In this document: one piece after another, positions 1 through 64,000 of the stretch
How the letters are laid out: each line of letters starts with the position of its first letter
Position numbering within the stretch: the stretch's first letter is position 1
Source of the DNA: Coriobacteriia bacterium
GTDB lineage: Bacteria; Actinomycetota; Coriobacteriia; Anaerosomatales; Anaerosomataceae
Direction of reading: 5' to 3'
NCBI GenBank assembly: GCA_030652115.1
Contig: JAUSBK010000001.1
Coordinates: 120,254-184,253 of the forward strand
Length of the DNA stretch: 64,000 nucleotides
Made by a program: the position numbers and the translations under genes
Notes under the pieces: model-generated
What the model saw: only the letters and a program-made list of their open reading frames with translations
Database searches by the model: none
What the model was told of the DNA's origin: nothing

Positions 1-227
1 CCGCCGAGATGCGCGGCCTTGCCCGCCGCAGCGACGATCACGCGAATCCCCCGACCTGCTGCATTCGTCGCCCAGTCGTGCACCTTCGTCGGCTGGCGGT
101 GTGCCGAGGCGATGATGACTTCGTACGGAACGCCAAGCTCTTCGAGCTGGGCGGCGCACTCGTCCATCACGGCCAGATCGCTCTTGGAGCCCATGATGAT
201 TCCCACGAGCGGCGTCTCTTCGGTCAC
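1..227 (-). CDS. purE: N5-carboxyaminoimidazole ribonucleotide mutase PurE, N-terminal part
   Basis: PurE moves the carboxyl group of N5-CAIR to give CAIR in cytosolic purine synthesis. The first 75 or so residues are present; the gene runs off the left edge, so its C-terminus is not visible. The glycine-rich GIIMGSKSD segment, ASAHRQP (normally SAHRTP in class I enzymes) and AAAGKAAHLGG are the family's substrate-loop motifs. A GTG start at 227 is preceded by AGGGAGG. It lies 11 bases after the stop of a radical SAM gene and downstream of purD, so the three are probably one transcript. Confidence 0.93.
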   Translation of the reverse strand, partial: MTEETPLVGIIMGSKSDLAVMDECAAQLEELGVPYEVIIASAHRQPTKVHDWATNAAGRGIRVIVAAAGKAAHLG

Positions 228-238
228 AAGCTGCCTCC

Positions 239-1561
239 CTACGCGTCGTCCGCGCACCCGGTCGCGCATGCCGTAGCCCCGTCGCCGAAGAGCAGCTGGC
301 GCTCGTCGGAGGCGAGCGCATTGCGCGCCGTGTCTCGCAGGTTGTTCAGGTGCGCGAACATCGTACGCTGCATCACGACCGCGAGATAGCGGCCCTTTGG
401 CGTGAGCGTGAGCTCCTCGTCGTTGTCGGTGGCGAAGCCGCCGAAGGTGCGGAAGAAGAGCATCTCTTTCCAGAGGCCACGCTCCACACCCACGCCGAAG
501 TCCCGCTTGAAGGCCTTCTTGTCGAGCCGAAGCCCGAACAGCCGCATCAGGAACCGGTAGCGCATCTGGTTCGCGAGGCTGTTGTTGGCGCTTCCCACCG
601 CCACCGGCATGCGACCCTCGGCTATGGCGGCGCTGTAGTCGCGCAGCGAGAACGTGGTGAGGTAGATGTCACCGCGCAGGTAGCTGAACGCGCCGCTGCC
701 GATGCCCACATACTCCTCGTAGTCCACGATGTACTCGTCGATCATGCCACCGCCGATGCGCGAGAAGGTCCAGGCGGTCGACAGCTCGAACGTGTCGGCG
801 AGCTCGCGCGAGAGGATCTCGTAGTAGCGGGCCTCCCGGTCGTAGTCCACCATGCCGACCGTGCGCTTGAGCTGGGTGGCCACCGAGCGAGAGGCCATCA
901 GCGGGTAGAACGTCGTCTGGTTGCAGCGGCTCGCCTTCACCATCTCGATGTCCCGACGCAGGACCTCCTCGGTCTGCGAGGGGAAGTTGAAGATCATGTC
1001 CACGTTGAGCGAGTGGAAGAAGCCCTCAAGCGACTGCAGGCGCTCGTGGATCTCGGCGCCCGAACCATACTTGTCGTAGCGGTCCATCTGCTTCAGCAGG
1101 CCGTCATCGAAGCTCTGCACGCCCACGCTCATGCGCTGCACCCGATCCTTGAGCGGCTCGAGGATCTCGGGGATCAGATGGTTCGGGTTCGTCTCGGTGG
1201 ACACCTCAAGCGCTCCGAACAGCTCGCGCGCGAGATCGATGGTCTCGCAGAGCTCGTCCACGAGGATCGTAGGCGTGCCTCCGCCGATGTACAGCGAGTC
1301 GAACGCATAGCCGAGGTCGGCGACCATCCGCATCTGTGCGCGCAGGCTCTTGAAGTAGGCGCGCGCAGGATCCTCGGAAAACGGGAAGCGATTGAAGCTG
1401 CAGTACGGGCAGAGCCGCTCGCAGAAGGGCACATGCGCGTAGAGCAGGTACTGCTTCCCGGATTCAGGCCCCTGCAACGATGGCACCTGGCGAGGGGCCT
1501 TGGCGAAATAGCCGCCCTGCGTCGTAGCGACCGCTGCCGACAGGAGCCGCTCGGCAAGCAT
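239..1561 (-). CDS. radical SAM protein, coproporphyrinogen III oxidase (HemN/HemW) family
   Basis: Cytosolic radical SAM enzyme of about 440 residues. HVPFCERLCPYCSF carries the CX3CX2C motif for the SAM-binding [4Fe-4S] cluster, and YIGGGTPT plus the TETNPNH segment are typical of the HemN/HemW group. Members include oxygen-independent coproporphyrinogen oxidases, haem chaperones and haem-degrading methyltransferases; sequence alone does not pick one here. I start it at the ATG at 1561, whose A is shared with the purD stop (TGATG), rather than a longer in-frame extension inside purD. Its place between purD and purE is unusual, and a role in purine metabolism is not implied. Confidence 0.85.
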   Translation of the reverse strand: MLAERLLSAAVATTQGGYFAKAPRQVPSLQGPESGKQYLLYAHVPFCERLCPYCSFNRFPFSEDPARAYFKSLRAQMRMVADLGYAFDSLYIGGGTPTILVDELCETIDLARELFGALEVSTETNPNHLIPEILEPLKDRVQRMSVGVQSFDDGLLKQMDRYDKYGSGAEIHERLQSLEGFFHSLNVDMIFNFPSQTEEVLRRDIEMVKASRCNQTTFYPLMASRSVATQLKRTVGMVDYDREARYYEILSRELADTFELSTAWTFSRIGGGMIDEYIVDYEEYVGIGSGAFSYLRGDIYLTTFSLRDYSAAIAEGRMPVAVGSANNSLANQMRYRFLMRLFGLRLDKKAFKRDFGVGVERGLWKEMLFFRTFGGFATDNDEELTLTPKGRYLAVVMQRTMFAHLNNLRDTARNALASDERQLLFGDGATACATGCADDA

Positions 1562-2844
1562 CAGGCGCCGTCCGCCTGCTGCAGCGCGCGCAGTCCGATG
1601 TCGGTGCGGTAGTGCATGCCGTCGAAGTAGATGCACTCGACGGCGCGGTACGCGCGGTCGCGCGCCTCGGCGAACGTCGGTGCTACGGCGGTCACGTTCA
1701 ACACGCGACCCCCCGAGGTCACGAACGAGCCGTCATCGCGACGTTCGGTGCCCGCGTGGTACACCGTCACGCCTTCGATCGCGGCCGCCTCGTCGAGGCC
1801 GCTGATGACCTTGCCGACCGAGTAGCTGTCCGGATAGCCGCCCGAGGCGAGCACCACGGAGATGGCAAACCCATCACGCCACGTGAGGTCGATCTCGGAG
1901 AGGCGGCCTTCGGCGGTGGCCAGGAGCACGTCCACCAGATCGGTCTCCAGTAACGGCAACAGCACCTGCGTTTCGGGGTCGCCGAACCGGGCGTTGTACT
2001 CGAGCACCTTCGGCCCATCGGCGGTGATGATGAATCCTCCGTAGAGCACGCCGCGGTAGACGATGCCGTCGGCCCGCATGCCCGCAACGGTGCGCTCGAG
2101 GATTGAGACCATCTCGTCGAGGGTCGCCTGGTCGATCGTAGGCACCGGCGCGTAGACGCCCATCCCGCCGGTGTTCGGCCCCTCGTCGTTGTCGAGCGCG
2201 CGCTTGTGGTCCTGCGCGGTGAGCATCGGAAGCACGGTCTCACCGTCGGTGAAGGCGAGCAACGAGCACTCGGGACCCTCGAGGTACTCCTCGATCAGCA
2301 CGAGGTAGCCCGCCGCACCGAACTTCTCGTCGACGATCGACTCACGCACCGCCGAGATCGCCTCCTCGACGGTCTTGGCGACTGTGACGCCCTTCCCTGC
2401 CGCGAGTCCGTCGGCCTTCACGACCACGGGCGCACCCACCTCGTGCAGGTATGCGCGCGCTTCGACCTCGCTCTCGATCACTCGGTACGCTCCGGTCGGG
2501 ATGCCATGCGAGTCCATCAGCTCCTTGGCAAACGCCTTCGAGCCTTCGATCTCCGCACCGGCGGCCTTCGGGCCGAAGACCGGAACCCCGAACGCACCGA
2601 GCAGGTCGGCCGCACCCATCACGAGCGGCGCCTCCGGCCCGATGACTACGAGGTCGACCTCGTTGTGCTCGACCCACCCGACGACGTACGACGGATCCTC
2701 CAGGTCGATGGCCACGTTGGTCGCGATCTCGGCGGTACCGCCGTTGCCGGGTGCACAGAAGACCTCCGGCCGATGTTTCGAGGCGAGAAGCGAGGTGACG
2801 ATAGCGTGCTCGCGGCCACCGCCGCCGAGGACAAGAATGCGCAT
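1561..2844 (-). CDS. purD: phosphoribosylamine-glycine ligase (GARS)
   Basis: ATP-grasp enzyme joining glycine to phosphoribosylamine, the second step of purine synthesis. The protein has 427 residues, the usual length. It opens with the VLGGGGREHAI nucleotide-binding loop, has the lysine-rich KADGLAAGKGV segment of the ATP-grasp fold, and YNARFGDPETQ near residue 285 that supplies metal ligands. GAGGGG lies eight bases before the ATG. Its stop overlaps the next start by one base, so translational coupling to the radical SAM gene and then purE is likely. Confidence 0.97.
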   Translation of the reverse strand: MRILVLGGGGREHAIVTSLLASKHRPEVFCAPGNGGTAEIATNVAIDLEDPSYVVGWVEHNEVDLVVIGPEAPLVMGAADLLGAFGVPVFGPKAAGAEIEGSKAFAKELMDSHGIPTGAYRVIESEVEARAYLHEVGAPVVVKADGLAAGKGVTVAKTVEEAISAVRESIVDEKFGAAGYLVLIEEYLEGPECSLLAFTDGETVLPMLTAQDHKRALDNDEGPNTGGMGVYAPVPTIDQATLDEMVSILERTVAGMRADGIVYRGVLYGGFIITADGPKVLEYNARFGDPETQVLLPLLETDLVDVLLATAEGRLSEIDLTWRDGFAISVVLASGGYPDSYSVGKVISGLDEAAAIEGVTVYHAGTERRDDGSFVTSGGRVLNVTAVAPTFAEARDRAYRAVECIYFDGMHYRTDIGLRALQQADGA

Positions 2845-2881
2845 GAGACAACCCCTCGGGTCCAGGACCTGCAGTGGGACG

Positions 2882-2887
2882 ATTGTA
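2882..2887 (-). promoter_or_regulatory. possible -10 element (TACAAT) for the purD operon
   Basis: Read on the minus strand, TACAAT lies 38 bases before the purD start in the gap after the DUF5648 gene. No convincing -35 hexamer sits 16-18 bases upstream, so this is only a candidate. Confidence 0.25.
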
Positions 2888-2922
2888 GCCGATTGTCGGC
2901 CGTCAGCGGCGGCGGTGGGCCG

Positions 2923-3627
2923 CTACTGGCCAAGCCAGAAGGCGACGCCCTCGAGCTGGTAGATGTCCGGCCAGTTCGCGATCACGTGGTCGGCCTCCTC
3001 GGCAGAGGCCGTATAGAAGTGGCTGCCGTTCTTCAGGTTGAAGAACCGCCACACCGGCGCCTTGCCTGCTTCGGCATAGGGCGTCACCGGATACGACGCG
3101 CCATCGTACTGGAAGACGTTCATCCAGCGGCCCAGGACCATGTCGCGTTCGGTCGGCGATGACGTGTAGAAGTGACTGCCGTTCGCGCGGTTGTAGAAGC
3201 GGTGAAGCGGCTGCGTGTTGCGGGCCGGGTTGACGGTATACGCGATGCCCTCGTACTGCCAGACGTCGGGCCACCGTGCGATCACGATGTCGCGCTCCTC
3301 GGCCGATGGCGTGTAGAAGTGCGTGCCCGACTTCCGGCTGAAGAAGCGGTAGATCGGGACGATCGTCGGCACCGGGACGAACGGGTCGCGCACCGTGACG
3401 GTGACGGTCACCGCACCTGAAAGAGCCGAGGGGCTGACCGGGGCGCTCGACGCGCCCACTGCCGGCTCCACGTAGCCGGCCGCTACCGCTCCGACCGCGC
3501 TGGCTGCGCCAGATCGCGCGCCAACCGAGTCGTTCGCGTGCAGCGCGCTCATCGCCCCGTCCGGGGCGAGCACGGTCAGCACTCCGACGAGCAGGGCCGC
3601 CACGATATGTGTGCCTCTCGTTCGCAT
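2923..3627 (-). CDS. secreted protein with three DUF5648 repeats
   Basis: About 234 residues. An N-terminal hydrophobic stretch (residues 6-22) looks like a signal peptide, followed by an Ala/Ser/Val linker to about residue 95 and three repeats of about 45 residues. Each repeat contains a YRFF/HRFYN segment, HFYT, then an E-R/E-D...W...Y-x-G unit; this matches DUF5648, found in extracellular proteins, function unknown. I chose the ATG at 3627 because the signal peptide follows at once; an in-frame GTG at 3654 is possible. The neighbour at 3901-5121 ends in the same three repeats, so the two are tandem paralogues over this part. Confidence 0.8.
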   Translation of the reverse strand: MRTRGTHIVAALLVGVLTVLAPDGAMSALHANDSVGARSGAASAVGAVAAGYVEPAVGASSAPVSPSALSGAVTVTVTVRDPFVPVPTIVPIYRFFSRKSGTHFYTPSAEERDIVIARWPDVWQYEGIAYTVNPARNTQPLHRFYNRANGSHFYTSSPTERDMVLGRWMNVFQYDGASYPVTPYAEAGKAPVWRFFNLKNGSHFYTASAEEADHVIANWPDIYQLEGVAFWLGQ

Positions 3628-3752
3628 GCGCGCTCGTCCACACCTTCCGTGCACGACCAGCCTGCCTGAGGACGGCTCGAACGGCCGGGTTGCGCCTCAT
3701 CGCCCCCGAGCCGTGGTCGTCGTCTTCGTTCCGTGCTGCACCTTACGTATCG

Positions 3753-3801
3753 GCTGAACGCAGTTCGTGCATGAAGGGATGCGAGCATCCCTCCGTTCAG
3801 C
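3753..3801 (-). other. nested stem-loops in the leader of the DUF5648 gene
   Basis: An 8-base outer stem (GCTGAACG with CGTTCAGC) encloses a second hairpin made of AGGGATGC and GCATCCCT. The pair lies between two minus-strand genes, about 125 bases before the start at 3627, so it would be in the leader if transcription begins upstream. I do not recognise a known riboswitch consensus. Confidence 0.35.
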
Positions 3802-3843
3802 GGTGACCAGGGCCGGACGGACGGCACGCTTCGGCAGACGAAC

Positions 3844-3877
3844 GACAGGCCCGCCAGCCGAAGCTGACGGACCCGTC
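3844..3877 (-). terminator. hairpin with UUCG tetraloop after the M23/DUF5648 gene
   Basis: A 15-base stem with three G-U pairs closes on TTCG when read on the minus strand, 23 bases past the stop at 3901. UUCG loops are very stable and common in terminators. No T-run follows. Confidence 0.5.
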
Positions 3878-3900
3878 GGTCGATCGAACGTGGTGTTCGG

Positions 3901-5121
3901 CTACTGCGCCAGCCAGTACGCGGGACCTTCGAAGCGGTAGACGTTCGGCCAGTTGGCGATCACGAGGTCCGCCTCCTCGGCTGACGCGGTGAAGAAATGG
4001 CTGCCATTCTTGAGGTTGTAGAAGCGGTAGACGGGGGCGGATCCCCCGGCGGCGACGGGCGTGACCCTGTAGGTCTCCCCCTCGTAGCTGTACACGTTGG
4101 ACCACTGCGCGACCACGGTATCCCGCTCCTGCGCGGAAGCGGTGTAGAAGTGGCTCTGGTTGCTGCGGTTGTAGAAGCGGTAGAGCGGCTGGATGTTCTT
4201 CGCTGGGTTCACCCAGTACGCCACGCCCTCGTACCGGTACACGCCGGACCAACGGGTGATGACGCCATCCCGCTCGTCATGCGACGGCGTGAAGAAGTGC
4301 GTAGCGCCGGCCGGCTTGTAGAACCGGAACACCGGCTCCAGCCCCGGCGCGGGAGGCGCCGCCACGGTGAAAGCGACCCGGCGGGTGTAGGGCACTCCGC
4401 CGAGCGAAGCCGTCAGGGTGAGTTCGTGTGCTCCTGCCGACGAGACCGTGCTGCCCGAAGCGACGGGCGCACCGTCGAGGGTCGCCGTTAAGGTGCCCGC
4501 GTCGGCGCCCGTGCACGAGAAGCAGAGCGTCACGGGACAGTAGTAGGGCGGCATTCCCTCGGAGACGCCGGTCACGGCGAACGCGACCGGTAGGGGGCCC
4601 GCCGACGTGTACTGCGTGCCGAGACCGCTCGTTGCGGGCACGATCTCGTGTCCCGAGAGGATCAGCGGCGCCGGCTGGCCGTCGACTGCACGTGAGACGT
4701 GCATGTGGTCGCCTGTGGAGTTGCCCGTGCTGCCGGCATACCCGATGAGCGTCCCGCCGGCCACGGCGCCGGTAGCGCCGAAAGCGCTCAGGTGCGCCAC
4801 GTGGATCTGCTCGCGCCCGTCGGCGGACATCCAGATGATCGAGTTCCCGTAGCCGTCGCCCCATCCGGTCGAAAAGATGGTCACGCTGCCCGCTTCGGGG
4901 GCGAACACCGGCCGCCCGGCATCGCCTTCGTTCGCGTTGATGTCCACGACCCACGCGTCCGGGCATGTGCCGAAGACGCTCCGGTGGTTGGAGTAGGTGG
5001 TCGCCCGATACGGGGTGCCTGCCGCGTAAAGGTCCCCCTGAGCGGCATGCGCGGCCACGGGCAGCACAAGCGCGGACAGAAGCGCGAGAGCGAGTGCGAT
5101 GGCGAAGCGCCGAACCCTCAC
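3901..5121 (-). CDS. secreted M23-like protein with three C-terminal DUF5648 repeats
   Basis: About 406 residues: signal peptide 1-27 ending AHA-A, an M23/LytM-like beta domain to about residue 155, an Ig-like segment, then three DUF5648 repeats from about residue 265. HLS and [11 protein letters not shown] match the later M23 motifs, but the first motif, normally HxxxD, reads AWVVD, so the first zinc-binding histidine is missing and catalysis is doubtful. The GTG start at 5121 overlaps the purA stop as GTGA with GGGAGGGG upstream. The role may be wall binding or surface display, which is inference. Its repeats match those of the 2923-3627 protein position by position. Confidence 0.82.
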
Positions 5122-6407
5122 AGGCGCCCCTCCCACCGCCGCATGATCGTCTGTTCGCGGCTCGGTCCGACCGCGATCATCGCGACCGGCACCTCGGCGA
5201 GGTCCTCGAGGAAAGCGATGTAGTCCTGCGCCGCCTTCGGCAGTGCCTCGAACGTGCGGCAGCCGGTGATGTCGGTCTTCCAGCCGGGAAGCTCCTCGTA
5301 GATCGGCTTCGCGTGATGGAATGCCGTCTGGTGCGCGGGAAGGTCATTGTAGCGTTTGCCCTCGTACTCGTACGCCACGCACACCTTGATGCGGTCGAGG
5401 TCCGAGAGGACGTCGAGTTTGGTGATGACGAGATCCGTGAGACCGTTGACCTGCACCGCAAAGCGGGCGATGAGCCCGTCGAACCACCCGGCGCGCCGCT
5501 CGCGGCCGGTCGTGGTGCCGTACTCGTGGCCCACCTCGATGAGGTGCCGCCCGGTCTCGTCGAAGAGCTCGGTGGGAAACGGGCCGCTCCCCACGCGCGT
5601 GATGTACGCCTTGGCGATGCCGAGGACGCGGTCGATGCGCCGGGGGCCCACGCCCACGCCCGTGCAGGCGCCGCCCGCGGTGGGCGAGCTCGACGTCACG
5701 AACGGGTAGGTGCCGTGATCGAGATCGAGCAGGGCGCCCTGCGCGCCTTCGAAGAGCACCCACTGATCGGCGTCGAGCGCTTTGTTGATGAGCGCGCTCG
5801 TCTCGGCGATGTGCGGCTTGATGCGCTCCGCGTAGGGCAGGTACTCCTCGGCGATCTGGTCCACCGTGTAGGTAGGCAGGTCGTACACCTTGGAGAGGAT
5901 GTCGTTCTTCTCGTGCAGCGCCGCCTCGATCTTCTTGCGGAAGATGTGCTCGTCGATGAGGTCCTGGACGCGGAGGCCCATGCGCGAGGCCTTGTCCATG
6001 TACGCCGGACCGATGCCGCGGCGCGTGGTGCCGATCTCCTGGCTTCCGAGCCGGCGCTCGCTCGCGCCGTCCAGGTCGCGATGGTACGGCATGATGAGGT
6101 GCGCGTTGCAGCTGATAAGCAGCCGCCGGGTCGAAAGACCGTCTGCCTCAAGGCGGTCCATCTCCTCGAGCAGCACCTTCGGGTCGATGACGCACCCGTT
6201 GCCGATGACCGGCGTGATGTGCGGATACATGATGCCGCTCGGGATGAGATGAAGCTTGAGCGTGCGGCCACCGTGAATGACGGTGTGCCCCGCGTTGTTC
6301 CCGCCCTGAAAGCGCACGACGTAATCAAAGTCGTCCGCGATGAGGTCGGTGATCTTGCCCTTGCCTTCGTCGCCCCACTGGGCGCCGACCAGGACGATGC
6401 CGGCCAT
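5118..6407 (-). CDS. purA: adenylosuccinate synthetase
   Basis: GTP-dependent enzyme joining aspartate to IMP, the committed step to AMP. The 429 residues match the family. [11 protein letters not shown] at the N-terminus is the GTP loop; [16 protein letters not shown] and [12 protein letters not shown] are further signatures. The ATG at 6407 has AGGAG about nine bases upstream. A 4-base overlap couples it to the secreted M23-like gene downstream, an odd partner for a housekeeping enzyme. Confidence 0.98.
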
Positions 6408-6585
6408 CTGGTGAGCTCCTCGAAGTGTTCGGCCCCGCGGACTCTCGCCGCCGCTCCCGGGCCGGGCACGCCGCCGAGCCAGGCGGCATGCTCTGCGTCC
6501 CCCTCAGCCAAGGACGCCCGGGCTAGTATGCCCGAGGAGCGCGCGAAGCGCTAGTGCAGGTGTGCTCGGCGGCGGCGCACGCTGA

Positions 6586-6921
6586 TCACTCGAATGCGCG
6601 ACGGAGCAGATCGTTCGCCTCGCTGTTGCACTCGGGACATCCGACGCGCGGGTCACCGGCGATCGGCCCGTGAAGGCTGCACCACGCTTCGGCGGTCACG
6701 CGGCGACCGCTCCGGAGCTTCCGGCCGCCGATGCCGATACGGATCTCCAGGTAGGGACTGCCGTTGGCCGCGAGGATCGCCGGCACCGGGCAGCCTTTGC
6801 AGTCGCCAGGCTGCCACTCGGCCGAGCGCGGTGCCTTCGCGACCCGGCACTTCTGCCGGCTCGCGCCACGCGCGAAGTCCTCGTAGTAGTGGACGCACTC
6901 GTCGCCTGTGGGTGTGATCAT
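6586..6921 (-). CDS. Cys-rich hypothetical protein
   Basis: About 111 residues, starting at MITPTGDECVHYY, where GAGGAG lies seven bases before the ATG; a longer frame to 6987 lacks such a site. Six cysteines fall as single residues near 9 and 25 and in the groups CKGC, WC and GCPEC, so metal binding (zinc or iron-sulfur) is likely. No signal peptide or membrane segment is seen. I do not recognise a named family. It stands alone between purA and the GerMN lipoprotein gene, divergent from the latter. Confidence 0.65.
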   Translation of the reverse strand: MITPTGDECVHYYEDFARGASRQKCRVAKAPRSAEWQPGDCKGCPVPAILAANGSPYLEIRIGIGGRKLRSGRRVTAEAWCSLHGPIAGDPRVGCPECNSEANDLLRRAFE

Positions 6922-7055
6922 CGGGCCGCTCCTCGGCACGCACGCGTGTACTCGCCGACACCAGTCTACCCGAGCCGGAACGCTCATCGGGACTTGGCAG
7001 GCGTGCGGAGCCGGGTGGATACTCGCTCAGGAGCATTCGACCGGGAGGGACGCCG

Positions 7056-7730
7056 ATGAAGCGCATGCCGATGACCCGCATACTCACGATCCTGCTCGTG
7101 CTCGCCCTGTTCGCCGCGCTGCCGATTGCAGGCGGATGCGACAAGGACGAGGAGACGCCCGACGTCCCGGTGGCCGAGGAGGCAGACTCCGGGTCCGAGA
7201 GCGCCGATGGCGAAGCCGTGACCGACGCAGATGACGCTGTCGAGACGCCTGCCGAGGACGGCAGCGGCGCCGGCGAGGCCACAAACGCCCCGGCGACGAT
7301 CACCGTGCGTCTGTACTGGGTCGAGGCCGGCGAGAATGCGATCGGCATCGAGCGCACGCTCCCCTACACGCAGGCGGTCGCCACCGCCGCGATGAATGCG
7401 CTGCTTGCCGGACCCACGGCCCAGGAGCAGGCCACCTGGCCTGCCATCAGCAGCGCGATCCCGGCCGGCACGACGCTCAACGGCGTCACGGTCGCCGGTG
7501 GTGTGGCGAAAGTCGACCTCTCCTCGGAGTTCGAGTCGGGCGGCGGCACGTTCTCGGTCACCGCGCGCCTCGCACAGGTGGTCTACACGCTCGAGCAGTT
7601 CCCCACGGTGGATGCCGTGGAGTTCTACCTCGATGGCGTGAAAGTCGAGATGTTCTCGGGCGAGGGACTCATCCTCGACGGCCCGCAGACACTCGACGAC
7701 TACGACGGCTACCTGCCGATCGACGCGTAG
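7056..7730 (+). CDS. GerMN-domain lipoprotein
   Basis: About 224 residues. A signal sequence ends in AGG-C near residue 28, giving a lipid-anchored protein. An acidic linker rich in D/E/S/A follows to about residue 85, then a GerMN domain with VRLYWVE, the TAAMNALLAGPT helix, VAKVDLSSEF and LAQVVYTLEQFPTVDAVEFYLDG. GerMN domains occur in spore germination lipoprotein GerM and in many envelope lipoproteins of non-sporulating bacteria; the exact role is unknown. GGGAGGG precedes the ATG. It seems monocistronic. Confidence 0.85.
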   Translation: MKRMPMTRILTILLVLALFAALPIAGGCDKDEETPDVPVAEEADSGSESADGEAVTDADDAVETPAEDGSGAGEATNAPATITVRLYWVEAGENAIGIERTLPYTQAVATAAMNALLAGPTAQEQATWPAISSAIPAGTTLNGVTVAGGVAKVDLSSEFESGGGTFSVTARLAQVVYTLEQFPTVDAVEFYLDGVKVEMFSGEGLILDGPQTLDDYDGYLPIDA

Positions 7731-7844
7731 GAACGCACCCGTCCCGGTGCATCGGCACGGAATCGCACGCACGCAGCCGCAATCACATCCTGCTGACAGT
7801 CGGACGGTTATGCTCTGCCAATACCGCATGACGAAGGGAACCTC

Positions 7845-9821
7845 GTGGCCGCCGGCACCACGCTGAGAGCTCGTCTCATGATCGGATTCACGGCAATCAT
7901 CGCCGGTGCGCTTCTGCTCGCCGCGGCCTTTGGCATCTGGCGTTTCGATGCCACGATCACCCAGCAGGCGCAAGCCTCCGTGTCGTCCAACATGACCGTC
8001 GCCTCCAGCCTGCTCGCCGATGAGATCGCCGCGGTGACGGCTGCAACCGCCGAGACCGCCGTCGACGGCACGCTACCCTTTGCCGACGATGAGCAGCGTC
8101 TCGCGCTCACCAACGGCCTCGCGCGCAGGGCCGAGCTGACGGGGATCACCTACTTCGCGTTTGTCTCGCCGTCCGGCGAGGTGGGGGCAACGAGCATGGG
8201 CACGGCGGGCTACCCGTCGCAGTGGCCCCTGCTGCTCGAGTGGGCGGCTGCGGGCAGTACCGACGGCGGGCTCGCGATCGTCCCGGCCGAGGACCTCGAC
8301 GCGATCGGCGTTGGGAGCCACCTCCGGTTGACGGCGAAAGCGACCGACAAGGGCACGGTCGTGGAGGGTGAGGGAGACGGAGCCCTTGCCGTGGTGTCGG
8401 TGGCACCCACGAACGGCGGCGTCCTCGTGGGCGTGCGCATCCTCAAGCTCGACAACGAGTTCGTGGACTCAGTGGTCGCGAAGGTCGGCGGAACGTCAAC
8501 GCTCTTCCAGGGCGGCGTTCGCGTAGCGACGACCCTCACCGACGAGGACGGCTATCGGGCGCTCGGCACCGTGGTCTCCGACACCGTGCGCAGGGCCGTT
8601 CTCGAGAACGGCGAGTCGTATCTGGGTGACGCGTTCGTCTTCGATCGCACATACCTTGCCGCGTACGAGCCCCTCCGCGATCCGACCGACACGGTCGTCG
8701 GCATGCTGTACGTGGGTGTGGACGAGACCCCCTACTCGGACGCCACTCGAGGCTTCGCGCTCGCCTTCTCGGCCGTGATCCTGTTCGCGCTCGTGGCCGC
8801 GCTCATCGGAGCACTGAACGTGAGCAAGTCCCTCGCCACGCCGCTCATGCAGATGAGCGACGCCGCCGGGCAGGTGGCAAACGGCGACCTGACGGCTCAG
8901 GTGCCCACTGCGGGTTATCGCGAACTCCGGCAGCTCGGCGAATCGTTCAATACGATGACCGGCGGCCTGAAGACGATGATCTGGCACGTTGACCAGTCGG
9001 TGAGCCAACTCCGGACGGTCGCCTCACAGATAACGGCTGCCTCGCGGTCGTCCGCCGAGCAGGCCACGGCGCAGGCCTCATCGGTCGCACAGACCACGGC
9101 GACCCTGGAGGAACTCTCGCGGAGCTTCCAGTCCGTTGCCGACGGCGCGCGCAAGGTGCTCCACGTGGCCGAAGACGCGCTCGAATCCGCGCAGACCGGC
9201 GCCGCGACCATCGACCGCGCCCACGACGCTATGGACGAACTCGCGACGGGCGCGCGGGACATCGCCGGAGCCGCGTCCGCGATGAACGAGGTCGCCGACG
9301 GCATCACGGACATGACGTCGATCATCGGCGGGATCGCCGAGCAGACCAAGATCCTCGCGCTCAACGCCGCCATCGAAGCCGCGCGCGCCGGCGAGGCCGG
9401 CAAGGGCTTTGCGGTCGTCTCCTCGGAAATCCGCACACTCGCCAACAGCGTCTCGGTGTCCGCAGCGCGGATAGCCGAGATGGTCACCGGGATACAGGAC
9501 GCCACCGCGCGACTCCAGGCCGCGGCCTCCCGCCAGACGGCGCTGTCCGACGGCACCGTGCGGTCGAGCGACGAGTCGCGCGCGACCTTCGATGCGATCG
9601 TGCAGCAGATGGCCGACACGGCCTCGGCCGCGCGTGAGATCGCCGAGGCCACCGTGCAGCAGACGCGAGCGTCCGATCAGCTCGTCGAGGCGATGCACCA
9701 GGTGAGCGTCAGCACGCGTGAGACGGCGTCGGCAGCGAAGCAACTGGCGAGTTCGGCCGAGTCGGTCGAGGCCGAGGCTGGGACGCTCACTGCCGGATTC
9801 ACCCGCTTCAAGACCCGCTAG
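7845..9821 (+). CDS. methyl-accepting chemotaxis protein
   Basis: 658-residue chemoreceptor. It has a first membrane helix (about 10-32), a large extracellular sensor of Cache type (about 33-300), a second helix (about 305-325), a HAMP domain with [13 protein letters not shown] and a C-terminal coiled-coil signalling domain. The hairpin tip ([19 protein letters not shown] and following) is the conserved CheA/CheW contact. The ligand is unknown. GTG is the start, with GAAGGGA upstream. No che genes are in the window. Its stop overlaps the convergent FAD oxidoreductase stop by four bases. Confidence 0.95.
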
Positions 9822-11206
9822 CGGGCAAGCGACTCCAGCGCTGCGCGCGCGGCCACCATGCCGCTCGAGCCTGACTGCACGAGGCCGCGGGTGACACCCG
9901 CGCCGTCTCCGACGGCGTAGAGTCCGGCGATCTTCGTCTGCAGCTGCGGGCTGAGCTCGAGTCGCGAGGAGTAGAACTTCACCTCGATGCCGTACAGCAG
10001 CGTTCCGTCGGCTGCCACGCCCGGCGCCAGCGTGTCCATCGAATCGAGGAAGTCGAGAATGTCCACGAGGTGGCGGTACGGCAGCACGAACGACAGGTCG
10101 CCGGGGGTGGCCGACGGCATCGTGGGTGTGACGACCGACTCGGCGATGCGCTTTGCGGTAGAACGCCGTCCCGCACGCAGGTCGCCGAGGCGCTGCACCA
10201 AGATGCCCTCGCCGAGCAGGTTCGCGAGCCGAGCGATCGACGTGCCGTAGGTGATCGGCTCGTGGAACGGATGGGTGAACTGCTGGCTCACGAGCACTGC
10301 GAAGTTGGTGTTCGCGGTGCGCTTCTCGGCATACGAGTGGCCGTTGACGGTGACGATGTCGCCGTAGCTCTCGGCCGTGACCGCACCGTACGGGTTCATG
10401 CAGAACGTGCGCACCTGGTCGCCGAAACGGTGCGACATCTGGATGAGCTTGGCCTCGTAGAGATGGTCGGTAAGCGGCTCCATCACGGGTGCGGGGACTT
10501 CGACGCGAACGCCGATGTCCACGGCGTTGTTCACGAGGCCGATGCCGAGCTCCCGCGCCTGGGCCGCGAGCCAGTCCGCGCCTTCGCGGCCCGGGGCGGC
10601 GATCACGACCTCCGTGCTCACGGTCGTGCCGTCGGCCAGTTCCACGCCACGCACGCGGCCTTCCTCGGCAAGGATCCGTGTGACTGCCGTGCTCGTGCGC
10701 ACCTCGACGCCCGCCGACGTGAGGTACCCGTGCATCGCCTCAAGGACCGCTGGCGAGCGGTCACTGCCGATGTGGCGGATGCGCATCGGGACGAGGCGCA
10801 TCTCGGCGAGCGTCGCCTGGCGCATCAGCCTGTCGGTCGCCTCGGGATCCGGGGTGTGCACCACGGTGGTCGCGCCGAACTCGAGCCAGATGCGGTCGCT
10901 GTCCTCGATGAGCTGCTCGAGGGCCGCGGTGCCGGTGTACTCGCCGAGCCACCCGCCCACCTCGGTCGAGAGCGTGAGCTTGCCGTCCGAGAACGCGCCC
11001 GCGCCTCCCCAGCCGGTCGTTATGGCGCAAGTCGCGCAGCCGATGCAGCTCGCCTGGCGTGCCGGGCACGAGCGCTTGTCGATCGGCTTGCCGCGCTCCA
11101 GAAGCAAGATGCGGAGGTCCGGACGTGCCCGTACGAGCTCGATGGCCGCGAAGATGCCCGCGGGACCCGCACCGATGATGACGACGTCGTAGCGCTGCTC
11201 GCTCAT
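9818..11206 (-). CDS. FAD-dependent oxidoreductase (COG2509-like dehydrogenase)
   Basis: 462 residues with an N-terminal Rossmann FAD site, [17 protein letters not shown], and the C-terminal [19 protein letters not shown] segment that closes the FAD fold. A cysteine cluster [14 protein letters not shown] near residues 48-61 is followed by [15 protein letters not shown]; this arrangement is typical of the uncharacterised FAD-dependent dehydrogenase group, and the cysteines could hold a metal or act in redox. The substrate is unknown. GGAGG precedes the ATG. It follows dnaB on the same strand, 33 bases from its stop. Confidence 0.88.
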
Positions 11207-11239
11207 GCAAGGCCCTCCGTGGGTGGCGGGACGCGCTCG

Positions 11240-12598
11240 CTACGGATTCCTGGCGAGCGACACGAACCGCGTGAACCGCTCGAGATACGAGAGGCGGCAG
11301 CTATCGGTCGGGCCGTTGCGGTGCTTGGCCACGATGATCTCGGCCTCGCCCTTCTGCGGGCGGCCCGGTTCGTCCTGCGCACCGGGGTCCGTGTTGCGGT
11401 CGATGAAGATGACCACGTCGGCGTCCTGCTCGATGGCGCCGGACTCGCGCAGGTCGGAGAGCATCGGTCGCTTGGAGGTGCGCTGCTCGACGGCACGCGA
11501 GAGCTGCGAAAGCGCGACCACGGGGCAACCGAGCTCCTTGGCGAGGATCTTGAGCCCTCGGGAGATCTCGGCGATCTCAACCTGCCGGTTCTCTGAGCGC
11601 CGTCCATGCGGCTGCATCAGCTGCAGATAGTCGACGATGATGAGTCCGTTCTCCACGCCGCGGAACAATCGCCGCGCCTTCGCCCGAACCTCAAGGATGG
11701 AGATCGAGGGCGTGTCATCCACATGGAGCCGGTCGAGGGGCAGTCGGCCCATCGCCTGCATCAGAAGCGGCCAGTCCTCGTCGGCCAGATACCCCGTGCG
11801 CAGTTTCTGTGAGTCCACGCGAGCCTCCGCGCACATGATGCGCTGCACGAGCTGGGCCGAGGACATCTCGAGGCTGAACACGGCGGTTGTCGCACCCGCC
11901 TTGGCCGCGTTCACCGCGATGTTGAGCGCGAGTGCGGTCTTCCCCACCGATGGACGGGCCGCGAGGATGATCAGGTCGCCCTTGTGCATGCCGGCGAGGA
12001 TCTTATCCAGATCCGGGAAGCCGGTGGGCACGCCGGTGACGTGGCTCTTGTGGTCGTAGAGCTTCTCGAGTTCAGCGAAGCTCTCCTTGACGAGATCGTC
12101 GAGCACCCGGAAGTTCGACGACACGCGCTTGTTCGTGACCGCGAAGATGGTCTTCTCGGCGCGCTCGACAACTTCATCGATGTCGTCGGGGTTCTCGTAA
12201 CTGTACGCCTGGATGGTCGTCGCCGCGTCGATGAGCTGTCGCAGCATCGACGTGCGCTTCACGATCTGCGCGTAGTACTCGGCGTTCGCGGCGGTCGGCA
12301 CGGCGCCGGTGATGTCCAGCAGGTACGGCTTGCCTCCGGCCGCGTCCAACTCTCCCGACGACTCGAGCCGCGCGGCCACGGTGATCTGATCCACGGCGTC
12401 GCCGCGCAGGTGCAGGTACTTGATGGCCGAGAAGATCTTGCGGTGCGGCGGGCGATAGAAGTCGTCCACGTCCACGATCGTGATGCAGTTCTCGACCGCA
12501 TCCGCCGACAGGAACATCGAGCCGAGCAGCGACTGCTCGGCCTCTATGTTGTGCGGCGGTACACGCTCGCGGAGGGCCTGGACTCCATCGTCAGCCAT
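11240..12598 (-). CDS. dnaB: replicative DNA helicase DnaB
   Basis: 452-residue hexameric helicase that unwinds DNA at the replication fork. The N-terminal helical domain has PPHNIEAEQSLLG; the RecA-like motor has Walker A ARPSVGKTALAL near residue 215, Walker B LIIVDYLQLM and the LSQLSRAVEQR segment. No intein is present. It is the last gene of the rpsF-ssb-rpsR-DUF2232-rplI cluster, a common arrangement, though a hairpin separates it from rplI. Confidence 0.98.
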   Translation of the reverse strand: MADDGVQALRERVPPHNIEAEQSLLGSMFLSADAVENCITIVDVDDFYRPPHRKIFSAIKYLHLRGDAVDQITVAARLESSGELDAAGGKPYLLDITGAVPTAANAEYYAQIVKRTSMLRQLIDAATTIQAYSYENPDDIDEVVERAEKTIFAVTNKRVSSNFRVLDDLVKESFAELEKLYDHKSHVTGVPTGFPDLDKILAGMHKGDLIILAARPSVGKTALALNIAVNAAKAGATTAVFSLEMSSAQLVQRIMCAEARVDSQKLRTGYLADEDWPLLMQAMGRLPLDRLHVDDTPSISILEVRAKARRLFRGVENGLIIVDYLQLMQPHGRRSENRQVEIAEISRGLKILAKELGCPVVALSQLSRAVEQRTSKRPMLSDLRESGAIEQDADVVIFIDRNTDPGAQDEPGRPQKGEAEIIVAKHRNGPTDSCRLSYLERFTRFVSLARNP

Positions 12599-12623
12599 CG
12601 TCGGACTCCAATCGGGCAGACGA

Positions 12624-12643
12624 GGCGCCGCACTCGCGGCGCC
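12624..12643 (-). terminator. GC hairpin between rplI and dnaB
   Basis: GGCGCCGC and GCGGCGCC pair around a four-base loop, 18 bases after the rplI stop. It lacks a T-run, so partial termination or RNA processing between rplI and dnaB is as likely as full termination. Confidence 0.4.
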
Positions 12644-12661
12644 CCACCGGTTCCCGGCGCC

Positions 12662-13276
12662 TTAGACCTCGTCTTCGGCCTCGGTTGCCTCATCGGCGAC
12701 CTCGGCTGCTTCATCATCCTCGTCAGCGGTGACATCGTCGTCCGCCTCGGCGGGCTCGGCGTCGTCGGCCACAGCCTCTACTACCGGCTTGGCCTCGACG
12801 GGAGCCGCCTCGAACGGCAGAAGCACGCCGCCCAGCGGAACCACGTTGAGCACGAGATGCGCCGTGACGTCCTGGTAGATCCGGACATCGATCGTGTGCT
12901 CGCCAACGGTCTTGATGTGACCGTGCAGGTCGAGCTTCTTGCGGTCGACATCCACGCCGAGCTGCGCGCTGAGTGCGTCGGCGACCATGCCCGAGGTGAC
13001 CGAGCCGAACAGCTTGCCGCCGTCGCCCGCCTTAGCCTCGATCACGAGGGCCTTGCCCGCGATCAGTGCGGCCTGGCCTTCGGCCTCGACACGCTTGGTC
13101 TCCTCGCGCTTGCGGATGTTGTGCATCCGGGCCTCGAGCTGCTTGAGGTTCCCGGACGAGGCCAGTATGGCCATGTTGCGGGGCAGGAGGTAGTTCGTGG
13201 CGAAGCCACGCGCGACATCGATGACGTCGCCTTCCTTTCCTCTGCCCTTCACGTCAGTCAACAGAATGACCTTCAT
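12662..13276 (-). CDS. rplI: 50S ribosomal protein bL9 with acidic C-terminal tail
   Basis: Ribosomal protein bL9 binds 23S rRNA at the base of the L1 stalk. MKVILLTDVKGRGKEGDVIDVARGFATNYLLP is split here only for reference to the conserved start: MKVILLTDVKGRGKEG then RGFATNYLLPRN. KLFGSVT marks the C-terminal domain. The usual length is near 150; this one has 204 because of about 50 residues rich in Asp, Glu and Ala after residue 155. The tail has no known role in the family. It sits between the DUF2232 gene and dnaB. Confidence 0.96.
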   Translation of the reverse strand: MKVILLTDVKGRGKEGDVIDVARGFATNYLLPRNMAILASSGNLKQLEARMHNIRKREETKRVEAEGQAALIAGKALVIEAKAGDGGKLFGSVTSGMVADALSAQLGVDVDRKKLDLHGHIKTVGEHTIDVRIYQDVTAHLVLNVVPLGGVLLPFEAAPVEAKPVVEAVADDAEPAEADDDVTADEDDEAAEVADEATEAEDEV

Positions 13277-13337
13277 CGTTTCTCCTACTCGTTCTTTGAG
13301 CCGCTCCGCGGACGCGCGGCGCGGTCGTGCACTGTCT

Positions 13338-14339
13338 CTAGTCCTTCTCGGGCGTGGTGCCGGACTGTGCCGACGAAGACGCCTCGCGCGGCAGCCGCCG
13401 CAGGTTCAGCCACATATCCGCCAGCCCCGTGAGACTGACCGCCGGAGCGAACGCCTCGGTCACGCCCAGGAGGACGAAACCTGCGATCCTAACCGGCCGG
13501 GAGAACTTGGCTCGTTCGTACAGACCTGCGAAGACGGCCACACCCTGCAGGAAGAAGACCAGCCGAGCGACCATCAACAGGTTACTGCCCACGATCTCGA
13601 GCGACGGTGCAAGGTCCACCGGCAACCGTCCTGCTGCAAGCAGGGCGATCGCGACGATCGGCAGTACGACCATCCGCACGTCGAGATCGAATGCCGCCAG
13701 CGGCGGCATGCGCTTGAGCGCCACGCCGAGGCGGGCTCCCATCGCACCAACCGCGACCACGACCAGAACGGCGGTCAGCCCGTTCACTGTCACGAGCGCA
13801 CCCGGCCACAGGGCCACCAGCGGCTGCATGACCTCGTCGCCCAGCTCCGCCTGCGCGAAGAGGGCCCGAACGGCAGCTTCGACGTAGGCGTTCACACTCT
13901 GGCCAGCTTCGGCGGCGTACACCGAGAGCTCGACCACGCTGAGCGCGGTCAACAACGCAGTCACGACGGTCATCGTCTCGAGCGCGGACCTGTACCGCAT
14001 CAGGACCGCGGTCAGCGGTCCCACGATGAGCAACGAGATCACCAGCAGTGCGGTGTAGACGTACGGCTCGCTCGCTCCGACCGCCGAACCCAGCAGCGGC
14101 ACGATGATGCCGTACAGAAGACCGCCTGCTGCAAGACCTCCCAGGATGACTGCGACGATCGAGACCGCCACCTGACGGCCGTAGACCAGCCCGGCCAGAC
14201 CAGCTGCCGCGATCGGCAGCCCGATGACAGGATCGATCAGCACCGCCGTTAGGGCGCCCATGATCGCGACGAGTGCCAGAGACACCGCCCGCCGACCGTT
14301 GAGCGCTCCAGGCGCCGTGTTACCTGCGACCCTTGCCAT
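13338..14339 (-). CDS. DUF2232 (YybS-like) membrane protein
   Basis: About 333 residues with some eight membrane helices, including LVAIMGALTAVLIDPVIGL near the start and FLQGVAVFAGLYERAKFS near the end; the latter segment and the gene's position next to rplI match the YybS/DUF2232 family. The function is unknown; a transport-like role has been suggested for related folds. I prefer the ATG at 14339, with CAAGG close upstream, over a GTG at 14351. It overlaps the rpsR stop by 20 bases, so it is translated with rpsR. Confidence 0.8.
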   Translation of the reverse strand: MARVAGNTAPGALNGRRAVSLALVAIMGALTAVLIDPVIGLPIAAAGLAGLVYGRQVAVSIVAVILGGLAAGGLLYGIIVPLLGSAVGASEPYVYTALLVISLLIVGPLTAVLMRYRSALETMTVVTALLTALSVVELSVYAAEAGQSVNAYVEAAVRALFAQAELGDEVMQPLVALWPGALVTVNGLTAVLVVVAVGAMGARLGVALKRMPPLAAFDLDVRMVVLPIVAIALLAAGRLPVDLAPSLEIVGSNLLMVARLVFFLQGVAVFAGLYERAKFSRPVRIAGFVLLGVTEAFAPAVSLTGLADMWLNLRRLPREASSSAQSGTTPEKD

Positions 14340-14583
14340 CGACCTTGCCACTCACAACCGGAACGGCGTAGGGGATGAGCGCCATCTCGCGCGCGCGCTT
14401 CACGGCCGTGGCCAGCGAATGCTGATGCTGTGCGCAGTTGCCCGAGACCCGGCGCGGCTTGATCTTGCCACGGTCGGTCGTGTACTTGCGTAGCATGTTC
14501 ACGTCTTTGAAGTCGATGTACTCGACCTTGTCCTTGCAGAAGGCGCAGTAGCGGCGCTTCGGCTTCCTCGAGTAATCACTCAT
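14320..14583 (-). CDS. rpsR: 30S ribosomal protein bS18
   Basis: 87 residues; binds beside S6 on the 30S platform. RRYCAFCKDKVEYIDFKD at the start carries the CxxC (C+) form that can hold zinc, followed by LRKYTTDRGKIKPRR and the RAREMALIPY end motif. AGGAGG precedes the ATG. A small GCCCCC/GGGGGC hairpin lies just upstream at 14601-14615 in the gap after ssb. Confidence 0.98.
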   Translation of the reverse strand: MSDYSRKPKRRYCAFCKDKVEYIDFKDVNMLRKYTTDRGKIKPRRVSGNCAQHQHSLATAVKRAREMALIPYAVPVVSGKVDGKGRR

Positions 14584-14665
14584 GCACGTACCTCCTTCCA
14601 GCCCCCTGCGGGGGCGGTGTATCGACCGCGCAGCGGGAGGGTACCGCCTGCGGCTGATGCGTCAT

Positions 14666-15091
14666 CTAGAACGGGATCTCTTCTCCCGAATCGTCACCGG
14701 AGTCGGGCGCCGGCGCATCGGCCATAGCCGAGCCACCGCCGTGTCCGCCATCCCTCGACGACAGGAACTCGATCTCGTCGGCGACGACCTCGAGCTTCGA
14801 ACGCTTGTCGCCCTGCTGGGATTCCCACTGGCTCCAGCGGAGCTTGCCTTCGATCGCGACTTTCGAGCCTTTGAAAAGGAAGCGCGAAAGCGCTTCAGCC
14901 CGTGCGCCGAAGACGGTCACGTCCACGAAGTTCGGGACGTCTTCCCACTCACCCGTCTGCTGGTTCTTGCGACGATCGTTCACGGCAACGCCCATCTTGA
15001 GGACGTTCATGCCGCTCCCGGTCGCGCGCAGCTCGGGATCGCGGGTCAGGTTGCCAGTTATCACCACTCGATTGATGCCCACGTGTGCCAC
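14666..15091 (-). CDS. ssb: single-stranded DNA-binding protein
   Basis: 141 residues. The OB fold begins INRVVITGNLTRDPELR; VNDRRKN, VDVTVFGARAEAL and GKLRWSQWE follow, then a flexible Gly/Asp linker and the acidic tip DDSGEEIPF that binds partner proteins. GTG at 15091 gives VAHVGIN; a second GTG at 15082 is also plausible. Between rpsF and rpsR, as in most bacteria. Confidence 0.97.
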   Translation of the reverse strand: MAHVGINRVVITGNLTRDPELRATGSGMNVLKMGVAVNDRRKNQQTGEWEDVPNFVDVTVFGARAEALSRFLFKGSKVAIEGKLRWSQWESQQGDKRSKLEVVADEIEFLSSRDGGHGGGSAMADAPAPDSGDDSGEEIPF

Positions 15092-15132
15092 CTCACTCGT
15101 TGATACCGGTCGTTACGACGCCGGCCAGATGT

Positions 15133-15426
15133 CTAGTCAAGATCGTCGCGACGGACGATCATGAATCGGAGCACCTGGTCGGTGATGTGCAGGACGCGGT
15201 CGAGCTCGGCGACGACGGCCGTGGCAGCGTGGAATTGGACGACCTGGTAGTCGCCCTCCTCCGTGTGGTCGATCTCGTGGGCAAGACGGCGCTTGCCCCA
15301 GGAATCCTCGGAATCGACCGTGCCGCTCTCGGCGGTGATGAGGCCCCTGATCTTCTCAAGGACGGCATCACGTGCCTCGTCCTCGAGGTTGGGGCGCAAG
15401 ATGAGCATAAGTTCGTAAGCCTTCAA
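15133..15426 (-). CDS. rpsF: 30S ribosomal protein bS6
   Basis: 97 residues; pairs with S18 on the small subunit. KAYELMLILRPNLEDEARD starts the ferredoxin-like fold, and WGKRRLAHEIDHTEEGDY is the conserved middle. The start codon is TTG, with AGGGAGGTG six bases upstream; no ATG or GTG fits the family start better. It is the first gene of the rpsF-ssb-rpsR operon. Confidence 0.97.
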   Translation of the reverse strand: MKAYELMLILRPNLEDEARDAVLEKIRGLITAESGTVDSEDSWGKRRLAHEIDHTEEGDYQVVQFHAATAVVAELDRVLHITDQVLRFMIVRRDDLD

Positions 15427-15450
15427 TGTTCACCTCCCTCGGACTATGCG

Positions 15451-15482
15451 GCCCCGGGACCATTGAAGGCGATGCCCGGAGC
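15451..15482 (-). promoter_or_regulatory. leader hairpin before rpsF, possible S6:S18 autoregulatory site
   Basis: GCTCCGGG and CCCGGGGC pair (one G-U) around a 16-base loop, between the predicted promoter and the rpsF ribosome site. Many bacteria regulate this operon through an S6:S18-binding leader, but I could not match the full conserved motif. Confidence 0.35.
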
Positions 15483-15500
15483 AGGAAATGAAGCTTCCGA

Positions 15501-15529
15501 AGTGTACCAGAGGCTCGACAGCCCTACAA
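15501..15529 (-). promoter_or_regulatory. candidate promoter of the rpsF operon
   Basis: On the minus strand, TTGTAG (15529-15524) and TACACT (15506-15501) are spaced by exactly 17 bases, about 75 bases before the rpsF start. The -35 match to TTGACA is only three of six, so confidence is moderate. Confidence 0.4.
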
Positions 15530-15570
15530 TGACGTCTACCCCAACCCTCTGACACCCTGCGGCTTCGCCT

Positions 15571-16479
15571 TCAGTCCACGTGAACGGGAGCTGCTCGGCG
15601 CACAAGCACCAACCCGGCGGCTGCAACGCCCACCCCAAGCGCCAGCACTGCGCCGGCAGCGTTCCGCCCTGCGGGAACCGCGACGTGCGGACGATCGCGC
15701 ACCGTGGCGCGAACGACGTTTGGAACCAGAGCGGAGGCTTCAGGCACGCCCGCGTCGCGCAACGCTGCCTCCACTGCTGCACCGCTTCTGCCGGCCGATG
15801 GCGCCGGGATGGCCGACTCGATGCTCGTCAGCGAAGCCGCAGAGCCCGCCTGCTCGGACACGGCGCTGGGACCCGGCACTGGCACGGCTGCTGGCGCGGC
15901 TGCTGGCGCAGACACGATGGCCGCCGAGCCGCCGGCCCCCAGTACCGTCTGCCCCGAGTCGGGCGTTGCGGCGGGTACCGCTGCAGGCACCTCAGCACTA
16001 ACGGGCCCGACCGCAGTGAGCTCGCCCGGGTCGAGGTACAGGTCGCCGCTTCGCAGCCCCACGTGAAGGTGGGCCTCGGACGACGAGTCATCGCCGGATG
16101 CGGCCGCGTGGCCCAGGGCATCACCTGCCGATACCGCATCTCCGGTCGTCACCGTCATCCCGTCGAACGGCAGGAGGCTCATCCGTCTGCCGTCGGCAAG
16201 CTCCACAGTGACCGCGCCGCACGTTCCACCGCCATCGGCTGGCACCTGCCCCGCGAACGCCACCACCCCGGCCGCGGGAGATGTGACCAGCGCACCGGCG
16301 GTGGCGCGGATGTCCACGCCACGGTGCATGCCCCCCGGATAGACTGCGCCGAATCCCAGAAGCATCACGCCACCCTCGATCGGTGGCTGCCACTCGGATG
16401 CATGCGCACCTGTCACGTGCGCGAGAAGTGCGAGCAGAACCGCCGCAGCGATGATCGATCCCGTGAGACGCCTCGACAT
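15571..16479 (-). CDS. membrane-anchored M23 peptidase-family protein
   Basis: About 302 residues: an N-terminal hydrophobic export segment (about 9-25), an M23/LytM domain with HRGVD (zinc His and Asp) and EAHLHVGL (HxH), a long Ala/Pro/Val-rich linker, and a C-terminal helix of about 20 hydrophobic residues followed by VRRAAPVHVD. Unlike the M23-like protein at 3901-5121, the zinc motif is intact, so wall endopeptidase activity is plausible. AAGGGGG stands eight bases before the ATG. It follows tRNA-Gly and a hairpin on the same strand. Confidence 0.85.
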   Translation of the reverse strand: MSRRLTGSIIAAAVLLALLAHVTGAHASEWQPPIEGGVMLLGFGAVYPGGMHRGVDIRATAGALVTSPAAGVVAFAGQVPADGGGTCGAVTVELADGRRMSLLPFDGMTVTTGDAVSAGDALGHAAASGDDSSSEAHLHVGLRSGDLYLDPGELTAVGPVSAEVPAAVPAATPDSGQTVLGAGGSAAIVSAPAAAPAAVPVPGPSAVSEQAGSAASLTSIESAIPAPSAGRSGAAVEAALRDAGVPEASALVPNVVRATVRDRPHVAVPAGRNAAGAVLALGVGVAAAGLVLVRRAAPVHVD

Positions 16480-16620
16480 GGTGGACCCCCTTGACTCGTG
16501 CTTCGGAGGGGCCGAGGCAATCGAACCTGTGTTCGGTAGCATACGTGACTGCTGCGCGCACGCGCCAGGTGTCTGGCGACGAACGGCAGTATCACTCGAC
16601 CGGCGGGGCTACTCGCACAC

Positions 16621-16642
16621 AGGGGCCCCTCTCGGGGCCCCT
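16621..16642 (-). terminator. hairpin after tRNA-Gly
   Basis: AGGGGCCCC and GGGGCCCCT pair around TCTC, 11 bases past the tRNA 3' end. The stem is perfect; no T-run follows. Confidence 0.5.
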
Positions 16643-16653
16643 CGGAACTCGTA

Positions 16654-16728
16654 TGGAGCGGGTGACGAGACTCGAACTCGCGACACATGGCTTGGGAAGC
16701 CAATGCTCTACCACTGAGCTACACCCGC
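16654..16728 (-). tRNA. tRNA-Gly (anticodon CCC)
   Basis: The cloverleaf is clear on the minus strand: acceptor GCGGGTG with CACCCGC, D arm GCTC/GAGC, anticodon loop TTCCCAA with anticodon CCC (reads GGG), T arm with TTCGAGT, discriminator T and an encoded CCA. The outermost anticodon-stem pair is T-T rather than a Watson-Crick pair. Confidence 0.95.
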
Positions 16729-16770
16729 ACGCGTCTGCATAGTTTAGGTCACCGCTCTGAGGGCGGCAAA

Positions 16771-17355
16771 TCAGCGGCGACGAGGCTCGGTGCCGCGCTG
16801 CCAGAGCCGGTTGACCAGGTAGAGGCCGAGCGCCAGCAGTGCGAGACCGGCCGCCCAGGCGACCTTGGCGGGCCGGATCTCATCGACGACCTCGCGGCCC
16901 GTCTGCACGACGGTGAGCGAGGTCGCATGGATTTCGAGATCTCCCCCGTGCTCCGGACACGCCGCGTTGAAGGTGCCGGTGACCTGGACGATGTCGCCCT
17001 CGTGCTTGTAGTCGCCGTAGTACTCGATGTCCTCCACGAGCGCGGCGGGCAGCCACACCGCCATCCCGCTGTTGTAGCCGCCGAGCTGAGCGCCCTCTTC
17101 GACGTTCTCAAGGTAGTAGGCGTCATCGTTGATGTGCAGCCACGCGTTGTCTCCACGGACCATCGCCTCGCCGATGACCTCACCGGTGAAGGTGACCTCG
17201 GTCCCGTCGTGCTCCTTCGGCTCTTCCACGAGTCCGGCACTCGACGGCGAGTTCGGACTGGACTGAGGCGTGCCCTCGGCCCGGCAGCCCACCGTGAGAG
17301 CGAGCAGTCCGAGCAGTGTCGCCGCCACGAGGGCACGTGCCAGCCGGGTGCTCAT
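16771..17355 (-). CDS. lipoprotein with OB-fold-like domain and C-terminal membrane helix
   Basis: About 194 residues. A signal peptide ends LTVG-C near residue 24 (lipobox). From about 45 to 150, VTFTGEVIGEAM, WLHINDDAYY and GDIVQVTGTF look like an OB fold of the type seen in nucleic-acid or small-molecule binders. A second hydrophobic helix (about 163-182) is followed by basic residues, so the protein may be held at both ends. Its start overlaps the trkH stop by four bases (ATGA). A role with the Trk system is suggested by this coupling only. The family is not recognised by name. Confidence 0.75.
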   Translation of the reverse strand: MSTRLARALVAATLLGLLALTVGCRAEGTPQSSPNSPSSAGLVEEPKEHDGTEVTFTGEVIGEAMVRGDNAWLHINDDAYYLENVEEGAQLGGYNSGMAVWLPAALVEDIEYYGDYKHEGDIVQVTGTFNAACPEHGGDLEIHATSLTVVQTGREVVDEIRPAKVAWAAGLALLALGLYLVNRLWQRGTEPRRR

Positions 17356-18857
17356 CGACGACCCCTGATCATGGTAACGATGTAGCCGCCGAGCGCGAAG
17401 ACGGACATGAACTCCAGGCGGCCGAGCCACATGGCAGCGATGTAGAGCACCTTCATGACATCGGGCATGGCCGGGGAGGTCACGCCGCACGAAAGTCCGG
17501 TGTTCGACCCTGCCGACACGCCCTCGAATGCCGCCTGCAGAAAGTCGTAGCCGTAGAAGGCGCCGACGATGGCGTTCAGTCCGTAGAGCGCCAGGTAGGC
17601 GATCGTGATCGTCATCGTCGTGCGCACGAGCGGGTCCTCGAGAAAGGCATCCTTGATGTGATGGTACTTCGAGGCCACAACGGCGCGCTCCGGAGAGAGC
17701 ACTCTGCGGATGTCCTGCATGAACGCCTTGAAGATGATGCCGATGCGCATGCCCTTGATGCCGCCGGCCGTCGAGCATGCCGAGGCGCCGATAGCCATCG
17801 CCACGGTCGTGGCGATGAGCCCGACCGGGCCCCACTGCGTGACGAATGCACGGGAGTAGATTGTCGAGAACCCGGTGGTGGTGTGCCCGGATGCGAGCTG
17901 GTAGAAGGCCTTGCGGAAGAGCGTCATCGCGTCGGGGTATACGCCGGCCTTTGCGAGTGCGAAGGTCGCGATCAGTACGGTGAGCGAGAGTGTGATAGCG
18001 AACGAGACGGTCTCGATGTTGCGCAGGATCTCCTTGCGCTTCCCGGTCCACACGGCCCAGTGAAGCGCGAAGTTGAAGGAGCCGGCCACGAAGATGATGA
18101 TGGTCACGATCTCGTAGGACAGCGCGTGATAGTAGAACGTGTTGTACGAACTCGGCGCAAAGCCACCGGTCGACCATGCGCCCATGTACACCCACAGCCC
18201 GTGAAGCGCGGCACGCAGCGGCTCCTGGCCGAGCGCGAGTCCTGCCACGGCCAGCACGACCGTGCCCACAGCGAGCCACGTGAGCGACACGAGCCAGATG
18301 GCGCGCGCGGTCTGCACCACATTCGGCAGGAGCCGTTCCTCCTTGCCCTCGCTCGCATACACCTTGTACGCGCCGGCGGTGCCCTTGAACAGAAACGTGA
18401 GCGCGATGACGACGATTCCCTGGCCGCCCGCGTACGTGAGCAGGTGTCGCCACATGTTCATGCCGTGCGAGAGATGGTCCAGGTCCTGCAACAGATACAG
18501 TCCTGTCGTCGTGTAGCCGCTCATCACGTCGAACATCGCGTCCAGATACGAGCCTTCGTGTCCCGAGAGCCAGTGCGGCATCGCGCCCAGAATGGTCGCC
18601 ACGATCCACGACCCGGACGCGACCACCATGCCGTGGCTCCAACTCAGGTCGCGGTCCGTGCGACAAACGATCTGCGTACCGAAACCGAAGATGAGACACA
18701 GCGACATGCCGATCACGAAGTCGAGGACCGTGTCCCACTCACCCAACGCCAGCGACGTGAGCATCGGCAAAGTCATCAGCAGGCCGACGCCGATGATGAT
18801 CTTGCCGGTGTACTTGCCGATGACGAGGTGATCGTCGCGGCGAGGGCGCAGCAGCAT
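17352..18857 (-). CDS. trkH: Trk potassium uptake protein TrkH
   Basis: 501-residue polytopic membrane protein that moves K+ with TrkA gating. The repeated pore loops are visible, such as MSGYTTTGL near residue 113, STGGFAPS, ASGHTTTGF and GSNTGLSCGVTSP, each with the TTG/NTG-type filter. The ATG at 18857 lies one base after the stop of a 49-codon gene, in a line with two trkA genes. A lipoprotein gene overlaps its 3' end. Confidence 0.96.
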   Translation of the reverse strand: MLLRPRRDDHLVIGKYTGKIIIGVGLLMTLPMLTSLALGEWDTVLDFVIGMSLCLIFGFGTQIVCRTDRDLSWSHGMVVASGSWIVATILGAMPHWLSGHEGSYLDAMFDVMSGYTTTGLYLLQDLDHLSHGMNMWRHLLTYAGGQGIVVIALTFLFKGTAGAYKVYASEGKEERLLPNVVQTARAIWLVSLTWLAVGTVVLAVAGLALGQEPLRAALHGLWVYMGAWSTGGFAPSSYNTFYYHALSYEIVTIIIFVAGSFNFALHWAVWTGKRKEILRNIETVSFAITLSLTVLIATFALAKAGVYPDAMTLFRKAFYQLASGHTTTGFSTIYSRAFVTQWGPVGLIATTVAMAIGASACSTAGGIKGMRIGIIFKAFMQDIRRVLSPERAVVASKYHHIKDAFLEDPLVRTTMTITIAYLALYGLNAIVGAFYGYDFLQAAFEGVSAGSNTGLSCGVTSPAMPDVMKVLYIAAMWLGRLEFMSVFALGGYIVTMIRGRR

Positions 18858-18858
18858 C

Positions 18859-19008
18859 CTAGAGGACCGCCTTCGCTACAAGCGCCATGACGAATGCGAT
18901 GAGCGTCAGACCGAGGATGAATGCCGCCTCGGTCACGAGGCCGCCGATGTACTCGGGCCAGTTCTCCCGACTGGTGAGCCCGCGCTCACTGGGCTGTTTG
19001 CCGCGCAT
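18859..19008 (-). CDS. small single-span membrane peptide in the Trk operon
   Basis: 49 residues. It begins MRGKQPSERGLTSRENWPEY, polar and basic, then continues into one hydrophobic helix (about residues 24-44) and ends AKAVL. GGGAG lies nine bases before the ATG. It fills the space between trkA and trkH with three and one free bases on either side, so a real, translated gene is likely. I do not know a family. By position it may be a small accessory subunit of TrkH, which is inference. Confidence 0.65.
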   Translation of the reverse strand: MRGKQPSERGLTSRENWPEYIGGLVTEAAFILGLTLIAFVMALVAKAVL

Positions 19009-19011
19009 CGC

Positions 19012-19677
19012 CTAGGCTCCCGTCAGCGCCTTCTTGAGCGCGCGCTCGTGTTGCACGTTGGTGAACGCGATGACCACGTCGCCCGGCTGCATCTCGGTGT
19101 CTCCGTGAACGGGCATCGCATCGTCCCCGCGGATGAGCGCAACGATAAGGCAGTCCACCGGGAGGTTGAGGTCGACCACCTTCTTGCCACAGACGACGCA
19201 CCGGTCGGTGGGCAGCTCGATCTCGACGATGGCCATGTTCCCCTTGCGCAGCGCCATGAGCGTGCGGATGTCGCCGATCGTGGCCTCTTCTTCGATGAGG
19301 CGGCTGATGATCGTCGTCGAGGAGATCGCCTCGACACCGAGCGCGTGGAAGATGTGCTCGTTCTTCGGGTTGTTCACGCGCGCGACCGCCCTCGGCACGC
19401 CGAAGGCGACCTTGGCGAGCTGGCAGGCGACGAGGTTGTCGTCATCGTCTCCGGTAGCCGCCACGAAGACGTCCGCCCGGCTGAGGCCGGCGTCCTCGAG
19501 GTAGATCGAGTCGCAGCCGTCGCCGTGGATGATGAGCGGCTCCCCGGGCAGCTCGGTGACGAGCTTGCGGGCGATCTCCTCACGCTTCTCGATCACGGCA
19601 ACCGCGTGACCGTTCTCGAGGAGCTGCCGGGCCAGGTACGACGCCACCTTGCCGCCGCCGTTGATAACGACGTACAT
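19012..19677 (-). CDS. trkA: TrkA-type potassium channel regulator, RCK domain (second copy)
   Basis: 221 residues: an N-terminal RCK/TrkA-N Rossmann domain (VVINGGGKVASYLARQL, IHGDGCD, AATGDDDDNL) and a C-terminal TrkA-C domain (about 135-221). It binds NAD(H) or ATP-type nucleotides and gates TrkH from the cytosol. DRCVVCGKKV in the C-domain adds a CxxC not usual for the family. It is directly downstream of the other TrkA-like gene with three bases between them, so a heteromeric ring is possible. Confidence 0.93.
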   Translation of the reverse strand: MYVVINGGGKVASYLARQLLENGHAVAVIEKREEIARKLVTELPGEPLIIHGDGCDSIYLEDAGLSRADVFVAATGDDDDNLVACQLAKVAFGVPRAVARVNNPKNEHIFHALGVEAISSTTIISRLIEEEATIGDIRTLMALRKGNMAIVEIELPTDRCVVCGKKVVDLNLPVDCLIVALIRGDDAMPVHGDTEMQPGDVVIAFTNVQHERALKKALTGA

Positions 19678-19680
19678 CGC

Positions 19681-20322
19681 TCACTCCTCCATGAAGCGCT
19701 CGACTTTGGGGAAGACCTCGTCCTTGACCGCGGCGAAGATGATGTCGCCCTGATGGAGCACCATCTGCGGCTCAGGGATGTGGGCGACCCGCCCGCGGAC
19801 GACCGAGAAGATACGGAAGCGACGCTCGATCTCGATCTCGTCCACCTGCTTCCCCTCGACCGCTGATCCGCCTTTGAACTCGATCACCTCGATATCGTCG
19901 ATGCTGTTGAGGTGGTGTCCGTGACCGGACTTGATCTTCTCCATGAGCGACTCGGCCACGAGCGTGGTCCCGCAGACGTAGTCGAGGTCCAGCAGCTGGT
20001 AGGTGCGCTCCCGCACGGGATTGTAGAGACGCGCCACCACGTGCCGCACGCCGAAGATGGTGCGCGCCACCTCGGCGGCCATGAGGTTCGTGTTGTCGAG
20101 GTCGGTCGTGGCCGCGAAGGCATCAGCCTCCCGGATGCCGGCCTCCTCAAGAACTTCTTCATCGAAGCCGAGACCGAGAATGGTGACGCCATTGAACGTG
20201 CCGCCCAGCCGACGGAAGGCCGACTCGTCGCGGTCGATCACGACGACGTTGTGCCCCTCGACCGAGAGCATCATGGCGAGTTGTGAGCCCACACGCCCAC
20301 ATCCCACAACGACGATGTTCAT
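19681..20322 (-). CDS. trkA: TrkA-type potassium channel regulator, RCK domain (first copy)
   Basis: 213 residues with VVVGCGRVGSQLAMMLS at the nucleotide-binding N-terminus, IDRDE at the strand-2 end and ATTDLDNTNL, then a TrkA-C domain ending in FAAVKDEVFP. It is the first gene of the five-gene minus-strand operon trkA-trkA-peptide-trkH-lipoprotein. Two separate single-RCK genes replace the single double-RCK TrkA of Escherichia coli. Confidence 0.94.
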   Translation of the reverse strand: MNIVVVGCGRVGSQLAMMLSVEGHNVVVIDRDESAFRRLGGTFNGVTILGLGFDEEVLEEAGIREADAFAATTDLDNTNLMAAEVARTIFGVRHVVARLYNPVRERTYQLLDLDYVCGTTLVAESLMEKIKSGHGHHLNSIDDIEVIEFKGGSAVEGKQVDEIEIERRFRIFSVVRGRVAHIPEPQMVLHQGDIIFAAVKDEVFPKVERFMEE

Positions 20323-20465
20323 CGCCTGCGACCGCCTTCTTCCCCGGCCGGGACTCCCCTACCGGCTGAACAACAACGCTCGACGCTACTCCTGGCCGTA
20401 TGCCCCGTCAAGATAGAACGTTACACCCCGCATGCGGTGCCGTCCCCTGTCACGACCCGGGAACA

Positions 20466-20496
20466 CGAACGGGCGCCCGGTGTGGGCGCCCGTTCG
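20466..20496 (-). terminator. strong hairpin after the DUF5679 gene
   Basis: A perfect 13-base stem (CGAACGGGCGCCC) closes on a five-base loop, 22 bases after the DUF5679 stop and before the trkA operon. It should separate the two transcription units; no T-run follows. Confidence 0.6.
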
Positions 20497-20518
20497 ATAC
20501 CTATGAAGCGAAGACCGG

Positions 20519-20665
20519 CTACTTGCCGATCTTGAAGATCTTCGTCCCGCAGACGGGGCACAGGCCCTGCGTGGCCGGACGGCCGTTCTTCATCACGATG
20601 TCCTTGGCGTCCTTGATCTCACGCTTGGCCTTGCACTTGACGCAGTAACCTTCCTTGGCTGCCAT
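20519..20665 (-). CDS. DUF5679 small zinc-ribbon protein
   Basis: 48 residues. YCVKCKAKREIKDAKD, then GRPATQGLCPVCGTKIFKI: two CxxC knuckles that should hold one zinc. This matches DUF5679, a short family common in Actinobacteria and Chloroflexi, function unknown. A full AGGAGG lies before the ATG, so high expression is likely. It has its own terminator hairpin. Confidence 0.88.
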   Translation of the reverse strand: MAAKEGYCVKCKAKREIKDAKDIVMKNGRPATQGLCPVCGTKIFKIGK

Positions 20666-20745
20666 GCGCCTAACCTCCTTGATTCCGTCGTCGCGTCCCC
20701 CAACGGGAAGCGGATACCCACTCGGAGCATCGCGCTCCGAGGCAA

Positions 20746-21435
20746 CTATACACCGTAGTTACCCCGTGTGAAGCCCAAGCGTCGCCCAACGATGAAGAGC
20801 ATGAGGGCGGACATAAGGACAAGCACCCCCCAGAGCGCTCCTGCTGAAACCCAGAACGCGATGGGGAAGACCCGTATGAGCAGGGCATTCTCGGGGAATG
20901 TCCACGTTCCGGGCTCGAAGAACAGGCTGTGAAACCAGGAGAAAAACGAGCCGAAATCGACTGTCCCCACGAGTACGCTGAGCACGGCACCAATCGCCAG
21001 AAGCAGTGCTGCGCCGCGCAGGCCGGAGCCCACGACGCGTCGGCCGTCGGCCGTCCTCGCACGCAGCACGGCCCACATGACCGCGAGCACCAGCAGGACG
21101 AACGTGAGTCCTCTGGCGGGCAGCAGCACGTCCCTGACGTCCACCAGGTGCGATACCGCCGCCTCGTCGAACGCCGGAGCACCCGCGATAGTCTCGGGCA
21201 GCGCTGGAGCATCGGCCTCGAGCACGAAGACGCGCACCGCCTCGGCCGCCTCGATGGTGGCGTCCTCGCCAAGGCCGGTCAGGCTTGCCGAGTCGACCGC
21301 CAGCACGATCGCGCGAACGCAGGGCGCCGTCGTGACGGGCAGCAGAGCCACGCCGATGGCGGTGATGGCGAGCAGGATGGCCGCGAGTGCGGCTTCGGCA
21401 CGCGCTAGGCCGCGAAGGCCCGTCTCACGCGTCAT
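20746..21435 (-). CDS. TIGR01906/DUF1461 integral membrane protein
   Basis: About 229 residues with four membrane helices. After helix 3 comes FSWFHSLFFEPGTWTFPENALL and then RVFPIAFW; the FHxLFF...W...L...FP pattern is the hallmark of DUF1461 (TIGR01906). Function unknown. I start at MTRETGLRGLAR (21435), which overlaps the GGDEF gene's stop by 11 bases; an ATG three codons earlier is possible. No promoter is needed if it is read through from the GGDEF gene. Confidence 0.82.
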   Translation of the reverse strand: MTRETGLRGLARAEAALAAILLAITAIGVALLPVTTAPCVRAIVLAVDSASLTGLGEDATIEAAEAVRVFVLEADAPALPETIAGAPAFDEAAVSHLVDVRDVLLPARGLTFVLLVLAVMWAVLRARTADGRRVVGSGLRGAALLLAIGAVLSVLVGTVDFGSFFSWFHSLFFEPGTWTFPENALLIRVFPIAFWVSAGALWGVLVLMSALMLFIVGRRLGFTRGNYGV

Positions 21436-22669
21436 CGTCGGCATCGTCGACCAGCCAGGAAGCCCGGACGGTGTTGCCGCCGGCGCGCACCGCGGTCGAG
21501 AGCATGCGGTCGGCCGCGTCGATGAGCGCATCCGAGGACTCACCGTCACGCGGAGCGACTGCGACACCCACGCTCACGGTGGCGCTCACCCCGCTTGCTC
21601 GCACGGACTCGACGCCTGCCCGGAAGGCCTCGGCGATCGCCAGCGCCCGATCGCCGATCGGCAACGGCGCTCCCTGGTACCGGCCCACCTCGGGAAGGAT
21701 GAGGGCCAGCTCCTCACCGCCAAAGCGACACGGCACATCCACGTTGCGAGACCACTCCCCTGCCTGCGAGTCGCTGACCTCCCGCAGCTTACGGCCGATC
21801 GCTGCGAGCAGCGCGTCGCCAATGTCGACCCCGAACGTGCGATTCACCTCGCCCAGCCCGTCGATGTCAGCGAGCACAAGCGCAACAGACCGATCGTTGC
21901 GCCGTGCTCGTTCGATCTCGGTCGGGAGCACGCGCTGGAAGTACGGGCGGTTGAACAGGCCGGTCAGCTCGTCGACGAACGAGCTCTCCTGGAGCTCGCG
22001 CTCGCGAGAACGGATCGTCTTCATCATCAGCATGCCGACAAGCGCGGCTCCGGCGTACAGGGTCACCTTCCACAGATAGCGCACGAGAACGTACGTAAGA
22101 TTCGCGTGGAGCTCATTCGCCACGAAGGGCAGATCGATGTGGGGCAGCCATCCCAGGTACTCGCCGAACAGCACGAAACCGTAGAGCGCCGAGCACGCTG
22201 CAACGAGCATCCAGACTTGCGATCGCTTCGGCAGGATGAACGCGGCCTCGAGTACGAACAGGACGTACATCGACGAGAACCACGAGTAGACACCGCCGCT
22301 GTAGTACACCAGCACCGTCACGACGATGGCGTCGAAGAGCAGCTGCGCCTGGTTCAGATAGGCGATGTTGGCGAACCTGCGGTACGTGACCTGATACAGC
22401 CCGTTGTAGAGGAGCACGCCGAGGAGCGCGATCGCGGGGATGATCATGTTGCGCATGAGGATGTCGAGGTCGGTGCTCAGTCCGTAGATCGACGCCGCCA
22501 CGACAGAGTAGGCGGCGAGCACCGCGACGATCGCCCAGCGCACGCGAATGACCAGCCCGACTCGCTCGGCGTTCGCGCGAAGCGCTTCGATGTCGTACTG
22601 TGTCGGCTGCTCCCGCCATGAGACGACCGCGGTGCGGGCCAGCGTCTTGGCGATCTTGCTCTGGTTCAC
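21425..22669 (-). CDS. membrane GGDEF-domain protein, putative diguanylate cyclase
   Basis: 414 residues: about six membrane helices between residues 40 and 220, then a GGDEF domain starting DELTGLFNRPYF. The catalytic loop reads RFGGEELALILPE, i.e. GGEEL; the first four positions fit active cyclases (GG[DE]E), while Leu in place of Phe is a mild change. It should make cyclic di-GMP from GTP, probably responding to a membrane signal. No EAL domain or I-site RxxD is obvious. GTG start with GGAGG upstream. Confidence 0.9.
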   Translation of the reverse strand: MNQSKIAKTLARTAVVSWREQPTQYDIEALRANAERVGLVIRVRWAIVAVLAAYSVVAASIYGLSTDLDILMRNMIIPAIALLGVLLYNGLYQVTYRRFANIAYLNQAQLLFDAIVVTVLVYYSGGVYSWFSSMYVLFVLEAAFILPKRSQVWMLVAACSALYGFVLFGEYLGWLPHIDLPFVANELHANLTYVLVRYLWKVTLYAGAALVGMLMMKTIRSRERELQESSFVDELTGLFNRPYFQRVLPTEIERARRNDRSVALVLADIDGLGEVNRTFGVDIGDALLAAIGRKLREVSDSQAGEWSRNVDVPCRFGGEELALILPEVGRYQGAPLPIGDRALAIAEAFRAGVESVRASGVSATVSVGVAVAPRDGESSDALIDAADRMLSTAVRAGGNTVRASWLVDDADDDA

Positions 22670-22730
22670 ACGCTGCCTCCGAGCGCCCGGACGTATCCGT
22701 CCGAGCCATGCGCTGGCGCTGGCCGGGACC

Positions 22731-24662
22731 CTACAGGTCGCGTACCAGCGCGGTGACGAATCCTGCGGCCTGCTCGACGGTCTTAGCTGTCACGTTGTCG
22801 ACCGTGTCGGTGCGCCAGCGCCAGTTCGGCACACGCCCGTTGATGTCGAACGCCATGATCGTCATCGCTTTGAACCGCCGGGCGAGCGCCGGCGTGACGC
22901 TGGTGGTAAGGCCCCTGCGAGTGCCGCCCTTCACCGCGATGCCGTTCTCGCGTGCGGTCCGCTTCGCCTGGGTCACCAGGCGCCGGTCGGAGCGATAGGT
23001 CCGGCCCATGCCCTCTTCGGTGACGTAACCGACTGCGCCAGCGCCGACGTTCTCGATGTTGATGATCAGCGCGTCGTCGAGATCGTCTCCGTACTCTTCG
23101 AGCAGGGCCCGGATGCCGCACCCGCCGGCGTCGTCTGCTCCCGTCGCGACGAACCAGATCTCCTTCTCCACCAGCGCCCGGTCTACGTTCTCGGTCACGC
23201 GCCTGCGTATGCGTGCTGCCGAATCGACCGCCGAACCGTCTTCGCCCGCTGGGTCGCCCGCCGTTCCGGCCTTGAATCCGAACTCGTCGTCATCGTCGAT
23301 GTTGTCCCAGCTGCCGATCTGCTTGCCCGCCTTGCGGACGTCGAAACCCTTGCCGATGCCGAGCCATGCGCTGATGCCGTGACCCTGATGGACCTCGTCG
23401 TCGTCATCGGGCTCCGGCGACGGCCCGGCTGTGGGTTGTGGCTTCGGCGCGGGGGCCGGTGCCTCCTGGGCAGGCTCGAACATCAGCCGCTCCTGCCCCT
23501 CGACCAGGTCCTCGTCCTCCGCGGGCGGCGGCGGCGTTGCGTCCCAGCGCGCGGGGATAGGCGCAGGGGCCGGTTTGCTTGGCGCCGCTGGGCGCGATGT
23601 GCGCCACGAGTCAACGACCGGGCGAGGCGTCTCCGCCGGCGTCTCAACGTCCTCCCAGAGCGGACCCACACCGGCCTCCTCGGCCCAATCGCCTGAGGGC
23701 GCGCTCGAGGCAGGCGCCGACTCCGGCACCACCGGGCTCACCGGCTCGGACACGCGCGGGCTCACCGGCTCGAGTGTCCCGGTCTCCCAGTCGATGTCGC
23801 CGAAGCCGCCGAGCGACGCATCTTCGACCACGGGGACAGAAGCGTCGTCGACAGATCGGTACTCGAGCAGCGCCTCGTCGGGCGCCACGCCGGCGTCGTA
23901 GGCGGCCTCCACGCTCCGGCGCAAGGGCCGGTCGTGGAACTGCACCTCGTCGGGCTCGGGAACCGTCGCTTCCATCACGCTGATCATCGCGGCCACGCCC
24001 GATGCGTTGGCGTTCGCGCCGTCGGTTGCGTGCATGAGAAGCTCGCGATGCACGGCGATCAGCAGCGGAACGACGAGGCCGCCGCCAACCACGATCGCCG
24101 CCACCCCAGTCCACGGCTGCCAGGCGGACGCGAACGGCAGCGCCGCGAACACGATCACGAACGGCGTCGCGAATGTCATCACTTTGGTGGCGGTCACGAT
24201 CGTCCGCTGGTGCTTCACCATGCCCGGGCTGTACGCGAGCGAGGACTTGGCCGAGTCGTAGTGCGCGACGATGACGACGCGCTTCAGCCGCTCGCCCCGA
24301 CGCTGCCTCGGCACGTGCCTGGCGATGATGTTCTGGCTGGGGCCCTTCGGCATGAAGCGGGAGAGCAGCGACCGCGTCGAGAGCTCGAACCACAGAAGTA
24401 CGGCTGCCAGGACCGCGGGAACGACCGCTACCAGGGGCAGCCAGAACGTGAGCGCCACTGCAAGCAGCGTGAGCACGTGGCAGATGACGAACGGCCACGA
24501 TGTCGTACGCGCTGCGTCGAACTCCTGGCGCTCGACGTCGAGCCCCCGGGTCCGGAAGACATCTTCGATGTAGTCCGCCGCGTTCGCCTCGGCGTCAGTC
24601 GCCGCCGGACGCGGGCCGATGACCTCGGCTAGTTGGTGGACGTGTTCCATGACCTGCGACAT
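22731..24662 (-). CDS. M28-like membrane protein with large disordered insert, probably not an active peptidase
   Basis: 643 residues. The first half (1-235) has membrane helices near 57-92 and 160-205 and M28 motifs VAHYDS (His134, Asp136) and ANANASG, where family members have D just before NASG; here it is Ala. About 260 residues rich in Pro, Glu, Asp and Ser (238-495) interrupt the domain. In the second half the usual Glu-Glu pair is Asp-Asp (TGADDAGGCG) and the last zinc His in the HTxxD segment is missing (WRWRTDTVDN). Several metal ligands are thus altered. It may be a scaffold or a much diverged enzyme. GGGAGG precedes the ATG. Confidence 0.75.
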   Translation of the reverse strand: MSQVMEHVHQLAEVIGPRPAATDAEANAADYIEDVFRTRGLDVERQEFDAARTTSWPFVICHVLTLLAVALTFWLPLVAVVPAVLAAVLLWFELSTRSLLSRFMPKGPSQNIIARHVPRQRRGERLKRVVIVAHYDSAKSSLAYSPGMVKHQRTIVTATKVMTFATPFVIVFAALPFASAWQPWTGVAAIVVGGGLVVPLLIAVHRELLMHATDGANANASGVAAMISVMEATVPEPDEVQFHDRPLRRSVEAAYDAGVAPDEALLEYRSVDDASVPVVEDASLGGFGDIDWETGTLEPVSPRVSEPVSPVVPESAPASSAPSGDWAEEAGVGPLWEDVETPAETPRPVVDSWRTSRPAAPSKPAPAPIPARWDATPPPPAEDEDLVEGQERLMFEPAQEAPAPAPKPQPTAGPSPEPDDDDEVHQGHGISAWLGIGKGFDVRKAGKQIGSWDNIDDDDEFGFKAGTAGDPAGEDGSAVDSAARIRRRVTENVDRALVEKEIWFVATGADDAGGCGIRALLEEYGDDLDDALIINIENVGAGAVGYVTEEGMGRTYRSDRRLVTQAKRTARENGIAVKGGTRRGLTTSVTPALARRFKAMTIMAFDINGRVPNWRWRTDTVDNVTAKTVEQAAGFVTALVRDL

Positions 24663-24723
24663 CGGGCCTCCCGAAGCTCATCGCGAAAGAGTGCGGCTGT
24701 CGCTCATGATACCGCAGGCACCG

Positions 24724-26145
24724 TCACATCCCCGACGCGGAGTCCTCGTCAAACACGGTACGCCGTATCGCCGACTGACGCGTCTTGCCGTAGACCTCGA
24801 TCTGGTCGACGGCCACGAGCACGCCCGGTTCCGTGCGCGAGAAGTAGAGGATCGCCGCACTGTGCGGAATGTGCGGATCGGAGCGCAACTCCGTGAAGTG
24901 GACCCCGCCCGTGGTCCCCGCGCCGAGAAACACCGTCCCGTCGCGAGTCTCGAGCGCGGGCGCGTGCGTGTGGCCCGATAGCACGATCGTCGTCGCACCC
25001 GCGAATGCCTGCCCGGTCGCCGGGTCGTGCACCGCGACGATGTCGAAGACCTGCCCTGCCCGATCGTCCGCCACCTCACGGCCCCGCTCAGCCGCACGCG
25101 CCGAGTCGGGCTCAACGTCGCTGCCCGCGCCGGCCGGGTCACCGACGCCCAGGATCGCAAGACCGCCCGCGGTAATCGTCGTCTCGGCGTCGAGAACCGT
25201 AACGCCGCTGTCGGCGATCGCAGCCACGATCGAAGGCGAATCGTGGTTTCCGGGCACGAACACGTACGGGCGGCCGCTCATCTGCGCGACCGCGAGTGCT
25301 GCCTCCTGCTCGGTCCCGAAGTGCGCGATATCGCCCGTGTCGATCACGAGCGCTACGTCGTACGCCGAGGCCAGATCCAACGCGAGTTGCATGCCGACAG
25401 GATCAAGATGCAAGTCGCTCACGTGCAGCACTCGGTACGTATCGGAGAGCAGTCCTCCACCGACGTACGCCTGGTCCACTCCGTAGTAGGCGGCAAGGCC
25501 CTCCGCGAGTGCGCCAATTTGTCCCTGCAGTGTCTCGACATCGGCGATGCGGCCCTGCACGAGTGAGATCGCCTGGGGCGCATAGCTGAGCGCGCCTTCA
25601 TACGTGGGTTCCTCGAATGCGGCAGCGTCGAAGCTGCCGGCGCCGATCGCAAGGCCCAGGCCGAGAAGAACGAGCACGATCAGGCTGGACGCCGCCGTCA
25701 CGCGGCGCGACCGCACGAGCGCCCGTGCCACCACCGCGCTCGCGGCCACGGCCGCCAGCAGACCCTGGATTCCCGCGAGGGCGACCGCCCAACGGAGCGA
25801 TGCGACCCACGCATCGATCTCCTCACGTGAAGGGACGCCGTTGTTGGCGAGTGCGGTGATCCCAGCGACATCCACTTCTTCAAGTGAGATCGTCGCCGAG
25901 ATCGGCCCGGCGTGCGTGTCTGCCGAGACGCTTCCGAACGGAGGCAGCACGAGCGTGAGGACTCCGTCAGTCGCAGGCGACAGCCGGACCCCGATTCGAG
26001 CCGGACCAACCGCACGGACGGTGGATGCGGCCAGTCCAAACACCACCAGGCCGGTCACCACCGCCAAGAGCACGGAACCGATCGTCCTCACACGGTCGGC
26101 GCGCACGGACCCGATCCAGCGTTGGATGTAGCTCTCTGCCTCCAT
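24724..26145 (-). CDS. membrane-anchored calcineurin-like metallophosphoesterase
   Basis: 473 residues. Two or three membrane helices lie in the first 190 residues, with an extracellular stretch between. The C-terminal phosphoesterase domain (from about 235) has all metal motifs: SDLHLD, DTGDIAHFG, GNHDS and VLSGHTHAP. The substrate is unknown. No clear ribosome site precedes the ATG at 26145; a 17-base-pair hairpin ends six bases upstream of it, which could hide or replace it. A GTG at 26106 is an alternative start. Confidence 0.88.
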   Translation of the reverse strand: MEAESYIQRWIGSVRADRVRTIGSVLLAVVTGLVVFGLAASTVRAVGPARIGVRLSPATDGVLTLVLPPFGSVSADTHAGPISATISLEEVDVAGITALANNGVPSREEIDAWVASLRWAVALAGIQGLLAAVAASAVVARALVRSRRVTAASSLIVLVLLGLGLAIGAGSFDAAAFEEPTYEGALSYAPQAISLVQGRIADVETLQGQIGALAEGLAAYYGVDQAYVGGGLLSDTYRVLHVSDLHLDPVGMQLALDLASAYDVALVIDTGDIAHFGTEQEAALAVAQMSGRPYVFVPGNHDSPSIVAAIADSGVTVLDAETTITAGGLAILGVGDPAGAGSDVEPDSARAAERGREVADDRAGQVFDIVAVHDPATGQAFAGATTIVLSGHTHAPALETRDGTVFLGAGTTGGVHFTELRSDPHIPHSAAILYFSRTEPGVLVAVDQIEVYGKTRQSAIRRTVFDEDSASGM

Positions 26146-26150
26146 GGGAC

Positions 26151-26187
26151 AACGATACCCCGCGACCGGCGGTCGCGGGGTATCGTT
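26151..26187 (-). terminator. 17-base-pair hairpin between the cytochrome gene and the phosphoesterase gene
   Basis: AACGATACCCCGCGACC pairs perfectly with its complement around GGC. It lies 20 bases after the small cytochrome stop and directly before the phosphoesterase start. It most likely ends the hcp operon; no T-run is seen on the minus strand. Confidence 0.6.
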
Positions 26188-26206
26188 TGCGCCGCACGCA
26201 CGGGTC

Positions 26207-26539
26207 CTAGGGCCCCATCGCAGACGTGCCGTCCTGGTGGCAGCCGAAGCACTCGCTCATGCGATAGGTGGCGTGCTCGGCCGCCACGTCGGGATCGTCG
26301 CTGTGGCACACGCAGCCCGGGATCTCGATCGCGAGCGGATCGGACTTCTCGTCCTGTGTGGGGACCAAACCCCCGGTCTCCGAAGTTGTCACTGCCCCGG
26401 AAACCGCGACAGGCGCTGCCGCTTCCGGACGCACCTGCGTGTTCACGGGCTTGCCGAGCGCGAACATGACCACGGCGATGCCGCCCAGCACGAATAGGCC
26501 CACAACCACAATGAGGCCGGTGCGCTGCAGCGTCTTCAT
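26207..26539 (-). CDS. small membrane-anchored cytochrome-like protein of the hcp operon
   Basis: About 110 residues. One membrane helix (about 8-30) anchors it, followed by an Ala/Pro/Val-rich linker and a C-terminal domain with GCVCHSDDP and ECFGCHQDG. The second is a normal CXXCH c-type haem site; the first is CVCH, one residue short. A nearby AEHATYRMSE could give a haem ligand. It starts five bases after the hcp stop, so it may feed electrons to the outside or to Hcp, which is inference. The weak ribosome site fits translational coupling. Confidence 0.7.
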   Translation of the reverse strand: MKTLQRTGLIVVVGLFVLGGIAVVMFALGKPVNTQVRPEAAAPVAVSGAVTTSETGGLVPTQDEKSDPLAIEIPGCVCHSDDPDVAAEHATYRMSECFGCHQDGTSAMGP

Positions 26540-26544
26540 CTGCT

Positions 26545-28188
26545 TCAGGCCGCGCTTTCGCCGAGGATGACGTCGAGGTCCTCCTGCGCGGTGGCCGCGA
26601 TCGGCTTGATGGCGAAGGTATCCACGAGCACCTGGAGCACCGCAGGCGTGATGAACGCCGGAAGGGTGGGCCCAAGCCGGATGTCGGTGATGCCGAGGTG
26701 CAGCAGCGTGAGCAGGATCGCGACCGCCTTCTGCTCGTACCACGACAGGATCATCGAAAGCGGCAGCTCGTTCACGCCCACCTCGAACGCATCGGCAAGC
26801 GCGACCGCGATCTTGATCGCCGAGTAGGCGTCGTTGCACTGGCCCACATCGAGCAGGCGCGGGATGCCGCCGATCTCGCCGAGCTGGTGGTCGAAGAACC
26901 GGAACTTGCCGCACGCGAGCGTGAGGACGATCGTGTCCGCCGGGGCAGCATCGACGAAGTCGGTGTAGTAGCTGCGGCCTGGCTTCGCGCCATCGCAGCC
27001 GCCCACGAGGAAGAAGTGCTTGATCGCGCCGGTCTTCACGGCCTCGATCACGGTGGGAGCCACCGAGAGCACCGCGTTGCGGCCGAAGCCGACCATCACG
27101 GAGCCGCCGTCGACCTCGTCGGTGAAGCCGGGCAGCTCGAGCGCGCGATCGATGACGGCCTTGAAGTCGCCGTTCTCGACATGCGCGGCCTTCGGATGCG
27201 CCACGCGGCCGGTGGTGAAGATGTTCTCGGCGTAGGTGTCCTTCGGCAGCTGGATACAATTTGTCGTCATGAGGATGGCACCGGGGAACTCGTCAAACTC
27301 CTTGCGCTGGTTCTGCCACGCAGTGCCGTAGTGCCCGTAGAAGTGCGGGTGCTTCTTGAGTTCCGGATAGCCGTGCGCCGGCAGCATCTCTCCGTGCGTG
27401 TAGATGTCGATGCCGAGGCCCTCGGTCTGCTCCAGCAACTCCTTCAGGTCCTTGAGGTCGTGGCCCGAGACGACGATCGCCTTGTTCGGACGGTGGCCGA
27501 GCGGCACGGTCGTGGGCACGGGGTGCCCGTAGGTGCCGGTGTTGGCGGCGTCGAGCAACTCCATGACCCACAGGTTGACCTCACCGGTCTTGAGCGCGAG
27601 ACCGACCCAGGCCGTGAGGTCGAGATTCCTGTCGGACAGCGCTGCCAGCAGCTCGTGCATGAACGCGTAGACCGCAGCGTTCTCGTGACCGAGGACGCGC
27701 GCGTGGTCAGCGTAGGCCGCGATGCCCTTGAGACCGTAGATTGAGGTCTGCTGTAGCGCCTGGATGTTCTCGTCCCGGTCGTGGTCCGAGAAGATGCCGA
27801 CCGCCTCACCTTGCGTGATGAGACCCGTAAGGTCGGCGGCGGGCTCGAACGCGACTGCCGGATCGTCCGCCGGAATGGCGCCCCCCGCCGCTTCGACCGT
27901 CGCACGAAGCGCTGCCTTCATGGCGGCGCCCTCGGCGATGACGCCGGCGAGATGCTCCGCGTCGAAGTCCACGTTGGTGACGGTTGTGAAGAGCGCCTGC
28001 GTCGTGTACGCGGCAGCCGCATGGTCGACGACGCCGACCCTGTCTCCGGCCACAGCGATCGCGGCGATGCCCTTGAGCTGGTGGATCAGCAGGTCCTGAA
28101 GCGCCGCCACTTCAGGCGTCTTGCCGCACACCCCCGACTTGGTGCATCCGACTCCCCCGGATGCCTGTTCGCACTGATTGCAGAACAC
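26545..28188 (-). CDS. hcp: hydroxylamine reductase / hybrid cluster protein, class I
   Basis: 547 residues from a GTG at 28188, which gives the family start (M)FCNQCEQ with AAGGAG eight bases upstream; a GTG three codons earlier overlaps that site. Cys3, 6, 15 and 21 (CX2CX8CX5C) bind the [4Fe-4S] cluster of the class found in strict anaerobes. Hybrid-cluster ligands are visible in TNCIQLP, VGGCDGAKPG, TLACGKFRF and GQCNDAYSA. Hcp reduces nitric oxide or hydroxylamine and is a marker of nitrosative stress. It lies after ygbA and a ferredoxin gene, likely under the divergent regulator. Confidence 0.97.
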   Translation of the reverse strand: MFCNQCEQASGGVGCTKSGVCGKTPEVAALQDLLIHQLKGIAAIAVAGDRVGVVDHAAAAYTTQALFTTVTNVDFDAEHLAGVIAEGAAMKAALRATVEAAGGAIPADDPAVAFEPAADLTGLITQGEAVGIFSDHDRDENIQALQQTSIYGLKGIAAYADHARVLGHENAAVYAFMHELLAALSDRNLDLTAWVGLALKTGEVNLWVMELLDAANTGTYGHPVPTTVPLGHRPNKAIVVSGHDLKDLKELLEQTEGLGIDIYTHGEMLPAHGYPELKKHPHFYGHYGTAWQNQRKEFDEFPGAILMTTNCIQLPKDTYAENIFTTGRVAHPKAAHVENGDFKAVIDRALELPGFTDEVDGGSVMVGFGRNAVLSVAPTVIEAVKTGAIKHFFLVGGCDGAKPGRSYYTDFVDAAPADTIVLTLACGKFRFFDHQLGEIGGIPRLLDVGQCNDAYSAIKIAVALADAFEVGVNELPLSMILSWYEQKAVAILLTLLHLGITDIRLGPTLPAFITPAVLQVLVDTFAIKPIAATAQEDLDVILGESAA

Positions 28189-28233
28189 CTGCCTCACTCC
28201 TTCTCACTCGTAGGACGGCCGACCCTGCGGTAC

Positions 28234-28620
28234 CTAGCCGTGGATGAGCGCCGGCAGGCAGCGGGTGCAGACCCACTCGCTCCGGCCCTGCTGCCGCACC
28301 GGCAGCAGCGGCGCGCTGTCCTCATCGGTACCGCAGCGGAAGCACGCCTGCGGGATGTAGGTCCGCTGCTTCTCGGCGATGATCGGCTCGGCGGCTTCGT
28401 GGTCGAACGGCACCGCCTCGCGCACCTCGATCGTGAGCGCACCAGTAGGACACACGCCGAGGCAGAACCCCGCGCCATCGCACAGCTCCTCGCGGATGAC
28501 CCTGGCCTTGCCGTTCACGATCTCGATCGCGCCCTCGGCGCAGGGGCTGACGCACAGGCCGCAGCCGGTACACAGCTCCTCATCGATCCGCACGATCTGC
28601 CGATTGGTGGTCGTGGACAT
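28234..28620 (-). CDS. ferredoxin-like protein with one complete and one three-Cys cluster motif plus Cys-rich tail
   Basis: 128 residues, starting MSTTTNRQIVRIDEE. CTGCGLCVSPC can bind a [4Fe-4S] cluster. The second motif reads CDGAGFCLGVCP, with Ala where the second Cys is expected, so three ligands remain there, a pattern seen in [3Fe-4S] sites. A C-terminal part with CFRCG and CTRC (about 88-122) looks like a zinc ribbon. Between ygbA and hcp it is the natural electron donor for Hcp, by analogy with Hcr or ferredoxin partners elsewhere. Confidence 0.82.
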   Translation of the reverse strand: MSTTTNRQIVRIDEELCTGCGLCVSPCAEGAIEIVNGKARVIREELCDGAGFCLGVCPTGALTIEVREAVPFDHEAAEPIIAEKQRTYIPQACFRCGTDEDSAPLLPVRQQGRSEWVCTRCLPALIHG

Positions 28621-28648
28621 AGATGGTTCCTCTCTCGCTTTGGCACCG

Positions 28649-29110
28649 CTACTCTGCGGTGTGGTCGCCTGACCTGTCGGCTGGCGGCGCTTGCGCGGCA
28701 CGCCTCGCCATCTCGCCCTTCCACCTGCGGGCCTCGAGCGCGTGCCTGATGCCCGCGATCGCGTAGCCGTGCCACATCGAGCGCGGCCCGGCGTACCGCA
28801 TCATCTGCCGCTGCCACTCAGCCTCGCCGGGCTTGTAGCAGTGGGTGTCGCAGTGCGCGCAGAACGGCTTCGGATCCCTGGGGCAGTAGGCCCGCCGCTT
28901 CTCGGCGTAGCGGACGTGCTCGGCGCACTCGGCGCACAGTTTCGGCACCCGTCGTCGATACACGCCGAGGGAGACTGCGTCGCTCGCCAGGTGCTCGCGC
29001 TCGCGGTCGCGGTGGTTGCCCACGCAGTAGATGGCAGCCAGTCCCGCCACGATGCGCGTGTCGCTGCGCACCTTGTCGTCGGCCATCCGTTCCGCGAACC
29101 GGTCGCTCAC
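28649..29110 (-). CDS. ygbA: YgbA-family (nitrous oxide-stimulated promoter) protein
   Basis: 153 residues. AAIYCVGNH near the start, then CAECAEHVRYAEKRR, CPRDPKPFCAHCDTHCY and MMRYAGPRSM follow the YgbA_NO family closely (cysteine pairs, THCYKP, MRY-GPR). Its expression is induced by NO in enterobacteria; its biochemical role is not settled. GTG start with GAAGGAAGGA eight bases upstream. First gene of the operon ygbA-ferredoxin-hcp-cytochrome. The cysteines suggest a metal or iron-sulfur site. Confidence 0.9.
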   Translation of the reverse strand: MSDRFAERMADDKVRSDTRIVAGLAAIYCVGNHRDREREHLASDAVSLGVYRRRVPKLCAECAEHVRYAEKRRAYCPRDPKPFCAHCDTHCYKPGEAEWQRQMMRYAGPRSMWHGYAIAGIRHALEARRWKGEMARRAAQAPPADRSGDHTAE

Positions 29111-29138
29111 GCGAGCATCCTTCCTTCGGGGCTGTCAC

Positions 29139-29150
29139 ACGTTGGAACGT
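29139..29150. promoter_or_regulatory. short inverted repeat upstream of ygbA
   Basis: ACGTT-GG-AACGT lies 28 bases before ygbA. It is small and may be chance; it could be a second protein site near the operon promoter. Confidence 0.2.
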
Positions 29151-29173
29151 ACCCGCAAGCGGCGGCGGCGTCC

Positions 29174-29187
29174 TTGACGCACGTCAA
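29174..29187. promoter_or_regulatory. palindrome TTGAC-N4-GTCAA, probable operator of the Crp/Fnr (HcpR-like) regulator
   Basis: TTGACGCACGTCAA lies midway in the 118-base gap between the divergent ygbA operon and the Crp/Fnr gene. TTGAC-N4-GTCAA is, from memory, the type of site described for HcpR regulators of hcp in several anaerobes. Its place suits control of both genes. Confidence 0.7.
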
Positions 29188-29228
29188 TCCGACGCCGAAT
29201 GTATGAGCGGTCCTGAGAGGAGGTGCCC

Positions 29229-29933
29229 GTGGGAGATGTTCGAGACGATGTGGTGGCCGCACTGCGTGCGTGCCGTCTATGGCATACCGCCAGCGACGAG
29301 GGCGTGTTGCGGATAGCGCGCGCCGCCTCGGTCCAGGAGGTTCCACGCGGCACGGCGCTCGCGGTGGAGGGCGACCCGGCCGACCGGCTGGGGGTGGTTG
29401 TCGCCGGCCGCGTGCGCGTCTTCCACGCCGGGGCCGACGGCCGGGTGATCGTGCTCGAGGCGCTGGGGAGCGGCGAAGCCTTCACTGCCGTGGCCGCGCT
29501 CGCAGGCAGCCGCTATCCCGCCAATGTCGACGCGGCCACACCCGCCACGATCGCCTGGGTCTCGCGCGAGTCGCTCTTCGCGCTCCTCGACGACGAACCC
29601 GAGATCGCACGGGCCCTGATCGCGGACCTTGCCGGTCGCGTCATGAGTCTCACGAGCGTCGTCCAGACACTCGCGATGGATGTTCCCTCGCGCCTGGCCC
29701 GCTACCTCTTCCAGCGCTCGCTCGCCGCAGGTGAGGCGACCGCCGAAGGACTGCGCGTGCCGCTCGGCATGCCGAAGTCCGAGCTGGCCGCCTCACTCGG
29801 CACAGTTCCCGAGACGCTCTCGCGCGCGCTGGCGCGACTCCGCGATGACGGCGTCCTCGAGGTGCGTGGCAGCGACGTCATGGTGCTCGACGTGGGAGCG
29901 CTCGCGCGGCTCGGCAGCGGCTACGACGAGTAG
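29229..29933 (+). CDS. Crp/Fnr-family regulator, HcpR-like
   Basis: 234 residues: an N-terminal cyclic-nucleotide-binding-like sensor fold (about 20-135), the long dimer helix, and a C-terminal HTH with MPKSELAASLGTVPETLSRALARL. The recognition helix ETLSR is like that of FNR. Only one cysteine is present, so an oxygen-sensing iron-sulfur cluster is unlikely; known HcpR proteins sense NO through haem. I start at the GTG at 29229, five bases after AGGAGG, rather than the GTG inside that site. It is divergent from ygbA-hcp with a matching palindrome between, so it probably controls them. Confidence 0.88.
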   Translation: MGDVRDDVVAALRACRLWHTASDEGVLRIARAASVQEVPRGTALAVEGDPADRLGVVVAGRVRVFHAGADGRVIVLEALGSGEAFTAVAALAGSRYPANVDAATPATIAWVSRESLFALLDDEPEIARALIADLAGRVMSLTSVVQTLAMDVPSRLARYLFQRSLAAGEATAEGLRVPLGMPKSELAASLGTVPETLSRALARLRDDGVLEVRGSDVMVLDVGALARLGSGYDE

Positions 29934-29943
29934 GCGGCCGAGG

Positions 29944-30708
29944 CTACTCCTCGGCGAGCCCCTTGGCAGCGCCGTCGCGCTCTGTCGCGATGCGCTCCCT
30001 CACCGCTGCGGCACCCTTCTCGAGCGTGCCCGCGAGCAAGAAGCCGGCGAGCAGCACCGCGCTCGCCACCATCTCAGCCGGATAGAGCCCGACCGTAGAA
30101 CCCGCGCGCGCCATCGAGCCCGCGCCCGCGATGATGAGCGTGCCGAGGATGATGAGCGCGTTCGCCCACACCCGATAGCGATACTCCCGCTTGGGCCAGA
30201 ACTTGATGATCGACCACAGCGATCCGCCGATGAGCAGGAGCGTGCCGGTGATGTTGAACGGCAGCGACATCACGCGCGGGAACGACGAGCCCGCGCCGAG
30301 CGCCGAGCCGCCTACGGTGATGCCCGCCACAAGGTTCTCCTCGACCAGCGTGGTATCGAACACGCCCCACAGGAAGATGGCAAGGCACGAGAGCACGAAG
30401 ACGAGGTAGATGGTCGGGAGCGTCCGCTTCTTCGTGATCAGGTAGAGCGTGCCGAGGCCGAGGAAGCCGACCATCGAAGCCGCCATCACGATGTAGAAGC
30501 GGTAGATGGTGGGATCCCAGGTGCCGGTGTACTCCGAGTAGGCCTCCATGAGCGCGGCGACCGCGTAGAACAAGAACCCCGTGGCCCACGCGAGCTGATG
30601 CGGCTTGCGACGCTTCGCCCACTGCGAGAGCAGTAGCCCCACGTAGACGAACCCGATGAGTCCGGTGGCCAGCGGCCACCACCAGCTCGACCAGAACGCG
30701 TCGCCCAT
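29944..30708 (-). CDS. seven-helix membrane protein of unknown function
   Basis: 254 residues with seven predicted membrane helices (first WWWPLATGLIGFVYVGLLL, last ASAVLLAGFLLAGTL) and a charged C-terminal tail of about 25 residues. WATGFLFYAVAALMEAYSEYTG in helix 2 is rich in aromatic and acidic residues. I do not recognise a family. AAAAGGGG lies before the ATG, which is 12 bases after the stop of a single-span coiled-coil protein, so the two form an operon. It converges with the Crp/Fnr gene, ten bases away. Confidence 0.7.
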   Translation of the reverse strand: MGDAFWSSWWWPLATGLIGFVYVGLLLSQWAKRRKPHQLAWATGFLFYAVAALMEAYSEYTGTWDPTIYRFYIVMAASMVGFLGLGTLYLITKKRTLPTIYLVFVLSCLAIFLWGVFDTTLVEENLVAGITVGGSALGAGSSFPRVMSLPFNITGTLLLIGGSLWSIIKFWPKREYRYRVWANALIILGTLIIAGAGSMARAGSTVGLYPAEMVASAVLLAGFLLAGTLEKGAAAVRERIATERDGAAKGLAEE

Positions 30709-30720
30709 GCCCGCCCCTTT

Positions 30721-31770
30721 TCAGTCGTCGGTGATGGCGGGCTCTCCGAGCTCGCTCACCCGCTCGCCCGCTTTCCGCGCGCGCTCGCGTGCATCAAAGT
30801 ACCGTTTCGAGACATCGGCTGTCTCGGCGTTGTAAGCGTTCGCGATCGGATCCCGTACCGAGGCCGGCAGTGCCTGCGCCATCGCGACGATCTCCGCGTC
30901 ACGCTGATTGTAGGTGTCGAGCTTGGTATTCGATCCGGCGATGTCGCCCGCGAGCCACACGGCATCGATCTCTTTGGCAAGTGCAATGAGTGACACCTTC
31001 GCGTCCACGTAGCTGCTGAACGCCGTGAAGTCGGCTCCCGGGAACGATGCCGTGGCGCTCGCGATGAGCGAGTGCGCCACCTGAAGCCGGGCCTCTGCCT
31101 GAACCGAGTAGTCGTCGGAGGCCCTCACGCCGTCCGCCGTGTGCTTGTTGAACTCGGCCACTGCCTGCGCGCTGAGGTCCTCGGCTGCCTTGATCTCGAC
31201 CACTGCCTGATCCGCGTACTGGATGGCTGTCGCCGCCCTGATGTCGGCCTCGAGGATCACGGGTGCAAGCTCCATCATCTCGGCGCGTGCGTCCGCGCTA
31301 TCCCTCAGCGCATCGGCGTACGCGACCCGCTCCTCGGGCAGGTTGCCGAGGGCCCGCTCGACGATCTCAGCTGCCTCGAGGACATCGGACCGCACGTCGT
31401 CGGCAAGATCGACCGCCTCGATCGTCGGGGTGGCGATCACTGCCGAGATCTCTATCTGGACCGCTTCGTCCACAAGCAGCAAGTCCTCCTCCGCGTCCTC
31501 GAGGATGGTCGCCGCCTGCGCAAGGTCCGCCTCGGAGGACCGCACGCGGTCGTAGGAGCTCCAGGCGTACCAGCCGGCCGCGACAAGCGCGATCACGGCA
31601 ACAACGGAGAGCACCCATCCGAGGACGCGGAACGGCTTGCGGGGTTGCTCGACAGCTGGCGCGGAAGGCCGGGTAGCCGCGCCCGTCGAACTCGGCGCGG
31701 CGAGTGGCGCGGTCGTTTCAGGCGCCGGGGCGGCGGCGGGCTCAGCTGCAGTGGCATCGTGATCGCTCAT
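30721..31770 (-). CDS. single-span membrane protein with long helical extracellular part
   Basis: 349 residues. An Ala/Pro/Thr-rich cytosolic head (1-45) ends PRKPFRVLG, one membrane helix (about 50-68) follows, and the rest is almost entirely helical, rich in Ala, Glu, Asp and Val, probably coiled coil outside the cell. No Cys or catalytic motif is seen. AAGGGGG precedes the ATG at 31770. It leads the operon with the seven-helix protein and may act with it. Family unknown. Confidence 0.7.
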   Translation of the reverse strand: MSDHDATAAEPAAAPAPETTAPLAAPSSTGAATRPSAPAVEQPRKPFRVLGWVLSVVAVIALVAAGWYAWSSYDRVRSSEADLAQAATILEDAEEDLLLVDEAVQIEISAVIATPTIEAVDLADDVRSDVLEAAEIVERALGNLPEERVAYADALRDSADARAEMMELAPVILEADIRAATAIQYADQAVVEIKAAEDLSAQAVAEFNKHTADGVRASDDYSVQAEARLQVAHSLIASATASFPGADFTAFSSYVDAKVSLIALAKEIDAVWLAGDIAGSNTKLDTYNQRDAEIVAMAQALPASVRDPIANAYNAETADVSKRYFDARERARKAGERVSELGEPAITDD

Positions 31771-31963
31771 GGCACCCCCTTCATCGTCACAGTTGTAACG
31801 CCCCCCGCACACAAGGGCAACCACGGCGATATGAGAGCAGGCCAGATGCATAAGTTGGGGCCTGTTTCGCATACCCTTGTGGCATACGTTTCGCTATCAT
31901 GACAGCGGGACGGGCGACCCGCCCTCTCCTCCCCCCTCAGGGGCGGGGAACGCCGCCCACTAT

Positions 31964-31995
31964 AGCCAGGCGCGCATCCCCCCGCGCGCCTGGCT
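31964..31995 (+). terminator. hairpin followed by T-rich tract in the divergent gap 31771-32077
   Basis: AGCCAGGCGCGC and GCGCGCCTGGCT pair around an eight-base loop; TGCTTCTTCC follows. It sits ahead of the WYL gene pair on the plus strand with no gene upstream, so it could be a leader attenuator. The rest of this 307-base gap shows only a -10-like TAGAAT at 32041 and no gene. Confidence 0.4.
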
Positions 31996-32040
31996 TGCTT
32001 CTTCCCCGGGCTGCATGCTGAATGCGGGCACCTGTCGCGC

Positions 32041-32046
32041 TAGAAT
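32041..32046 (+). promoter_or_regulatory. possible -10 element (TAGAAT) for the WYL pair
   Basis: TAGAAT lies 32 bases before the first WYL start. CTGAAT 17 bases upstream is a poor -35. Confidence 0.3.
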
Positions 32047-32077
32047 CGACACGGAGCCCAACGACAGGAGCCCGGTC

Positions 32078-33052
32078 ATGCCGGATGCGGTCGAACGACT
32101 GGTCAATCTCGCCCTCTTGCTTGCCTCGACACGGCAGCCGGTCACGGCGGCACGGGCCCGGGCAGCCGGCCTCGGTTATCCGGATAGCCAGGACGACATC
32201 GCGTTCATCCGCATGTTCGAGCGCGACAAGGACGCGTTGCGCGCAGCGGGCCTCGTGATCGAAGTCGTCACAGACGGAGGCACCGAGGCGTACCGCCTCG
32301 ATGCCGACGCCACGTACGCCCGGCCGATCGAACTCGCTCCGGATGAGATGGCTGCGATCGGGGCAGTCGCGGCCGCACTCGCCGAGGATCCCGGCTTCCC
32401 CTTTCGCAACGACCTCGTGCTCGCGTTGGGCAAGCTCGGAACGAGCTCACTCGAGCATCCGCTCTCCACGACACAGACCGTCGACGACGACTCAGCCGGT
32501 CAGGGTCTCTACGCACGAGCGCTGGCAGAGGCGATCCAGACGCGCAAGACGGTCACCTTCGACTACACCAACGCGCAGGGCGAATCTCGACGTCGCATCG
32601 TGGACCCCTACGGGGTCTTCTTCCGCGGCGGCATCTGGTATCTCGCCGGCCAGGACCGCGATGCCGACGCGACACGCACGTACGCCGTGAGCCGGATCCG
32701 CGACCTGGACGTCAATCCACTCCGCCCCCACACACCTGACTTCGAGCGGCCTGAGGAGTTCGATGTCCGCGAGCACGAGCGGCTGCCGTTCGAGCTCGGC
32801 GCCACCGCCATCACCGCGCGCATCCGCTTCGAGCCCGAGATCGCATGGCGCGCCGAGAGTCTCGCACGCGGTCGCGGTTCGATTGCGATGCTCTCTGACG
32901 GCTCGGCTGTATGGACCGTGCCCGCTGCCGACCTGCAGCGCCTCGCCTCCTGGCTCGTCGATGAGGGCCCGGGACTCCATCCGGTGGAGCCGCCCGAGCT
33001 CGTGTCCGCTCTGTGCGACGGTCTCCGTGCGGTGGTGTCGGCACATGAGTAA
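32078..33052 (+). CDS. WYL-domain regulator, PafB-like
   Basis: 324 residues. An N-terminal helix-turn-helix region (MPDAVERLVNLALLLASTRQPVT, start of the HTH, continues to about 85) precedes a WYL domain with TFDYTNAQGESRRRIVDPYGVFFRGGIWYLAGQD split over strands, and a WCX domain at the C-terminus. In mycobacteria the PafB/PafC pair activates DNA-repair genes by sensing single-stranded DNA. AGGAG lies eight bases before the ATG. The stop overlaps the second WYL gene by eight bases, as in pafBC. Confidence 0.88.
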   Translation: MPDAVERLVNLALLLASTRQPVTAARARAAGLGYPDSQDDIAFIRMFERDKDALRAAGLVIEVVTDGGTEAYRLDADATYARPIELAPDEMAAIGAVAAALAEDPGFPFRNDLVLALGKLGTSSLEHPLSTTQTVDDDSAGQGLYARALAEAIQTRKTVTFDYTNAQGESRRRIVDPYGVFFRGGIWYLAGQDRDADATRTYAVSRIRDLDVNPLRPHTPDFERPEEFDVREHERLPFELGATAITARIRFEPEIAWRAESLARGRGSIAMLSDGSAVWTVPAADLQRLASWLVDEGPGLHPVEPPELVSALCDGLRAVVSAHE

Positions 33053-33986
33053 GCAACTCGATGCCGCCACCCGCGCGCGCCGGCTGCTTGCGCTCCTCCC
33101 GCACCTGCGCAAGGGCGACTGCGTGCCGTTGACCGACCTCGCGACGGCGGTGGGCTGCACGGCCGAGGAGGTCGCCTCCGACCTCGGCACGCTCACGATG
33201 TGCGGCATCCCGCCGTTCACACCCTTCGATCTGGTCGACCTCGACATCGAGGGCGACGCTGTCTGCGTGTACATGGACCCGCCCGGTCTTGAGCGACCAC
33301 TCAGACTCACGACGGCCGAGGCACGTGCACTTGGCGCCGCGTTGGAGGTCGCCGGGTACGCCGCCGACGCTCCGCTTCGCGTGCGCCTTTCCGCCGTGTG
33401 CTCCCAGGACGTCCCGCTCGAGGAGCTCGAGCGCACCGTGCGCACGGGCGCTGCGCCCGGCGGTGCCGCCGATGTTTACTCGGCACTCGCAGTCGCCGCC
33501 GAGGAGCACGAGAAGCTGCGCATCGCGTACTACACCGGCTCGTCCGGCCGAGTCGCCGAGCGAGTGGTCCACCCGTGGGCGCTCGTCCAGCGCCTGGGCA
33601 TCTGGTACCTGGTCGCATGGTGCGAGTCCGCAAGCCAGGAGCGGGTGTTCCGCCTCGACCGCATCCGCGGGATCGAGCACACAGGGGCCACGTTCCCACC
33701 CGCGAGCCAGGTCTCCACCCTGGTGACCCCCGATACCTCGACCTTGCCTCCCGCCGAGATCCGATTCGCGCCGGGAGCAGCACTGCCCGACGATCGCCAG
33801 TGGCCCGGCGTGAGCTTCGAGCCTCAAGCTGACGGGAGCACCCTCGCGCAGGTCCCCTATCAGTCGGCTGCCTGGATCGCCCGGCGCGTTGCGGCATACC
33901 TCGGCATGGCCGAGGTCGTATCGCCGGACGAGGTCCGCACGGCCGTTCAGGCACTCGCCGAGGACCTGCTGCACCGCGCGCGGTAA
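33045..33986 (+). CDS. WYL-domain regulator, PafC-like
   Basis: 313 residues. The HTH region (about 8-70) contains LTDLATAVGCTAEEVASDL; the WYL domain has IAYYTGSSGRVAERVVHP and LGIWYLVAWCE; a WCX-like C-terminal domain follows. It starts inside the last codons of the upstream WYL gene, so the two are co-translated and probably act as a dimer. The next gene, convergent, is a DinG-type helicase; a link to DNA damage is plausible but not shown. Confidence 0.88.
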   Translation: MSKQLDAATRARRLLALLPHLRKGDCVPLTDLATAVGCTAEEVASDLGTLTMCGIPPFTPFDLVDLDIEGDAVCVYMDPPGLERPLRLTTAEARALGAALEVAGYAADAPLRVRLSAVCSQDVPLEELERTVRTGAAPGGAADVYSALAVAAEEHEKLRIAYYTGSSGRVAERVVHPWALVQRLGIWYLVAWCESASQERVFRLDRIRGIEHTGATFPPASQVSTLVTPDTSTLPPAEIRFAPGAALPDDRQWPGVSFEPQADGSTLAQVPYQSAAWIARRVAAYLGMAEVVSPDEVRTAVQALAEDLLHRAR

Positions 33987-33989
33987 GAC

Positions 33990-36902
33990 CTATGCCTCCC
34001 GACCGAAGCGCGCCTTGATCACTCCGGGGAGTTCCACCGCGGGCAAGTGCTCGACATCGCGGACCGGCAGCGCCTCGAGAAAGCGATGCGCGTACGACTT
34101 CGGCCCGGTGAGACGAGCGTCAGCGAGCACGAGGCATCCCTCGTCTGTGGACGAGCGGATGAGTCGGCCGGCCGCCTGCTTGAGCTCGAGCACGGCCTCG
34201 GGCAGGTAGTAATGCGCCCACCAGTCGCGGTCCCGGTCACGCCGCTCCTCGAGCACCGGATCGTTCACCGGACCGAACGGGAGACGCGGCACCACGACGC
34301 ACCTGAGCGTGTCGCCCTTGGCGTCGAACCCCTCCCAGAACGACTTCGTGGCGAAGAGCGACATGCGTTCGTCAGCGATGAACTCGTCGGCCACCCGTCT
34401 GCGCGATACGCCTCGCGACTGCACGAGCAGAGGCAGTCCCTCGCGCTCGAGCGGCGCGGCGAGCCGGCCGTACAGTTCGTCCATGTCCCGGCGGTTGGTG
34501 AAGAGCGTGAGCACCGACCCGCCCATCGCGGTGTGAACGCCGAACAGTAGCTTCGCGAGCGCGTCGACGTATGCCGCGTAGCCGCGTGAACCGGGCTGAC
34601 ACGGCTCGGGCAGGTCGGTGGGCACGAAGACCGCCATCTGCCGCTCGAAGTCGTAGCTGCTCTCGAGCCGGAGCGTGCGATAGCCGCCCGGTCCCAATCG
34701 ATCGAGTCCGACGGCGCGCTCGAAGTGCGAGAAGTCGCTGCCCGCCGCGATCGTTGCCGACGTGAACACGACCGAGTACACCTTCGGGTACAGCTGATCC
34801 GCCAGCGCCTCGCCCACATCGAGCAAGAACGCGTCGAGCCGCTCCGCCGAGTGGTCGCGCCTGCGATCCACGGTGACCGAGTAGACGTACGAATCGTCGG
34901 TGCCGTCGAGGACGGCTACCAGCCCCGACAGCTGCTCCGCGATTCCCGAGAGCTGGCCGACGAGGTCGGCCCGCTGTTCGGCCAGCGTTTCAGATGATGC
35001 CTCGAGCGCCGTCACGAGCGCCCGCCCTCGTTCGAGGAGCGCCTCCAGCCGCTTCGCGAGCGAGCGGCCCACCCCCGCCGCCGTACCCCACGCGCCACTC
35101 TCCCTGAGCTCGCCGGTGACGCGCAGCTCGGTGCGATCGTACGCGCTGGCACTGTCCAGCCCCAGATCCTTCACGAAGTCGAAGAACGAGGCGGCAATCG
35201 TCGCCGTCTGCTCGGCCAGCTCCCGCATCTCATCGATGATGCCGAGCGTGGCGGCCAGGCCGTCCGCGCCCTCGAGCCCGACCTTCGCCCTGAGTGCGCT
35301 CAGGAATCCGCCCCGGCCCTTTGCGTGCAGGCCACCGAGCAGCCCGCGCACCTCCGCGCATCCTACGCCGAGGGAGAGCTGATCGCGTGCTTCGGCCTCC
35401 GCCGCATGCGCCTCGTCCACGATCCAGTGGCGGATCGGCGGCAGGATGCCACCGTCGGTCATCAGGTCCCGGAAGAGCAGCGCGTGGTTGGTCACCACGA
35501 TGTGGGCCGCGCCGGCCCGACGGCGCACGCCGTGCAGGTAGCAGTGGTTCGGGTAGTAGCGGCACCGCTTCTTGGTGCAGTCCGCGAACGACGCCAGTAC
35601 CTGCGGCTTGAGAGGCGGCGGCCAGTGAAGGTTGATCGCCTCCTTGTCGCCCCACGACGACTGCGCCACCCACGTGACGAGCATGCCCAGTGCGGCTGCG
35701 GTCTCGGCATCCCGGGGCGCATCGAGCAGCCGCTGGAGCTTACGCAGACACAGGTAGTGCTCGTAGCCCTTGAGAGCGGTGTACCTGAGTTCATCTCCGA
35801 GGACCTCGGCGAGCCGCGGCAGCTCGCGGTACATGAGCTGGTCCATGAGCGTGTTGGTCTTCGTCGCCACGCCGACCGGTACGCCGTTGCGCTGCGCGAA
35901 GCGCGCCGCCGGCAGCAGGTACGCGACCGACTTGCCCACACCGGTGCCGGCCTCCACAGCGGCGCATCGCGCCGAGCCGAACGCCTCGAGCACCGCTTCG
36001 GCCATCCGCGCCTGCTCCTCGCGTGGCTCGTAGCCGTCGTACATGCGACCCACCGCGCCGTCCGGTCCAAACTCGGCGAGGACCTCACAGGTCTCCGGCG
36101 CGCTGATCGAGGTCTCGCACGCGTCCGAGAGCGTTTCGAGGCGCTCGGCACGGAGCCTGTCCGTGCGGAGCTGCCGCAAGTCGAACGGTTTCGCGGGCGC
36201 TCCTGCTGCGAGGTGCGAGAGCAGCGGGCCGAGCTGCCACCCCGGCACTGCCGAAGCCAGACGCGCAAGCTCGTGCAGCATGCCCGGAGGCAGATCGCCG
36301 AAGGCGGTGAGCGCAACGCGCCAGACGGAGAAGAGCGCTTCAACATCGTGGGTGGCGCGGTGCTCGTGGCCGGTATCGCACCCGAATGCCCGCGCCATGT
36401 CGGCGAGCCGGTGTGACTTCAGCCGAGGGAGCGCGAGCCTGACCACCTCGAGAGAGTCGATCCACACCCCGCGCAACCCCGCCGAGACCGAATCGGCTGC
36501 CTCGAGGAACGCCCTGTCGAACGCGGCATTGTGCGCGACGAGCGTGCGCGCGCCCGCGAACGCCGCCAACTCCGCAAGGGCTTGCTCGACGGGCGGAGCA
36601 TCGGCCACCATCGCATCGTCGATGCCGGTGAGTTGCGTCGTCTCGTGCGGGATCGACCGGACCGGGCGCACGAGCGTGCTCCACCGGCCAAGCACCTCGG
36701 GGCCGCGAGCGATGAGCGCAGCGGCCTCGATGATCTCGTCGCGTACGGGATCGAAACCAGTGGTCTCGAGGTCGAGGATCACCACCTCGTCCTCGAAGCC
36801 GTAGACCGTTTCGAGGGCGCGCGCGGCAAGCGTGGCATACGCCCCCGCGATGTCGGAGTCGGTGCCTGGCTGAAGGAAGGACGAAATCGGCTCGGTGACC
36901 AT
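33990..36902 (-). CDS. DEDDh exonuclease-DinG family helicase fusion
   Basis: 970 residues. An N-terminal DnaQ-like 3'-5' exonuclease (about 38-210) shows ILDLETTGFDP, AHNAAFDRAFL and HRATHDVEA. The XPD/DinG helicase has Walker A EAGTGVGKSVAYLLPA, DEAH as IVDEAHAAEAEA, and a cysteine group (YLCLRKL with DCTKKRC and NHC) that should bind the family's [4Fe-4S] cluster. Such fusions occur in Firmicutes (DinG of Bacillus type) and Actinobacteria and act in DNA repair or R-loop removal. The ATG at 36902 fits the family start; ribosome site weak. It converges with the WYL pair three bases away. Confidence 0.93.
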   Translation of the reverse strand: MVTEPISSFLQPGTDSDIAGAYATLAARALETVYGFEDEVVILDLETTGFDPVRDEIIEAAALIARGPEVLGRWSTLVRPVRSIPHETTQLTGIDDAMVADAPPVEQALAELAAFAGARTLVAHNAAFDRAFLEAADSVSAGLRGVWIDSLEVVRLALPRLKSHRLADMARAFGCDTGHEHRATHDVEALFSVWRVALTAFGDLPPGMLHELARLASAVPGWQLGPLLSHLAAGAPAKPFDLRQLRTDRLRAERLETLSDACETSISAPETCEVLAEFGPDGAVGRMYDGYEPREEQARMAEAVLEAFGSARCAAVEAGTGVGKSVAYLLPAARFAQRNGVPVGVATKTNTLMDQLMYRELPRLAEVLGDELRYTALKGYEHYLCLRKLQRLLDAPRDAETAAALGMLVTWVAQSSWGDKEAINLHWPPPLKPQVLASFADCTKKRCRYYPNHCYLHGVRRRAGAAHIVVTNHALLFRDLMTDGGILPPIRHWIVDEAHAAEAEARDQLSLGVGCAEVRGLLGGLHAKGRGGFLSALRAKVGLEGADGLAATLGIIDEMRELAEQTATIAASFFDFVKDLGLDSASAYDRTELRVTGELRESGAWGTAAGVGRSLAKRLEALLERGRALVTALEASSETLAEQRADLVGQLSGIAEQLSGLVAVLDGTDDSYVYSVTVDRRRDHSAERLDAFLLDVGEALADQLYPKVYSVVFTSATIAAGSDFSHFERAVGLDRLGPGGYRTLRLESSYDFERQMAVFVPTDLPEPCQPGSRGYAAYVDALAKLLFGVHTAMGGSVLTLFTNRRDMDELYGRLAAPLEREGLPLLVQSRGVSRRRVADEFIADERMSLFATKSFWEGFDAKGDTLRCVVVPRLPFGPVNDPVLEERRDRDRDWWAHYYLPEAVLELKQAAGRLIRSSTDEGCLVLADARLTGPKSYAHRFLEALPVRDVEHLPAVELPGVIKARFGREA

Positions 36903-36968
36903 GCCCCGAAGAGTAGCACGGCCGTATGACCCGGATCTCAACGGGATCTCACCGTGTTCGGCCCCCTC

Positions 36969-37010
36969 AAAAAAGGAAGAGGCGACGCCCCGGGAAGGGA
37001 CGTCGCCTCT
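36969..37010 (-). terminator. Rho-independent terminator of the 37032-37589 gene
   Basis: AGAGGCGACG and CGTCGCCTCT pair around 13 bases; on the minus strand TTCCTTTTTT follows at once. This is the most classical terminator in the window, 21 bases past the stop. Confidence 0.85.
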
Positions 37011-37031
37011 GTCAGTACGGTCGATCGCGGG

Positions 37032-37589
37032 CTAGTTCATGCCCGGAAGGGTGCGCGACTTCACGAGCCAGTTGTCGCCGTCCTTCACAAAAGTCCAGAG
37101 GTAGCTGAAGTTGCCGCCCGGCATGGCCGCAGTGGCGGTCACCTCGGTCTCCTCACCGTTCTCGACCGTGGAGTCGATCGTGAACGATGTGATGCCGTAG
37201 CCCGTCAGCTGCGATGCGAACGCGGCCTCGTCACCGTACTCGGCCTGCTTGGACGTGGGAAGCATCTTGAACGCGGTTGTGTAGTCACCCGCGAGCACCG
37301 CGTCGAAGTACGCGGTCACGTGCTGCTCGGGCGTGACACCCTCCTCGACGACGGTGGCGGTCGCCGCGTCGAATGCGACGTCCTGGCTCATCGTGCCCGT
37401 GGTGGTCATCGAGCCCGAAGTGTCCCCCGTGGTCGTGTCGGTGGTCGTGCCGGTACCGGTGCCCCCGTCGGCGAACACGAAGTACGCGACCGCCGCCGCC
37501 AGCAGAACGATGATGACGACGAGCAGGATCACGATGTTGCGGTTCGGTGAAGCGGTGGTCTGCGTGCCGTTCTCCGTGCTTTCTTCCAT
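37032..37589 (-). CDS. membrane-anchored protein with NTF2/DUF4878-like domain
   Basis: 185 residues. After a short polar start one membrane helix (about 18-38) and a Gly/Thr/Ser linker lead to an extracellular domain from about 85. There, TPEQHVTAYFDAVLAGDYTTAF, then ATAAMPGGNF and WTFVKDGDNWLVKSRTL resemble the cone-shaped NTF2-like (DUF4878) fold of many actinobacterial secreted proteins. Function unknown. I start at MEESTENG, as the in-frame extension upstream lacks protein-like composition. It has its own terminator. Confidence 0.72.
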   Translation of the reverse strand: MEESTENGTQTTASPNRNIVILLVVIIVLLAAAVAYFVFADGGTGTGTTTDTTTGDTSGSMTTTGTMSQDVAFDAATATVVEEGVTPEQHVTAYFDAVLAGDYTTAFKMLPTSKQAEYGDEAAFASQLTGYGITSFTIDSTVENGEETEVTATAAMPGGNFSYLWTFVKDGDNWLVKSRTLPGMN

Positions 37590-37676
37590 GATCGTCCTTC
37601 CGCATGCTTGCCTGAACAGCGCCTGAGCGCTCGGACAGCATACGCCCTCACGCTCGGAGCGTACAACCGGTCGCGC

Positions 37677-37682
37677 TACAAT
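37677..37682 (+). promoter_or_regulatory. -10 element (TACAAT) placing sdaAB transcription start at or next to its ATG
   Basis: TACAAT ends six bases before the sdaAB ATG and no ribosome-binding sequence lies between. Transcription would begin at about the A of the ATG, giving a leaderless mRNA, common in Actinobacteria. The -35 is not clear. Confidence 0.45.
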
Positions 37683-37688
37683 AAGCGA

Positions 37689-38360
37689 ATGGCGCGCCAG
37701 CGAAGCATTTTCGATGTCGTCGGACCGATCATGGTCGGTCCGAGTTCGAGCCACACCGCGGGTGCGGTGCGGCTAGGCGCGCTTGCCCGGGCAATCGCGG
37801 GAGCTCCGGTGCGTTCGGCCGAGGTGACCCTGCACGGGTCGTTTGCGTCCACCGGTCGCGGCCACGGAACCGACCTCGCCATCATTGCGGGACTGCTTGG
37901 TCTCGCTCCGGACGACACGCGCATCCCCACAGCACGAGCACTGGCGTCGGCGGCCGGCATGCACGTGACCTTCGCCGCGGCCGACCTCGGCGACGTGCAT
38001 CCGAACACGGCGGAGATGCTCATCGAGACCGAGGCTGGAGAGCGTGTGCTCGTGCGCGGCTCGTCGGTCGGCGCGGGTGATGTCGAGATCACGCTCATCG
38101 ACGACTTCCCGGTTCTCCTCACCGGCGAGCTGCCGGCGCTCGGCGTCATCCATCACGATCAGCCGGGCGTGGTGGCGTCGGTCTCGGCCGGCCTTGCCGC
38201 CGAGGCGATCAACATCGCGTCGATGCAGGTCTTCCGGGAGCGGCGCGGCGCGCGTGCGCTCATGGTGATCGAGACCGACAGCATCGTCCGCGAAGACGTG
38301 GTCGCAAGCCTCGCAGGGGTCGACGGCGTGATCGGCGTGCGGGCGATCCCTTCGGTCTAG
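37689..38360 (+). CDS. sdaAB: L-serine dehydratase, beta subunit
   Basis: 223 residues. SIFDVVGPIMVGPSSSHTAGAVR is the hallmark start of the beta subunit (SSSHTAG loop); HGSFASTGRGHGTD follows, and a C-terminal ACT domain (from about 148) has HDQPGVVASVSAGLA. With SdaAA it forms an oxygen-sensitive [4Fe-4S] enzyme turning L-serine into pyruvate and ammonia. The alpha gene is not adjacent but 3 kb away at 41394. It converges with the GNAT gene with a four-base overlap. Confidence 0.95.
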   Translation: MARQRSIFDVVGPIMVGPSSSHTAGAVRLGALARAIAGAPVRSAEVTLHGSFASTGRGHGTDLAIIAGLLGLAPDDTRIPTARALASAAGMHVTFAAADLGDVHPNTAEMLIETEAGERVLVRGSSVGAGDVEITLIDDFPVLLTGELPALGVIHHDQPGVVASVSAGLAAEAINIASMQVFRERRGARALMVIETDSIVREDVVASLAGVDGVIGVRAIPSV

Positions 38361-38890
38361 GAGCGGCGACACCCCGGCAGGCCGCCGTTGGCACCGAAAG
38401 CGCCCAGTCGTCGTGGCGCGTTCTCGGCCAACTCGATGCGCATCTCCGACGTAGGCTTGAAGCCGAGCTGCTCGTAGATGGGACGCGCCTTGTCGGCCGC
38501 GTGAAGCGTCACGAGATCCCACTCCCGCTCGCGTGCGTACGCGACTGCCGCGGAGACCAGACGGGCTGCAATGCCCTGACCGCGCTCGGCCGGATCCACG
38601 TACAACCCGTAGATGGAGGCCACCCTGCCCGCGAGCGAGCGATACTGGGGCAACGTCGACGAGAGCGTCATCGAGACGCCTCCGATCACGAGGCCATCAC
38701 GCTCGGCTATCCACCCCGCGAGACGCCCATCGGCAAGTGCGGCGTCGGACCACTCGATCGAGACCCGGGCGAGTTCGGCCAGCCGGCCGGGGTCGTCGGC
38801 GCCGAGCTCGATGAGCATGCGCCCCCGAAGCTCGACCAGAATGCCCGCCTCCGTGGGCCCGGCAGGTCGTATGAGGATGTCGTCGGCCAT
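38357..38890 (-). CDS. GNAT-family N-acetyltransferase
   Basis: 177 residues. The acetyl-CoA site is in LYVDPAERGQGIAARLVSAAVAYA (the R/Q-x-x-G-x-A/G loop, here RGQGIA), and KARPIYEQLGFKPTSEMRI is the usual C-terminal strand pair. The substrate is unknown. I start at MADDILIRPA; the upstream codons are not protein-like. No good ribosome site is seen before the ATG. It follows the feoA-feoB-Cys-rich gene set on the same strand, ten bases after the Cys-rich gene. Confidence 0.88.
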   Translation of the reverse strand: MADDILIRPAGPTEAGILVELRGRMLIELGADDPGRLAELARVSIEWSDAALADGRLAGWIAERDGLVIGGVSMTLSSTLPQYRSLAGRVASIYGLYVDPAERGQGIAARLVSAAVAYAREREWDLVTLHAADKARPIYEQLGFKPTSEMRIELAENAPRRLGAFGANGGLPGCRRS

Positions 38891-38900
38891 GCGGAGGATG

Positions 38901-39071
38901 TTACCGCGTGGCACACCCTTCGCGCGACCGGCATGAAGAGCACGCGCCCGAGCACGAGGTGAGCTTGAACGCATTGCAGCGCGGACAGCGCACCCCTTCG
39001 GCCAGAAGCCCGCAGACCGGGCACGGGGTTGCCCGCCGTGCAGGTGCGTCCGACGGTGTCCGACGGCTCAC
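38901..39071 (-). CDS. Cys-rich small protein translationally coupled to feoB
   Basis: 56 residues starting at a GTG that overlaps the feoB stop (GTGA). After a basic start, CPVCG and CPRCN form a zinc-ribbon-like pair, followed by LTSCSGACSSCRSREGC with four more cysteines: eight in the last 40 residues. It is not the usual FeoC winged helix, nor clearly the FeoB-associated Cys-rich membrane family, as it has no membrane helix. It could hold an iron-sulfur cluster or zinc and sense iron for FeoB. The tight coupling argues that it is real. Confidence 0.65.
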   Translation of the reverse strand: MSRRTPSDAPARRATPCPVCGLLAEGVRCPRCNAFKLTSCSGACSSCRSREGCATR

Positions 39072-40921
39072 GCGACCACCTCCAGCGCCCGGGTCAGCAG
39101 TCCGCCGAGCAGGAACGCGAAGCCCACCGAACCCGAGAACAGCCCCAGCAGGTATCGCCAGCCACGCTCTTTGAGGATCACCATCATACTCGCGATGCAT
39201 GGTACGAAGAGCGTGATCGTCACCATCGCCACCAGAAGCTGCACCGCCGAGAGATCCATGGCGAAGAACCCTGCGGCCCCGAAGTCGCGCCGCACGAAGC
39301 CCATCACGAACGCCGTCGCGGCCTCAGGCGGAAGGTGGAGCCACGAGACTGTGAGCGGTGTCGCAGTCGCCTGGATCGCCGCGAGGGCACCGGTGAGGTC
39401 CAGCACGGAGATGAGCGTCGCTCCTGCCAGGAAGAAGAGCGCGACCTCGCGCATGAAGCCCCAGACCTTGATGGCCGTCTTCTTGACCACGTTGCCGATC
39501 CTCGGCAGACGAAGCGGCGGAAGATCGATCAGGAGATCGGTCGACGCACCCGGCGTGAGCCGGTTCAGCAGCGTCCCTACTCCTACGAAGATGACGAGCA
39601 GGACCGCCAGGTAGGCGGCCGCATACCAGCCGCCGACTCTCCCCATCAGAGTCGCGATCACCGCGATCTGCGCCGAGCACGGCACCGCGATAGCCATTAG
39701 CGCTGTGGCGATGAAGCGCTCGCGCTTCGAGCCGAGGATCCGCGTGGTGAGCGTGCCCATGGTCACGCACCCGAGCCCGAGAATGAGCGGGATCACCGCG
39801 CGCCCGTTCAGGCCGAGGCCTGTGAGCGCGCGATCGGCCAGCGCCGCGATGCGCGGCAGGTAGCCAGAGTCCTCGAGGAGCGCCATCAGCAGGTAGAAGC
39901 CGGCCACGAGCGGCAGGATGACGCCGATGAGGTAGGTGGGCGTCATCGTGAGCACGCCGAACTCGCCTGCAAGGAAGGTATGCAGCGCCGTCCCGGGGAC
40001 CGAGAACGACTCGACGAGCGAGCGCACGAACGGTTCCCAGTATCCGGCCATGAGCGTTCCCTCGGTGAAGCCCACCACCCCGCCCGCGATCCACTGTCCG
40101 AGGACCACGTAGACGGCGGCAAGCAGCCCCAGCAGGAGCGGGATGCCCGTCAGCGGTTCGAGCATGATGCGCGAGATCCGCGTCGCGAGCGACAGGCCTT
40201 GGTCTGACGCCGACAGCACGTGGCCAACGATGTCGTCCACGCGGGCTCTTCGGCGGGTGTAGATGACGTCACGAAGATCGCCGGGGTCTACGCCGAGACG
40301 ACCGGCAACGGTCTCGTCCCCCTCAAGAACGAGGAGCGCCGCGGCGCGGCTGCCGACGAGGGCGGCCACAGGCAGCAAGTCCGTCTCCAGCACGGGGTCG
40401 CTGTGTCCCGGTCGGGCCTCGGGCAGTCGGGCCAGCAGCGTATCGAAGCCGGCGCCGTCCACCGCGACCGTCTCGACCACGGGCACGCCGAGAAGGTCCT
40501 CGAGCAGGTCCCGATCGATGGCCACCCCCTGCGCCCTGGCCTCATCGGCCATGTTGAGCGCCACGATGATCGGCAGGCCCATGTCCACCAGCTGCAGGGT
40601 CAGGAAGAAGTCCCGCTCGGGATGTGCGGCATCGACCACGTTCACCACACAGTCGGCGTCGAGGATGACGTCGCGCGCGACAGCCTCTTCGTCGTTGAAA
40701 GACCCGACACCGTAGACACCGGGCGTATCGAGGACTTCGCGGTCGCCGTGACGCCCGCGCATGATCTCCACGGTCGTGCCCGGGAAGTTGCTGACGTCGA
40801 CGTAGGTGCCGGTGAGACGGTTGAAGAACACCGACTTGCCCACGTTCGGGTTGCCGGTAAGCACGAGCGTCGGTGACGTGCCCCGCACCTCCGTGGCGAC
40901 AGGCGTGCGGCAGGTGCTCAT
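39068..40921 (-). CDS. feoB: ferrous iron transport protein B
   Basis: 617 residues, shorter than the 770 of Escherichia coli. The N-terminal G domain shows GNPNVGKSVFFN (G1), FPGTTVE (G2), DTPGVYG (G3) and NMADE (G4). About eight membrane helices follow with two Gate motifs around GVILPLVAGFY and LGCVTMGT, and a CSAQ segment near the third. It imports Fe2+ under low oxygen. Its start is three bases after feoA; its stop overlaps the Cys-rich gene. Confidence 0.95.
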   Translation of the reverse strand: MSTCRTPVATEVRGTSPTLVLTGNPNVGKSVFFNRLTGTYVDVSNFPGTTVEIMRGRHGDREVLDTPGVYGVGSFNDEEAVARDVILDADCVVNVVDAAHPERDFFLTLQLVDMGLPIIVALNMADEARAQGVAIDRDLLEDLLGVPVVETVAVDGAGFDTLLARLPEARPGHSDPVLETDLLPVAALVGSRAAALLVLEGDETVAGRLGVDPGDLRDVIYTRRRARVDDIVGHVLSASDQGLSLATRISRIMLEPLTGIPLLLGLLAAVYVVLGQWIAGGVVGFTEGTLMAGYWEPFVRSLVESFSVPGTALHTFLAGEFGVLTMTPTYLIGVILPLVAGFYLLMALLEDSGYLPRIAALADRALTGLGLNGRAVIPLILGLGCVTMGTLTTRILGSKRERFIATALMAIAVPCSAQIAVIATLMGRVGGWYAAAYLAVLLVIFVGVGTLLNRLTPGASTDLLIDLPPLRLPRIGNVVKKTAIKVWGFMREVALFFLAGATLISVLDLTGALAAIQATATPLTVSWLHLPPEAATAFVMGFVRRDFGAAGFFAMDLSAVQLLVAMVTITLFVPCIASMMVILKERGWRYLLGLFSGSVGFAFLLGGLLTRALEVVA

Positions 40922-40924
40922 CGC

Positions 40925-41230
40925 CTACGCCACCTCCCCGCCGGTGCGGATGCGGCGAGCCAGACCGCGGCCGACTGCGACCTCCTGCCGGCCAGACCGC
41001 AGAACGACAGGCCCGGCGGGAATCGAGGTGATGCAGCTTACGGTCGCGCCCTCGCCCATGCCGAGCCGCAGTGCCTGAGCGCGCGCCTGCGGGCAGTCTA
41101 TGCGCTCGATCGTGGCACGCGCGCCGGGACGGAGCGCCGCCAGCGTGTGCGCGTCCTCGATCGTGCGGCCGAAGCCCGCGCGCCGACCGCCGCCTGCGCC
41201 GCTCTGACCGTGGTGATGGCGGGATGTCAT
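40925..41230 (-). CDS. feoA: ferrous iron transport protein A
   Basis: 101 residues. After a His/Gly/Arg-rich start (about 25 residues, with HHH), the SH3-like core shows LAALRPGARATIERIDC, RALRLGMGEGATVSC-type turns (here QALRLGMGEGATV) and GRGLARRI. FeoA helps FeoB open. GAGGAG precedes the ATG. First gene of feoA-feoB-Cys-rich; a palindrome lies 20 bases upstream. Confidence 0.9.
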   Translation of the reverse strand: MTSRHHHGQSGAGGGRRAGFGRTIEDAHTLAALRPGARATIERIDCPQARAQALRLGMGEGATVSCITSIPAGPVVLRSGRQEVAVGRGLARRIRTGGEVA

Positions 41231-41250
41231 GGGTGAGTCTCCTCGTGTAG

Positions 41251-41264
41251 TTAGTCGGTACTAA
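41251..41264. promoter_or_regulatory. palindrome TTAGT-CGGT-ACTAA upstream of feoA
   Basis: A 14-base inverted repeat 20 bases before feoA. DtxR/IdeR boxes also use TTAG half-sites, though longer. AATC-N6-GATT and another ACTAA lie just upstream, in an AT-richer stretch (41250-41288). A metal-responsive repressor site is likely, which one is not certain. Confidence 0.45.
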
Positions 41265-41356
41265 TCGCAAGTGATTGCTCATACTAAGTGCGGCGGGCGA
41301 TTCCGTCAACTTCCGTGTCCCGGATGCTCGTGACGCCGACGGCCCGCCCGTCGGGA

Positions 41357-41362
41357 TACAAT
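41357..41362 (+). promoter_or_regulatory. possible -10 element (TACAAT) for sdaAA
   Basis: TACAAT lies 31 bases before the sdaAA ATG, which here has GAGAGGG as ribosome site. No clear -35. Confidence 0.3.
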
Positions 41363-41393
41363 CCATAACGGACCCCGATCCGAGAGGGCACCG

Positions 41394-42275
41394 ATGGCGC
41401 ACACGACGTTCGCCGCGCTTGCCGAGGCGGCACGCACGCACGGTTCGTTGGGAGCGGCGGCGCTCGCGCTCGAGAGCGACGAGAGCGGACGGTCTGCCGC
41501 CGACTTGCGAGCGGCGATGGATGCCGAGCTCAGGGTGATGGAGGAGGCCGTGGCAACGGGCCTCTCACACCGCGAACGCTCGCGCTCAGGGCTCACCGGA
41601 GGGGATGCCGCACGCGTCGCCGACGGGCCGGCGCTCCTCGGACAGCCGTTTCGTGACGCGCTCGCCGATGCGCTCGCCGTGGGCGAGACCAACGCGCGCA
41701 TGGGACGCATCGTGGCCGCCCCTACCGCCGGAGCCTCCGGCGTGCTCCCCGCCGTCTTGCTCGCCCTCGGAAAGTCCCGTCACGCGTCGCGCGACGCGCT
41801 CGTGAACGCCTTGTTCGCCGCGGGAGCCGTGGGGGCGGTCATCGCCGCCCGGGCCAGTCTCTCAGGAGCGGCCGGTGGCTGTCAGGCCGAGATCGGGGCA
41901 GCGTCGGCCATGGCTGCCGCGGCAGGGGCCGAGCTGTACGGTGCCGACCCGGAGACCTGCGGGCACGCGGCAGCGATCGCGCTGCAGGCGCAGCTCGGAC
42001 TTGTATGCGACCCTGTCGGCGGGCTCGTCGAACTGCCGTGCGTGATGCGCAACGCCACCGGAACGGCCGTCGCCCTCTCGGCGATCGAGCTCGCCCTCGC
42101 GGGCGTGTGCTTCCCCATCCCGTTCGACGAAGTCGTTGTTGCGATGGGGCAGGTTGGGCGCAGTCTGCCACCAAGCCTGCGCGAGACCGCGCTGGGAGGA
42201 CTCGCTGCGACACCGACCGGCCGGAGTCTGGCCGAAGATGCATGCACGCCGCTGTCAGACGGAGCGGTAGACTGA
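41394..42275 (+). CDS. sdaAA: L-serine dehydratase, alpha subunit
   Basis: 293 residues. APTAGASGVLPAVLLAL is the substrate loop; cysteines in GGCQAEIG, ETCGHA and LVCDPVGGLVELPC include the ligands of the catalytic [4Fe-4S] cluster. Works with SdaAB (37689-38360). The two genes point the same way but are separated by the GNAT and feo genes on the other strand, so they must be transcribed separately. GAGAGGG precedes the ATG. Confidence 0.95.
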   Translation: MAHTTFAALAEAARTHGSLGAAALALESDESGRSAADLRAAMDAELRVMEEAVATGLSHRERSRSGLTGGDAARVADGPALLGQPFRDALADALAVGETNARMGRIVAAPTAGASGVLPAVLLALGKSRHASRDALVNALFAAGAVGAVIAARASLSGAAGGCQAEIGAASAMAAAAGAELYGADPETCGHAAAIALQAQLGLVCDPVGGLVELPCVMRNATGTAVALSAIELALAGVCFPIPFDEVVVAMGQVGRSLPPSLRETALGGLAATPTGRSLAEDACTPLSDGAVD

Positions 42276-42329
42276 GGGTGTCCGTGCGTGTTGGGGTCGC
42301 ACGGTTCACGCCGGCTGTTGAGGGGAACG

Positions 42330-44456
42330 ATGGCGGGTCGCACGACATCTCGGAACGGGTGGCTGTACAAGCTGGTTCCCGCGCGCCTGGGGGCACGCCT
42401 CACCACGAGCATCATGCTCGCGGCTGCGGTGGTGTTCATCCTCGTCGCGACGATCATCGGCGTCAGCCTCTCCTACTACACTCGGTCCCTGGCGACCGTC
42501 AGAGCCGAAGGCCAACTCACCGAGGCGCGCACCCAGCTCGACTTGCGGGCGCGCGAGCTCGACGCACTCGTTCTTGCGCTGACGGACACCGACGAGTTCT
42601 ACCAGCAGACGACCGGTCCTGACGCGGCCTTCATAGACGACCGCTTCGACCCATGGCTCAAGAACCATGCGTCGGCCTCGGCGGTGCTGTGGATGGACTC
42701 GGACGGCACCGTGATCAGCTCGTCCGGCGACGAGGACGACCTGCGTTCGCTCACCGAGCTTGCCGACCGCAACCCGGACGGCGCTCGCGGGCCCATGACA
42801 CTCCCCACAGGTCCGGCGATCGTGGCGATACGACCCGTGGTGGGAAGCGTGAACGGGAGCTCGGTCGGCTTCGTCGCTGTCGCTCGCACGATCTCCCCGG
42901 ACTGGTTCGCTTCTGGTAACGGAGGCAACACGACGGTAGTCGCTGTCGAGTCACTGCCGGAGGAAGGCGGCGGCTGGAACGCGGTCTCTCCGCCTCACGG
43001 CTACAGGATCGCGCTGAGCCGTGTCGACGCCGGGATGCTCCTGATCCGCGGGGCCTTGAGCGGGATTGATGGACGCTCCACCCTCGTGATCGAGATCAGC
43101 CAGCCCGACCCCTGGCTGGGTGAGGGCCGCGCGTGGACCGTCGTCCTCGTGCCGTTCGGACTGGGCGTGGTCGTTCTCGGCGTCGCATACCTGCTCGCCA
43201 CGGCGCTCGGTCGTAGCATCGTCGGACCGCTCCAGCGCTTCGTCGCGTACCTGCAGGACCAGGGGTATCTCGCGCTTCAGGGCCTGCGCACAGACGAGGG
43301 GTTGCTGGTGGAACCGGGCCTCCCGACGGACTACGCCAAGCTCGGCGAGGTCATCACCGACCTGATGACGCAGCTGCGCATCAACCAGTCGGAACTTATC
43401 GAGGCGGGCGACCAGGCCCTCGCAGCAGAGCGGGCGTTCCGTACCGTGGTCGAGGAGTCGCCGGAAGTGAAGATCCTCGTGCGCGGCGGGGTCGTCGAGA
43501 TCGCCAACCCGGCAGCCGCGCACTTCTTCGGACTGCAGCTGGGGGACTTGCTCCGCGCTGCGCCGGACGGCCTGTTCACCGGCATCCAGCTCTTCGACGA
43601 GGAAGGCGCGCCGCTGCAGCTCCTCAGCATCGCGCGACAGGCCTTCGAGACGCCGGTCGTGGCCCGGTGCGTCGCCCCTGAACAGCCCGACCGGTGGATC
43701 GAGTTCAGCATTGCCTTCATCGATCCGATGGCCGTCGACTACGTCATCTCCGCGCGCAACATCACGGAAGAGCGACGGCTCGAAGCGTTGCGCCAGGAGG
43801 TCCTGTCGCTCGTTTCGCACGACCTGCGCAGCCCGCTCACCGTGGTGCGTGGCTACCTCGACATCCTTGACAGACCGCTCGACGGGGATCGCAGGACCAC
43901 CGCCATCGACAGCGCGCGCAGGGCCGCACAGCGCATGGAGGGCCTCCTCGACGACCTTCTGCATGCCACTCGCGCAGAGACCGTGTTCGCGCCGAGAGTC
44001 ATGCGGCCCGTCGACCTCTCCGTGCTCGTGGAGGGCATCGCGACGTCGCTGCAGATGGGCGCCGAACAGGAGATCGTCACCTCGCTCGAACCCGGCGTGG
44101 CGGTGCTCGGCGACCCCGTGCGTCTGGAACAGGCCATCGCTAATCTCGTCGGCAACGCCCTCAAGTACGGACCGGCCGAAGGGCAGGTGCGCGTTGGCGT
44201 GATCGCCCACAACGATCGGGCTGTCGTGAGCGTCGAGGACGATGGCCCCGGACTCTCGGACGACGAACGTGAAACGATCTTCGAGCGCGGTGCACGGGGA
44301 GCGGCGCCGCAAACCACGCCCGGCATGGGACTCGGCCTCTACATCGTCCGGGTCGTCGCGGAGGCACACGGAGGGCTCGCGTTCGTGGACGACGACGCGA
44401 AAGGCACGCGGTTCGTGCTCGATCTGCCGCTGATCAAGCCGGACGGTATCAGCTAG
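42330..44456 (+). CDS. PAS sensor histidine kinase with CHASE4-like extracellular domain
   Basis: 708 residues: membrane helix about 28-48, extracellular domain about 50-260 (VLWMDSDGTVISSS resembles CHASE4), second helix about 268-288, a linker, a PAS domain (about 365-480), HisKA with the phospho-His in VSHDLRSPLTVV, and HATPase with NLVGNALKYG (N box), DDGPGL (G1) and GMGLGLYIV (G2). All catalytic boxes are intact. No response regulator is near. GAGGGG stands before the ATG. Signal unknown. Confidence 0.93.
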   Translation: MAGRTTSRNGWLYKLVPARLGARLTTSIMLAAAVVFILVATIIGVSLSYYTRSLATVRAEGQLTEARTQLDLRARELDALVLALTDTDEFYQQTTGPDAAFIDDRFDPWLKNHASASAVLWMDSDGTVISSSGDEDDLRSLTELADRNPDGARGPMTLPTGPAIVAIRPVVGSVNGSSVGFVAVARTISPDWFASGNGGNTTVVAVESLPEEGGGWNAVSPPHGYRIALSRVDAGMLLIRGALSGIDGRSTLVIEISQPDPWLGEGRAWTVVLVPFGLGVVVLGVAYLLATALGRSIVGPLQRFVAYLQDQGYLALQGLRTDEGLLVEPGLPTDYAKLGEVITDLMTQLRINQSELIEAGDQALAAERAFRTVVEESPEVKILVRGGVVEIANPAAAHFFGLQLGDLLRAAPDGLFTGIQLFDEEGAPLQLLSIARQAFETPVVARCVAPEQPDRWIEFSIAFIDPMAVDYVISARNITEERRLEALRQEVLSLVSHDLRSPLTVVRGYLDILDRPLDGDRRTTAIDSARRAAQRMEGLLDDLLHATRAETVFAPRVMRPVDLSVLVEGIATSLQMGAEQEIVTSLEPGVAVLGDPVRLEQAIANLVGNALKYGPAEGQVRVGVIAHNDRAVVSVEDDGPGLSDDERETIFERGARGAAPQTTPGMGLGLYIVRVVAEAHGGLAFVDDDAKGTRFVLDLPLIKPDGIS

Positions 44457-45382
44457 CGCTCGAGCGCGAGTTCCACGAGCCGGTCGCACAGGTCCGGGAA
44501 CTCGATCCCCGCCGCGCGCGCAGCGTCCGGCAGCAGGCTGGTCGAGGTCATGCCGGGAATCGTGTTCACCTCGAGCAGATAGACCACACCCTCGTCCGAC
44601 ACGATCGTGTCCGCGCGCGACATCCCTCGACAGCCGAGGGCGACGTGCGCCTCGATCGCGACGCGCTGGCACTCGGCCCTGGCTATCTCGCTCACGCGCG
44701 CCGGGATGATGTGCCGGCTCATGCCGGGCACGTACTTCGACTCATAGTCGTAGAACTCGTGCTCCGGCACTACCTCGAGTGTGGGCAGGGCGGTGAGATC
44801 CCGATTGCCGATGACACCGACCGTTACCTCGGCACCTGCGATGAAGGCCTCGACCAGCACGGCCTTGTCGTGCTTGAACGCCAGCTCGAGCGCCGGCAGG
44901 AGCTCCTCAGGTGTATGCACGATCGACATGCCCACCGATGACCCCTCACTCACGGGCTTGACCACGAGCTTCGTCCCGAGCGCTGCATTCACCGCCGCGG
45001 CGTCCTCGGGCATCTCGGTGAAGGCCATCGACGCCGGCGTCGGCAGCCCTGAGGCGGCGAAGATGTGCTTGGACGCTACCTTGTCCATTGCGAGCGCGCT
45101 CGCAAGAACGCCAGAGCCCACGTAGGGAACGCCGAGGATCTCGAGCAGACCTTGAATCGTCCCGTCTTCGCCAAAGCGGCCGTGCAGGCAGATGAACGCC
45201 ACATCGAAGCCGCCGGAACGCAGACGCTCTATGAATCCGAGGTCGTCCGTGTCCAGACACACGACCTGATGGCCGTGCTCCTCAAGGGCGCCCGCTACCT
45301 GCGCTCCCGTGTTCAGCGACACCTCTCGTTCGGCCGAGCGGCCGCCCATGAGGACGGCGATCTGTCGCGCGGAACGCGACAT
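44453..45382 (-). CDS. ddl: D-alanine-D-alanine ligase
   Basis: 309 residues; makes the D-Ala-D-Ala end of the peptidoglycan stem. VLMGGRSAEREVSLNTG at the start, LHGRFGEDGTIQGLLE, KPVSEGSSVGM and LEVNTIPGMTSTSLLP are the family motifs of this ATP-grasp enzyme. The Tyr near EHEFYDYESKYVPG suggests the D-Ala (not D-Lac) form. One base is shared with the stop of the upstream membrane protein gene (TGATG). Convergent overlap of four bases with the sensor kinase. Confidence 0.97.
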   Translation of the reverse strand: MSRSARQIAVLMGGRSAEREVSLNTGAQVAGALEEHGHQVVCLDTDDLGFIERLRSGGFDVAFICLHGRFGEDGTIQGLLEILGVPYVGSGVLASALAMDKVASKHIFAASGLPTPASMAFTEMPEDAAAVNAALGTKLVVKPVSEGSSVGMSIVHTPEELLPALELAFKHDKAVLVEAFIAGAEVTVGVIGNRDLTALPTLEVVPEHEFYDYESKYVPGMSRHIIPARVSEIARAECQRVAIEAHVALGCRGMSRADTIVSDEGVVYLLEVNTIPGMTSTSLLPDAARAAGIEFPDLCDRLVELALER

Positions 45383-45957
45383 CAGAGAGTGCCTCCCACC
45401 GCGACGATCTCAAGCACGAAGAGTGTGGCGACCCAGATCGCCACGCCGAAGAACGCGACCAGCGCACCACGCGTCATCGCCGAGGCGAAGAGCCCGCGGC
45501 GCGCGGACTTCGGCCTGCGTGCCCGGGCGAACAGCCACACCGCCACCGAAAGGATCGGGCCGAGCGCCGTGAGACCGACCCCGGACCACAGCAACGGGAC
45601 GTACTCCGGCATCCAACGCGCCGGCTGGTCGGGGGATGCGCCATAGAGGAAGTATGCGGACAGCCCGGCAAGCACGATCCACAGACCGAGATAGCACGCG
45701 AATGGAATCCAGGTGAGCCCGCCGCCGACCGCCTCGACCAGCGCGGCGTCGGCGGAGTCCACCGCGGGTGCGGGTGTGGGTGCGGGTGCGGGCTGTGCCT
45801 CTTCGGGCGCAACGACGTCGGCGTCCGGCCCGGTCTCCGCGTCCGGCGAGTCGGTCTCCTCAGGGCCGGGTGCGCCGTCGGCTACCGGTGCGTTGCTCTC
45901 GTCCGGGTCCCTCACGGTGTCGGCTTCGAGTCCGGCGATGTCGTCTGCATCTGACAC
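45382..45957 (-). CDS. small membrane protein with acidic N-terminal tail
   Basis: 191 residues from a GTG at 45957, with GGGAGGGGAG nine bases upstream. The first 75 are rich in Asp, Glu, Pro and Ala; three membrane helices follow (about 82-107, 120-146, 160-188), with ARARRPKSARRG between the last two. Family not recognised. Coupled to ddl by a one-base overlap, so a wall-related role is possible but unproven. Confidence 0.72.
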   Translation of the reverse strand: MSDADDIAGLEADTVRDPDESNAPVADGAPGPEETDSPDAETGPDADVVAPEEAQPAPAPTPAPAVDSADAALVEAVGGGLTWIPFACYLGLWIVLAGLSAYFLYGASPDQPARWMPEYVPLLWSGVGLTALGPILSVAVWLFARARRPKSARRGLFASAMTRGALVAFFGVAIWVATLFVLEIVAVGGTL

Positions 45958-46087
45958 GTGTTCGCTCCCCTCCCTGGCTCTCCGCGCCAGTCTAGTCGAG
46001 CGGGCGCAGCCCGACAACGTGAACCGCCGTGGTGTGGAGAGTTCGTGGATTCTGGCCTACGAGAGCCTGGCGAGCACCATCCCGGCG

Positions 46088-46093
46088 TAGTAT
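46088..46093 (+). promoter_or_regulatory. possible -10 element (TAGTAT) for htrA
   Basis: TAGTAT lies 41 bases before the protease ATG; a small CCGCG/CGCGG hairpin follows in the leader. No -35 is evident. Confidence 0.3.
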
Positions 46094-46134
46094 TGGCTTA
46101 CCGCGTGATGTGACCGCGGAGAAAGGGACACACA

Positions 46135-47466
46135 ATGGACATGGACGGTAACGAAAACGTCACGAACGAACCGATCGGCGGCACAGCCGATACCTCGCCT
46201 GCTGCTTCGGCAGGCTTCGCCGCACCTGCACCACCGTACGAACCCGCACCGCCGACCATCCCGGAGCCGGCAGCGGAACCCAGCCCCGTGGCCGGTGCGA
46301 CGCCCTCACGGCATTCGCACGCCGCACCGATCGCGATCGCGGTGATCGCCTCGCTGCTGATCGGCGGCCTCGCGGGTGTCACGGGCGGCTATCTCGCATA
46401 CAGCGGCCTGAGCTTGACGGAGTCCGAGGGCGAAAGCGCGGACGGCGGCGGCACCACCCAGGTCGAGCTCGTGAGCGGTGAAACCGATGAAGTGGTCGCA
46501 GCCGTGGCGGCCGTCGGGCTGCCAAGCGTCGTCGACATCTACGTGACGGCCGGCGATAGCTCCGGCAGCGGTCTTCCCTCCACCCACCCGGACGTCCCGG
46601 TCGAGGGCGAGGGCTCGGGAGTCGCGTACAAGGTCGCCGAGGAGGGCGGCACGTACATCCTCACCAACGAGCATGTCGTCGAGGGCGCTGCCACGATAAC
46701 CGTGACCGACTCCGAGGGCGAGAGCTACGACGCTGAGCTGGTCGGATCCGATAGCGAGAGCGACATCGCCGTCGTGCACGTGGATGCGGAGATCCCCGTG
46801 ATCAGTGTTGGCGACTCGGAGGCACTCGTCGTCGGGGAGCTGGTCGTCGCGATCGGATCGCCCTATGGTTTCGAGCAGTCGGTCACCTCGGGCGTGGTCT
46901 CGGCGCTCCATCGGTCGATCACCGACTTCGGCGGCGACGAGGGCGAGTATCCGTACGTGGACGCCATCCAGACCGACGCCGCGATCAACCCGGGCAACTC
47001 GGGTGGCGCGCTGCTCAACAGCGACGGCGAGCTCATCGGCATACCGGCCGCGATCTACACCGAGACCGGCAGCTCGGCAGGCGTGGCGCTCGCGATCCCG
47101 ATCAACCGTGCCGCGCAGGTCGCTGACGAGCTCATCGGCGATGGCACCGTGGACACGCCGTTCCTCGGCGTGCTCGGTCAGACCGTCACGCCCGACTTCG
47201 CCGAGGAGGAGGGCCTCCCTGTTGACGAGGGCGCCTACGTCGTCGAGATCACCGAAGGCACCGAGGCCGAAAAGGCGGGTATCCGCCCGGCCGATGTGAT
47301 CGTGGCCGTGGATGATGATCGGGTCCGCTCGATGGACGACCTCATCCTCGAGGTCCGTCAGCGCTCGGTGGGCGATCAGGTCACCATCACGCTGTGGCGT
47401 GACGGCGCGGAGACCACGATCGACATGACCATTGGCGCCAAGCCGACCAACGACACGGCCAGCTAG
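46135..47466 (+). CDS. membrane-anchored HtrA-like serine protease with PDZ domain
   Basis: 443 residues: a Pro/Ala-rich cytosolic part (1-60), one membrane helix (about 65-90), a trypsin-like domain with His180 (TNEHVV), Asp210 (SESDIAVV) and Ser289 (NPGNSGGALL), then one PDZ domain (about 330-435). All three catalytic residues are present. It handles misfolded envelope proteins outside the membrane. GAAAGGGA precedes the ATG. A bidirectional hairpin follows. Confidence 0.95.
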   Translation: MDMDGNENVTNEPIGGTADTSPAASAGFAAPAPPYEPAPPTIPEPAAEPSPVAGATPSRHSHAAPIAIAVIASLLIGGLAGVTGGYLAYSGLSLTESEGESADGGGTTQVELVSGETDEVVAAVAAVGLPSVVDIYVTAGDSSGSGLPSTHPDVPVEGEGSGVAYKVAEEGGTYILTNEHVVEGAATITVTDSEGESYDAELVGSDSESDIAVVHVDAEIPVISVGDSEALVVGELVVAIGSPYGFEQSVTSGVVSALHRSITDFGGDEGEYPYVDAIQTDAAINPGNSGGALLNSDGELIGIPAAIYTETGSSAGVALAIPINRAAQVADELIGDGTVDTPFLGVLGQTVTPDFAEEEGLPVDEGAYVVEITEGTEAEKAGIRPADVIVAVDDDRVRSMDDLILEVRQRSVGDQVTITLWRDGAETTIDMTIGAKPTNDTAS

Positions 47467-47494
47467 GCGTTCGCACGGCAGTGCCGACATGATG

Positions 47495-47520
47495 CAGGGG
47501 CGCCCCTCGGGGCGCCCCTG
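47495..47520. terminator. bidirectional hairpin between htrA-like gene and cytochrome gene
   Basis: CAGGGGCGCCCC and GGGGCGCCCCTG pair around TC, between two converging genes. No long T-run on either side. Confidence 0.6.
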
Positions 47521-47544
47521 CTACTCTCCGCGTGCTTCGTGCGC

Positions 47545-48888
47545 CTACTTCTTCCTGCGCATGAGGATCGCGATCACCACAGCCACGGCCACGACGGCCG
47601 CGACGACGAGCAGCCACGTCGAGCCGCCCGGGCCACCGTCGTCCTCTTCGGCCTCATCGGCAGCCGCGTCGCCCGCGGCCTTGGCCTCCGCCGTCGGATA
47701 GACGGTCTTGGTGACCTCGGCCATGGTCGTCGTGGGAATCTCGACGCCCGCCTTCTCGGCCATCTCCTCCGAGCACGAGCGGTAGTAGAGCGTAGCCGTC
47801 ACCGTCACCGCGTCGGTGGCCATCGGGAAGGAGTAGTCGTTCGACGTCGACTCGCGGGGGGGGATCCGGTCGTCGCTCTGGAAGTCGACCGCGTCCCACA
47901 GCTCCGCGGGGTAGTTGCCGTCCGCGTCTTTGAGCACGCTGCCGAACTCGCGGCGCTCGCTCAGGAGCTCCGTGCCTGACCCATCAGTAGCAACGACCTC
48001 GAGCCACATCTGCCGCACCTCGGTGAGACCGGTGGGCAGATAGTGGCCCGCGCCGACGTTGGTGATCGTCGTTGTGACGGCCACCTCGCCGCTCTCGACC
48101 ACGTCAGGCACGTCGATCTCAAGCTCGGCTGCAGCCTTGAGCCGCTCTTCGGCCAGAGCCGCGTCACCCAGGCCCACATTGCCGCCGGCAAAGGTCATCG
48201 TGTAGATGTGCTCCCGGTCCGGTCCCATGCTCGCGGCCTTGCCGGGATTCGGCTTGGTCACGCCCGCGCCCGGCGTCATATGGCAGTCCTGGCACACGAT
48301 TCCCTCGGCGGCGTAGGGGCCGCTCTTCCATTCCGAGTACGTCGCCTCGAGGTGCATGCCGTTGCCCGGGTGGTCGACGTTGTGGCAGTTGCCGCAGAAC
48401 TCGGCGGTCTCGTGGAACGGCGAGTACGCCGCCGCATGCGGCGCCTGCGGATCCCGCAGCTGCGCGAGCTTGATCCCGTCGCCGGTCACCGCCGTAGACG
48501 TGTTTCCGAGCGCCCCCTCGGTGCCGTTCACTTGGTGGCAGAAGTCGCAGGTGACGCCCTCCATGCCGACCTTCGAGACACCGGACTGATCGAGGCTCGT
48601 GAGCTCACCAGCCATCACCGCGATCGGCGCGTGGCACCCATTGCAGAAGGGACCGAGGGCGCCGTTGGTGGCCTCCTCGGCTTCCTTCAGCTTGAGCAGG
48701 TACAGGGGGTCGGTGATCGCCTTGGCGTGCATCGACTCCTGCCACTGCGAGAGGAGCGCTGCGTGGCAGCCGCAGCCGGACGAGGAGCCGAACGTGGCAC
48801 TCGGCATCGACGGGAGCGCGCACGCGACTGCCGGCATCGATACGATCACGAGTGCGAGTACGATAGCGAGCAGCAACCGCTTCCTCAT
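47545..48888 (-). CDS. secreted multihaem cytochrome c with C-terminal membrane anchor
   Basis: 447 residues: signal peptide (1-24), haem domain to about 240, a beta-rich middle, an acidic linker and a C-terminal helix followed by RRKK, so it stays on the outer face of the membrane. Four CXXCH sites are present (FCNGCH, TCDFCH, FCGNCH, VCQDCH). Before them GCGCHAALLSQWQESMHA is at the place of a first haem but is CXCH. The W-x-x-S-x-H pattern fits the cytochrome c-552/c-554 group. Role: extracytoplasmic electron transfer, partner unknown. AGAGGGG precedes the ATG. Confidence 0.88.
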   Translation of the reverse strand: MRKRLLLAIVLALVIVSMPAVACALPSMPSATFGSSSGCGCHAALLSQWQESMHAKAITDPLYLLKLKEAEEATNGALGPFCNGCHAPIAVMAGELTSLDQSGVSKVGMEGVTCDFCHQVNGTEGALGNTSTAVTGDGIKLAQLRDPQAPHAAAYSPFHETAEFCGNCHNVDHPGNGMHLEATYSEWKSGPYAAEGIVCQDCHMTPGAGVTKPNPGKAASMGPDREHIYTMTFAGGNVGLGDAALAEERLKAAAELEIDVPDVVESGEVAVTTTITNVGAGHYLPTGLTEVRQMWLEVVATDGSGTELLSERREFGSVLKDADGNYPAELWDAVDFQSDDRIPPRESTSNDYSFPMATDAVTVTATLYYRSCSEEMAEKAGVEIPTTTMAEVTKTVYPTAEAKAAGDAAADEAEEDDGGPGGSTWLLVVAAVVAVAVVIAILMRRKK

Positions 48889-49046
48889 GCAACCACCCCT
48901 CTCTGTCACCGGCGCGTCGCCGGCATGCCCCTAGGTGCGCAGCATCAACGTACCCCAGCCGGCGCAATCCCGACCGGGCAGCCCGCCAAACGGCAGACGC
49001 TGACGGACGAGTGGTGCGATGGAACGCGGTCGCAGGGACGCCGCGG

Positions 49047-49052
49047 TAGAAT
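49047..49052 (+). promoter_or_regulatory. possible -10 element (TAGAAT) for rubrerythrin
   Basis: TAGAAT lies 46 bases before the rubrerythrin ATG in the divergent 210-base gap. No clear -35. Confidence 0.35.
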
Positions 49053-49098
49053 GGTCAACACCGGCTCCGGCCGGTCAGATCCCGTGAGAGGAGTCCCG

Positions 49099-49593
49099 AT
49101 GGTCGAGATGTATCGCTGCAAGGGCTGTGGCTACCTGCATGTGGGTCCCGCACCCGAGCGTTGCCCGGTCTGCGGCGCGCCGCAGTCGTTCTTCCTGCCC
49201 TCTGAGGGTCCGGGCGATCTCACCGGCACCAGAACGCTTGAGAACCTCAAGGCAGCCTTCGCCGGCGAGTCGCAGGCCAACCGCCGCTACACGCTGTTCG
49301 CTCGTATCGCGGAGCTCGAAGGCAACGACGCAGCCAAGGCCGCCTTCGACCACGCGGCAACCGAGGAGACCGCGCACGCCCTCGGCCACCTCGCGTACAT
49401 GGGTGCCTTCGGCACGACCGCCAAGAATCTCGCCGCCGCCTACGAGGGCGAGGAGTACGAGACGACCGAGATGTATCCCGAGTTCGCCCGGATCGCCGAG
49501 GAAGAGGGCCACGCCGAGATCGCGCAGTACTTCCGTGCTGTGGGCGGCTACGAGCGACAGCATCGGGACGGCTTCAAGAAGGCTCAGGGTTAG
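49099..49593 (+). CDS. rubrerythrin with N-terminal rubredoxin domain
   Basis: 164 residues. YRCKGCGYLH and CPVCGAP (residues 5-26) form the rubredoxin iron site; the ferritin-like four-helix domain has ENLKAAFAGESQANRRY, EETAHALGHL and EEEGHAEIAQYFR, the diiron ligands. The domain order is the reverse of classical rubrerythrin and like the reverse rubrerythrins of clostridia. It reduces hydrogen peroxide in anaerobes. GAGAGGAG lies before the ATG. rlmN starts one base after its stop. Confidence 0.95.
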   Translation: MVEMYRCKGCGYLHVGPAPERCPVCGAPQSFFLPSEGPGDLTGTRTLENLKAAFAGESQANRRYTLFARIAELEGNDAAKAAFDHAATEETAHALGHLAYMGAFGTTAKNLAAAYEGEEYETTEMYPEFARIAEEEGHAEIAQYFRAVGGYERQHRDGFKKAQG

Positions 49594-49594
49594 C

Positions 49595-50641
49595 GTGGCG
49601 CAACCCGCGTCCACCGACGTCGCTTCGCTCGACGCCGTCGGACTGTCCGGCGCGCTCACGGAACTCGGTCAACCCGCGTTCCGCCGCGCCCAGATGGTCG
49701 CCTGGCTGTACGCCCGGCTCGCTCAGTCGTTCGATGCGATGACGGATCTGCCCGCCGGCCTACGTGCGGAGCTTGCGTCGCGCTACACACTGCAGCACCC
49801 AACACCCACAGAAGTGCAGCACTCGGCCGACGGCACGCGCAAATATCTCTGGCAGCTGGCCGACAGCGTACTGGTCGAGAGCGTGGGAATCCCTGCGGGC
49901 GACCGGCTCACGGTGTGCTTCAGTACCCAGGCCGGATGTGCGATCGGGTGCTCCTTCTGCGCTACCGGCCGGGGTGGCTTCGTCCGTGACCTGCTGCCGG
50001 GTGAGATGGCCTGGCAAGTCGCGCTCGTGGCGGCCGACTTCGGTATGCGCGCCTCGAATGCTGTCGCCATGGGTCAGGGCGAGCCGTTCAACAACTACGC
50101 GGCCACGCTCGGCGGCCTCCGGCTCATGAACGCGAAGGAGGGGCTCGGCATCGGCGCGCGCCACCTCACGGTCTCGACCTGCGGCGTCATCCCGGGTATC
50201 GAGGCGCTTGCCCGCGAGCCCGAGCAGTTCACCCTCGCTGTGTCGCTCCACTCGGCGGTCCAGTCGACCCGCGACCGCATCATGCCCGGCGTGCGGCGCT
50301 GGCCGCTCGGCCTGCTGCAGGCGACGCTCATCGACTACACGCAGCGCACCGGCCGCCGACCGACGCTCGAGTTCGCGTTGATCGCCGGAGAGAACGACAC
50401 ACCCGCCGAGGTCTCGGCGCTCCTGGCGTTCGCGCGCGGCTGGATGTGCCACGTGAACCTCATCCCGGTGAACCCGGTTGCCGGCACGAGCGCCGGACGG
50501 CCCGCCGATTCGCATGTGGCCGAGGTTGCGGCGATCCTCACAGCCGCAGGCGTCGAAACCTCGGTCCGCGTCGAGCGCGGCACCGACATCGAGGCGGCCT
50601 GCGGTCAGCTCACCCAGCGCCACCGTCCGAAGGACGCGTGA
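49595..50641 (+). CDS. rlmN: 23S rRNA (adenine2503-C2)-methyltransferase RlmN
   Basis: 348 residues. Radical SAM enzyme methylating A2503 of 23S rRNA and A37 of some tRNAs. CAIGCSFCATG carries CX3CX2C; the two catalytic cysteines are likely those in STCGVIPGI and EAACGQL. MGQGEPFNNY has Gln where many RlmN proteins have MGMGEPL. GTG start one base after the rubrerythrin stop, an odd partner in function. It converges with the helicase-nuclease gene with a 32-base overlap. Confidence 0.95.
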   Translation: MAQPASTDVASLDAVGLSGALTELGQPAFRRAQMVAWLYARLAQSFDAMTDLPAGLRAELASRYTLQHPTPTEVQHSADGTRKYLWQLADSVLVESVGIPAGDRLTVCFSTQAGCAIGCSFCATGRGGFVRDLLPGEMAWQVALVAADFGMRASNAVAMGQGEPFNNYAATLGGLRLMNAKEGLGIGARHLTVSTCGVIPGIEALAREPEQFTLAVSLHSAVQSTRDRIMPGVRRWPLGLLQATLIDYTQRTGRRPTLEFALIAGENDTPAEVSALLAFARGWMCHVNLIPVNPVAGTSAGRPADSHVAEVAAILTAAGVETSVRVERGTDIEAACGQLTQRHRPKDA

Positions 50642-53600
50642 CCGGGCACATCCCGCCCAGACCGGGACAGGTCTCGCACAGCTCGCGTTCGTAGGTCTCC
50701 CGCGGCAGATACCCTTCGTCGGCCATGCGTCGAACGATCGCCCGCACGTCCGCCTCGATCCGCTCACGATCGGACTGTCCATACTCGTAGGCGGTCTCCC
50801 GCCCGCGCTCCAACTCCGCGAACACAACGCGCACCGACGCGGCTCCCACGGCGAACGCGGCAAGCGCGTAGCACTCTCCTTGCAGCCGATAGCGCTCCGC
50901 CGCCTCGGCACCCGACAGCGGCGCAGTGCCCGTCTTGTAATCGACTATCAGAGCACGGTCGTCGTTCCACGCGATCGCGTCGATCGCGCCCGCAAGGACG
51001 GTTGCGCCGAGCGGCACGGCGATGGGCGCCTCGCGTATCACGCGGTCGGCGGCGAACACGTCGGCTGCGACCGGAGAGGCCAGGTACGCAGCAACAGCCT
51101 CGTGCAGCCGGCGAACCGAGGCGCGCTCGAGGCTGGCAGCCCGGGCCGCAGCGGCCACCGGCTCCCCGGTTTGCGCATCGGGCGAGCGGAGGCCCTCGAG
51201 CACCGCATGCACGGCGCTACCGAAAGCGAGCGCATCACCGCCCTGCATCGCAGGCGGGGCCGGCAGGTGCACCACGCTCGTAAGGAAGAAGCGGTACGGG
51301 CAGCGCTGGTAGGTCGCAAGCCCGGAGTACGAGACCTGTTGCGGCGCCTCGGCTGCCGGAAGCGCGGTCTGCGCCGCGGTTTCGGGCACCGGCGTTCGTT
51401 CGACCGGGGAATCGTCCGGCCCCGTGAGCGCGCATGCTGCGGCGCTCGCGGCATCGCTCCTCTGCTCCGGTGGCTGCAGGAGCGTCACGTTCGCCCCGCC
51501 CCCGTACACCGTGGTCGTGCCGTCCGGAATGCTATCGGCGACACCAAGACCGAGCGCCTGCCGCACCCGTCCACCAAGGGAGCTCTCGGCATCCTTGGTA
51601 GGGTCGGTTCTCGTGACGATGGTCAGCGACTCCTCCGCACGCGTGCATCCCACGTAGAGGAGCCGAACGGACTCCTCGTCCGCTGCCTCGGAAGCAGCTG
51701 CTCGTACCGTCTGCGAGCCGATGGTGGGCAACGTGGCATCGGGTGTTCGCAGTTCCATGCCGAGGAGCGGACGCTCGCCTATGCGCTCGATCGCGATTCC
51801 GGGAACCTCGCCACCACTGCCAAGCCCGGCGAGCACCACGACCGGGAACTCAAGGCCTTTCGCCGCATGGATACTCATCACGCGGACCGCGTCCGACTCA
51901 CCGTCGAGAATCGCTTCCTGCTCGCCCGGCGCGTGGGACTCCCGCAGTTGCAGGTACGTGAGGAATCCGCCGAGGTCGCCCGTCGATGCCGTCTCGTACT
52001 CGCTGGCCAGACGCGCGAGTTTCAGGATGTTGGACCATGCTCGCGCACCACCGCGTCCCGATGCGAAGAGCACGAGATCAGCCTCAAGATCCAGCAGCGG
52101 TTGGGTCACCGTGTCTGCGAGCGGCCGCATGCCCCGGAGGTCCCGCGCCGCGCCGACCGCTCCCAACAGCCGGTTGACTGCTCCTGCGTCGGGATCTGCC
52201 AGCTCGAGTCCGGGACTTGCGAGCGCCTCCCACAAGTGCGCCTCGGACTGCCGGCGGCCAGTCCCCACGGCGATCTCGTCGACATGGGCCCTCACGCGCA
52301 CAAGCGCATCTGCCGAGAGTCCGCACAGACGTCCCGCGAGTACGACCGTCATGGCTGCGTCATCCCAGACGTTGTCGATCACCTCGAGCAAGGCCCGGGC
52401 TTCCGCGACCTCCGGACACTGAAAGAACGCCCCTCCGCTGGCCAGGTGTGCCGGAATGCCCCGGGCGATCAGGGCCCGCTCGACCTTCGTGCCGCGTCCG
52501 CGCGCAAGCGCGCGCATCAAGACGGCGATCGCGCCGGGTTCCACGCCCGCATCGATGAGCTCGGACACGCGCTCGGCCACACACTCCGCCTCGACCTCGT
52601 GCGGGTCGCGACCCTTCGGCTCGGACCAGTCGATGAGGCGCGCCTCGAACCGGGGGCTACCCGCGTACTCGGCGGCGACATCTGACCTGTCGGGCGAGGG
52701 ACGCAGTGACATGAACGCGGATCCAAGCAGCGCCGGTTGGCTGAACAGCCGATTGGTGACCTCGAGAAGCGATGCGGCGGTCCGGTAGTTCGTGTCGAGG
52801 CGCTGGCTGGCTGCCGCCCGCGACGAGCGCTCCCGGAAGACGCCGACGTCGGCGTGCCGGAAGCGGTAGATCGACTGGTTCTCGTCCCCGACGGTACACA
52901 GGTTGTTCTTGGTCAGCTGCCCGATGAAACGGGCCTGCAGCCGGTTGGTGTCTTGATATTCGTCCACCATGACCATTGCGAAGCGTGAGCGGTACTCCTC
53001 GGCGATCTCTGGCCGCGTTTCGAGCAGCCGCGCGGCCTCCACTTCAAGATCCGTGAAGTCGAGCGACCCGCGGTCCCGCTTCAGCCGCGAGTAGTGCACC
53101 TCCAGCAGTCTGAGCAGCTCGATGAAGGCGGTCTCGTGCGCTCCGACGGCGATCTGGGCAGCTGCGGCGCGGCCCTCGCCGATGCACTCGCGAACAGCCT
53201 CCAACAGCTCGTCATGGCCGTCGACGGTTGGGACACGGCGCAGCCCGCCCGTGCTCAGGTGAATCGTGAGCGCGCACCCGTCAACCGTCCGGGCGGCCAA
53301 CGCATCGGCGATCATCTTTGCTGCCGCCGAAGCGACGGAGGCGTTCACGGTCACCGACGGCGTCTGCCGCAACTCCAGGATTCCCGCCGCGAGGTCCTCA
53401 AGGGCGACCGCGCACTCTGCGAGGCGGGTGACAGCGTCTTCGGGAGCGATGGTGACGACGTCGGCGATCGTCATGCCGAGCGCCCGGATACTCGCCCGGA
53501 CCAAGCGGGCCGCCGTGACGACCGTGCCGTAACCGTAGATGTCCAGCAGAGCGGCCGCACTGTCCTTCGTCTCCAGCAGCTCCTCGATTGCTGCCTCAAG

Positions 53601-53996
53601 CGCCACGTCCTCGAGCACGGACGCCTCGACCTGGTCGAGGACCGTGAACTGCGGGTCGATTCCCGCAGCGAACGCGTGCTGCCTGAGGATGCGTGAGCAC
53701 ATGCCGTGAATCGTCGAGATCCATGCCTCGCCGAGTACCCGGGCCGCCGAGGCGTCCCCTCCCGCCCTGAGCGCCCGCCGTATCCGCTCGGCCAGTTCGC
53801 CGGCCGCCTTGTCGGTGAAGGTCACGGTCGGCAACGCGCGCGGGTCGCACGCAACGTAGGGTGGCTCCCCCAGCACCGCGCTCACGAAGCGAGCGGTGAG
53901 CACGCGTGTCTTGCCCGATCCGGCTCCCGCCTCTATGAAGAGGTCTACCGGCCCGGCGGTCACAGCCGCCGTCTGTTCACGATCGAGGTCCGCCAC
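50610..53996 (-). CDS. UvrD-type helicase-nuclease, AddA/AdnA-like
   Basis: 1128 residues; GTG at 53996 with GGAAGGAG five bases upstream, 20 bases inside the end of the partner gene. Helicase motifs: EAGAGSGKT (Walker A, near residue 22), TFTDKAAGEL, MVMVDEYQDTN, LDTNYRTA, SIHAAKGLEFP and LYVGCTRAEE. The C-terminal RecB-like nuclease has GSAVHAVLEG, AGAIDAIAW and IVDYKTG. One cysteine at YQRCPYR and three in the CETC...C end form an iron-sulfur cage around the nuclease. With its partner it should process double-strand breaks for recombination. Confidence 0.93.
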   Translation of the reverse strand: MADLDREQTAAVTAGPVDLFIEAGAGSGKTRVLTARFVSAVLGEPPYVACDPRALPTVTFTDKAAGELAERIRRALRAGGDASAARVLGEAWISTIHGMCSRILRQHAFAAGIDPQFTVLDQVEASVLEDVALEAAIEELLETKDSAAALLDIYGYGTVVTAARLVRASIRALGMTIADVVTIAPEDAVTRLAECAVALEDLAAGILELRQTPSVTVNASVASAAAKMIADALAARTVDGCALTIHLSTGGLRRVPTVDGHDELLEAVRECIGEGRAAAAQIAVGAHETAFIELLRLLEVHYSRLKRDRGSLDFTDLEVEAARLLETRPEIAEEYRSRFAMVMVDEYQDTNRLQARFIGQLTKNNLCTVGDENQSIYRFRHADVGVFRERSSRAAASQRLDTNYRTAASLLEVTNRLFSQPALLGSAFMSLRPSPDRSDVAAEYAGSPRFEARLIDWSEPKGRDPHEVEAECVAERVSELIDAGVEPGAIAVLMRALARGRGTKVERALIARGIPAHLASGGAFFQCPEVAEARALLEVIDNVWDDAAMTVVLAGRLCGLSADALVRVRAHVDEIAVGTGRRQSEAHLWEALASPGLELADPDAGAVNRLLGAVGAARDLRGMRPLADTVTQPLLDLEADLVLFASGRGGARAWSNILKLARLASEYETASTGDLGGFLTYLQLRESHAPGEQEAILDGESDAVRVMSIHAAKGLEFPVVVLAGLGSGGEVPGIAIERIGERPLLGMELRTPDATLPTIGSQTVRAAASEAADEESVRLLYVGCTRAEESLTIVTRTDPTKDAESSLGGRVRQALGLGVADSIPDGTTTVYGGGANVTLLQPPEQRSDAASAAACALTGPDDSPVERTPVPETAAQTALPAAEAPQQVSYSGLATYQRCPYRFFLTSVVHLPAPPAMQGGDALAFGSAVHAVLEGLRSPDAQTGEPVAAAARAASLERASVRRLHEAVAAYLASPVAADVFAADRVIREAPIAVPLGATVLAGAIDAIAWNDDRALIVDYKTGTAPLSGAEAAERYRLQGECYALAAFAVGAASVRVVFAELERGRETAYEYGQSDRERIEADVRAIVRRMADEGYLPRETYERELCETCPGLGGMCPVTRPSDGGAG

Positions 53997-56886
53997 GGCG
54001 CTCCTTCCAACCGGGGCAGAACGACCGCGCCGGGCAGTAGGCAGGACAGAAGCCGCTCCGTGGCTCGGCGTGGATGTCACCTTCGCGCATCCTCGCGACG
54101 GCTTCCGCCGCGCGGTGGATCGCCGATTGGAGGACCTCCTCGGTCCTCGCCCCGGGGATTGCGTCCGTCCGCACAAACCCGCCGTCGCACAGCGCCTCGT
54201 CGATGAAGCCACGAGGCTTCCCGCCACGCACCGAGCGGTACAGGCCACCCGCAACCGCACGTCCGAGTCGGCGCGACGCGACGGCCGCATAGAGCGGAAG
54301 CTGCACAAGTCCCTCGGACTCGAACTTCGCGACCCCGCGCTCGGCCTCCACCCTGCCGAGCTTGTAGTCGCTGACCACGAGCGCGTGCGCCGATGCGTCG
54401 ATGCGGTCGATGCGGCCCTTGAGCGAGAAGCCCACGAAAGGCTCCGGTTCATCCCCATCGCCGAACCCGAAAGTCCACTCGCGACAGGTGGGCTCGAATC
54501 CCGGGAGAAGCGTTGCATCGGCCTCGACCACGCGGAGCGTCCCGAGCGCCGCCGCCCGCGCCGCCGCCGTCTCCGAAGCGCCGACCGCAACCGCTTGCTC
54601 GAGCACTGCGTTGGCGACCTCTTCGTGAACCGTCCGGGCGAGCGCGAGCGAGTCCGGCGTCACCCGTCCGAGTCCGCTCCGCTCGGTGAAGGCGTCGTAG
54701 AAGCGCTTCAGGACGTCATGGGCGAGCAGCCCCGCCGCCGACGCATCGAAGCGCTCGTCCAGCTCATGCGGCGCCACGATACGCCCCACGTACCAGCGGA
54801 ACGGGCACTGCAGGTAGGCTTCGATCTCACTCGGCGAGAAGACCTGACGTTCGGCCGTGGCGCGGCGGACCGCATCCGAAGTCGGGTCTTTGCCGCGCAC
54901 CGCACGTCGCCGTGCCTCGGCGATGGTCGCCTCGTCCCCGCCAGTCCCCGCACCCTGGGAGGCGCGTGCTCGCAGTGTCCGACGCCAGGTCTCCGGCCCT
55001 GCGGGATGCAGGGATGAGCCGTCGAGTCCCAGCGTGCGGAGCGGCGGAGCGTCCGCATACCACTCACCGGATACCGGGTCCATGTAGAGGTCCAGCAGTT
55101 CGTCAACGAAGACCGAGCGGCGCAGGGGCTGTCCATCGGCGCTGTGAGACTGCCAGCTCAAGACGAGCCGTTCCGAGGCTCGTGTCGCAGCGAGGTAGAA
55201 CAGAAGACGCTCGGCCTCGAGGTCGCTCCGGGGCGACATGTCTATCCCCGCCCGCTCGAATGCCCGCGCGATCCCCGGCGCCGACAGCGCGTCCTCATGG
55301 GTGAGGCGGGGGAACTCGCCGGCCGTCAGGCCGCCGATGATCACGCAGTCGTAACGCCGCCCACGGACACGCTCTGCACTCACGATCTGAACATGGTCCG
55401 GCCGATCCGCCGTCGCCAGGGCCACCTGGGCTTCACGAAGCGCGGCTGCCAGAGCGCGGGCGGCTCCGCCTGACGGGCCGAGTGCATTCACGCTGCGGAC
55501 TGCGTCGATGAAGACCCGGGCTGCAGCTGCATCCATCACCAGGTCGGGGTCCGTCGACGCCTCGGAGCCGTGTGCCCGCCGCATCATTCCCGCGACCAGC
55601 CGATACCACCGGCGCTCCGAGCTGCCCATGCCGGCGTCCCGGTGCGCGCGGCGGGCCTCGGAGATGAACGTCGCATCCCCGGGGCTGTGGCGGCGCAGCC
55701 GTGCCTCCGCCGATTGCGGGTCTCGGGAGCGCGTCCGCCGGGCATGGGCGTCGAGCTCGTCGAGTGCGGCATCACTCGCCGGGCCAAAGGGCGATCGCAG
55801 CACGTCGAGGAGCTGCTCGTACGAGGCGCACGGCCCCCCGAGCTCCAACAACATGAGCAGTGTACGGCCGAGGCCCGTAGACGCCAGCGGTACGCTCATG
55901 TCGTACTCGGCGGATATTCCGGCCTCATCAAGCATCGCTCGCAGCGCCCGCGCGTGAGCGGCCGGGTCGCGGAAGACGATCGCTACGCGCCCTGGTGACA
56001 CGCCCCCACGGAGGGCATCCTGCACCTCGCGGGTGATCCGCCCCGCCTCGGCTGCCTCTCCCCAGGCCTCCGACAGCACAACAGCACCGTCGGCCCGGAC
56101 GTCCGGCGTTCCGGGCAGGCCGAACGCACGCTCGATGCGCGTTAGTTCATCCGGTGCCCCGTCGTCGCCACGCGGAGGCAGAACGCACGCGATCCCTACT
56201 TGGGTGAGTCGGTCGGCCAGAGAGCCCGCGGACGCCGTGGCCGGAACTCCAGGGTCGTACGTCAGGCCCACGAGCACATCGGTCCGAGCAGCTGCATTCA
56301 CAACGTACTGCTCCTGTGCCCGGGTGAGTCCGCTGAAGCCGTTGATGGCGATCAGGGCAGGCGGATCCATCTCGCCGAGGCGCTTGCCGGCGAGCCGATG
56401 TGCCTCGCCTCGCTCGATGAACCCTGCCCGCCGCAGCGTCGACTCGTACACGGACACGCAATGAAGCAGGTCTGCGGCGACACCCTCGACACCCTCTGAT
56501 GAGATCCCATTCGGCGACTCTGCGGCACGCTGCACGATTCGGGCCAGCATCCGAACCGCGCTGGTCGTCCGTCCTGAGTCGGCAAGCCACGCAGGCGCGC
56601 ACAGATTGACAGATTCTTCCAGCACTATGAGCCGTTGTACACTCGTCACGATCGCCCGGCCATCACCGACTGCCGCCCACAGGGCATCCAGGTGGTTGTC
56701 GAATGCACGGACGCCGATCCCGAGGGCGATCTCGGCTGCCAGCTCGCGCGTGACACGTGAAACATCGGGACCAGACGGTACCAGGAGTAGCGTCCGGTCG
56801 CCCGAACGAGCGCGGTCGACCAGCTTCGCTCGGACGAGTTCTGTGACGCCGGCGTTCGCCGGCCCTGTGATCAGCTCAAGCGGCAC
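53977..56886 (-). CDS. AddB-like helicase-nuclease partner with degenerate ATP site
   Basis: 969 residues. LITGPANAGVTE sits where Walker A should be but has Val in place of Lys, so ATP binding is doubtful. The C-terminal nuclease shows YLQCPFRWYV, LLAHDVLKRF, GRIDRID and VSDYKLGR, then FCPAYCPARSFC; the cysteines match the AddB/AdnB iron-sulfur staple. GTG with GAGGAGGA upstream. With the downstream gene it forms a dual-nuclease complex like AddAB of Bacillus or AdnAB of mycobacteria; the partner is likely the only motor. Confidence 0.9.
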   Translation of the reverse strand: MPLELITGPANAGVTELVRAKLVDRARSGDRTLLLVPSGPDVSRVTRELAAEIALGIGVRAFDNHLDALWAAVGDGRAIVTSVQRLIVLEESVNLCAPAWLADSGRTTSAVRMLARIVQRAAESPNGISSEGVEGVAADLLHCVSVYESTLRRAGFIERGEAHRLAGKRLGEMDPPALIAINGFSGLTRAQEQYVVNAAARTDVLVGLTYDPGVPATASAGSLADRLTQVGIACVLPPRGDDGAPDELTRIERAFGLPGTPDVRADGAVVLSEAWGEAAEAGRITREVQDALRGGVSPGRVAIVFRDPAAHARALRAMLDEAGISAEYDMSVPLASTGLGRTLLMLLELGGPCASYEQLLDVLRSPFGPASDAALDELDAHARRTRSRDPQSAEARLRRHSPGDATFISEARRAHRDAGMGSSERRWYRLVAGMMRRAHGSEASTDPDLVMDAAAARVFIDAVRSVNALGPSGGAARALAAALREAQVALATADRPDHVQIVSAERVRGRRYDCVIIGGLTAGEFPRLTHEDALSAPGIARAFERAGIDMSPRSDLEAERLLFYLAATRASERLVLSWQSHSADGQPLRRSVFVDELLDLYMDPVSGEWYADAPPLRTLGLDGSSLHPAGPETWRRTLRARASQGAGTGGDEATIAEARRRAVRGKDPTSDAVRRATAERQVFSPSEIEAYLQCPFRWYVGRIVAPHELDERFDASAAGLLAHDVLKRFYDAFTERSGLGRVTPDSLALARTVHEEVANAVLEQAVAVGASETAAARAAALGTLRVVEADATLLPGFEPTCREWTFGFGDGDEPEPFVGFSLKGRIDRIDASAHALVVSDYKLGRVEAERGVAKFESEGLVQLPLYAAVASRRLGRAVAGGLYRSVRGGKPRGFIDEALCDGGFVRTDAIPGARTEEVLQSAIHRAAEAVARMREGDIHAEPRSGFCPAYCPARSFCPGWKERRGGPRS

Positions 56887-56926
56887 TGCTCCTCCTCGCT
56901 GAGGAGCCTACCGCGAGCCCCTGACA

Positions 56927-57229
56927 TCACGAAGACATGACGGTACGCGAATACCGCTGCACGCCCTCCCTGATCTCTTGCACCTTGCGCCACGCCACTT
57001 CTTCGTCTCGGCCGAGGTAGTGGTCCATCTTCACGCCGAAGGTCTCGGCGACCGACTCAGCACGCTCCGCTGCGTGACGGGCAGCGTCCGCCACCTTCGT
57101 CGCCTCCCCTGCGATCCTCTGGCGCGTCCGCACGCCGCTCTCTGGCGCGAAGAGTAGTCCGACGACCACGCCAAGGAGACCTCCAACGAAGACGCCGATC
57201 AGGAAATAATCAAGCCGTTTGTTGGTCAC
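56927..57229 (-). CDS. YtxH-domain membrane protein
   Basis: 100 residues. One N-terminal membrane helix (about 9-27, FLIGVFVGGLLGVVVGLLF) then APESGVRTRQRI, the YtxH signature, and a charged helix rich in Ala/Glu/Arg. Function not established; family members are stress-related. Its GTG overlaps the parB stop as GTGA. Confidence 0.85.
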   Translation of the reverse strand: MTNKRLDYFLIGVFVGGLLGVVVGLLFAPESGVRTRQRIAGEATKVADAARHAAERAESVAETFGVKMDHYLGRDEEVAWRKVQEIREGVQRYSRTVMSS

Positions 57230-58101
57230 GCGTCTCCCCCACTCTCCGGAGCGGACTCAGCGCCCTCTGTCAGTACGCGCATGATGCGCTCGAGTTCCGC
57301 TTCATCCTGGAAATCGATTTCTATCTTGCCTTTGTTCGCCGTCTGTCGAACTCTTACATTTGTCATAAGTAGTCGTCTGAGCTTCCGCGCCACTACCTTG
57401 TAGGACTTCGGGGCGATCGGGCGATGGTGCTGGATTGACGCGCCAGCGGCCAGCAACTTCGCCAGACTCTCGGCCTCCCGCACCGACAGCCCCTCGTCCA
57501 CGCACTTGCGCGCGAGCGTATGGCGACGGTCGTCGTCGCTGACAGACAGTATGGCCCGTGCGTGGCCGGCGGAGAGCTTCCCGTCGTAGAGGAGCTCTTG
57601 GATGTCCTCGGGCAGGTCGAGGAGCCTGAGAGTGTTCGTCACTGCAGAGCGTGACTTAGAGACCCGGTCTGCAAGCTCGGACTGCGTCATCTCGTACTCA
57701 GTGATCAGACGGCGGTACCCGCGAGCTTCTTCGATCGGGTTCAGGTCCTCGCGTTGCAGGTTCTCGATAAGCGCGAGGGCGAGCGCCTCTGTCTCCGTGG
57801 TCACCATAACTCTCACCGGAACGCGTTGGAGGCCCGCCGCTTGAGCGGCACGCCACCGCCGCTCACCGGCTATGATCTGATAGCTCGTTCCGTCCGGCCG
57901 AACGATAATCGGTTGAAGCACGCCAACCTTCTTGATCGAGTCAGCCAACTCCGCTATCTGGTCTTCCCCGATGTCGGTTCGTGGCTGCAGTGGATTGGGT
58001 GAGATCTCCCGCACATCGAGCTCGAGGACCTCGCCGCCGACCTCTTGGCCAGCTCCCGGGATCAGCGCCGATAGTCCCTTACCCAGACCGCGTTTAGACA
58101 C
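57226..58101 (-). CDS. parB: chromosome partitioning protein ParB
   Basis: 291 residues. RGLGKGLSALIP at the start contacts ParA; the CTP-binding domain has NPLQPRTD, AGERRWRAAQ and ENLQREDLNPIEEA; the central HTH (TQSELADRVSKSRSAVTN) reads parS; the C-terminal part (from about 235) dimerises. It loads on the perfect parS at 59681. GTG start inside the parA end with an eight-base overlap. Confidence 0.97.
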   Translation of the reverse strand: MSKRGLGKGLSALIPGAGQEVGGEVLELDVREISPNPLQPRTDIGEDQIAELADSIKKVGVLQPIIVRPDGTSYQIIAGERRWRAAQAAGLQRVPVRVMVTTETEALALALIENLQREDLNPIEEARGYRRLITEYEMTQSELADRVSKSRSAVTNTLRLLDLPEDIQELLYDGKLSAGHARAILSVSDDDRRHTLARKCVDEGLSVREAESLAKLLAAGASIQHHRPIAPKSYKVVARKLRRLLMTNVRVRQTANKGKIEIDFQDEAELERIMRVLTEGAESAPESGGDA

Positions 58102-58897
58102 GAGCGATCACTTCCTCCGCCAGATTCCTGTATGCCTCGGCTCCCCGCCCGTTGGGATCGTAGAGCGTCACCGGCTGCCCGAAGCTTGGCGCCTCCGAGA
58201 GCCGAACGCTGCGGGGGATGAGTGTCGCGAACACTTGCTCGCCGAAGAAGTCGCGGACTTCATTGACGACCTGCTGTGACAGTTTCGTTCGAGCATCGAA
58301 CATCGTCATCACCACTCCGAAGACCTCAAGGCCCGGATTCAGATGGGTCTTCACGAGACGAACGCTCTCGAGGAGCTTCGTGAGCCCCTCAAGTGCGTAG
58401 TACTCGCACTGGACCGGTATGAGCACTCCCGTTGCCGCCGTGAGCGCGTTTATTGTCAGCAGGCCGAGCGACGGGGGACAGTCGATGATCACGAGGTCGA
58501 AATCGCCGAGAACCGGGCTGAGAACCTGCTTCAACTTCGTCTCTCTGCTGAACGCGGAGACGAGTTCGATTTCGGCTCCCGCGAGCTGAATGGTTGAGGG
58601 GACCACGAAAACGCCCTGAACCCCCACAGGCTCAATGAGTTGCTCGATCGGCACGTCTCCCAGAAGCGCGTCGTACACGCACTGTTCACGCTGGTTCTTG
58701 TCGAGTCCGTACCCGGAGGTTGCATTCCCCTGCGGATCGAGGTCAACGAGCAGGACGCGCTTCCCCAGGTCAGCAACTGTGGCGGCCAGATTCACCGAAG
58801 TGGTGCTCTTGCCGACGCCGCCCTTCTGGTTCACCACGGCCAGTACACAAGCCGTGTTCCCCTCGTTTCCGACGGGTTGAGCCGGTACGTCAAGCAC
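58094..58897 (-). CDS. parA: chromosome partitioning ATPase ParA (Soj)
   Basis: 267 residues. Deviant Walker A VNQKGGVGKSTTS near residue 24, LVDLDPQGNAT and IIDCPPSLG (Walker B) are the ParA signatures. It binds DNA as an ATP dimer and moves ParB-parS complexes after replication. GTG start with GAGGAGG five bases before. -10-like TATACT lies 31 bases upstream. Confidence 0.97.
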   Translation of the reverse strand: MLDVPAQPVGNEGNTACVLAVVNQKGGVGKSTTSVNLAATVADLGKRVLLVDLDPQGNATSGYGLDKNQREQCVYDALLGDVPIEQLIEPVGVQGVFVVPSTIQLAGAEIELVSAFSRETKLKQVLSPVLGDFDLVIIDCPPSLGLLTINALTAATGVLIPVQCEYYALEGLTKLLESVRLVKTHLNPGLEVFGVVMTMFDARTKLSQQVVNEVRDFFGEQVFATLIPRSVRLSEAPSFGQPVTLYDPNGRGAEAYRNLAEEVIARV

Positions 58898-58927
58898 AAG
58901 CCCTCCTCACAGACGACGACCACGCAC

Positions 58928-58933
58928 AGTATA
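58928..58933 (-). promoter_or_regulatory. possible -10 element (TATACT) for parAB
   Basis: TATACT on the minus strand, 31 bases before parA. TTGACG is upstream but only 11 bases away, too close for a normal promoter. Confidence 0.3.
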
Positions 58934-58965
58934 CGGCATGCTAGCGTCAAGCGGTACGCCGTTCG

Positions 58966-59697
58966 TCAGCCGAGCGGATGATTCTGAGCCAACCCTGGCC
59001 GCCTGGGGAGCCTCGTGCTCGCGGAACCCGTACGCTCATACACAAGCACCGTTCGATTCTCACCGGACGGTAGTGTATACCGCCGCTCATCGACGGGCTT
59101 CATTCCGCAGAGCGACCCGGCGCGGGCGCCAGCCCGCCGCTCGTCTTCGGTCACTGCAGCTTTCAGCGCGATCGCTCGTGCGCCGTCACGAAGCAGCGGG
59201 GATGCCAGCTCAACGAGAGAAGCGAGCGAACTGACCGCTCGAAACACCACGGTGTTGTACTGCCCGGGCGCCGTCGCGGCAAGTTCCTCAGCGCGCACGG
59301 CATGAACTTGAACCGGCAGATTCAGCGACTGCACGCTCCCAGCGAGGAACGCTGCCTTCTTCTTGACGGACTCGCAGAGTTGCACGTCGTAACCCATGAT
59401 TGCGAGTGGGATGCCCGGGTAGCCGGCGCCGGAACCCACGTCAAGGATTGGTCCCCGCAGCGGTTCTACCAAGTTCACAAACATCAGCGAGTCAGCGAGG
59501 TGCAGGCGCATGACGTCTTCGGGGGCGGTAATCCGCGTCAGATTGATGTGCTGATTCGCTTCGAGCACGAGCTCTGCGTGCCTGGCTAGAAGGGTAGCTT
59601 GCTCGGTTGTCAGCTCAACGCCACACGACTGCAGGACCGCCATCACCCGCGGCACTTCGATCCCAGCAGCGGGGTCCTCATGTTTCACGTGAAACAT
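58966..59697 (-). CDS. rsmG: 16S rRNA (guanine527-N7)-methyltransferase RsmG
   Basis: 243 residues. ILDVGSGAGYPGIPLAI binds SAM; CESVKKKAAFL, VRAEEL and VVFRAVSSLASL are family motifs. The protein begins (M)FHVKH because a parS site covers its first codons, a pattern known in other Gram-positives. GAAGGG lies seven bases before the ATG. The C-terminus has an Arg/Pro extension (TRLPRRPG). Longer in-frame starts upstream are not protein-like. Confidence 0.95.
   Translation of the reverse strand: MFHVKHEDPAAGIEVPRVMAVLQSCGVELTTEQATLLARHAELVLEANQHINLTRITAPEDVMRLHLADSLMFVNLVEPLRGPILDVGSGAGYPGIPLAIMGYDVQLCESVKKKAAFLAGSVQSLNLPVQVHAVRAEELAATAPGQYNTVVFRAVSSLASLVELASPLLRDGARAIALKAAVTEDERRAGARAGSLCGMKPVDERRYTLPSGENRTVLVYERTGSASTRLPRRPGLAQNHPLG
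59681..59696. promoter_or_regulatory. parS centromere site
   Basis: TGTTTCACGTGAAACA, a perfect 16-base palindrome equal to the consensus parS bound by ParB. It overlaps codons 1-6 of rsmG, about 0.8 kb from parA and about 4 kb from dnaA. Confidence 0.95.
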
Positions 59698-60020
59698 CCC
59701 AGCCCTTCGTCGACAGCCCGAGTCAGCTTCCTGCCCGGCGCCACTTTGTCGCAGAAGCACCGAACTTGCGTCCGCTGCCCCGAATCCTCGAACCAAGAAC
59801 TCTGGACAGTCACTCGAGGTCTACCTCGTCGCACTATGCCGCGCCTGAACCAAGCGTAGCACAGGAACGTCACGCGCAGTTCGGGACTAACCGTCAGCAT
59901 TGCCTGGCCGGGGTACGACGTGACGCGAGCTGCAGTGCGATGGTCCCTTCGGATCGAATCTGGCTCTGGTCCATGCGCGCAGGCCGTGGCTCTTCCCACG
60001 CCGCGCAGGTTCGCCCACGA

Positions 60021-60065
60021 GAGAACAGAGGGGAGCGCGGTAGATCCGCGCTCCCCTCTGTTCTC
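60021..60065 (-). terminator. 20-base-pair hairpin between jag and rsmG
   Basis: GAGAACAGAGGGGAGCGCGG pairs perfectly with its complement around a five-base loop, 16 bases past the jag stop. It should end the rnpA-yidD-yidC-jag transcript. The rest of the gap 59698-60081 shows no gene. Confidence 0.7.
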
Positions 60066-60081
60066 TCGATCCGCTTTGACA

Positions 60082-60837
60082 CTACCTTGGGTGGATGACG
60101 ACCATTCGTCTGGGCTCGTCGCCCTCGCTCTCGGTGCGTACCCGACGGTCATCGCGGAGGACAACGTGTACCACTCGACGCTCGAAGCTCGTCATCGGCC
60201 GAAGCTGAACGAGACGATGCTGCCTCGCCGCGCGGTCGGCAGCTCTGCGCGCGATATCCTCAAGCTTGACTCTGCGCCGGTGGCGATAGCCTGATACGTC
60301 GACGACAACCGGATACCGCTGATCCAGCCGCCTGTTCGTTATCGCGGAGACCAGGATCTGCAGGGCGTCCAGGGTCCGGCCGTGACGTCCAATCAGTATC
60401 CCGAGATCGTCTCCGACGATGTCGAGGATGATCTCGCCCTCGTCACCCTCGTACTCCTCTACCGACGCCTCAATCCCAAGACGGGCCATGATCTCCTGAA
60501 TCGTGGCCGCGCCGGCGTCGGCGATCGCGTCAAGCTGCTCATCGGTGAGCTCCGGGAGGGGAGTTGGGCCCGTCGCCTGGGTCTGCGGCTCGGACGTTGG
60601 CGGCACGACATCGCCGTCTTCGACTTCCTCCTCGTCTTCGTCGGGGGATTGCAGCTGAACCCCCGGCTTCAGCCAGACCCGCACCCGCGCCGGTTTGCCT
60701 GACGAGCCAAAGAGACCTTTGCTGGGTTCGTCCAGCACCTCGAACTCGACGGCATCCTGCTGGACCCCCATCTCCTCAAGCGCAGCGTCGAGCGCTTCCT
60801 CGACGGTGGGTCCCTCCATGACTGTCTCGTTGATCAT
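60082..60837 (-). CDS. jag: RNA-binding protein Jag/KhpB (Jag-N, KH and R3H domains)
   Basis: 251 residues: Jag-N domain (about 1-52, with KGLFGSSGKPARVRV), an acidic Pro/Thr linker, a KH domain with GRHGRTLDALQ (GxxG loop) at about 150-200, and an R3H domain with RPMTSFERRVVH. It binds small and messenger RNAs and is linked to cell division in Gram-positives. ATG overlaps the yidC stop (ATGA). Confidence 0.96.
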   Translation of the reverse strand: MINETVMEGPTVEEALDAALEEMGVQQDAVEFEVLDEPSKGLFGSSGKPARVRVWLKPGVQLQSPDEDEEEVEDGDVVPPTSEPQTQATGPTPLPELTDEQLDAIADAGAATIQEIMARLGIEASVEEYEGDEGEIILDIVGDDLGILIGRHGRTLDALQILVSAITNRRLDQRYPVVVDVSGYRHRRRVKLEDIARRAADRAARQHRLVQLRPMTSFERRVVHVVLRDDRRVRTESEGDEPRRMVVIHPR

Positions 60838-61553
60838 GCGTGCTCCTCTCGGGCCTTATAGACCCGTGTCTGTATCTGCTGCTGGATCAGACCCAGGAGT
60901 CCCTGAGTCACCCAGTAGAGCAGGACGCCGCCTGAGACCTGCCAGCCGAAGAACAGCATCATGCCGCCCATTAGATACGCCATCTGCTTCTGCTGAGCCT
61001 GGGCGCCGGGCTGCATGAGTTGGGGAACTACGGTCGCGAGACCAAACAGGATCACGAAAACGATGTAGGGGATGGCCGGACCGATGCCGCCGACCTTATA
61101 CATCTGGCTGGCAGACATGGTAATATCTGGCAGCACTATCCAGAATCTGGAAGCCGCTTCTGCAGCCGCATCCGGCAGGCCTGCAATGTACTTTGGGAAC
61201 AGCCCCGTAGTGTCTCCGTACGAGCTCAGCATCCGATACAGCGCGAGGAAGATCGGCATCTGCAGAAGCATCGGGAGACAGCCACCGAACGGGCTCACGT
61301 GATTCTCCTTGTAGAACTTCATCGTCTCCTCGGCGGCCTTCTCTTTGTTGTCCTTGTACTTCTCCTGCAGCTCCTTGATCTTGGGCTGGATGCGCTGGAG
61401 CTCGTACATGGACTTGGTCTGCTTCACCGTGAGAGGAAGCAGGAGGATCCTGATGAGAAGAGTCAACGCGATGATCGCGAAGCCGTAGTCGCCGACCACG
61501 GTGTAGATCTGCTGGAGCACGTCGAAGAGCACTTTGCCTATCGCATCGAACAC
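60834..61553 (-). CDS. yidC: membrane protein insertase YidC
   Basis: 239 residues, short Gram-positive type. Five membrane helices; LLIRILLLPLTVKQTKSMYELQRI holds the conserved Arg of the hydrophilic groove, then the coiled loop KYKDNKEKAAEE and FGGCLPMLLQMPIFLALYRML. It inserts proteins into the membrane with or without SecYEG. No lipoprotein signal is seen. GTG start with GAGGAGG 11 bases upstream. Between yidD and jag. Confidence 0.96.
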   Translation of the reverse strand: MFDAIGKVLFDVLQQIYTVVGDYGFAIIALTLLIRILLLPLTVKQTKSMYELQRIQPKIKELQEKYKDNKEKAAEETMKFYKENHVSPFGGCLPMLLQMPIFLALYRMLSSYGDTTGLFPKYIAGLPDAAAEAASRFWIVLPDITMSASQMYKVGGIGPAIPYIVFVILFGLATVVPQLMQPGAQAQQKQMAYLMGGMMLFFGWQVSGGVLLYWVTQGLLGLIQQQIQTRVYKAREEHA

Positions 61554-61682
61554 AGAGCGTCGACCTCCTCAATGAGGGTCACTGGCGGGGGCGTGGTCCT
61601 TCGTCCACTCCCGATCCGGGTCGGGGGGTGATTTGCAGTCTACACACTATACTACGCGCGCGTGCGCGAGTCCCCAGTCTCC

Positions 61683-61904
61683 TCACGGGACCGGATCGTA
61701 CCCTCCCGGGTTCCAGGGATGGCACCTGCCGATTCGCTTGAGCGCGAGCCATCCGCCTCTGAAGACACCGTACCGCCCTATGGCGGTGAGTGCGTAGTTG
61801 GAGCAGGTGGGCATGAATCGGCATGATGGAGGCAGCAGTGGCGAGATGAGGCGCTGATAGACTCGGATAGCGAAGCTCACCGCTATGACCGCGGGATTCC
61901 TCAT
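61683..61904 (-). CDS. yidD: membrane protein insertion efficiency factor YidD
   Basis: 73 residues. [25 protein letters not shown] and [23 protein letters not shown] contain the three conserved cysteines and the C-terminal [12 protein letters not shown] typical of YidD. Peripheral membrane protein helping YidC. ATG overlaps the rnpA stop by four bases. Confidence 0.95.
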
Positions 61905-62233
61905 CTTTGGATTCCAAGTACAACGAGCGCTTCTTCGTAGGAGCGGTCCAGCACGGCTGGTTCGGCGGCGGCCGTGCCCTTGCGCGCCACGAGCACGACG
62001 TCCCACCCGGCCAGATCCACGCCAGCCCGGCGCACTGTCTCGCGCATGACCCGCTTGCAGCGATTCCGGTGCACGGCGGGACCTAGCCGCTTGCCGGCGA
62101 CGAACAACACCCGGCCACCACGGTCTGCTCCCTCGGGGGTCGGTGCGGCCAATACAAGAAGCGCCGGGTAGGATACCCGGCGCCCGCCGGCGAAGAGCCG
62201 GTCGATCTCATCGTGTGCGGTGATCGTCCGCAT
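61901..62233 (-). CDS. rnpA: ribonuclease P protein component
   Basis: 110 residues. The [22 protein letters not shown] segment (in parts: GKRLGPAV then [10 protein letters not shown]) is the RNR signature that binds RNase P RNA. It helps cut the 5' leader of tRNAs. Placed after rpmH as in nearly all bacteria. ATG at 62233. Confidence 0.96.
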
Positions 62234-62265
62234 GGTGGCCCTGGCGGCCTACGCTTGCTGTTCCC

Positions 62266-62409
62266 CTACGCGGCGCTCGGGCACAGGACCTTACGGCCCT
62301 TGCGGCGACGCGCCGCGAGAACGGCCCGGCCTGCCTTCGTCGACATGCGCTTGCGGAAACCGTGCGTCTTCGCACGCTTGCGGTTGTTCGGCTGATAGGT
62401 GCGCTTCAT
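62266..62409 (-). CDS. rpmH: 50S ribosomal protein bL34
   Basis: 47 residues: [40 protein letters not shown], very basic, then VLCPSAA. Typical bL34. ATG at 62407-62409; GAGGGA upstream. First gene leftwards from oriC. Confidence 0.97.
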
Positions 62410-62479
62410 CGCAGTCCCTCCAAGTCAGTGCCCCGGCGCAGGGCCGGGCACAAGCCTGGCGATTATAGCGGCGTCAGGA

Positions 62480-63115
62480 TTCCGGTGTCAACGCATTGCT
62501 GCTTGCGAGGGGTGGATTCGAATGGAAAAGTGCCGGGCCTCACGCTCATACTCGCTCAGGAAAATAGTATGAAATCTGTGGATAGTGTGGAAAACGCAGG
62601 ACTCAAGCGTGTCGGGCCTGTGGATAACCATATTCGGCGCGTTGTTGGCGCAGCATCCCCTCTGCTACAATCAGCGCCACTCGAAAGGGAGGCGATTGGC
62701 GCTCGTTAGTGGCGGAAACCGCAGGTCAGAAGCTTACACCTGTGATGCTCCGTAGGAGTACAGGGAGTCCGTCGCCGTTGGTTATCCACAGCATCAGGAT
62801 TGACCCCGAATCACCATTGACAGTCTAGCGAAGATTTCCACAGCACGGATCCGGTTCTCCACCGGTCCAGGTGTCCCGGAAAGCCATTCCATGGTCTCGG
62901 AACGCCTTCACCTGCGTGTTCGACCGGTGTTCGATGGTTCGTGCGGAAAGCTTATCCACAAGTGTGGAAAGTATTGTGGAAAACGTGAGAAACGCCTGTT
63001 CATAGCGTGTCAGGCGCAACGGCTCAAGTGGTGCAGGAGGCTTCTGGACACGGCTTCTACCAGGCGTTTCTCCAACATGTTGTATGTGGATTGTTGTGTG
63101 GATGAACGCATCGTC
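62480..63115. other. chromosomal origin oriC with DnaA boxes
   Basis: The 700-base gap between rpmH and the next gene has three perfect DnaA boxes: 62619-62627 (minus), 62782-62790 and 62952-62960 (plus), all TTATCCACA. One-mismatch copies lie at 62577-62585, 62586-62594, 62975-62983 and 63097-63105. An AT-rich run near 62559-62577 could be the unwinding element. TACAAT at 62666 with TTGTTG 18 bases before may be a promoter. No gene is credible inside. Confidence 0.88.
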
Positions 63116-63126
63116 AAGGGGTGAGT

Positions 63127-63945
63127 GTGAAGTCTTTCTATGACCAGCGGGACCCGGCCGCCCGGATCATCCCACCTGATGAGCGGCCGCTTTCGACCGC
63201 GAATCCAGTGTCGTTTGGGACAACCGCGCTTGTCGCGGTTTACGACGCGCTCACAGCTCCGCCCCGTGTGGAGGGGGTGAGTGGTGACTCGGCACGGGAT
63301 CTCATCGAGAACCTCACCACTCGCGCGTACCAGGTGTCACACGAGGCGGGCGGGCAGATCCCCTACACGGTCATCCGCGAGATCGTCGAGAACTTCATCC
63401 ATGCTGGGTTCGACGAGGTTGTGGTGAGCGTCCTTGATCGGGGACAGACGCTCCGGTTCGCAGACCAGGGGCCGGGCATCCCCGACAAGACACGTGTCTT
63501 CCTCCCGGGCTTCACGACTGCCTCTTCGGATATGAAACATGTGATCAAAGGTGTGGGCTCGGGCCTCCCTGTGGCAAGAGAGTGCCTAACATTCTCGGGT
63601 GGAACGATAGAGATCGACGACAACCTCGGTGCAGGGACTGTTGTGACCCTGCGTATGACCTCGCCCGTTCAACCTGCCGAGATCGAGCCGGAGTTCGACC
63701 GACAGACCGAACCATACGAGCCGCCGGAGTTGAGCCTTCGCCAGAAGCAGGTGCTCTCCCTCGCGATGGAGTTGGGCTCACTCGGCCCGACGGTCGTCGC
63801 CCGTGAGCTCGGGGTGGGGTTGTCCACTGCTTTTCGCGATCTCGAGCACCTGACCAGCCACGGCCTCATCACAGCCGACAACGCCGGCAAGCGTGTTCTG
63901 ACCGACCAGGGTGTCCAGTGCCTCGATGCGCTCTTCCGGAGATAA
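63127..63945 (+). CDS. GHKL ATPase-winged helix protein next to oriC
   Basis: 272 residues from a GTG at 63127, five bases after AAGGGG; a GTG six bases earlier is also open. The middle (about 80-180) is a HATPase domain: EIVENFIHAGF (N box), FADQGPGIPD (G1), GVGSGLPVAREC (G2) and GAGTVVTLRM. No HisKA or phospho-His is present. The last 70 residues form a winged helix with VARELGVGLSTAFRDLEHL. An anti-sigma-like or nucleotide-responsive DNA-binding regulator is likely. Between oriC and dnaA, 15 bases before dnaA, it may control dnaA or origin firing. Confidence 0.78.
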   Translation: MKSFYDQRDPAARIIPPDERPLSTANPVSFGTTALVAVYDALTAPPRVEGVSGDSARDLIENLTTRAYQVSHEAGGQIPYTVIREIVENFIHAGFDEVVVSVLDRGQTLRFADQGPGIPDKTRVFLPGFTTASSDMKHVIKGVGSGLPVARECLTFSGGTIEIDDNLGAGTVVTLRMTSPVQPAEIEPEFDRQTEPYEPPELSLRQKQVLSLAMELGSLGPTVVARELGVGLSTAFRDLEHLTSHGLITADNAGKRVLTDQGVQCLDALFRR

Positions 63946-63960
63946 GGTGGCGATTCGCTG

Positions 63961-64000
63961 ATGCTTGACGTTCAGCAGGTCTGGCAGGACACCCTCGATG
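63961..64000 (+). CDS. dnaA: chromosomal replication initiator DnaA, first codons
   Basis: Only 13 codons (MLDVQQVWQDTLD) are in the window; the W-Q-x-x-L pattern fits the DnaA N-terminal domain, and the place beside oriC and rpmH supports it. AAGG lies 13 bases upstream. The gene runs off the right edge. Confidence 0.82.
   Translation, partial: MLDVQQVWQDTLD

Follow-up and report, generated by a model that had tools for sequence, protein, structure and literature searches.

A single-span membrane peptide encoded directly before trkH is probably an overlooked part of one branch of TrkH channels

Trk channels are usually taken to consist of TrkH and RCK proteins. KtrE, the accessory protein of a related channel, is a larger protein and is not known to be related to the peptide described here. 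In the accessible parts of the sources, KdpF is held to stabilise the KdpABC complex (PMC3618439; PMC6255902), KtrE is named as the third subunit of Synechocystis KtrABE (PMC9898762) and AcrZ is described as a small single-span protein modulating the transporter AcrB (PMC7267776). In the accessible part of PMC6987127 no mention of a small or third subunit was found, and no small TrkH subunit was found in the literature searched, a search whose reach stopped short of most subscription journals.

The window analysed here is a stretch of 64,000 nucleotides from a Coriobacteriia bacterium. It contains the following features:

20322-19681, minus strand (19681..20322): trkA-like RCK protein, 213 aa (TrkA_N + TrkA_C)
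19677-19012, minus strand (19012..19677): trkA-like RCK protein, 221 aa (TrkA_N + TrkA_C)
19008-18859, minus strand (18859..19008): gene of the 49-aa single-span peptide, ATG start, 49 codons, MRGKQPSERGLTSRENWPEYIGGLVTEAAFILGLTLIAFVMALVAKAVL
18942-18928, minus strand (18928..18942): G-x-x-x-E motif (G-L-V-T-E), codons 23-27 of the peptide gene
18857-17352, minus strand (17352..18857): trkH, 501 aa, Pfam TrkH E=9e-40, in the peptide-bearing branch of the TrkH tree
17355-16771, minus strand (16771..17355): exported OB-like protein, 194 aa, with signal peptide, OB-like domain and C-terminal helix

The order on the minus strand is trkA, trkA, peptide ORF, trkH and exported protein, with gaps of 3, 3 and 1 nt followed by an ATGA overlap between trkH and the gene of the exported protein, as read directly from the sequence. 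A first-pass annotation had described a 49-codon ORF fitting between trkA and trkH with three and one bases to spare, and the coordinates confirm it: the free bases are 19009-19011 on the trkA side and 18858 on the trkH side. As to the ribosome site of its own that had been claimed for the ORF, a GGGAG motif lies 8 nt 5' of the ATG, within the 3' end of trkA. A tRNA-like stretch was seen by reading 3' of the operon (16655-16730).

The trkH product belongs to the TrkH family (137 bits against PF02386, cut-off 27), and in its TrkH fold and RCK partners the locus resembles the Vibrio Trk system (TrkH-TrkA), from which it differs in that the matched solved TrkH chains have no counterpart of the peptide. 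The one hydrophobic helix of the first-pass annotation was found again by reading and by hydropathy scan, as a single stretch in the C-terminal half of the peptide. A single membrane-spanning helix, seen in both the scan and the structure models, is what is expected of a KdpF-type protein. Like KdpF, the peptide is short, spans the membrane once and has its gene immediately 5' of that of a channel subunit; the two channel subunits, KdpA and TrkH, belong to the same superfamily and have a common fold (KdpA chain 5mrw_A against the fusion model described below, Z 14.7). It differs from KdpF in its partner, TrkH, being encoded before trkH and not in a kdpFABC operon (no kdp gene was noticed among the genes read), in its longer N-terminal tail and in its G-x-x-x-E motif, which to our knowledge KdpF lacks. 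AcrZ is similar as a small single-span modulator, but AcrB is of another transporter family. The comparison with KdpF made in the first-pass annotation holds as an analogy of role, but membership of the KdpF family is not supported: a Pfam search with 81 peptides gave no match at E<=0.01, Pfam presumably including a KdpF model, and the gene lies before trkH. There was likewise no credible NCBIfam or PDB match to the peptides; single peptides were matched by three NCBIfam families, one peptide per family (E 0.0045-0.0062), which was taken as chance.

Judged by its pattern of conservation, the peptide ORF is a real, conserved gene whose frame is under selection. Among five near relatives, aligned with no gaps, pN was lower than pS in 10/10 pairs in the peptide frame (pN 0.16-0.37, pS 0.37-0.66), the outcome of the synonymous-site check that had been suggested earlier, and no consistent pN < pS was found in the two shifted frames. 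Differences at codon positions 1, 2 and 3 numbered 159, 109 and 231 in these relatives. The proposed check in related genomes also came out in its favour: a protein search of 41 near genomes found the peptide in 21 of them (22 places, E <= 0.0067), in all 22 places with trkA sequence before it and trkH after it. M1, W17, Y20, G23, E27 and A42 are invariant in the 19-row peptide alignment.

A profile made from these 19 rows matched 33 of 396 class genomes in 34 places, of which 33 adjoin a TrkH; the exception (G211) is a weak match with an internal stop. Conversely, TrkH orthologues of at least 55% identity were found in 45 places of the same class sample, two of them 3' fragments, and all 43 places with a 5' end have the peptide or a fusion (33 by profile, 10 by reading DNA). 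A TrkH scan of named genomes, a set which shares many genomes with the unnamed one and is not independent of it, gave 75 loci: 69 with a separate peptide, one with a fused peptide, one (L170) with none and four lacking upstream DNA. The broad 81-row profile matched 45 places in 296 phylum genomes; all 30 places tested lie directly before TrkH, eight more lie before a TrkH by coordinates and seven fell outside the check. The genome of the window itself has two trkH genes and exactly two matches (E <= 0.001), so placed that each trkH is preceded by one. By record title, the relatives that carry the peptide are Coriobacteriia, one of them Anaerosomatales; sparse further carriers bear titles of other Actinomycetota and of Deltaproteobacteria, Spirochaetes, Auribacterota and Firmicutes groups. 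The E-type profile finds few matches beyond Actinomycetota: for the phyla to which G489, G490 and G488 belong the counts are 1/118, 1/90 and 5/91 genomes, where both single matches and two of the five are seed genomes. A tblastn search of plasmids with TrkH gave only matches below 60% identity (<=32% among the matches listed).

In most of these loci the stop of the peptide and the start of trkH abut or overlap (ATGA), and in the window trkH itself has, by reading, little Shine-Dalgarno sequence. Both observations would suit a translational coupler or leader, an ORF that merely brings ribosomes to trkH and whose product is dispensable. We consider this unlikely, since the peptide is under amino-acid selection, is fused to TrkH in one genome and is still present in L132, L154, L165 and L175, where gaps of about 40-150 nt make tight coupling improbable. 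Its motif is also nearly invariant: G is present in 77/81 and E in 80/81 rows of a selected set in which E-type peptides predominate. Apart from this Glu the helix has no conserved charge, and one other charged residue occurs in it across all 81 rows.

Judged from a tree of 176 TrkH proteins, the peptide co-segregates with one TrkH branch. This branch has 114 tips, of which 105 have a peptide (93 with the Glu, 12 one-span without it), one has the in-frame fusion and eight have no peptide, against none of the 62 tips outside it; with midpoint rooting its support is weak (0.41), that of its two main parts 1.0 and 0.95, and that of the group of 117 formed with three further peptide-less tips 1.0. 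Five of the eight peptide-less tips (L108, L109, L165, L326 and L330) are additional copies that have a second TrkH, or a piece of one, next to them. L109 has three tandem trkH genes, two of them directly preceded by a clear peptide, and a single exported OB-like gene after the last. Before counting, 13 script rows were set to 'no' by hand (L170, L214, L217, L222, L236, L251, L277, L224, L211, L326, L330, L338 and the first copy of L109), and L306 was scored 'no' although its peptide is visible by eye. Paralogous TrkHs of the same class (<=43% identity) were dropped as negative controls, the peptide being present there too: the script proposed a candidate in 20 of 21 loci, and the remaining one (L192/L306) has a peptide without the usual start codon. 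The negative controls that stand are the TrkHs outside the branch. Among 30 phylum control loci three have the peptide, all inside the branch; the candidate at L222 was judged incidental. Script candidates at L236 and L277, from 34 Bacillota and other loci, lie inside longer frames and were rejected.

The peptide of the window is of the E-type, with one helix, G23 and E27, and encoded before trkH. The paralogue-type peptide (SPYxHWxxGLxxE) aligned to the window type with an hhalign probability of 70% over 14 columns covering the motif, whereas the E-less peptides aligned weakly to the rest (probability 18% and 25%). One-span E-less peptides of 42-49 aa were also seen before trkH in other class families (L315-L319), with gaps of at most about 50 nt.

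The architecture upstream of the peptide varies. Most loci have the order trkA-trkA-peptide-trkH. In a second set (L091-L093 and L096-L101) the place of the two RCK genes is taken by a KdpD/KdpE-like pair and by a TrkA_N-only protein, which lacks TrkA_C, giving the order KdpD-like kinase, KdpE-like regulator, TrkA_N-only protein, peptide, trkH; these labels were assigned by reading and pairwise match. The kinase pair upstream in some loci brings up the idea that the peptide acts chiefly as a regulator of the RCK proteins or of a KdpD-like kinase and not of the channel, for which there is a precedent in the accessible part of a report of KdpF binding KdpD in a two-hybrid test (PMC3618439). We regard this as decidedly unlikely: most loci have no kinase nearby, the peptide is always beside trkH in the phylum places tested, and it persists in L094 and L095, upstream of which no RCK gene turned up (L094 being a short contig).

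In L030 (the same as record L144) the peptide is fused in frame to TrkH, with loss of the first 11 TrkH residues; this single genome also has an unfused copy. The TrkH N-terminus is cytoplasmic in known TrkH. Two structure models of moderate confidence were obtained (mean pLDDT 66.9 and 67.6). The fusion model (pLDDT 67.6) has the TrkH fold (4j9u_A, Z 27.7, 438 residues, rmsd 4.0), and the best structural matches of the models were TrkH, then KtrB, HKT and KdpA. The peptide was modelled as one helix (14-51 or 18-67; block pLDDT about 80), and the peptide-TrkH junction is weak in both models. Residues 48-538 of the fusion model align to residues 1-484 of solved TrkH; the alignment starts after the peptide, so that nothing in solved TrkH corresponds to the peptide part.

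The fusion could also be read the other way, the peptide being a detached first TrkH helix, left over from the division of a longer ancestral TrkH, and not an added subunit. In L111-L113 and L141 the trkH ATG follows in frame after the peptide stop codon, which fits such a split; readthrough there would give a natural fusion. This origin appears very improbable, however, as solved TrkH begins at a residue aligning after the peptide, and the fusion occupies just one tip within the branch of the TrkH tree, which suggests that it is derived. That the ORF arose by chance, or has a function unrelated to TrkH, is hardly credible: it is short, hydrophobic, low in information and without a family match, but a chance ORF is refuted by the frame selection, the branch-wide presence and the position before trkH.

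The orientation clues for the peptide conflict in the sequences compared. The N-flank is more basic than the C-flank (net charge +2.5 vs +0.8), which favours N-inside; the fusion joins the C-end of the peptide to the TrkH N-terminus, which favours C-inside. MAFFT alignment A3 put the free peptides in mid-TrkH and was left unused; alignment A4, and probably also A5, misplaces the final 6-7 residues of the peptide.

The gene after trkH, whose tie to the channel the first-pass annotation missed, encodes an exported protein with a signal peptide, a possible lipobox (LTVGC), an OB-like domain (matched by Pfam tRNA_anti-codon at E=0.0081, short of the cut-off) and, by reading, a C-terminal helix. 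C133, H136 and H143 are invariant in nine rows of this family. Searches with three or four members gave no Pfam or NCBIfam family over curated cut-off and no PDB match. By its distribution, the exported OB-like protein is an equally faithful partner of this TrkH branch. It was found in 72 of the 75 named loci, 71 times directly after trkH and once before it, the latter in L170, the locus without peptide. In mixed TrkH loci it was found in 13/74, precisely the peptide carriers, and it lies downstream of paralogues and E-less types in 18/19 usable regions.

Taken together, these comparisons indicate that the peptide probably belongs to the channel and has been overlooked. The earlier proposal of a small K+ channel subunit is the best reading, favoured by the confinement to one TrkH branch, the persistence where RCK genes are replaced or did not turn up upstream and the one fusion; with good though not full confidence, we propose that the peptide is a single-span subunit dedicated to one TrkH subfamily, with a role like that of KdpF. 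Its translation would immediately precede that of TrkH, as the stop abuts or overlaps the start, and it would bind TrkH early, inserting next to the channel. There it may pack against the N-terminal hairpin (D0) of TrkH, which the fusion touches, with the intramembrane Glu making a polar contact. Its likely job would be in assembly, in stability or in setting how far the channel is closed or open, in line with the stabilising part ascribed to KdpF in the Kdp complex.

KdpC is thought to sit over the outer mouth of KdpA. Purely by analogy, the set of peptide, channel and exported protein recalls KdpF-KdpA-KdpC minus KdpB. More tentatively, and with the balance somewhat against it, the branch, which occurs mainly in Actinomycetota and only sparsely elsewhere, might form a Kdp-like three-part membrane complex without ATPase, composed of the TrkH channel, the KdpF-like peptide and the outer OB-like protein, and gated by RCK proteins. 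The OB-like protein, anchored by its C-terminal helix, would then lie over the outer mouth as proposed for KdpC on KdpA, perhaps with a metal site formed by the invariant Cys and two His.

Annotation readily overlooks short genes such as the peptide ORF, and for the exported partner no match rises above a curated family cut-off. If this TrkH branch has two further faithful partners, the set of proteins to be expressed in studies of it would change. The branch would also allow a comparison with Kdp, that is, of the accessory parts of a K+ channel subunit with and without an ATPase.

Follow-up and report, generated by a model that had tools for sequence, protein, structure and literature searches.

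SpoIIAB, RsbW and RsbT have a compact GHKL ATPase domain, lack a winged helix and are located in sigma-factor operons; the N box of the SpoIIAB/RsbW proteins and of the GHL ATPases has an E...N arrangement, where histidine kinases have N...N. In the structure 3LMM (DIP2311 of Corynebacterium diphtheriae) a winged helix comes after a GHKL domain; DIP2311 is a COG2865-type regulator (AlbA_2-HATPase_c_4-wHTH) and carries an N-terminal domain of the AlbA_2/Schlafen type. We know of no link between COG2865-type regulators and dnaA. SeqA, Hda, YabA, SirA, Soj, Spo0A, CtrA, MtrA and AdpA have in common with the protein described below its proposed role at the origin or at dnaA; we know of no GHKL ATPase with a winged helix among them. 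Initiation control in Actinomycetota outside the Streptomyces and Mycobacterium lineages is, as far as we are aware, almost unstudied.

The window analysed here is a stretch of 64,000 nucleotides from a Coriobacteriia bacterium (contig JAUSBK010000001.1), and coordinates refer to it unless a locus is named. Near its right end lies a gene for a 272-residue protein that combines a GHKL ATPase domain with a predicted winged helix and stands directly before dnaA. The features of this gene and its neighbour are:

63127..63945, + strand: gene for the GHKL ATPase-winged-helix protein, 272 aa (open reading frame with ribosome-binding site; HATPase_c match; alignment of 41 orthologues)
63376..63405, + strand: N box REIVENFIHA, residues 84-93 (alignment, conservation)
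63463..63480, + strand: G1 box DQGPGI, residues 113-118 (alignment, conservation)
63550..63570, + strand: G2 box GVGSGLP, residues 142-148 (alignment, conservation)
63736..63939, + strand: predicted C-terminal winged helix, residues 204-271 (AlphaFold2 secondary structure and pLDDT, conservation, wHTH matches in relatives)
63961..64000, + strand: start of dnaA, which runs past the end of the window (whole gene at L007:4215-5582)

The open reading frame (63121/63127-63945, + strand; stop codon 63943-63945) is a real gene. Translation starts at GTG 63127, for which AAGGGG at 63116-63121 is a good ribosome-binding site; the proteins of close relatives share this start, at the same MKSFY-type residue of the ortholog alignment. 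The stop at 63945 and the ATG of dnaA at 63961 are separated by 15 nt, the distance given in the preliminary description; the ribosome-binding site overlaps the stop region at this junction, and no terminator was found between the two genes. Downstream the order is dnaA, dnaN, recF, gyrB, gyrA. On the left, as read from the list of open reading frames, the minus strand carries rpmH, rnpA, yidD, yidC, jag, rsmG, parA and parB; rpmH, rnpA, yidC and parA were the tblastn queries for the neighbourhood.

In the Pfam search HATPase_c covers residues 80-177 with an E-value of 1.2e-11, better than the Pfam cut-off, and its N, G1 and G2 motifs, which contain the Mg-binding Asn, the Asp of G1 and the glycines of G2, place the protein in the GHKL ATPase superfamily. 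The three boxes are intact, as had been claimed from the sequence: E85, N89, H92, D113, G115, G117, G142 and G146 are invariant in 179/179 orthologues, and G144 is kept in 178 of the 179. The ATP site includes a catalytic-type glutamate, and conservation of the motifs suggests that the protein binds or hydrolyses ATP. PF02518 is the sole HATPase family matched; HATPase_c_2, the model used for RsbW-like proteins, is not matched. No Pfam or NCBIfam model supplies a family name, and the NCBIfam matches are to histidine-kinase, NifL and similar models only, all far below their cut-offs. The assignment stays with the generic HATPase_c, and not with a known anti-sigma or two-component family. We found no second copy in the same genome, where the remaining matches (E 5e-6 or worse) cover the HATPase part only and lie inside larger open reading frames.

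An AlphaFold2 model built from 41 orthologues (mean pLDDT 85) leaves residues 1-31 unstructured and mostly of low confidence, followed by the GHKL fold and then the winged helix. In this model residues 204-271 form a winged helix of three confidently predicted helices plus a wing, with pLDDT 94-98 except in the last helix. This agrees with the C-terminal domain proposed in the preliminary description, and wHTH Pfam families are matched by 30-35 of the 41 orthologues; the HTH_IclR match of the window protein itself is weak (20.4 bits, cut-off 22). The presumed recognition helix comprises residues 232-244, with R237 conserved in every orthologue covering that position, and the winged helix is kept in all groups, even where a low-complexity linker stretches the protein to about 300-500 residues. 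At the N-terminus (63127-63220) a short conserved F-[FY] motif (KSFYD, ARDFYPFVE) lies ahead of the disordered linker and looks like a putative docking peptide for a partner protein.

The top full-length Foldseek match is 3LMM (E 1.6e-7 over about 280 columns), with histidine kinases ranking after it. Both proteins have a GHKL domain and then a winged helix; however, the TM-score is only 0.47-0.49 and the rmsd about 11 Å, so that the domain arrangement differs. DIP2311 is also longer, with about 555 residues in the structure against 272 in the window protein, in which the AlbA_2 domain of the COG2865 regulators has no Pfam match and the N-terminal 31 residues are unstructured. 3LMM was not among the matches listed in the profile-level sequence comparison. 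The open-licence literature that we searched contained no description of such a GHKL-winged-helix origin protein, in keeping with the initial impression that no origin regulator of this make-up had been described.

Searches covered the phylum Actinomycetota. Nearly all of the 199 sampled Coriobacteriia genomes have a match, the strong matches being orthologues, and a profile search recovered full-length orthologues in most of them. Across 296 genomes of the phylum the profile search gave 106 strong orthologues, with 18 family-level groups outside the class represented and both domains conserved at full length in these 18 groups. In every fetched Coriobacteriia locus in which dnaA was located, the order is rpmH (minus strand), intergenic region, GHKL gene, dnaA, dnaN; the fetched examples from outside the class have the same order, and in some closed genomes the record starts with dnaA and ends with the GHKL gene. 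An independent search for dnaA yielded 86 orthologue-bearing genomes with a listed dnaA, one of which (G403) is split over contigs. In the 85 evaluable genomes, with both genes placed on one contig, the GHKL gene lies directly before dnaA in 85/85 and was never located anywhere else. The scattering of homologues away from dnaA that would have spoken against the original proposal is therefore not seen, and within the class the adjacency holds in every fetched locus with a located dnaA.

No recognisable orthologue was detected in 28 genomes of the class; 18 of these also have no full-length dnaA, so that their origin is probably unassembled. In seven of the fetched class genomes (L209-L215) and in one genome of family f36 (L205), rpmH and dnaA occur without the GHKL gene, and the loss of this gene in several genomes means that it is not universally required. 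L205 (G212), which has lost the gene, and L173 (G240), of the same genus, which keeps it, form a natural pair in which to compare how dnaA is regulated. In families without the gene, the rpmH-dnaA spacing is only 230-870 nt where rpmH adjoins dnaA at all.

The region upstream of the gene contains the following features:

62410..63126, no strand: putative bipartite origin, upstream half; also 5' leader of the operon of the GHKL gene and dnaA (DnaA-box cluster, footprinting, GC-skew change)
62586..62594, - strand: DnaA box TTTTCCACA
62619..62627, - strand: DnaA box TTATCCACA
62642..62671, + strand: conserved promoter candidate TTGTTG-N18-TACAAT with extended -10 (TGC) (conserved column block in 18 relatives; a consensus match only)
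62716..62729, + strand: repeat motif site 1, AAACCGCAGGTCAG, just 3' of the promoter candidate
62782..62790, + strand: DnaA box TTATCCACA
62907..62920, - strand: repeat motif site 2
62952..62960, + strand: DnaA box TTATCCACA
62975..62983, - strand: DnaA box TTTTCCACA
62990..63003, + strand: repeat motif site 3
63056..63069, - strand: repeat motif site 4

The 64-kb window has five strict DnaA boxes (TTNTCCACA), and all of them fall within 62410-63126, just upstream of the GHKL gene, where 0.01 would be expected in a shuffled region of the same size, and the GC skew changes sign around 60-64 kb. The gene is therefore beside a box cluster, as first noted. Its placement between oriC and dnaA needs revision: the dnaA-dnaN gap (L007:5583-5809, beyond the window) holds a DnaA box and then a CTATTACTACTACTG-type element beside an AT-rich stretch. 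Conserved across the class, this arrangement resembles the DnaA-trio unwinding element and is likely to act as the unwinding element of this origin. The origin is thus probably bipartite, with the GHKL gene and dnaA between its halves. In Coriobacteriia and several other Actinomycetota, a conserved ACCTGC element precedes the DnaA-trio-like element by roughly 40 bp; it occurs beside the unwinding site with or without the GHKL gene and is possibly an origin element not yet described. In loci of the Coriobacteriales type (L045-L116), the canonical box TTATCCACA is nearly absent from the intergenic region between rpmH and the gene, which has TTTTCAACA-type boxes instead, and the DnaA of these loci has diverged strongly from that of the window (about 27-36 percent identity).

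The promoter candidate is oriented towards the GHKL gene and dnaA, and its extended -10 recurs in further families. No riboswitch or other known RNA element was matched by Rfam in the 450-nt leader. Upstream of the gene a conserved motif, AAACCSCWGGTMA, is present in four copies; the 14-bp motif (consensus AAACCSCWGGTMRR) occupies nearly identical four positions in close relatives and gives 71 matches in 23 sequences against 0.7 in shuffles. A motif trained on site 4 alone still recovers 38 upstream sites against 5.9 in shuffles, so that the repeat is no fitting artefact. On the footprinting evidence we considered the motif as a proven operator of the GHKL protein, and later downgraded this assignment. 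Coriobacteriales-type loci keep the gene without the motif array, and in a test for correlated loss, three of the gene-less loci (L209, L210, L214) have no motif site and two (L205, L211) have one weak match each, the gene-bearing relatives of L211 having two to three. Perfect single copies near dnaA were found in the gene-less L195, L212 and L213, and four matches in the gene-less L215. Since the motif also occurs in a few gene-less genomes, it is not yet assignable as the operator of the GHKL protein, and it may be the site of a more general actinobacterial origin factor.

The 13-mer of site 1, AAACCGCAGGTCA, recurs exactly at L187:2496-2508 and at positions 3001-3013 of L189, L190 and L191; in L187, L190 and L191 a tRNA 3' end or att-like repeats lie next to it, with identical flanks. 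A regulon elsewhere was rejected, as the exact off-origin copies adjoin a tRNA end, att-like repeats or coding sequence, and none of them lies upstream of a recognisable replication gene.

Three other readings of the gene were weighed. The many histidine-kinase CA domains among the structure matches, together with HATPase_c as the best family match, could suggest a degenerate orphan histidine kinase or another two-component part. We regard this as highly improbable and already largely refuted, and reject the identity on the missing DHp domain and the model scores: the Pfam and NCBIfam searches gave no DHp/HisKA match, the AlphaFold2 model shows no helical domain of this kind ahead of the GHKL domain, and the protein has neither a dimerisation and phospho-acceptor module nor a receiver partner. 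Histidine-kinase models among the matches listed reach about 15-30 bits, where their cut-offs are 240-1200, and the first N-box position is an invariant glutamate, not asparagine. The absence of a histidine-kinase module noted at the outset is thereby borne out. The same N box, E85...N89, is shared with SpoIIAB-type and GHL ATPases, and with the GVGSGLP G2 box (of the GxG-G-LP type), a short lid and a compact GHKL domain it points to a SpoIIAB/RsbW/RsbT-like protein kinase or switch, which would use ATP to phosphorylate a partner such as DnaA, a STAS protein or a sigma factor, or to sequester it, with DNA binding serving only to position the switch. An hhalign comparison with SpoIIAB gives a probability of 74 percent and an E-value of 2.7e-5, a distant profile similarity. 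Against this, no anti-sigma or STAS partner gene adjoins the GHKL gene in any fetched locus, the neighbours being rpmH and dnaA; the Pfam match is to PF02518 and not to HATPase_c_2, and the top full-length structure match is a GHKL-wHTH regulator, with histidine kinases next. We consider such a switch unlikely.

The position of the gene may also have little to do with its function. Few gene orders in bacteria are as conserved as that of the rpmH-dnaA-dnaN region, and a regulator with targets elsewhere, or a generic DNA-binding factor, could sit beside dnaA in an old frozen neighbourhood with no role in replication. That the gene can be lost and that the origin motif is not tied to it are consistent with this. 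However, gene-less relatives keep rpmH beside dnaA with nothing between, which makes the GHKL gene an insertion retained at exactly one spot in many families, and we judge a frozen neighbourhood to be a rather weak contender, if slightly less so than the switch.

On balance, we favour an ATP-responsive DNA-binding regulator that is co-transcribed with dnaA and exerts nucleotide-dependent control of the dnaA promoter or the origin. The GHKL gene would be the first gene of the dnaA operon and would encode an ATP-binding, DNA-binding protein that binds the leader and origin region upstream of its own gene, probably as a dimer. Whether ATP or ADP is bound would determine its DNA binding or shape, and this nucleotide-dependent binding would set transcription of the dnaA operon and, through the same DNA, origin firing. 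The dnaA-regulator reading draws on the 85/85 adjacency and the full-length conservation of both domains in the 18 outside groups; on the invariant ATP-site residues and H92 in 179 sequences and the conserved R237; on the 15-nt gap, the ribosome-binding site overlapping the stop region, the lack of a detected terminator and the single genomic copy; and on the conserved promoter candidate followed by the repeated motif at fixed positions. We count against it the motif in the gene-less L195, L212 and L213, the independence of the ACCTGC element from the gene, the Coriobacteriales-type loci without the array and the loss of the gene in some relatives. The preliminary description raised the possibility that ATP state is coupled to expression of dnaA or to firing of the origin, which fits the anatomy of the protein. 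More tentatively, and with rather less expectation that it will hold, we suggest a class of replication regulators that is new and would be ancestral in deep-branching Actinomycetota. Produced from the dnaA operon, a GHKL ATP sensor joined to a winged helix would bind a site array around the operon promoter and the DnaA boxes, and the energy state of the cell would thereby directly control dnaA expression and the firing of the origin.

Taken together, the GHKL-winged-helix protein is a strong candidate for a new kind of DNA replication regulator. Its anatomy is that of an ATP-dependent DNA-binding switch within the dnaA operon, and many families of Actinomycetota, Coriobacteriia of the human gut included, have kept its gene at the origin. 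If it does control dnaA or the origin, it would represent a new molecular class of initiation regulator.
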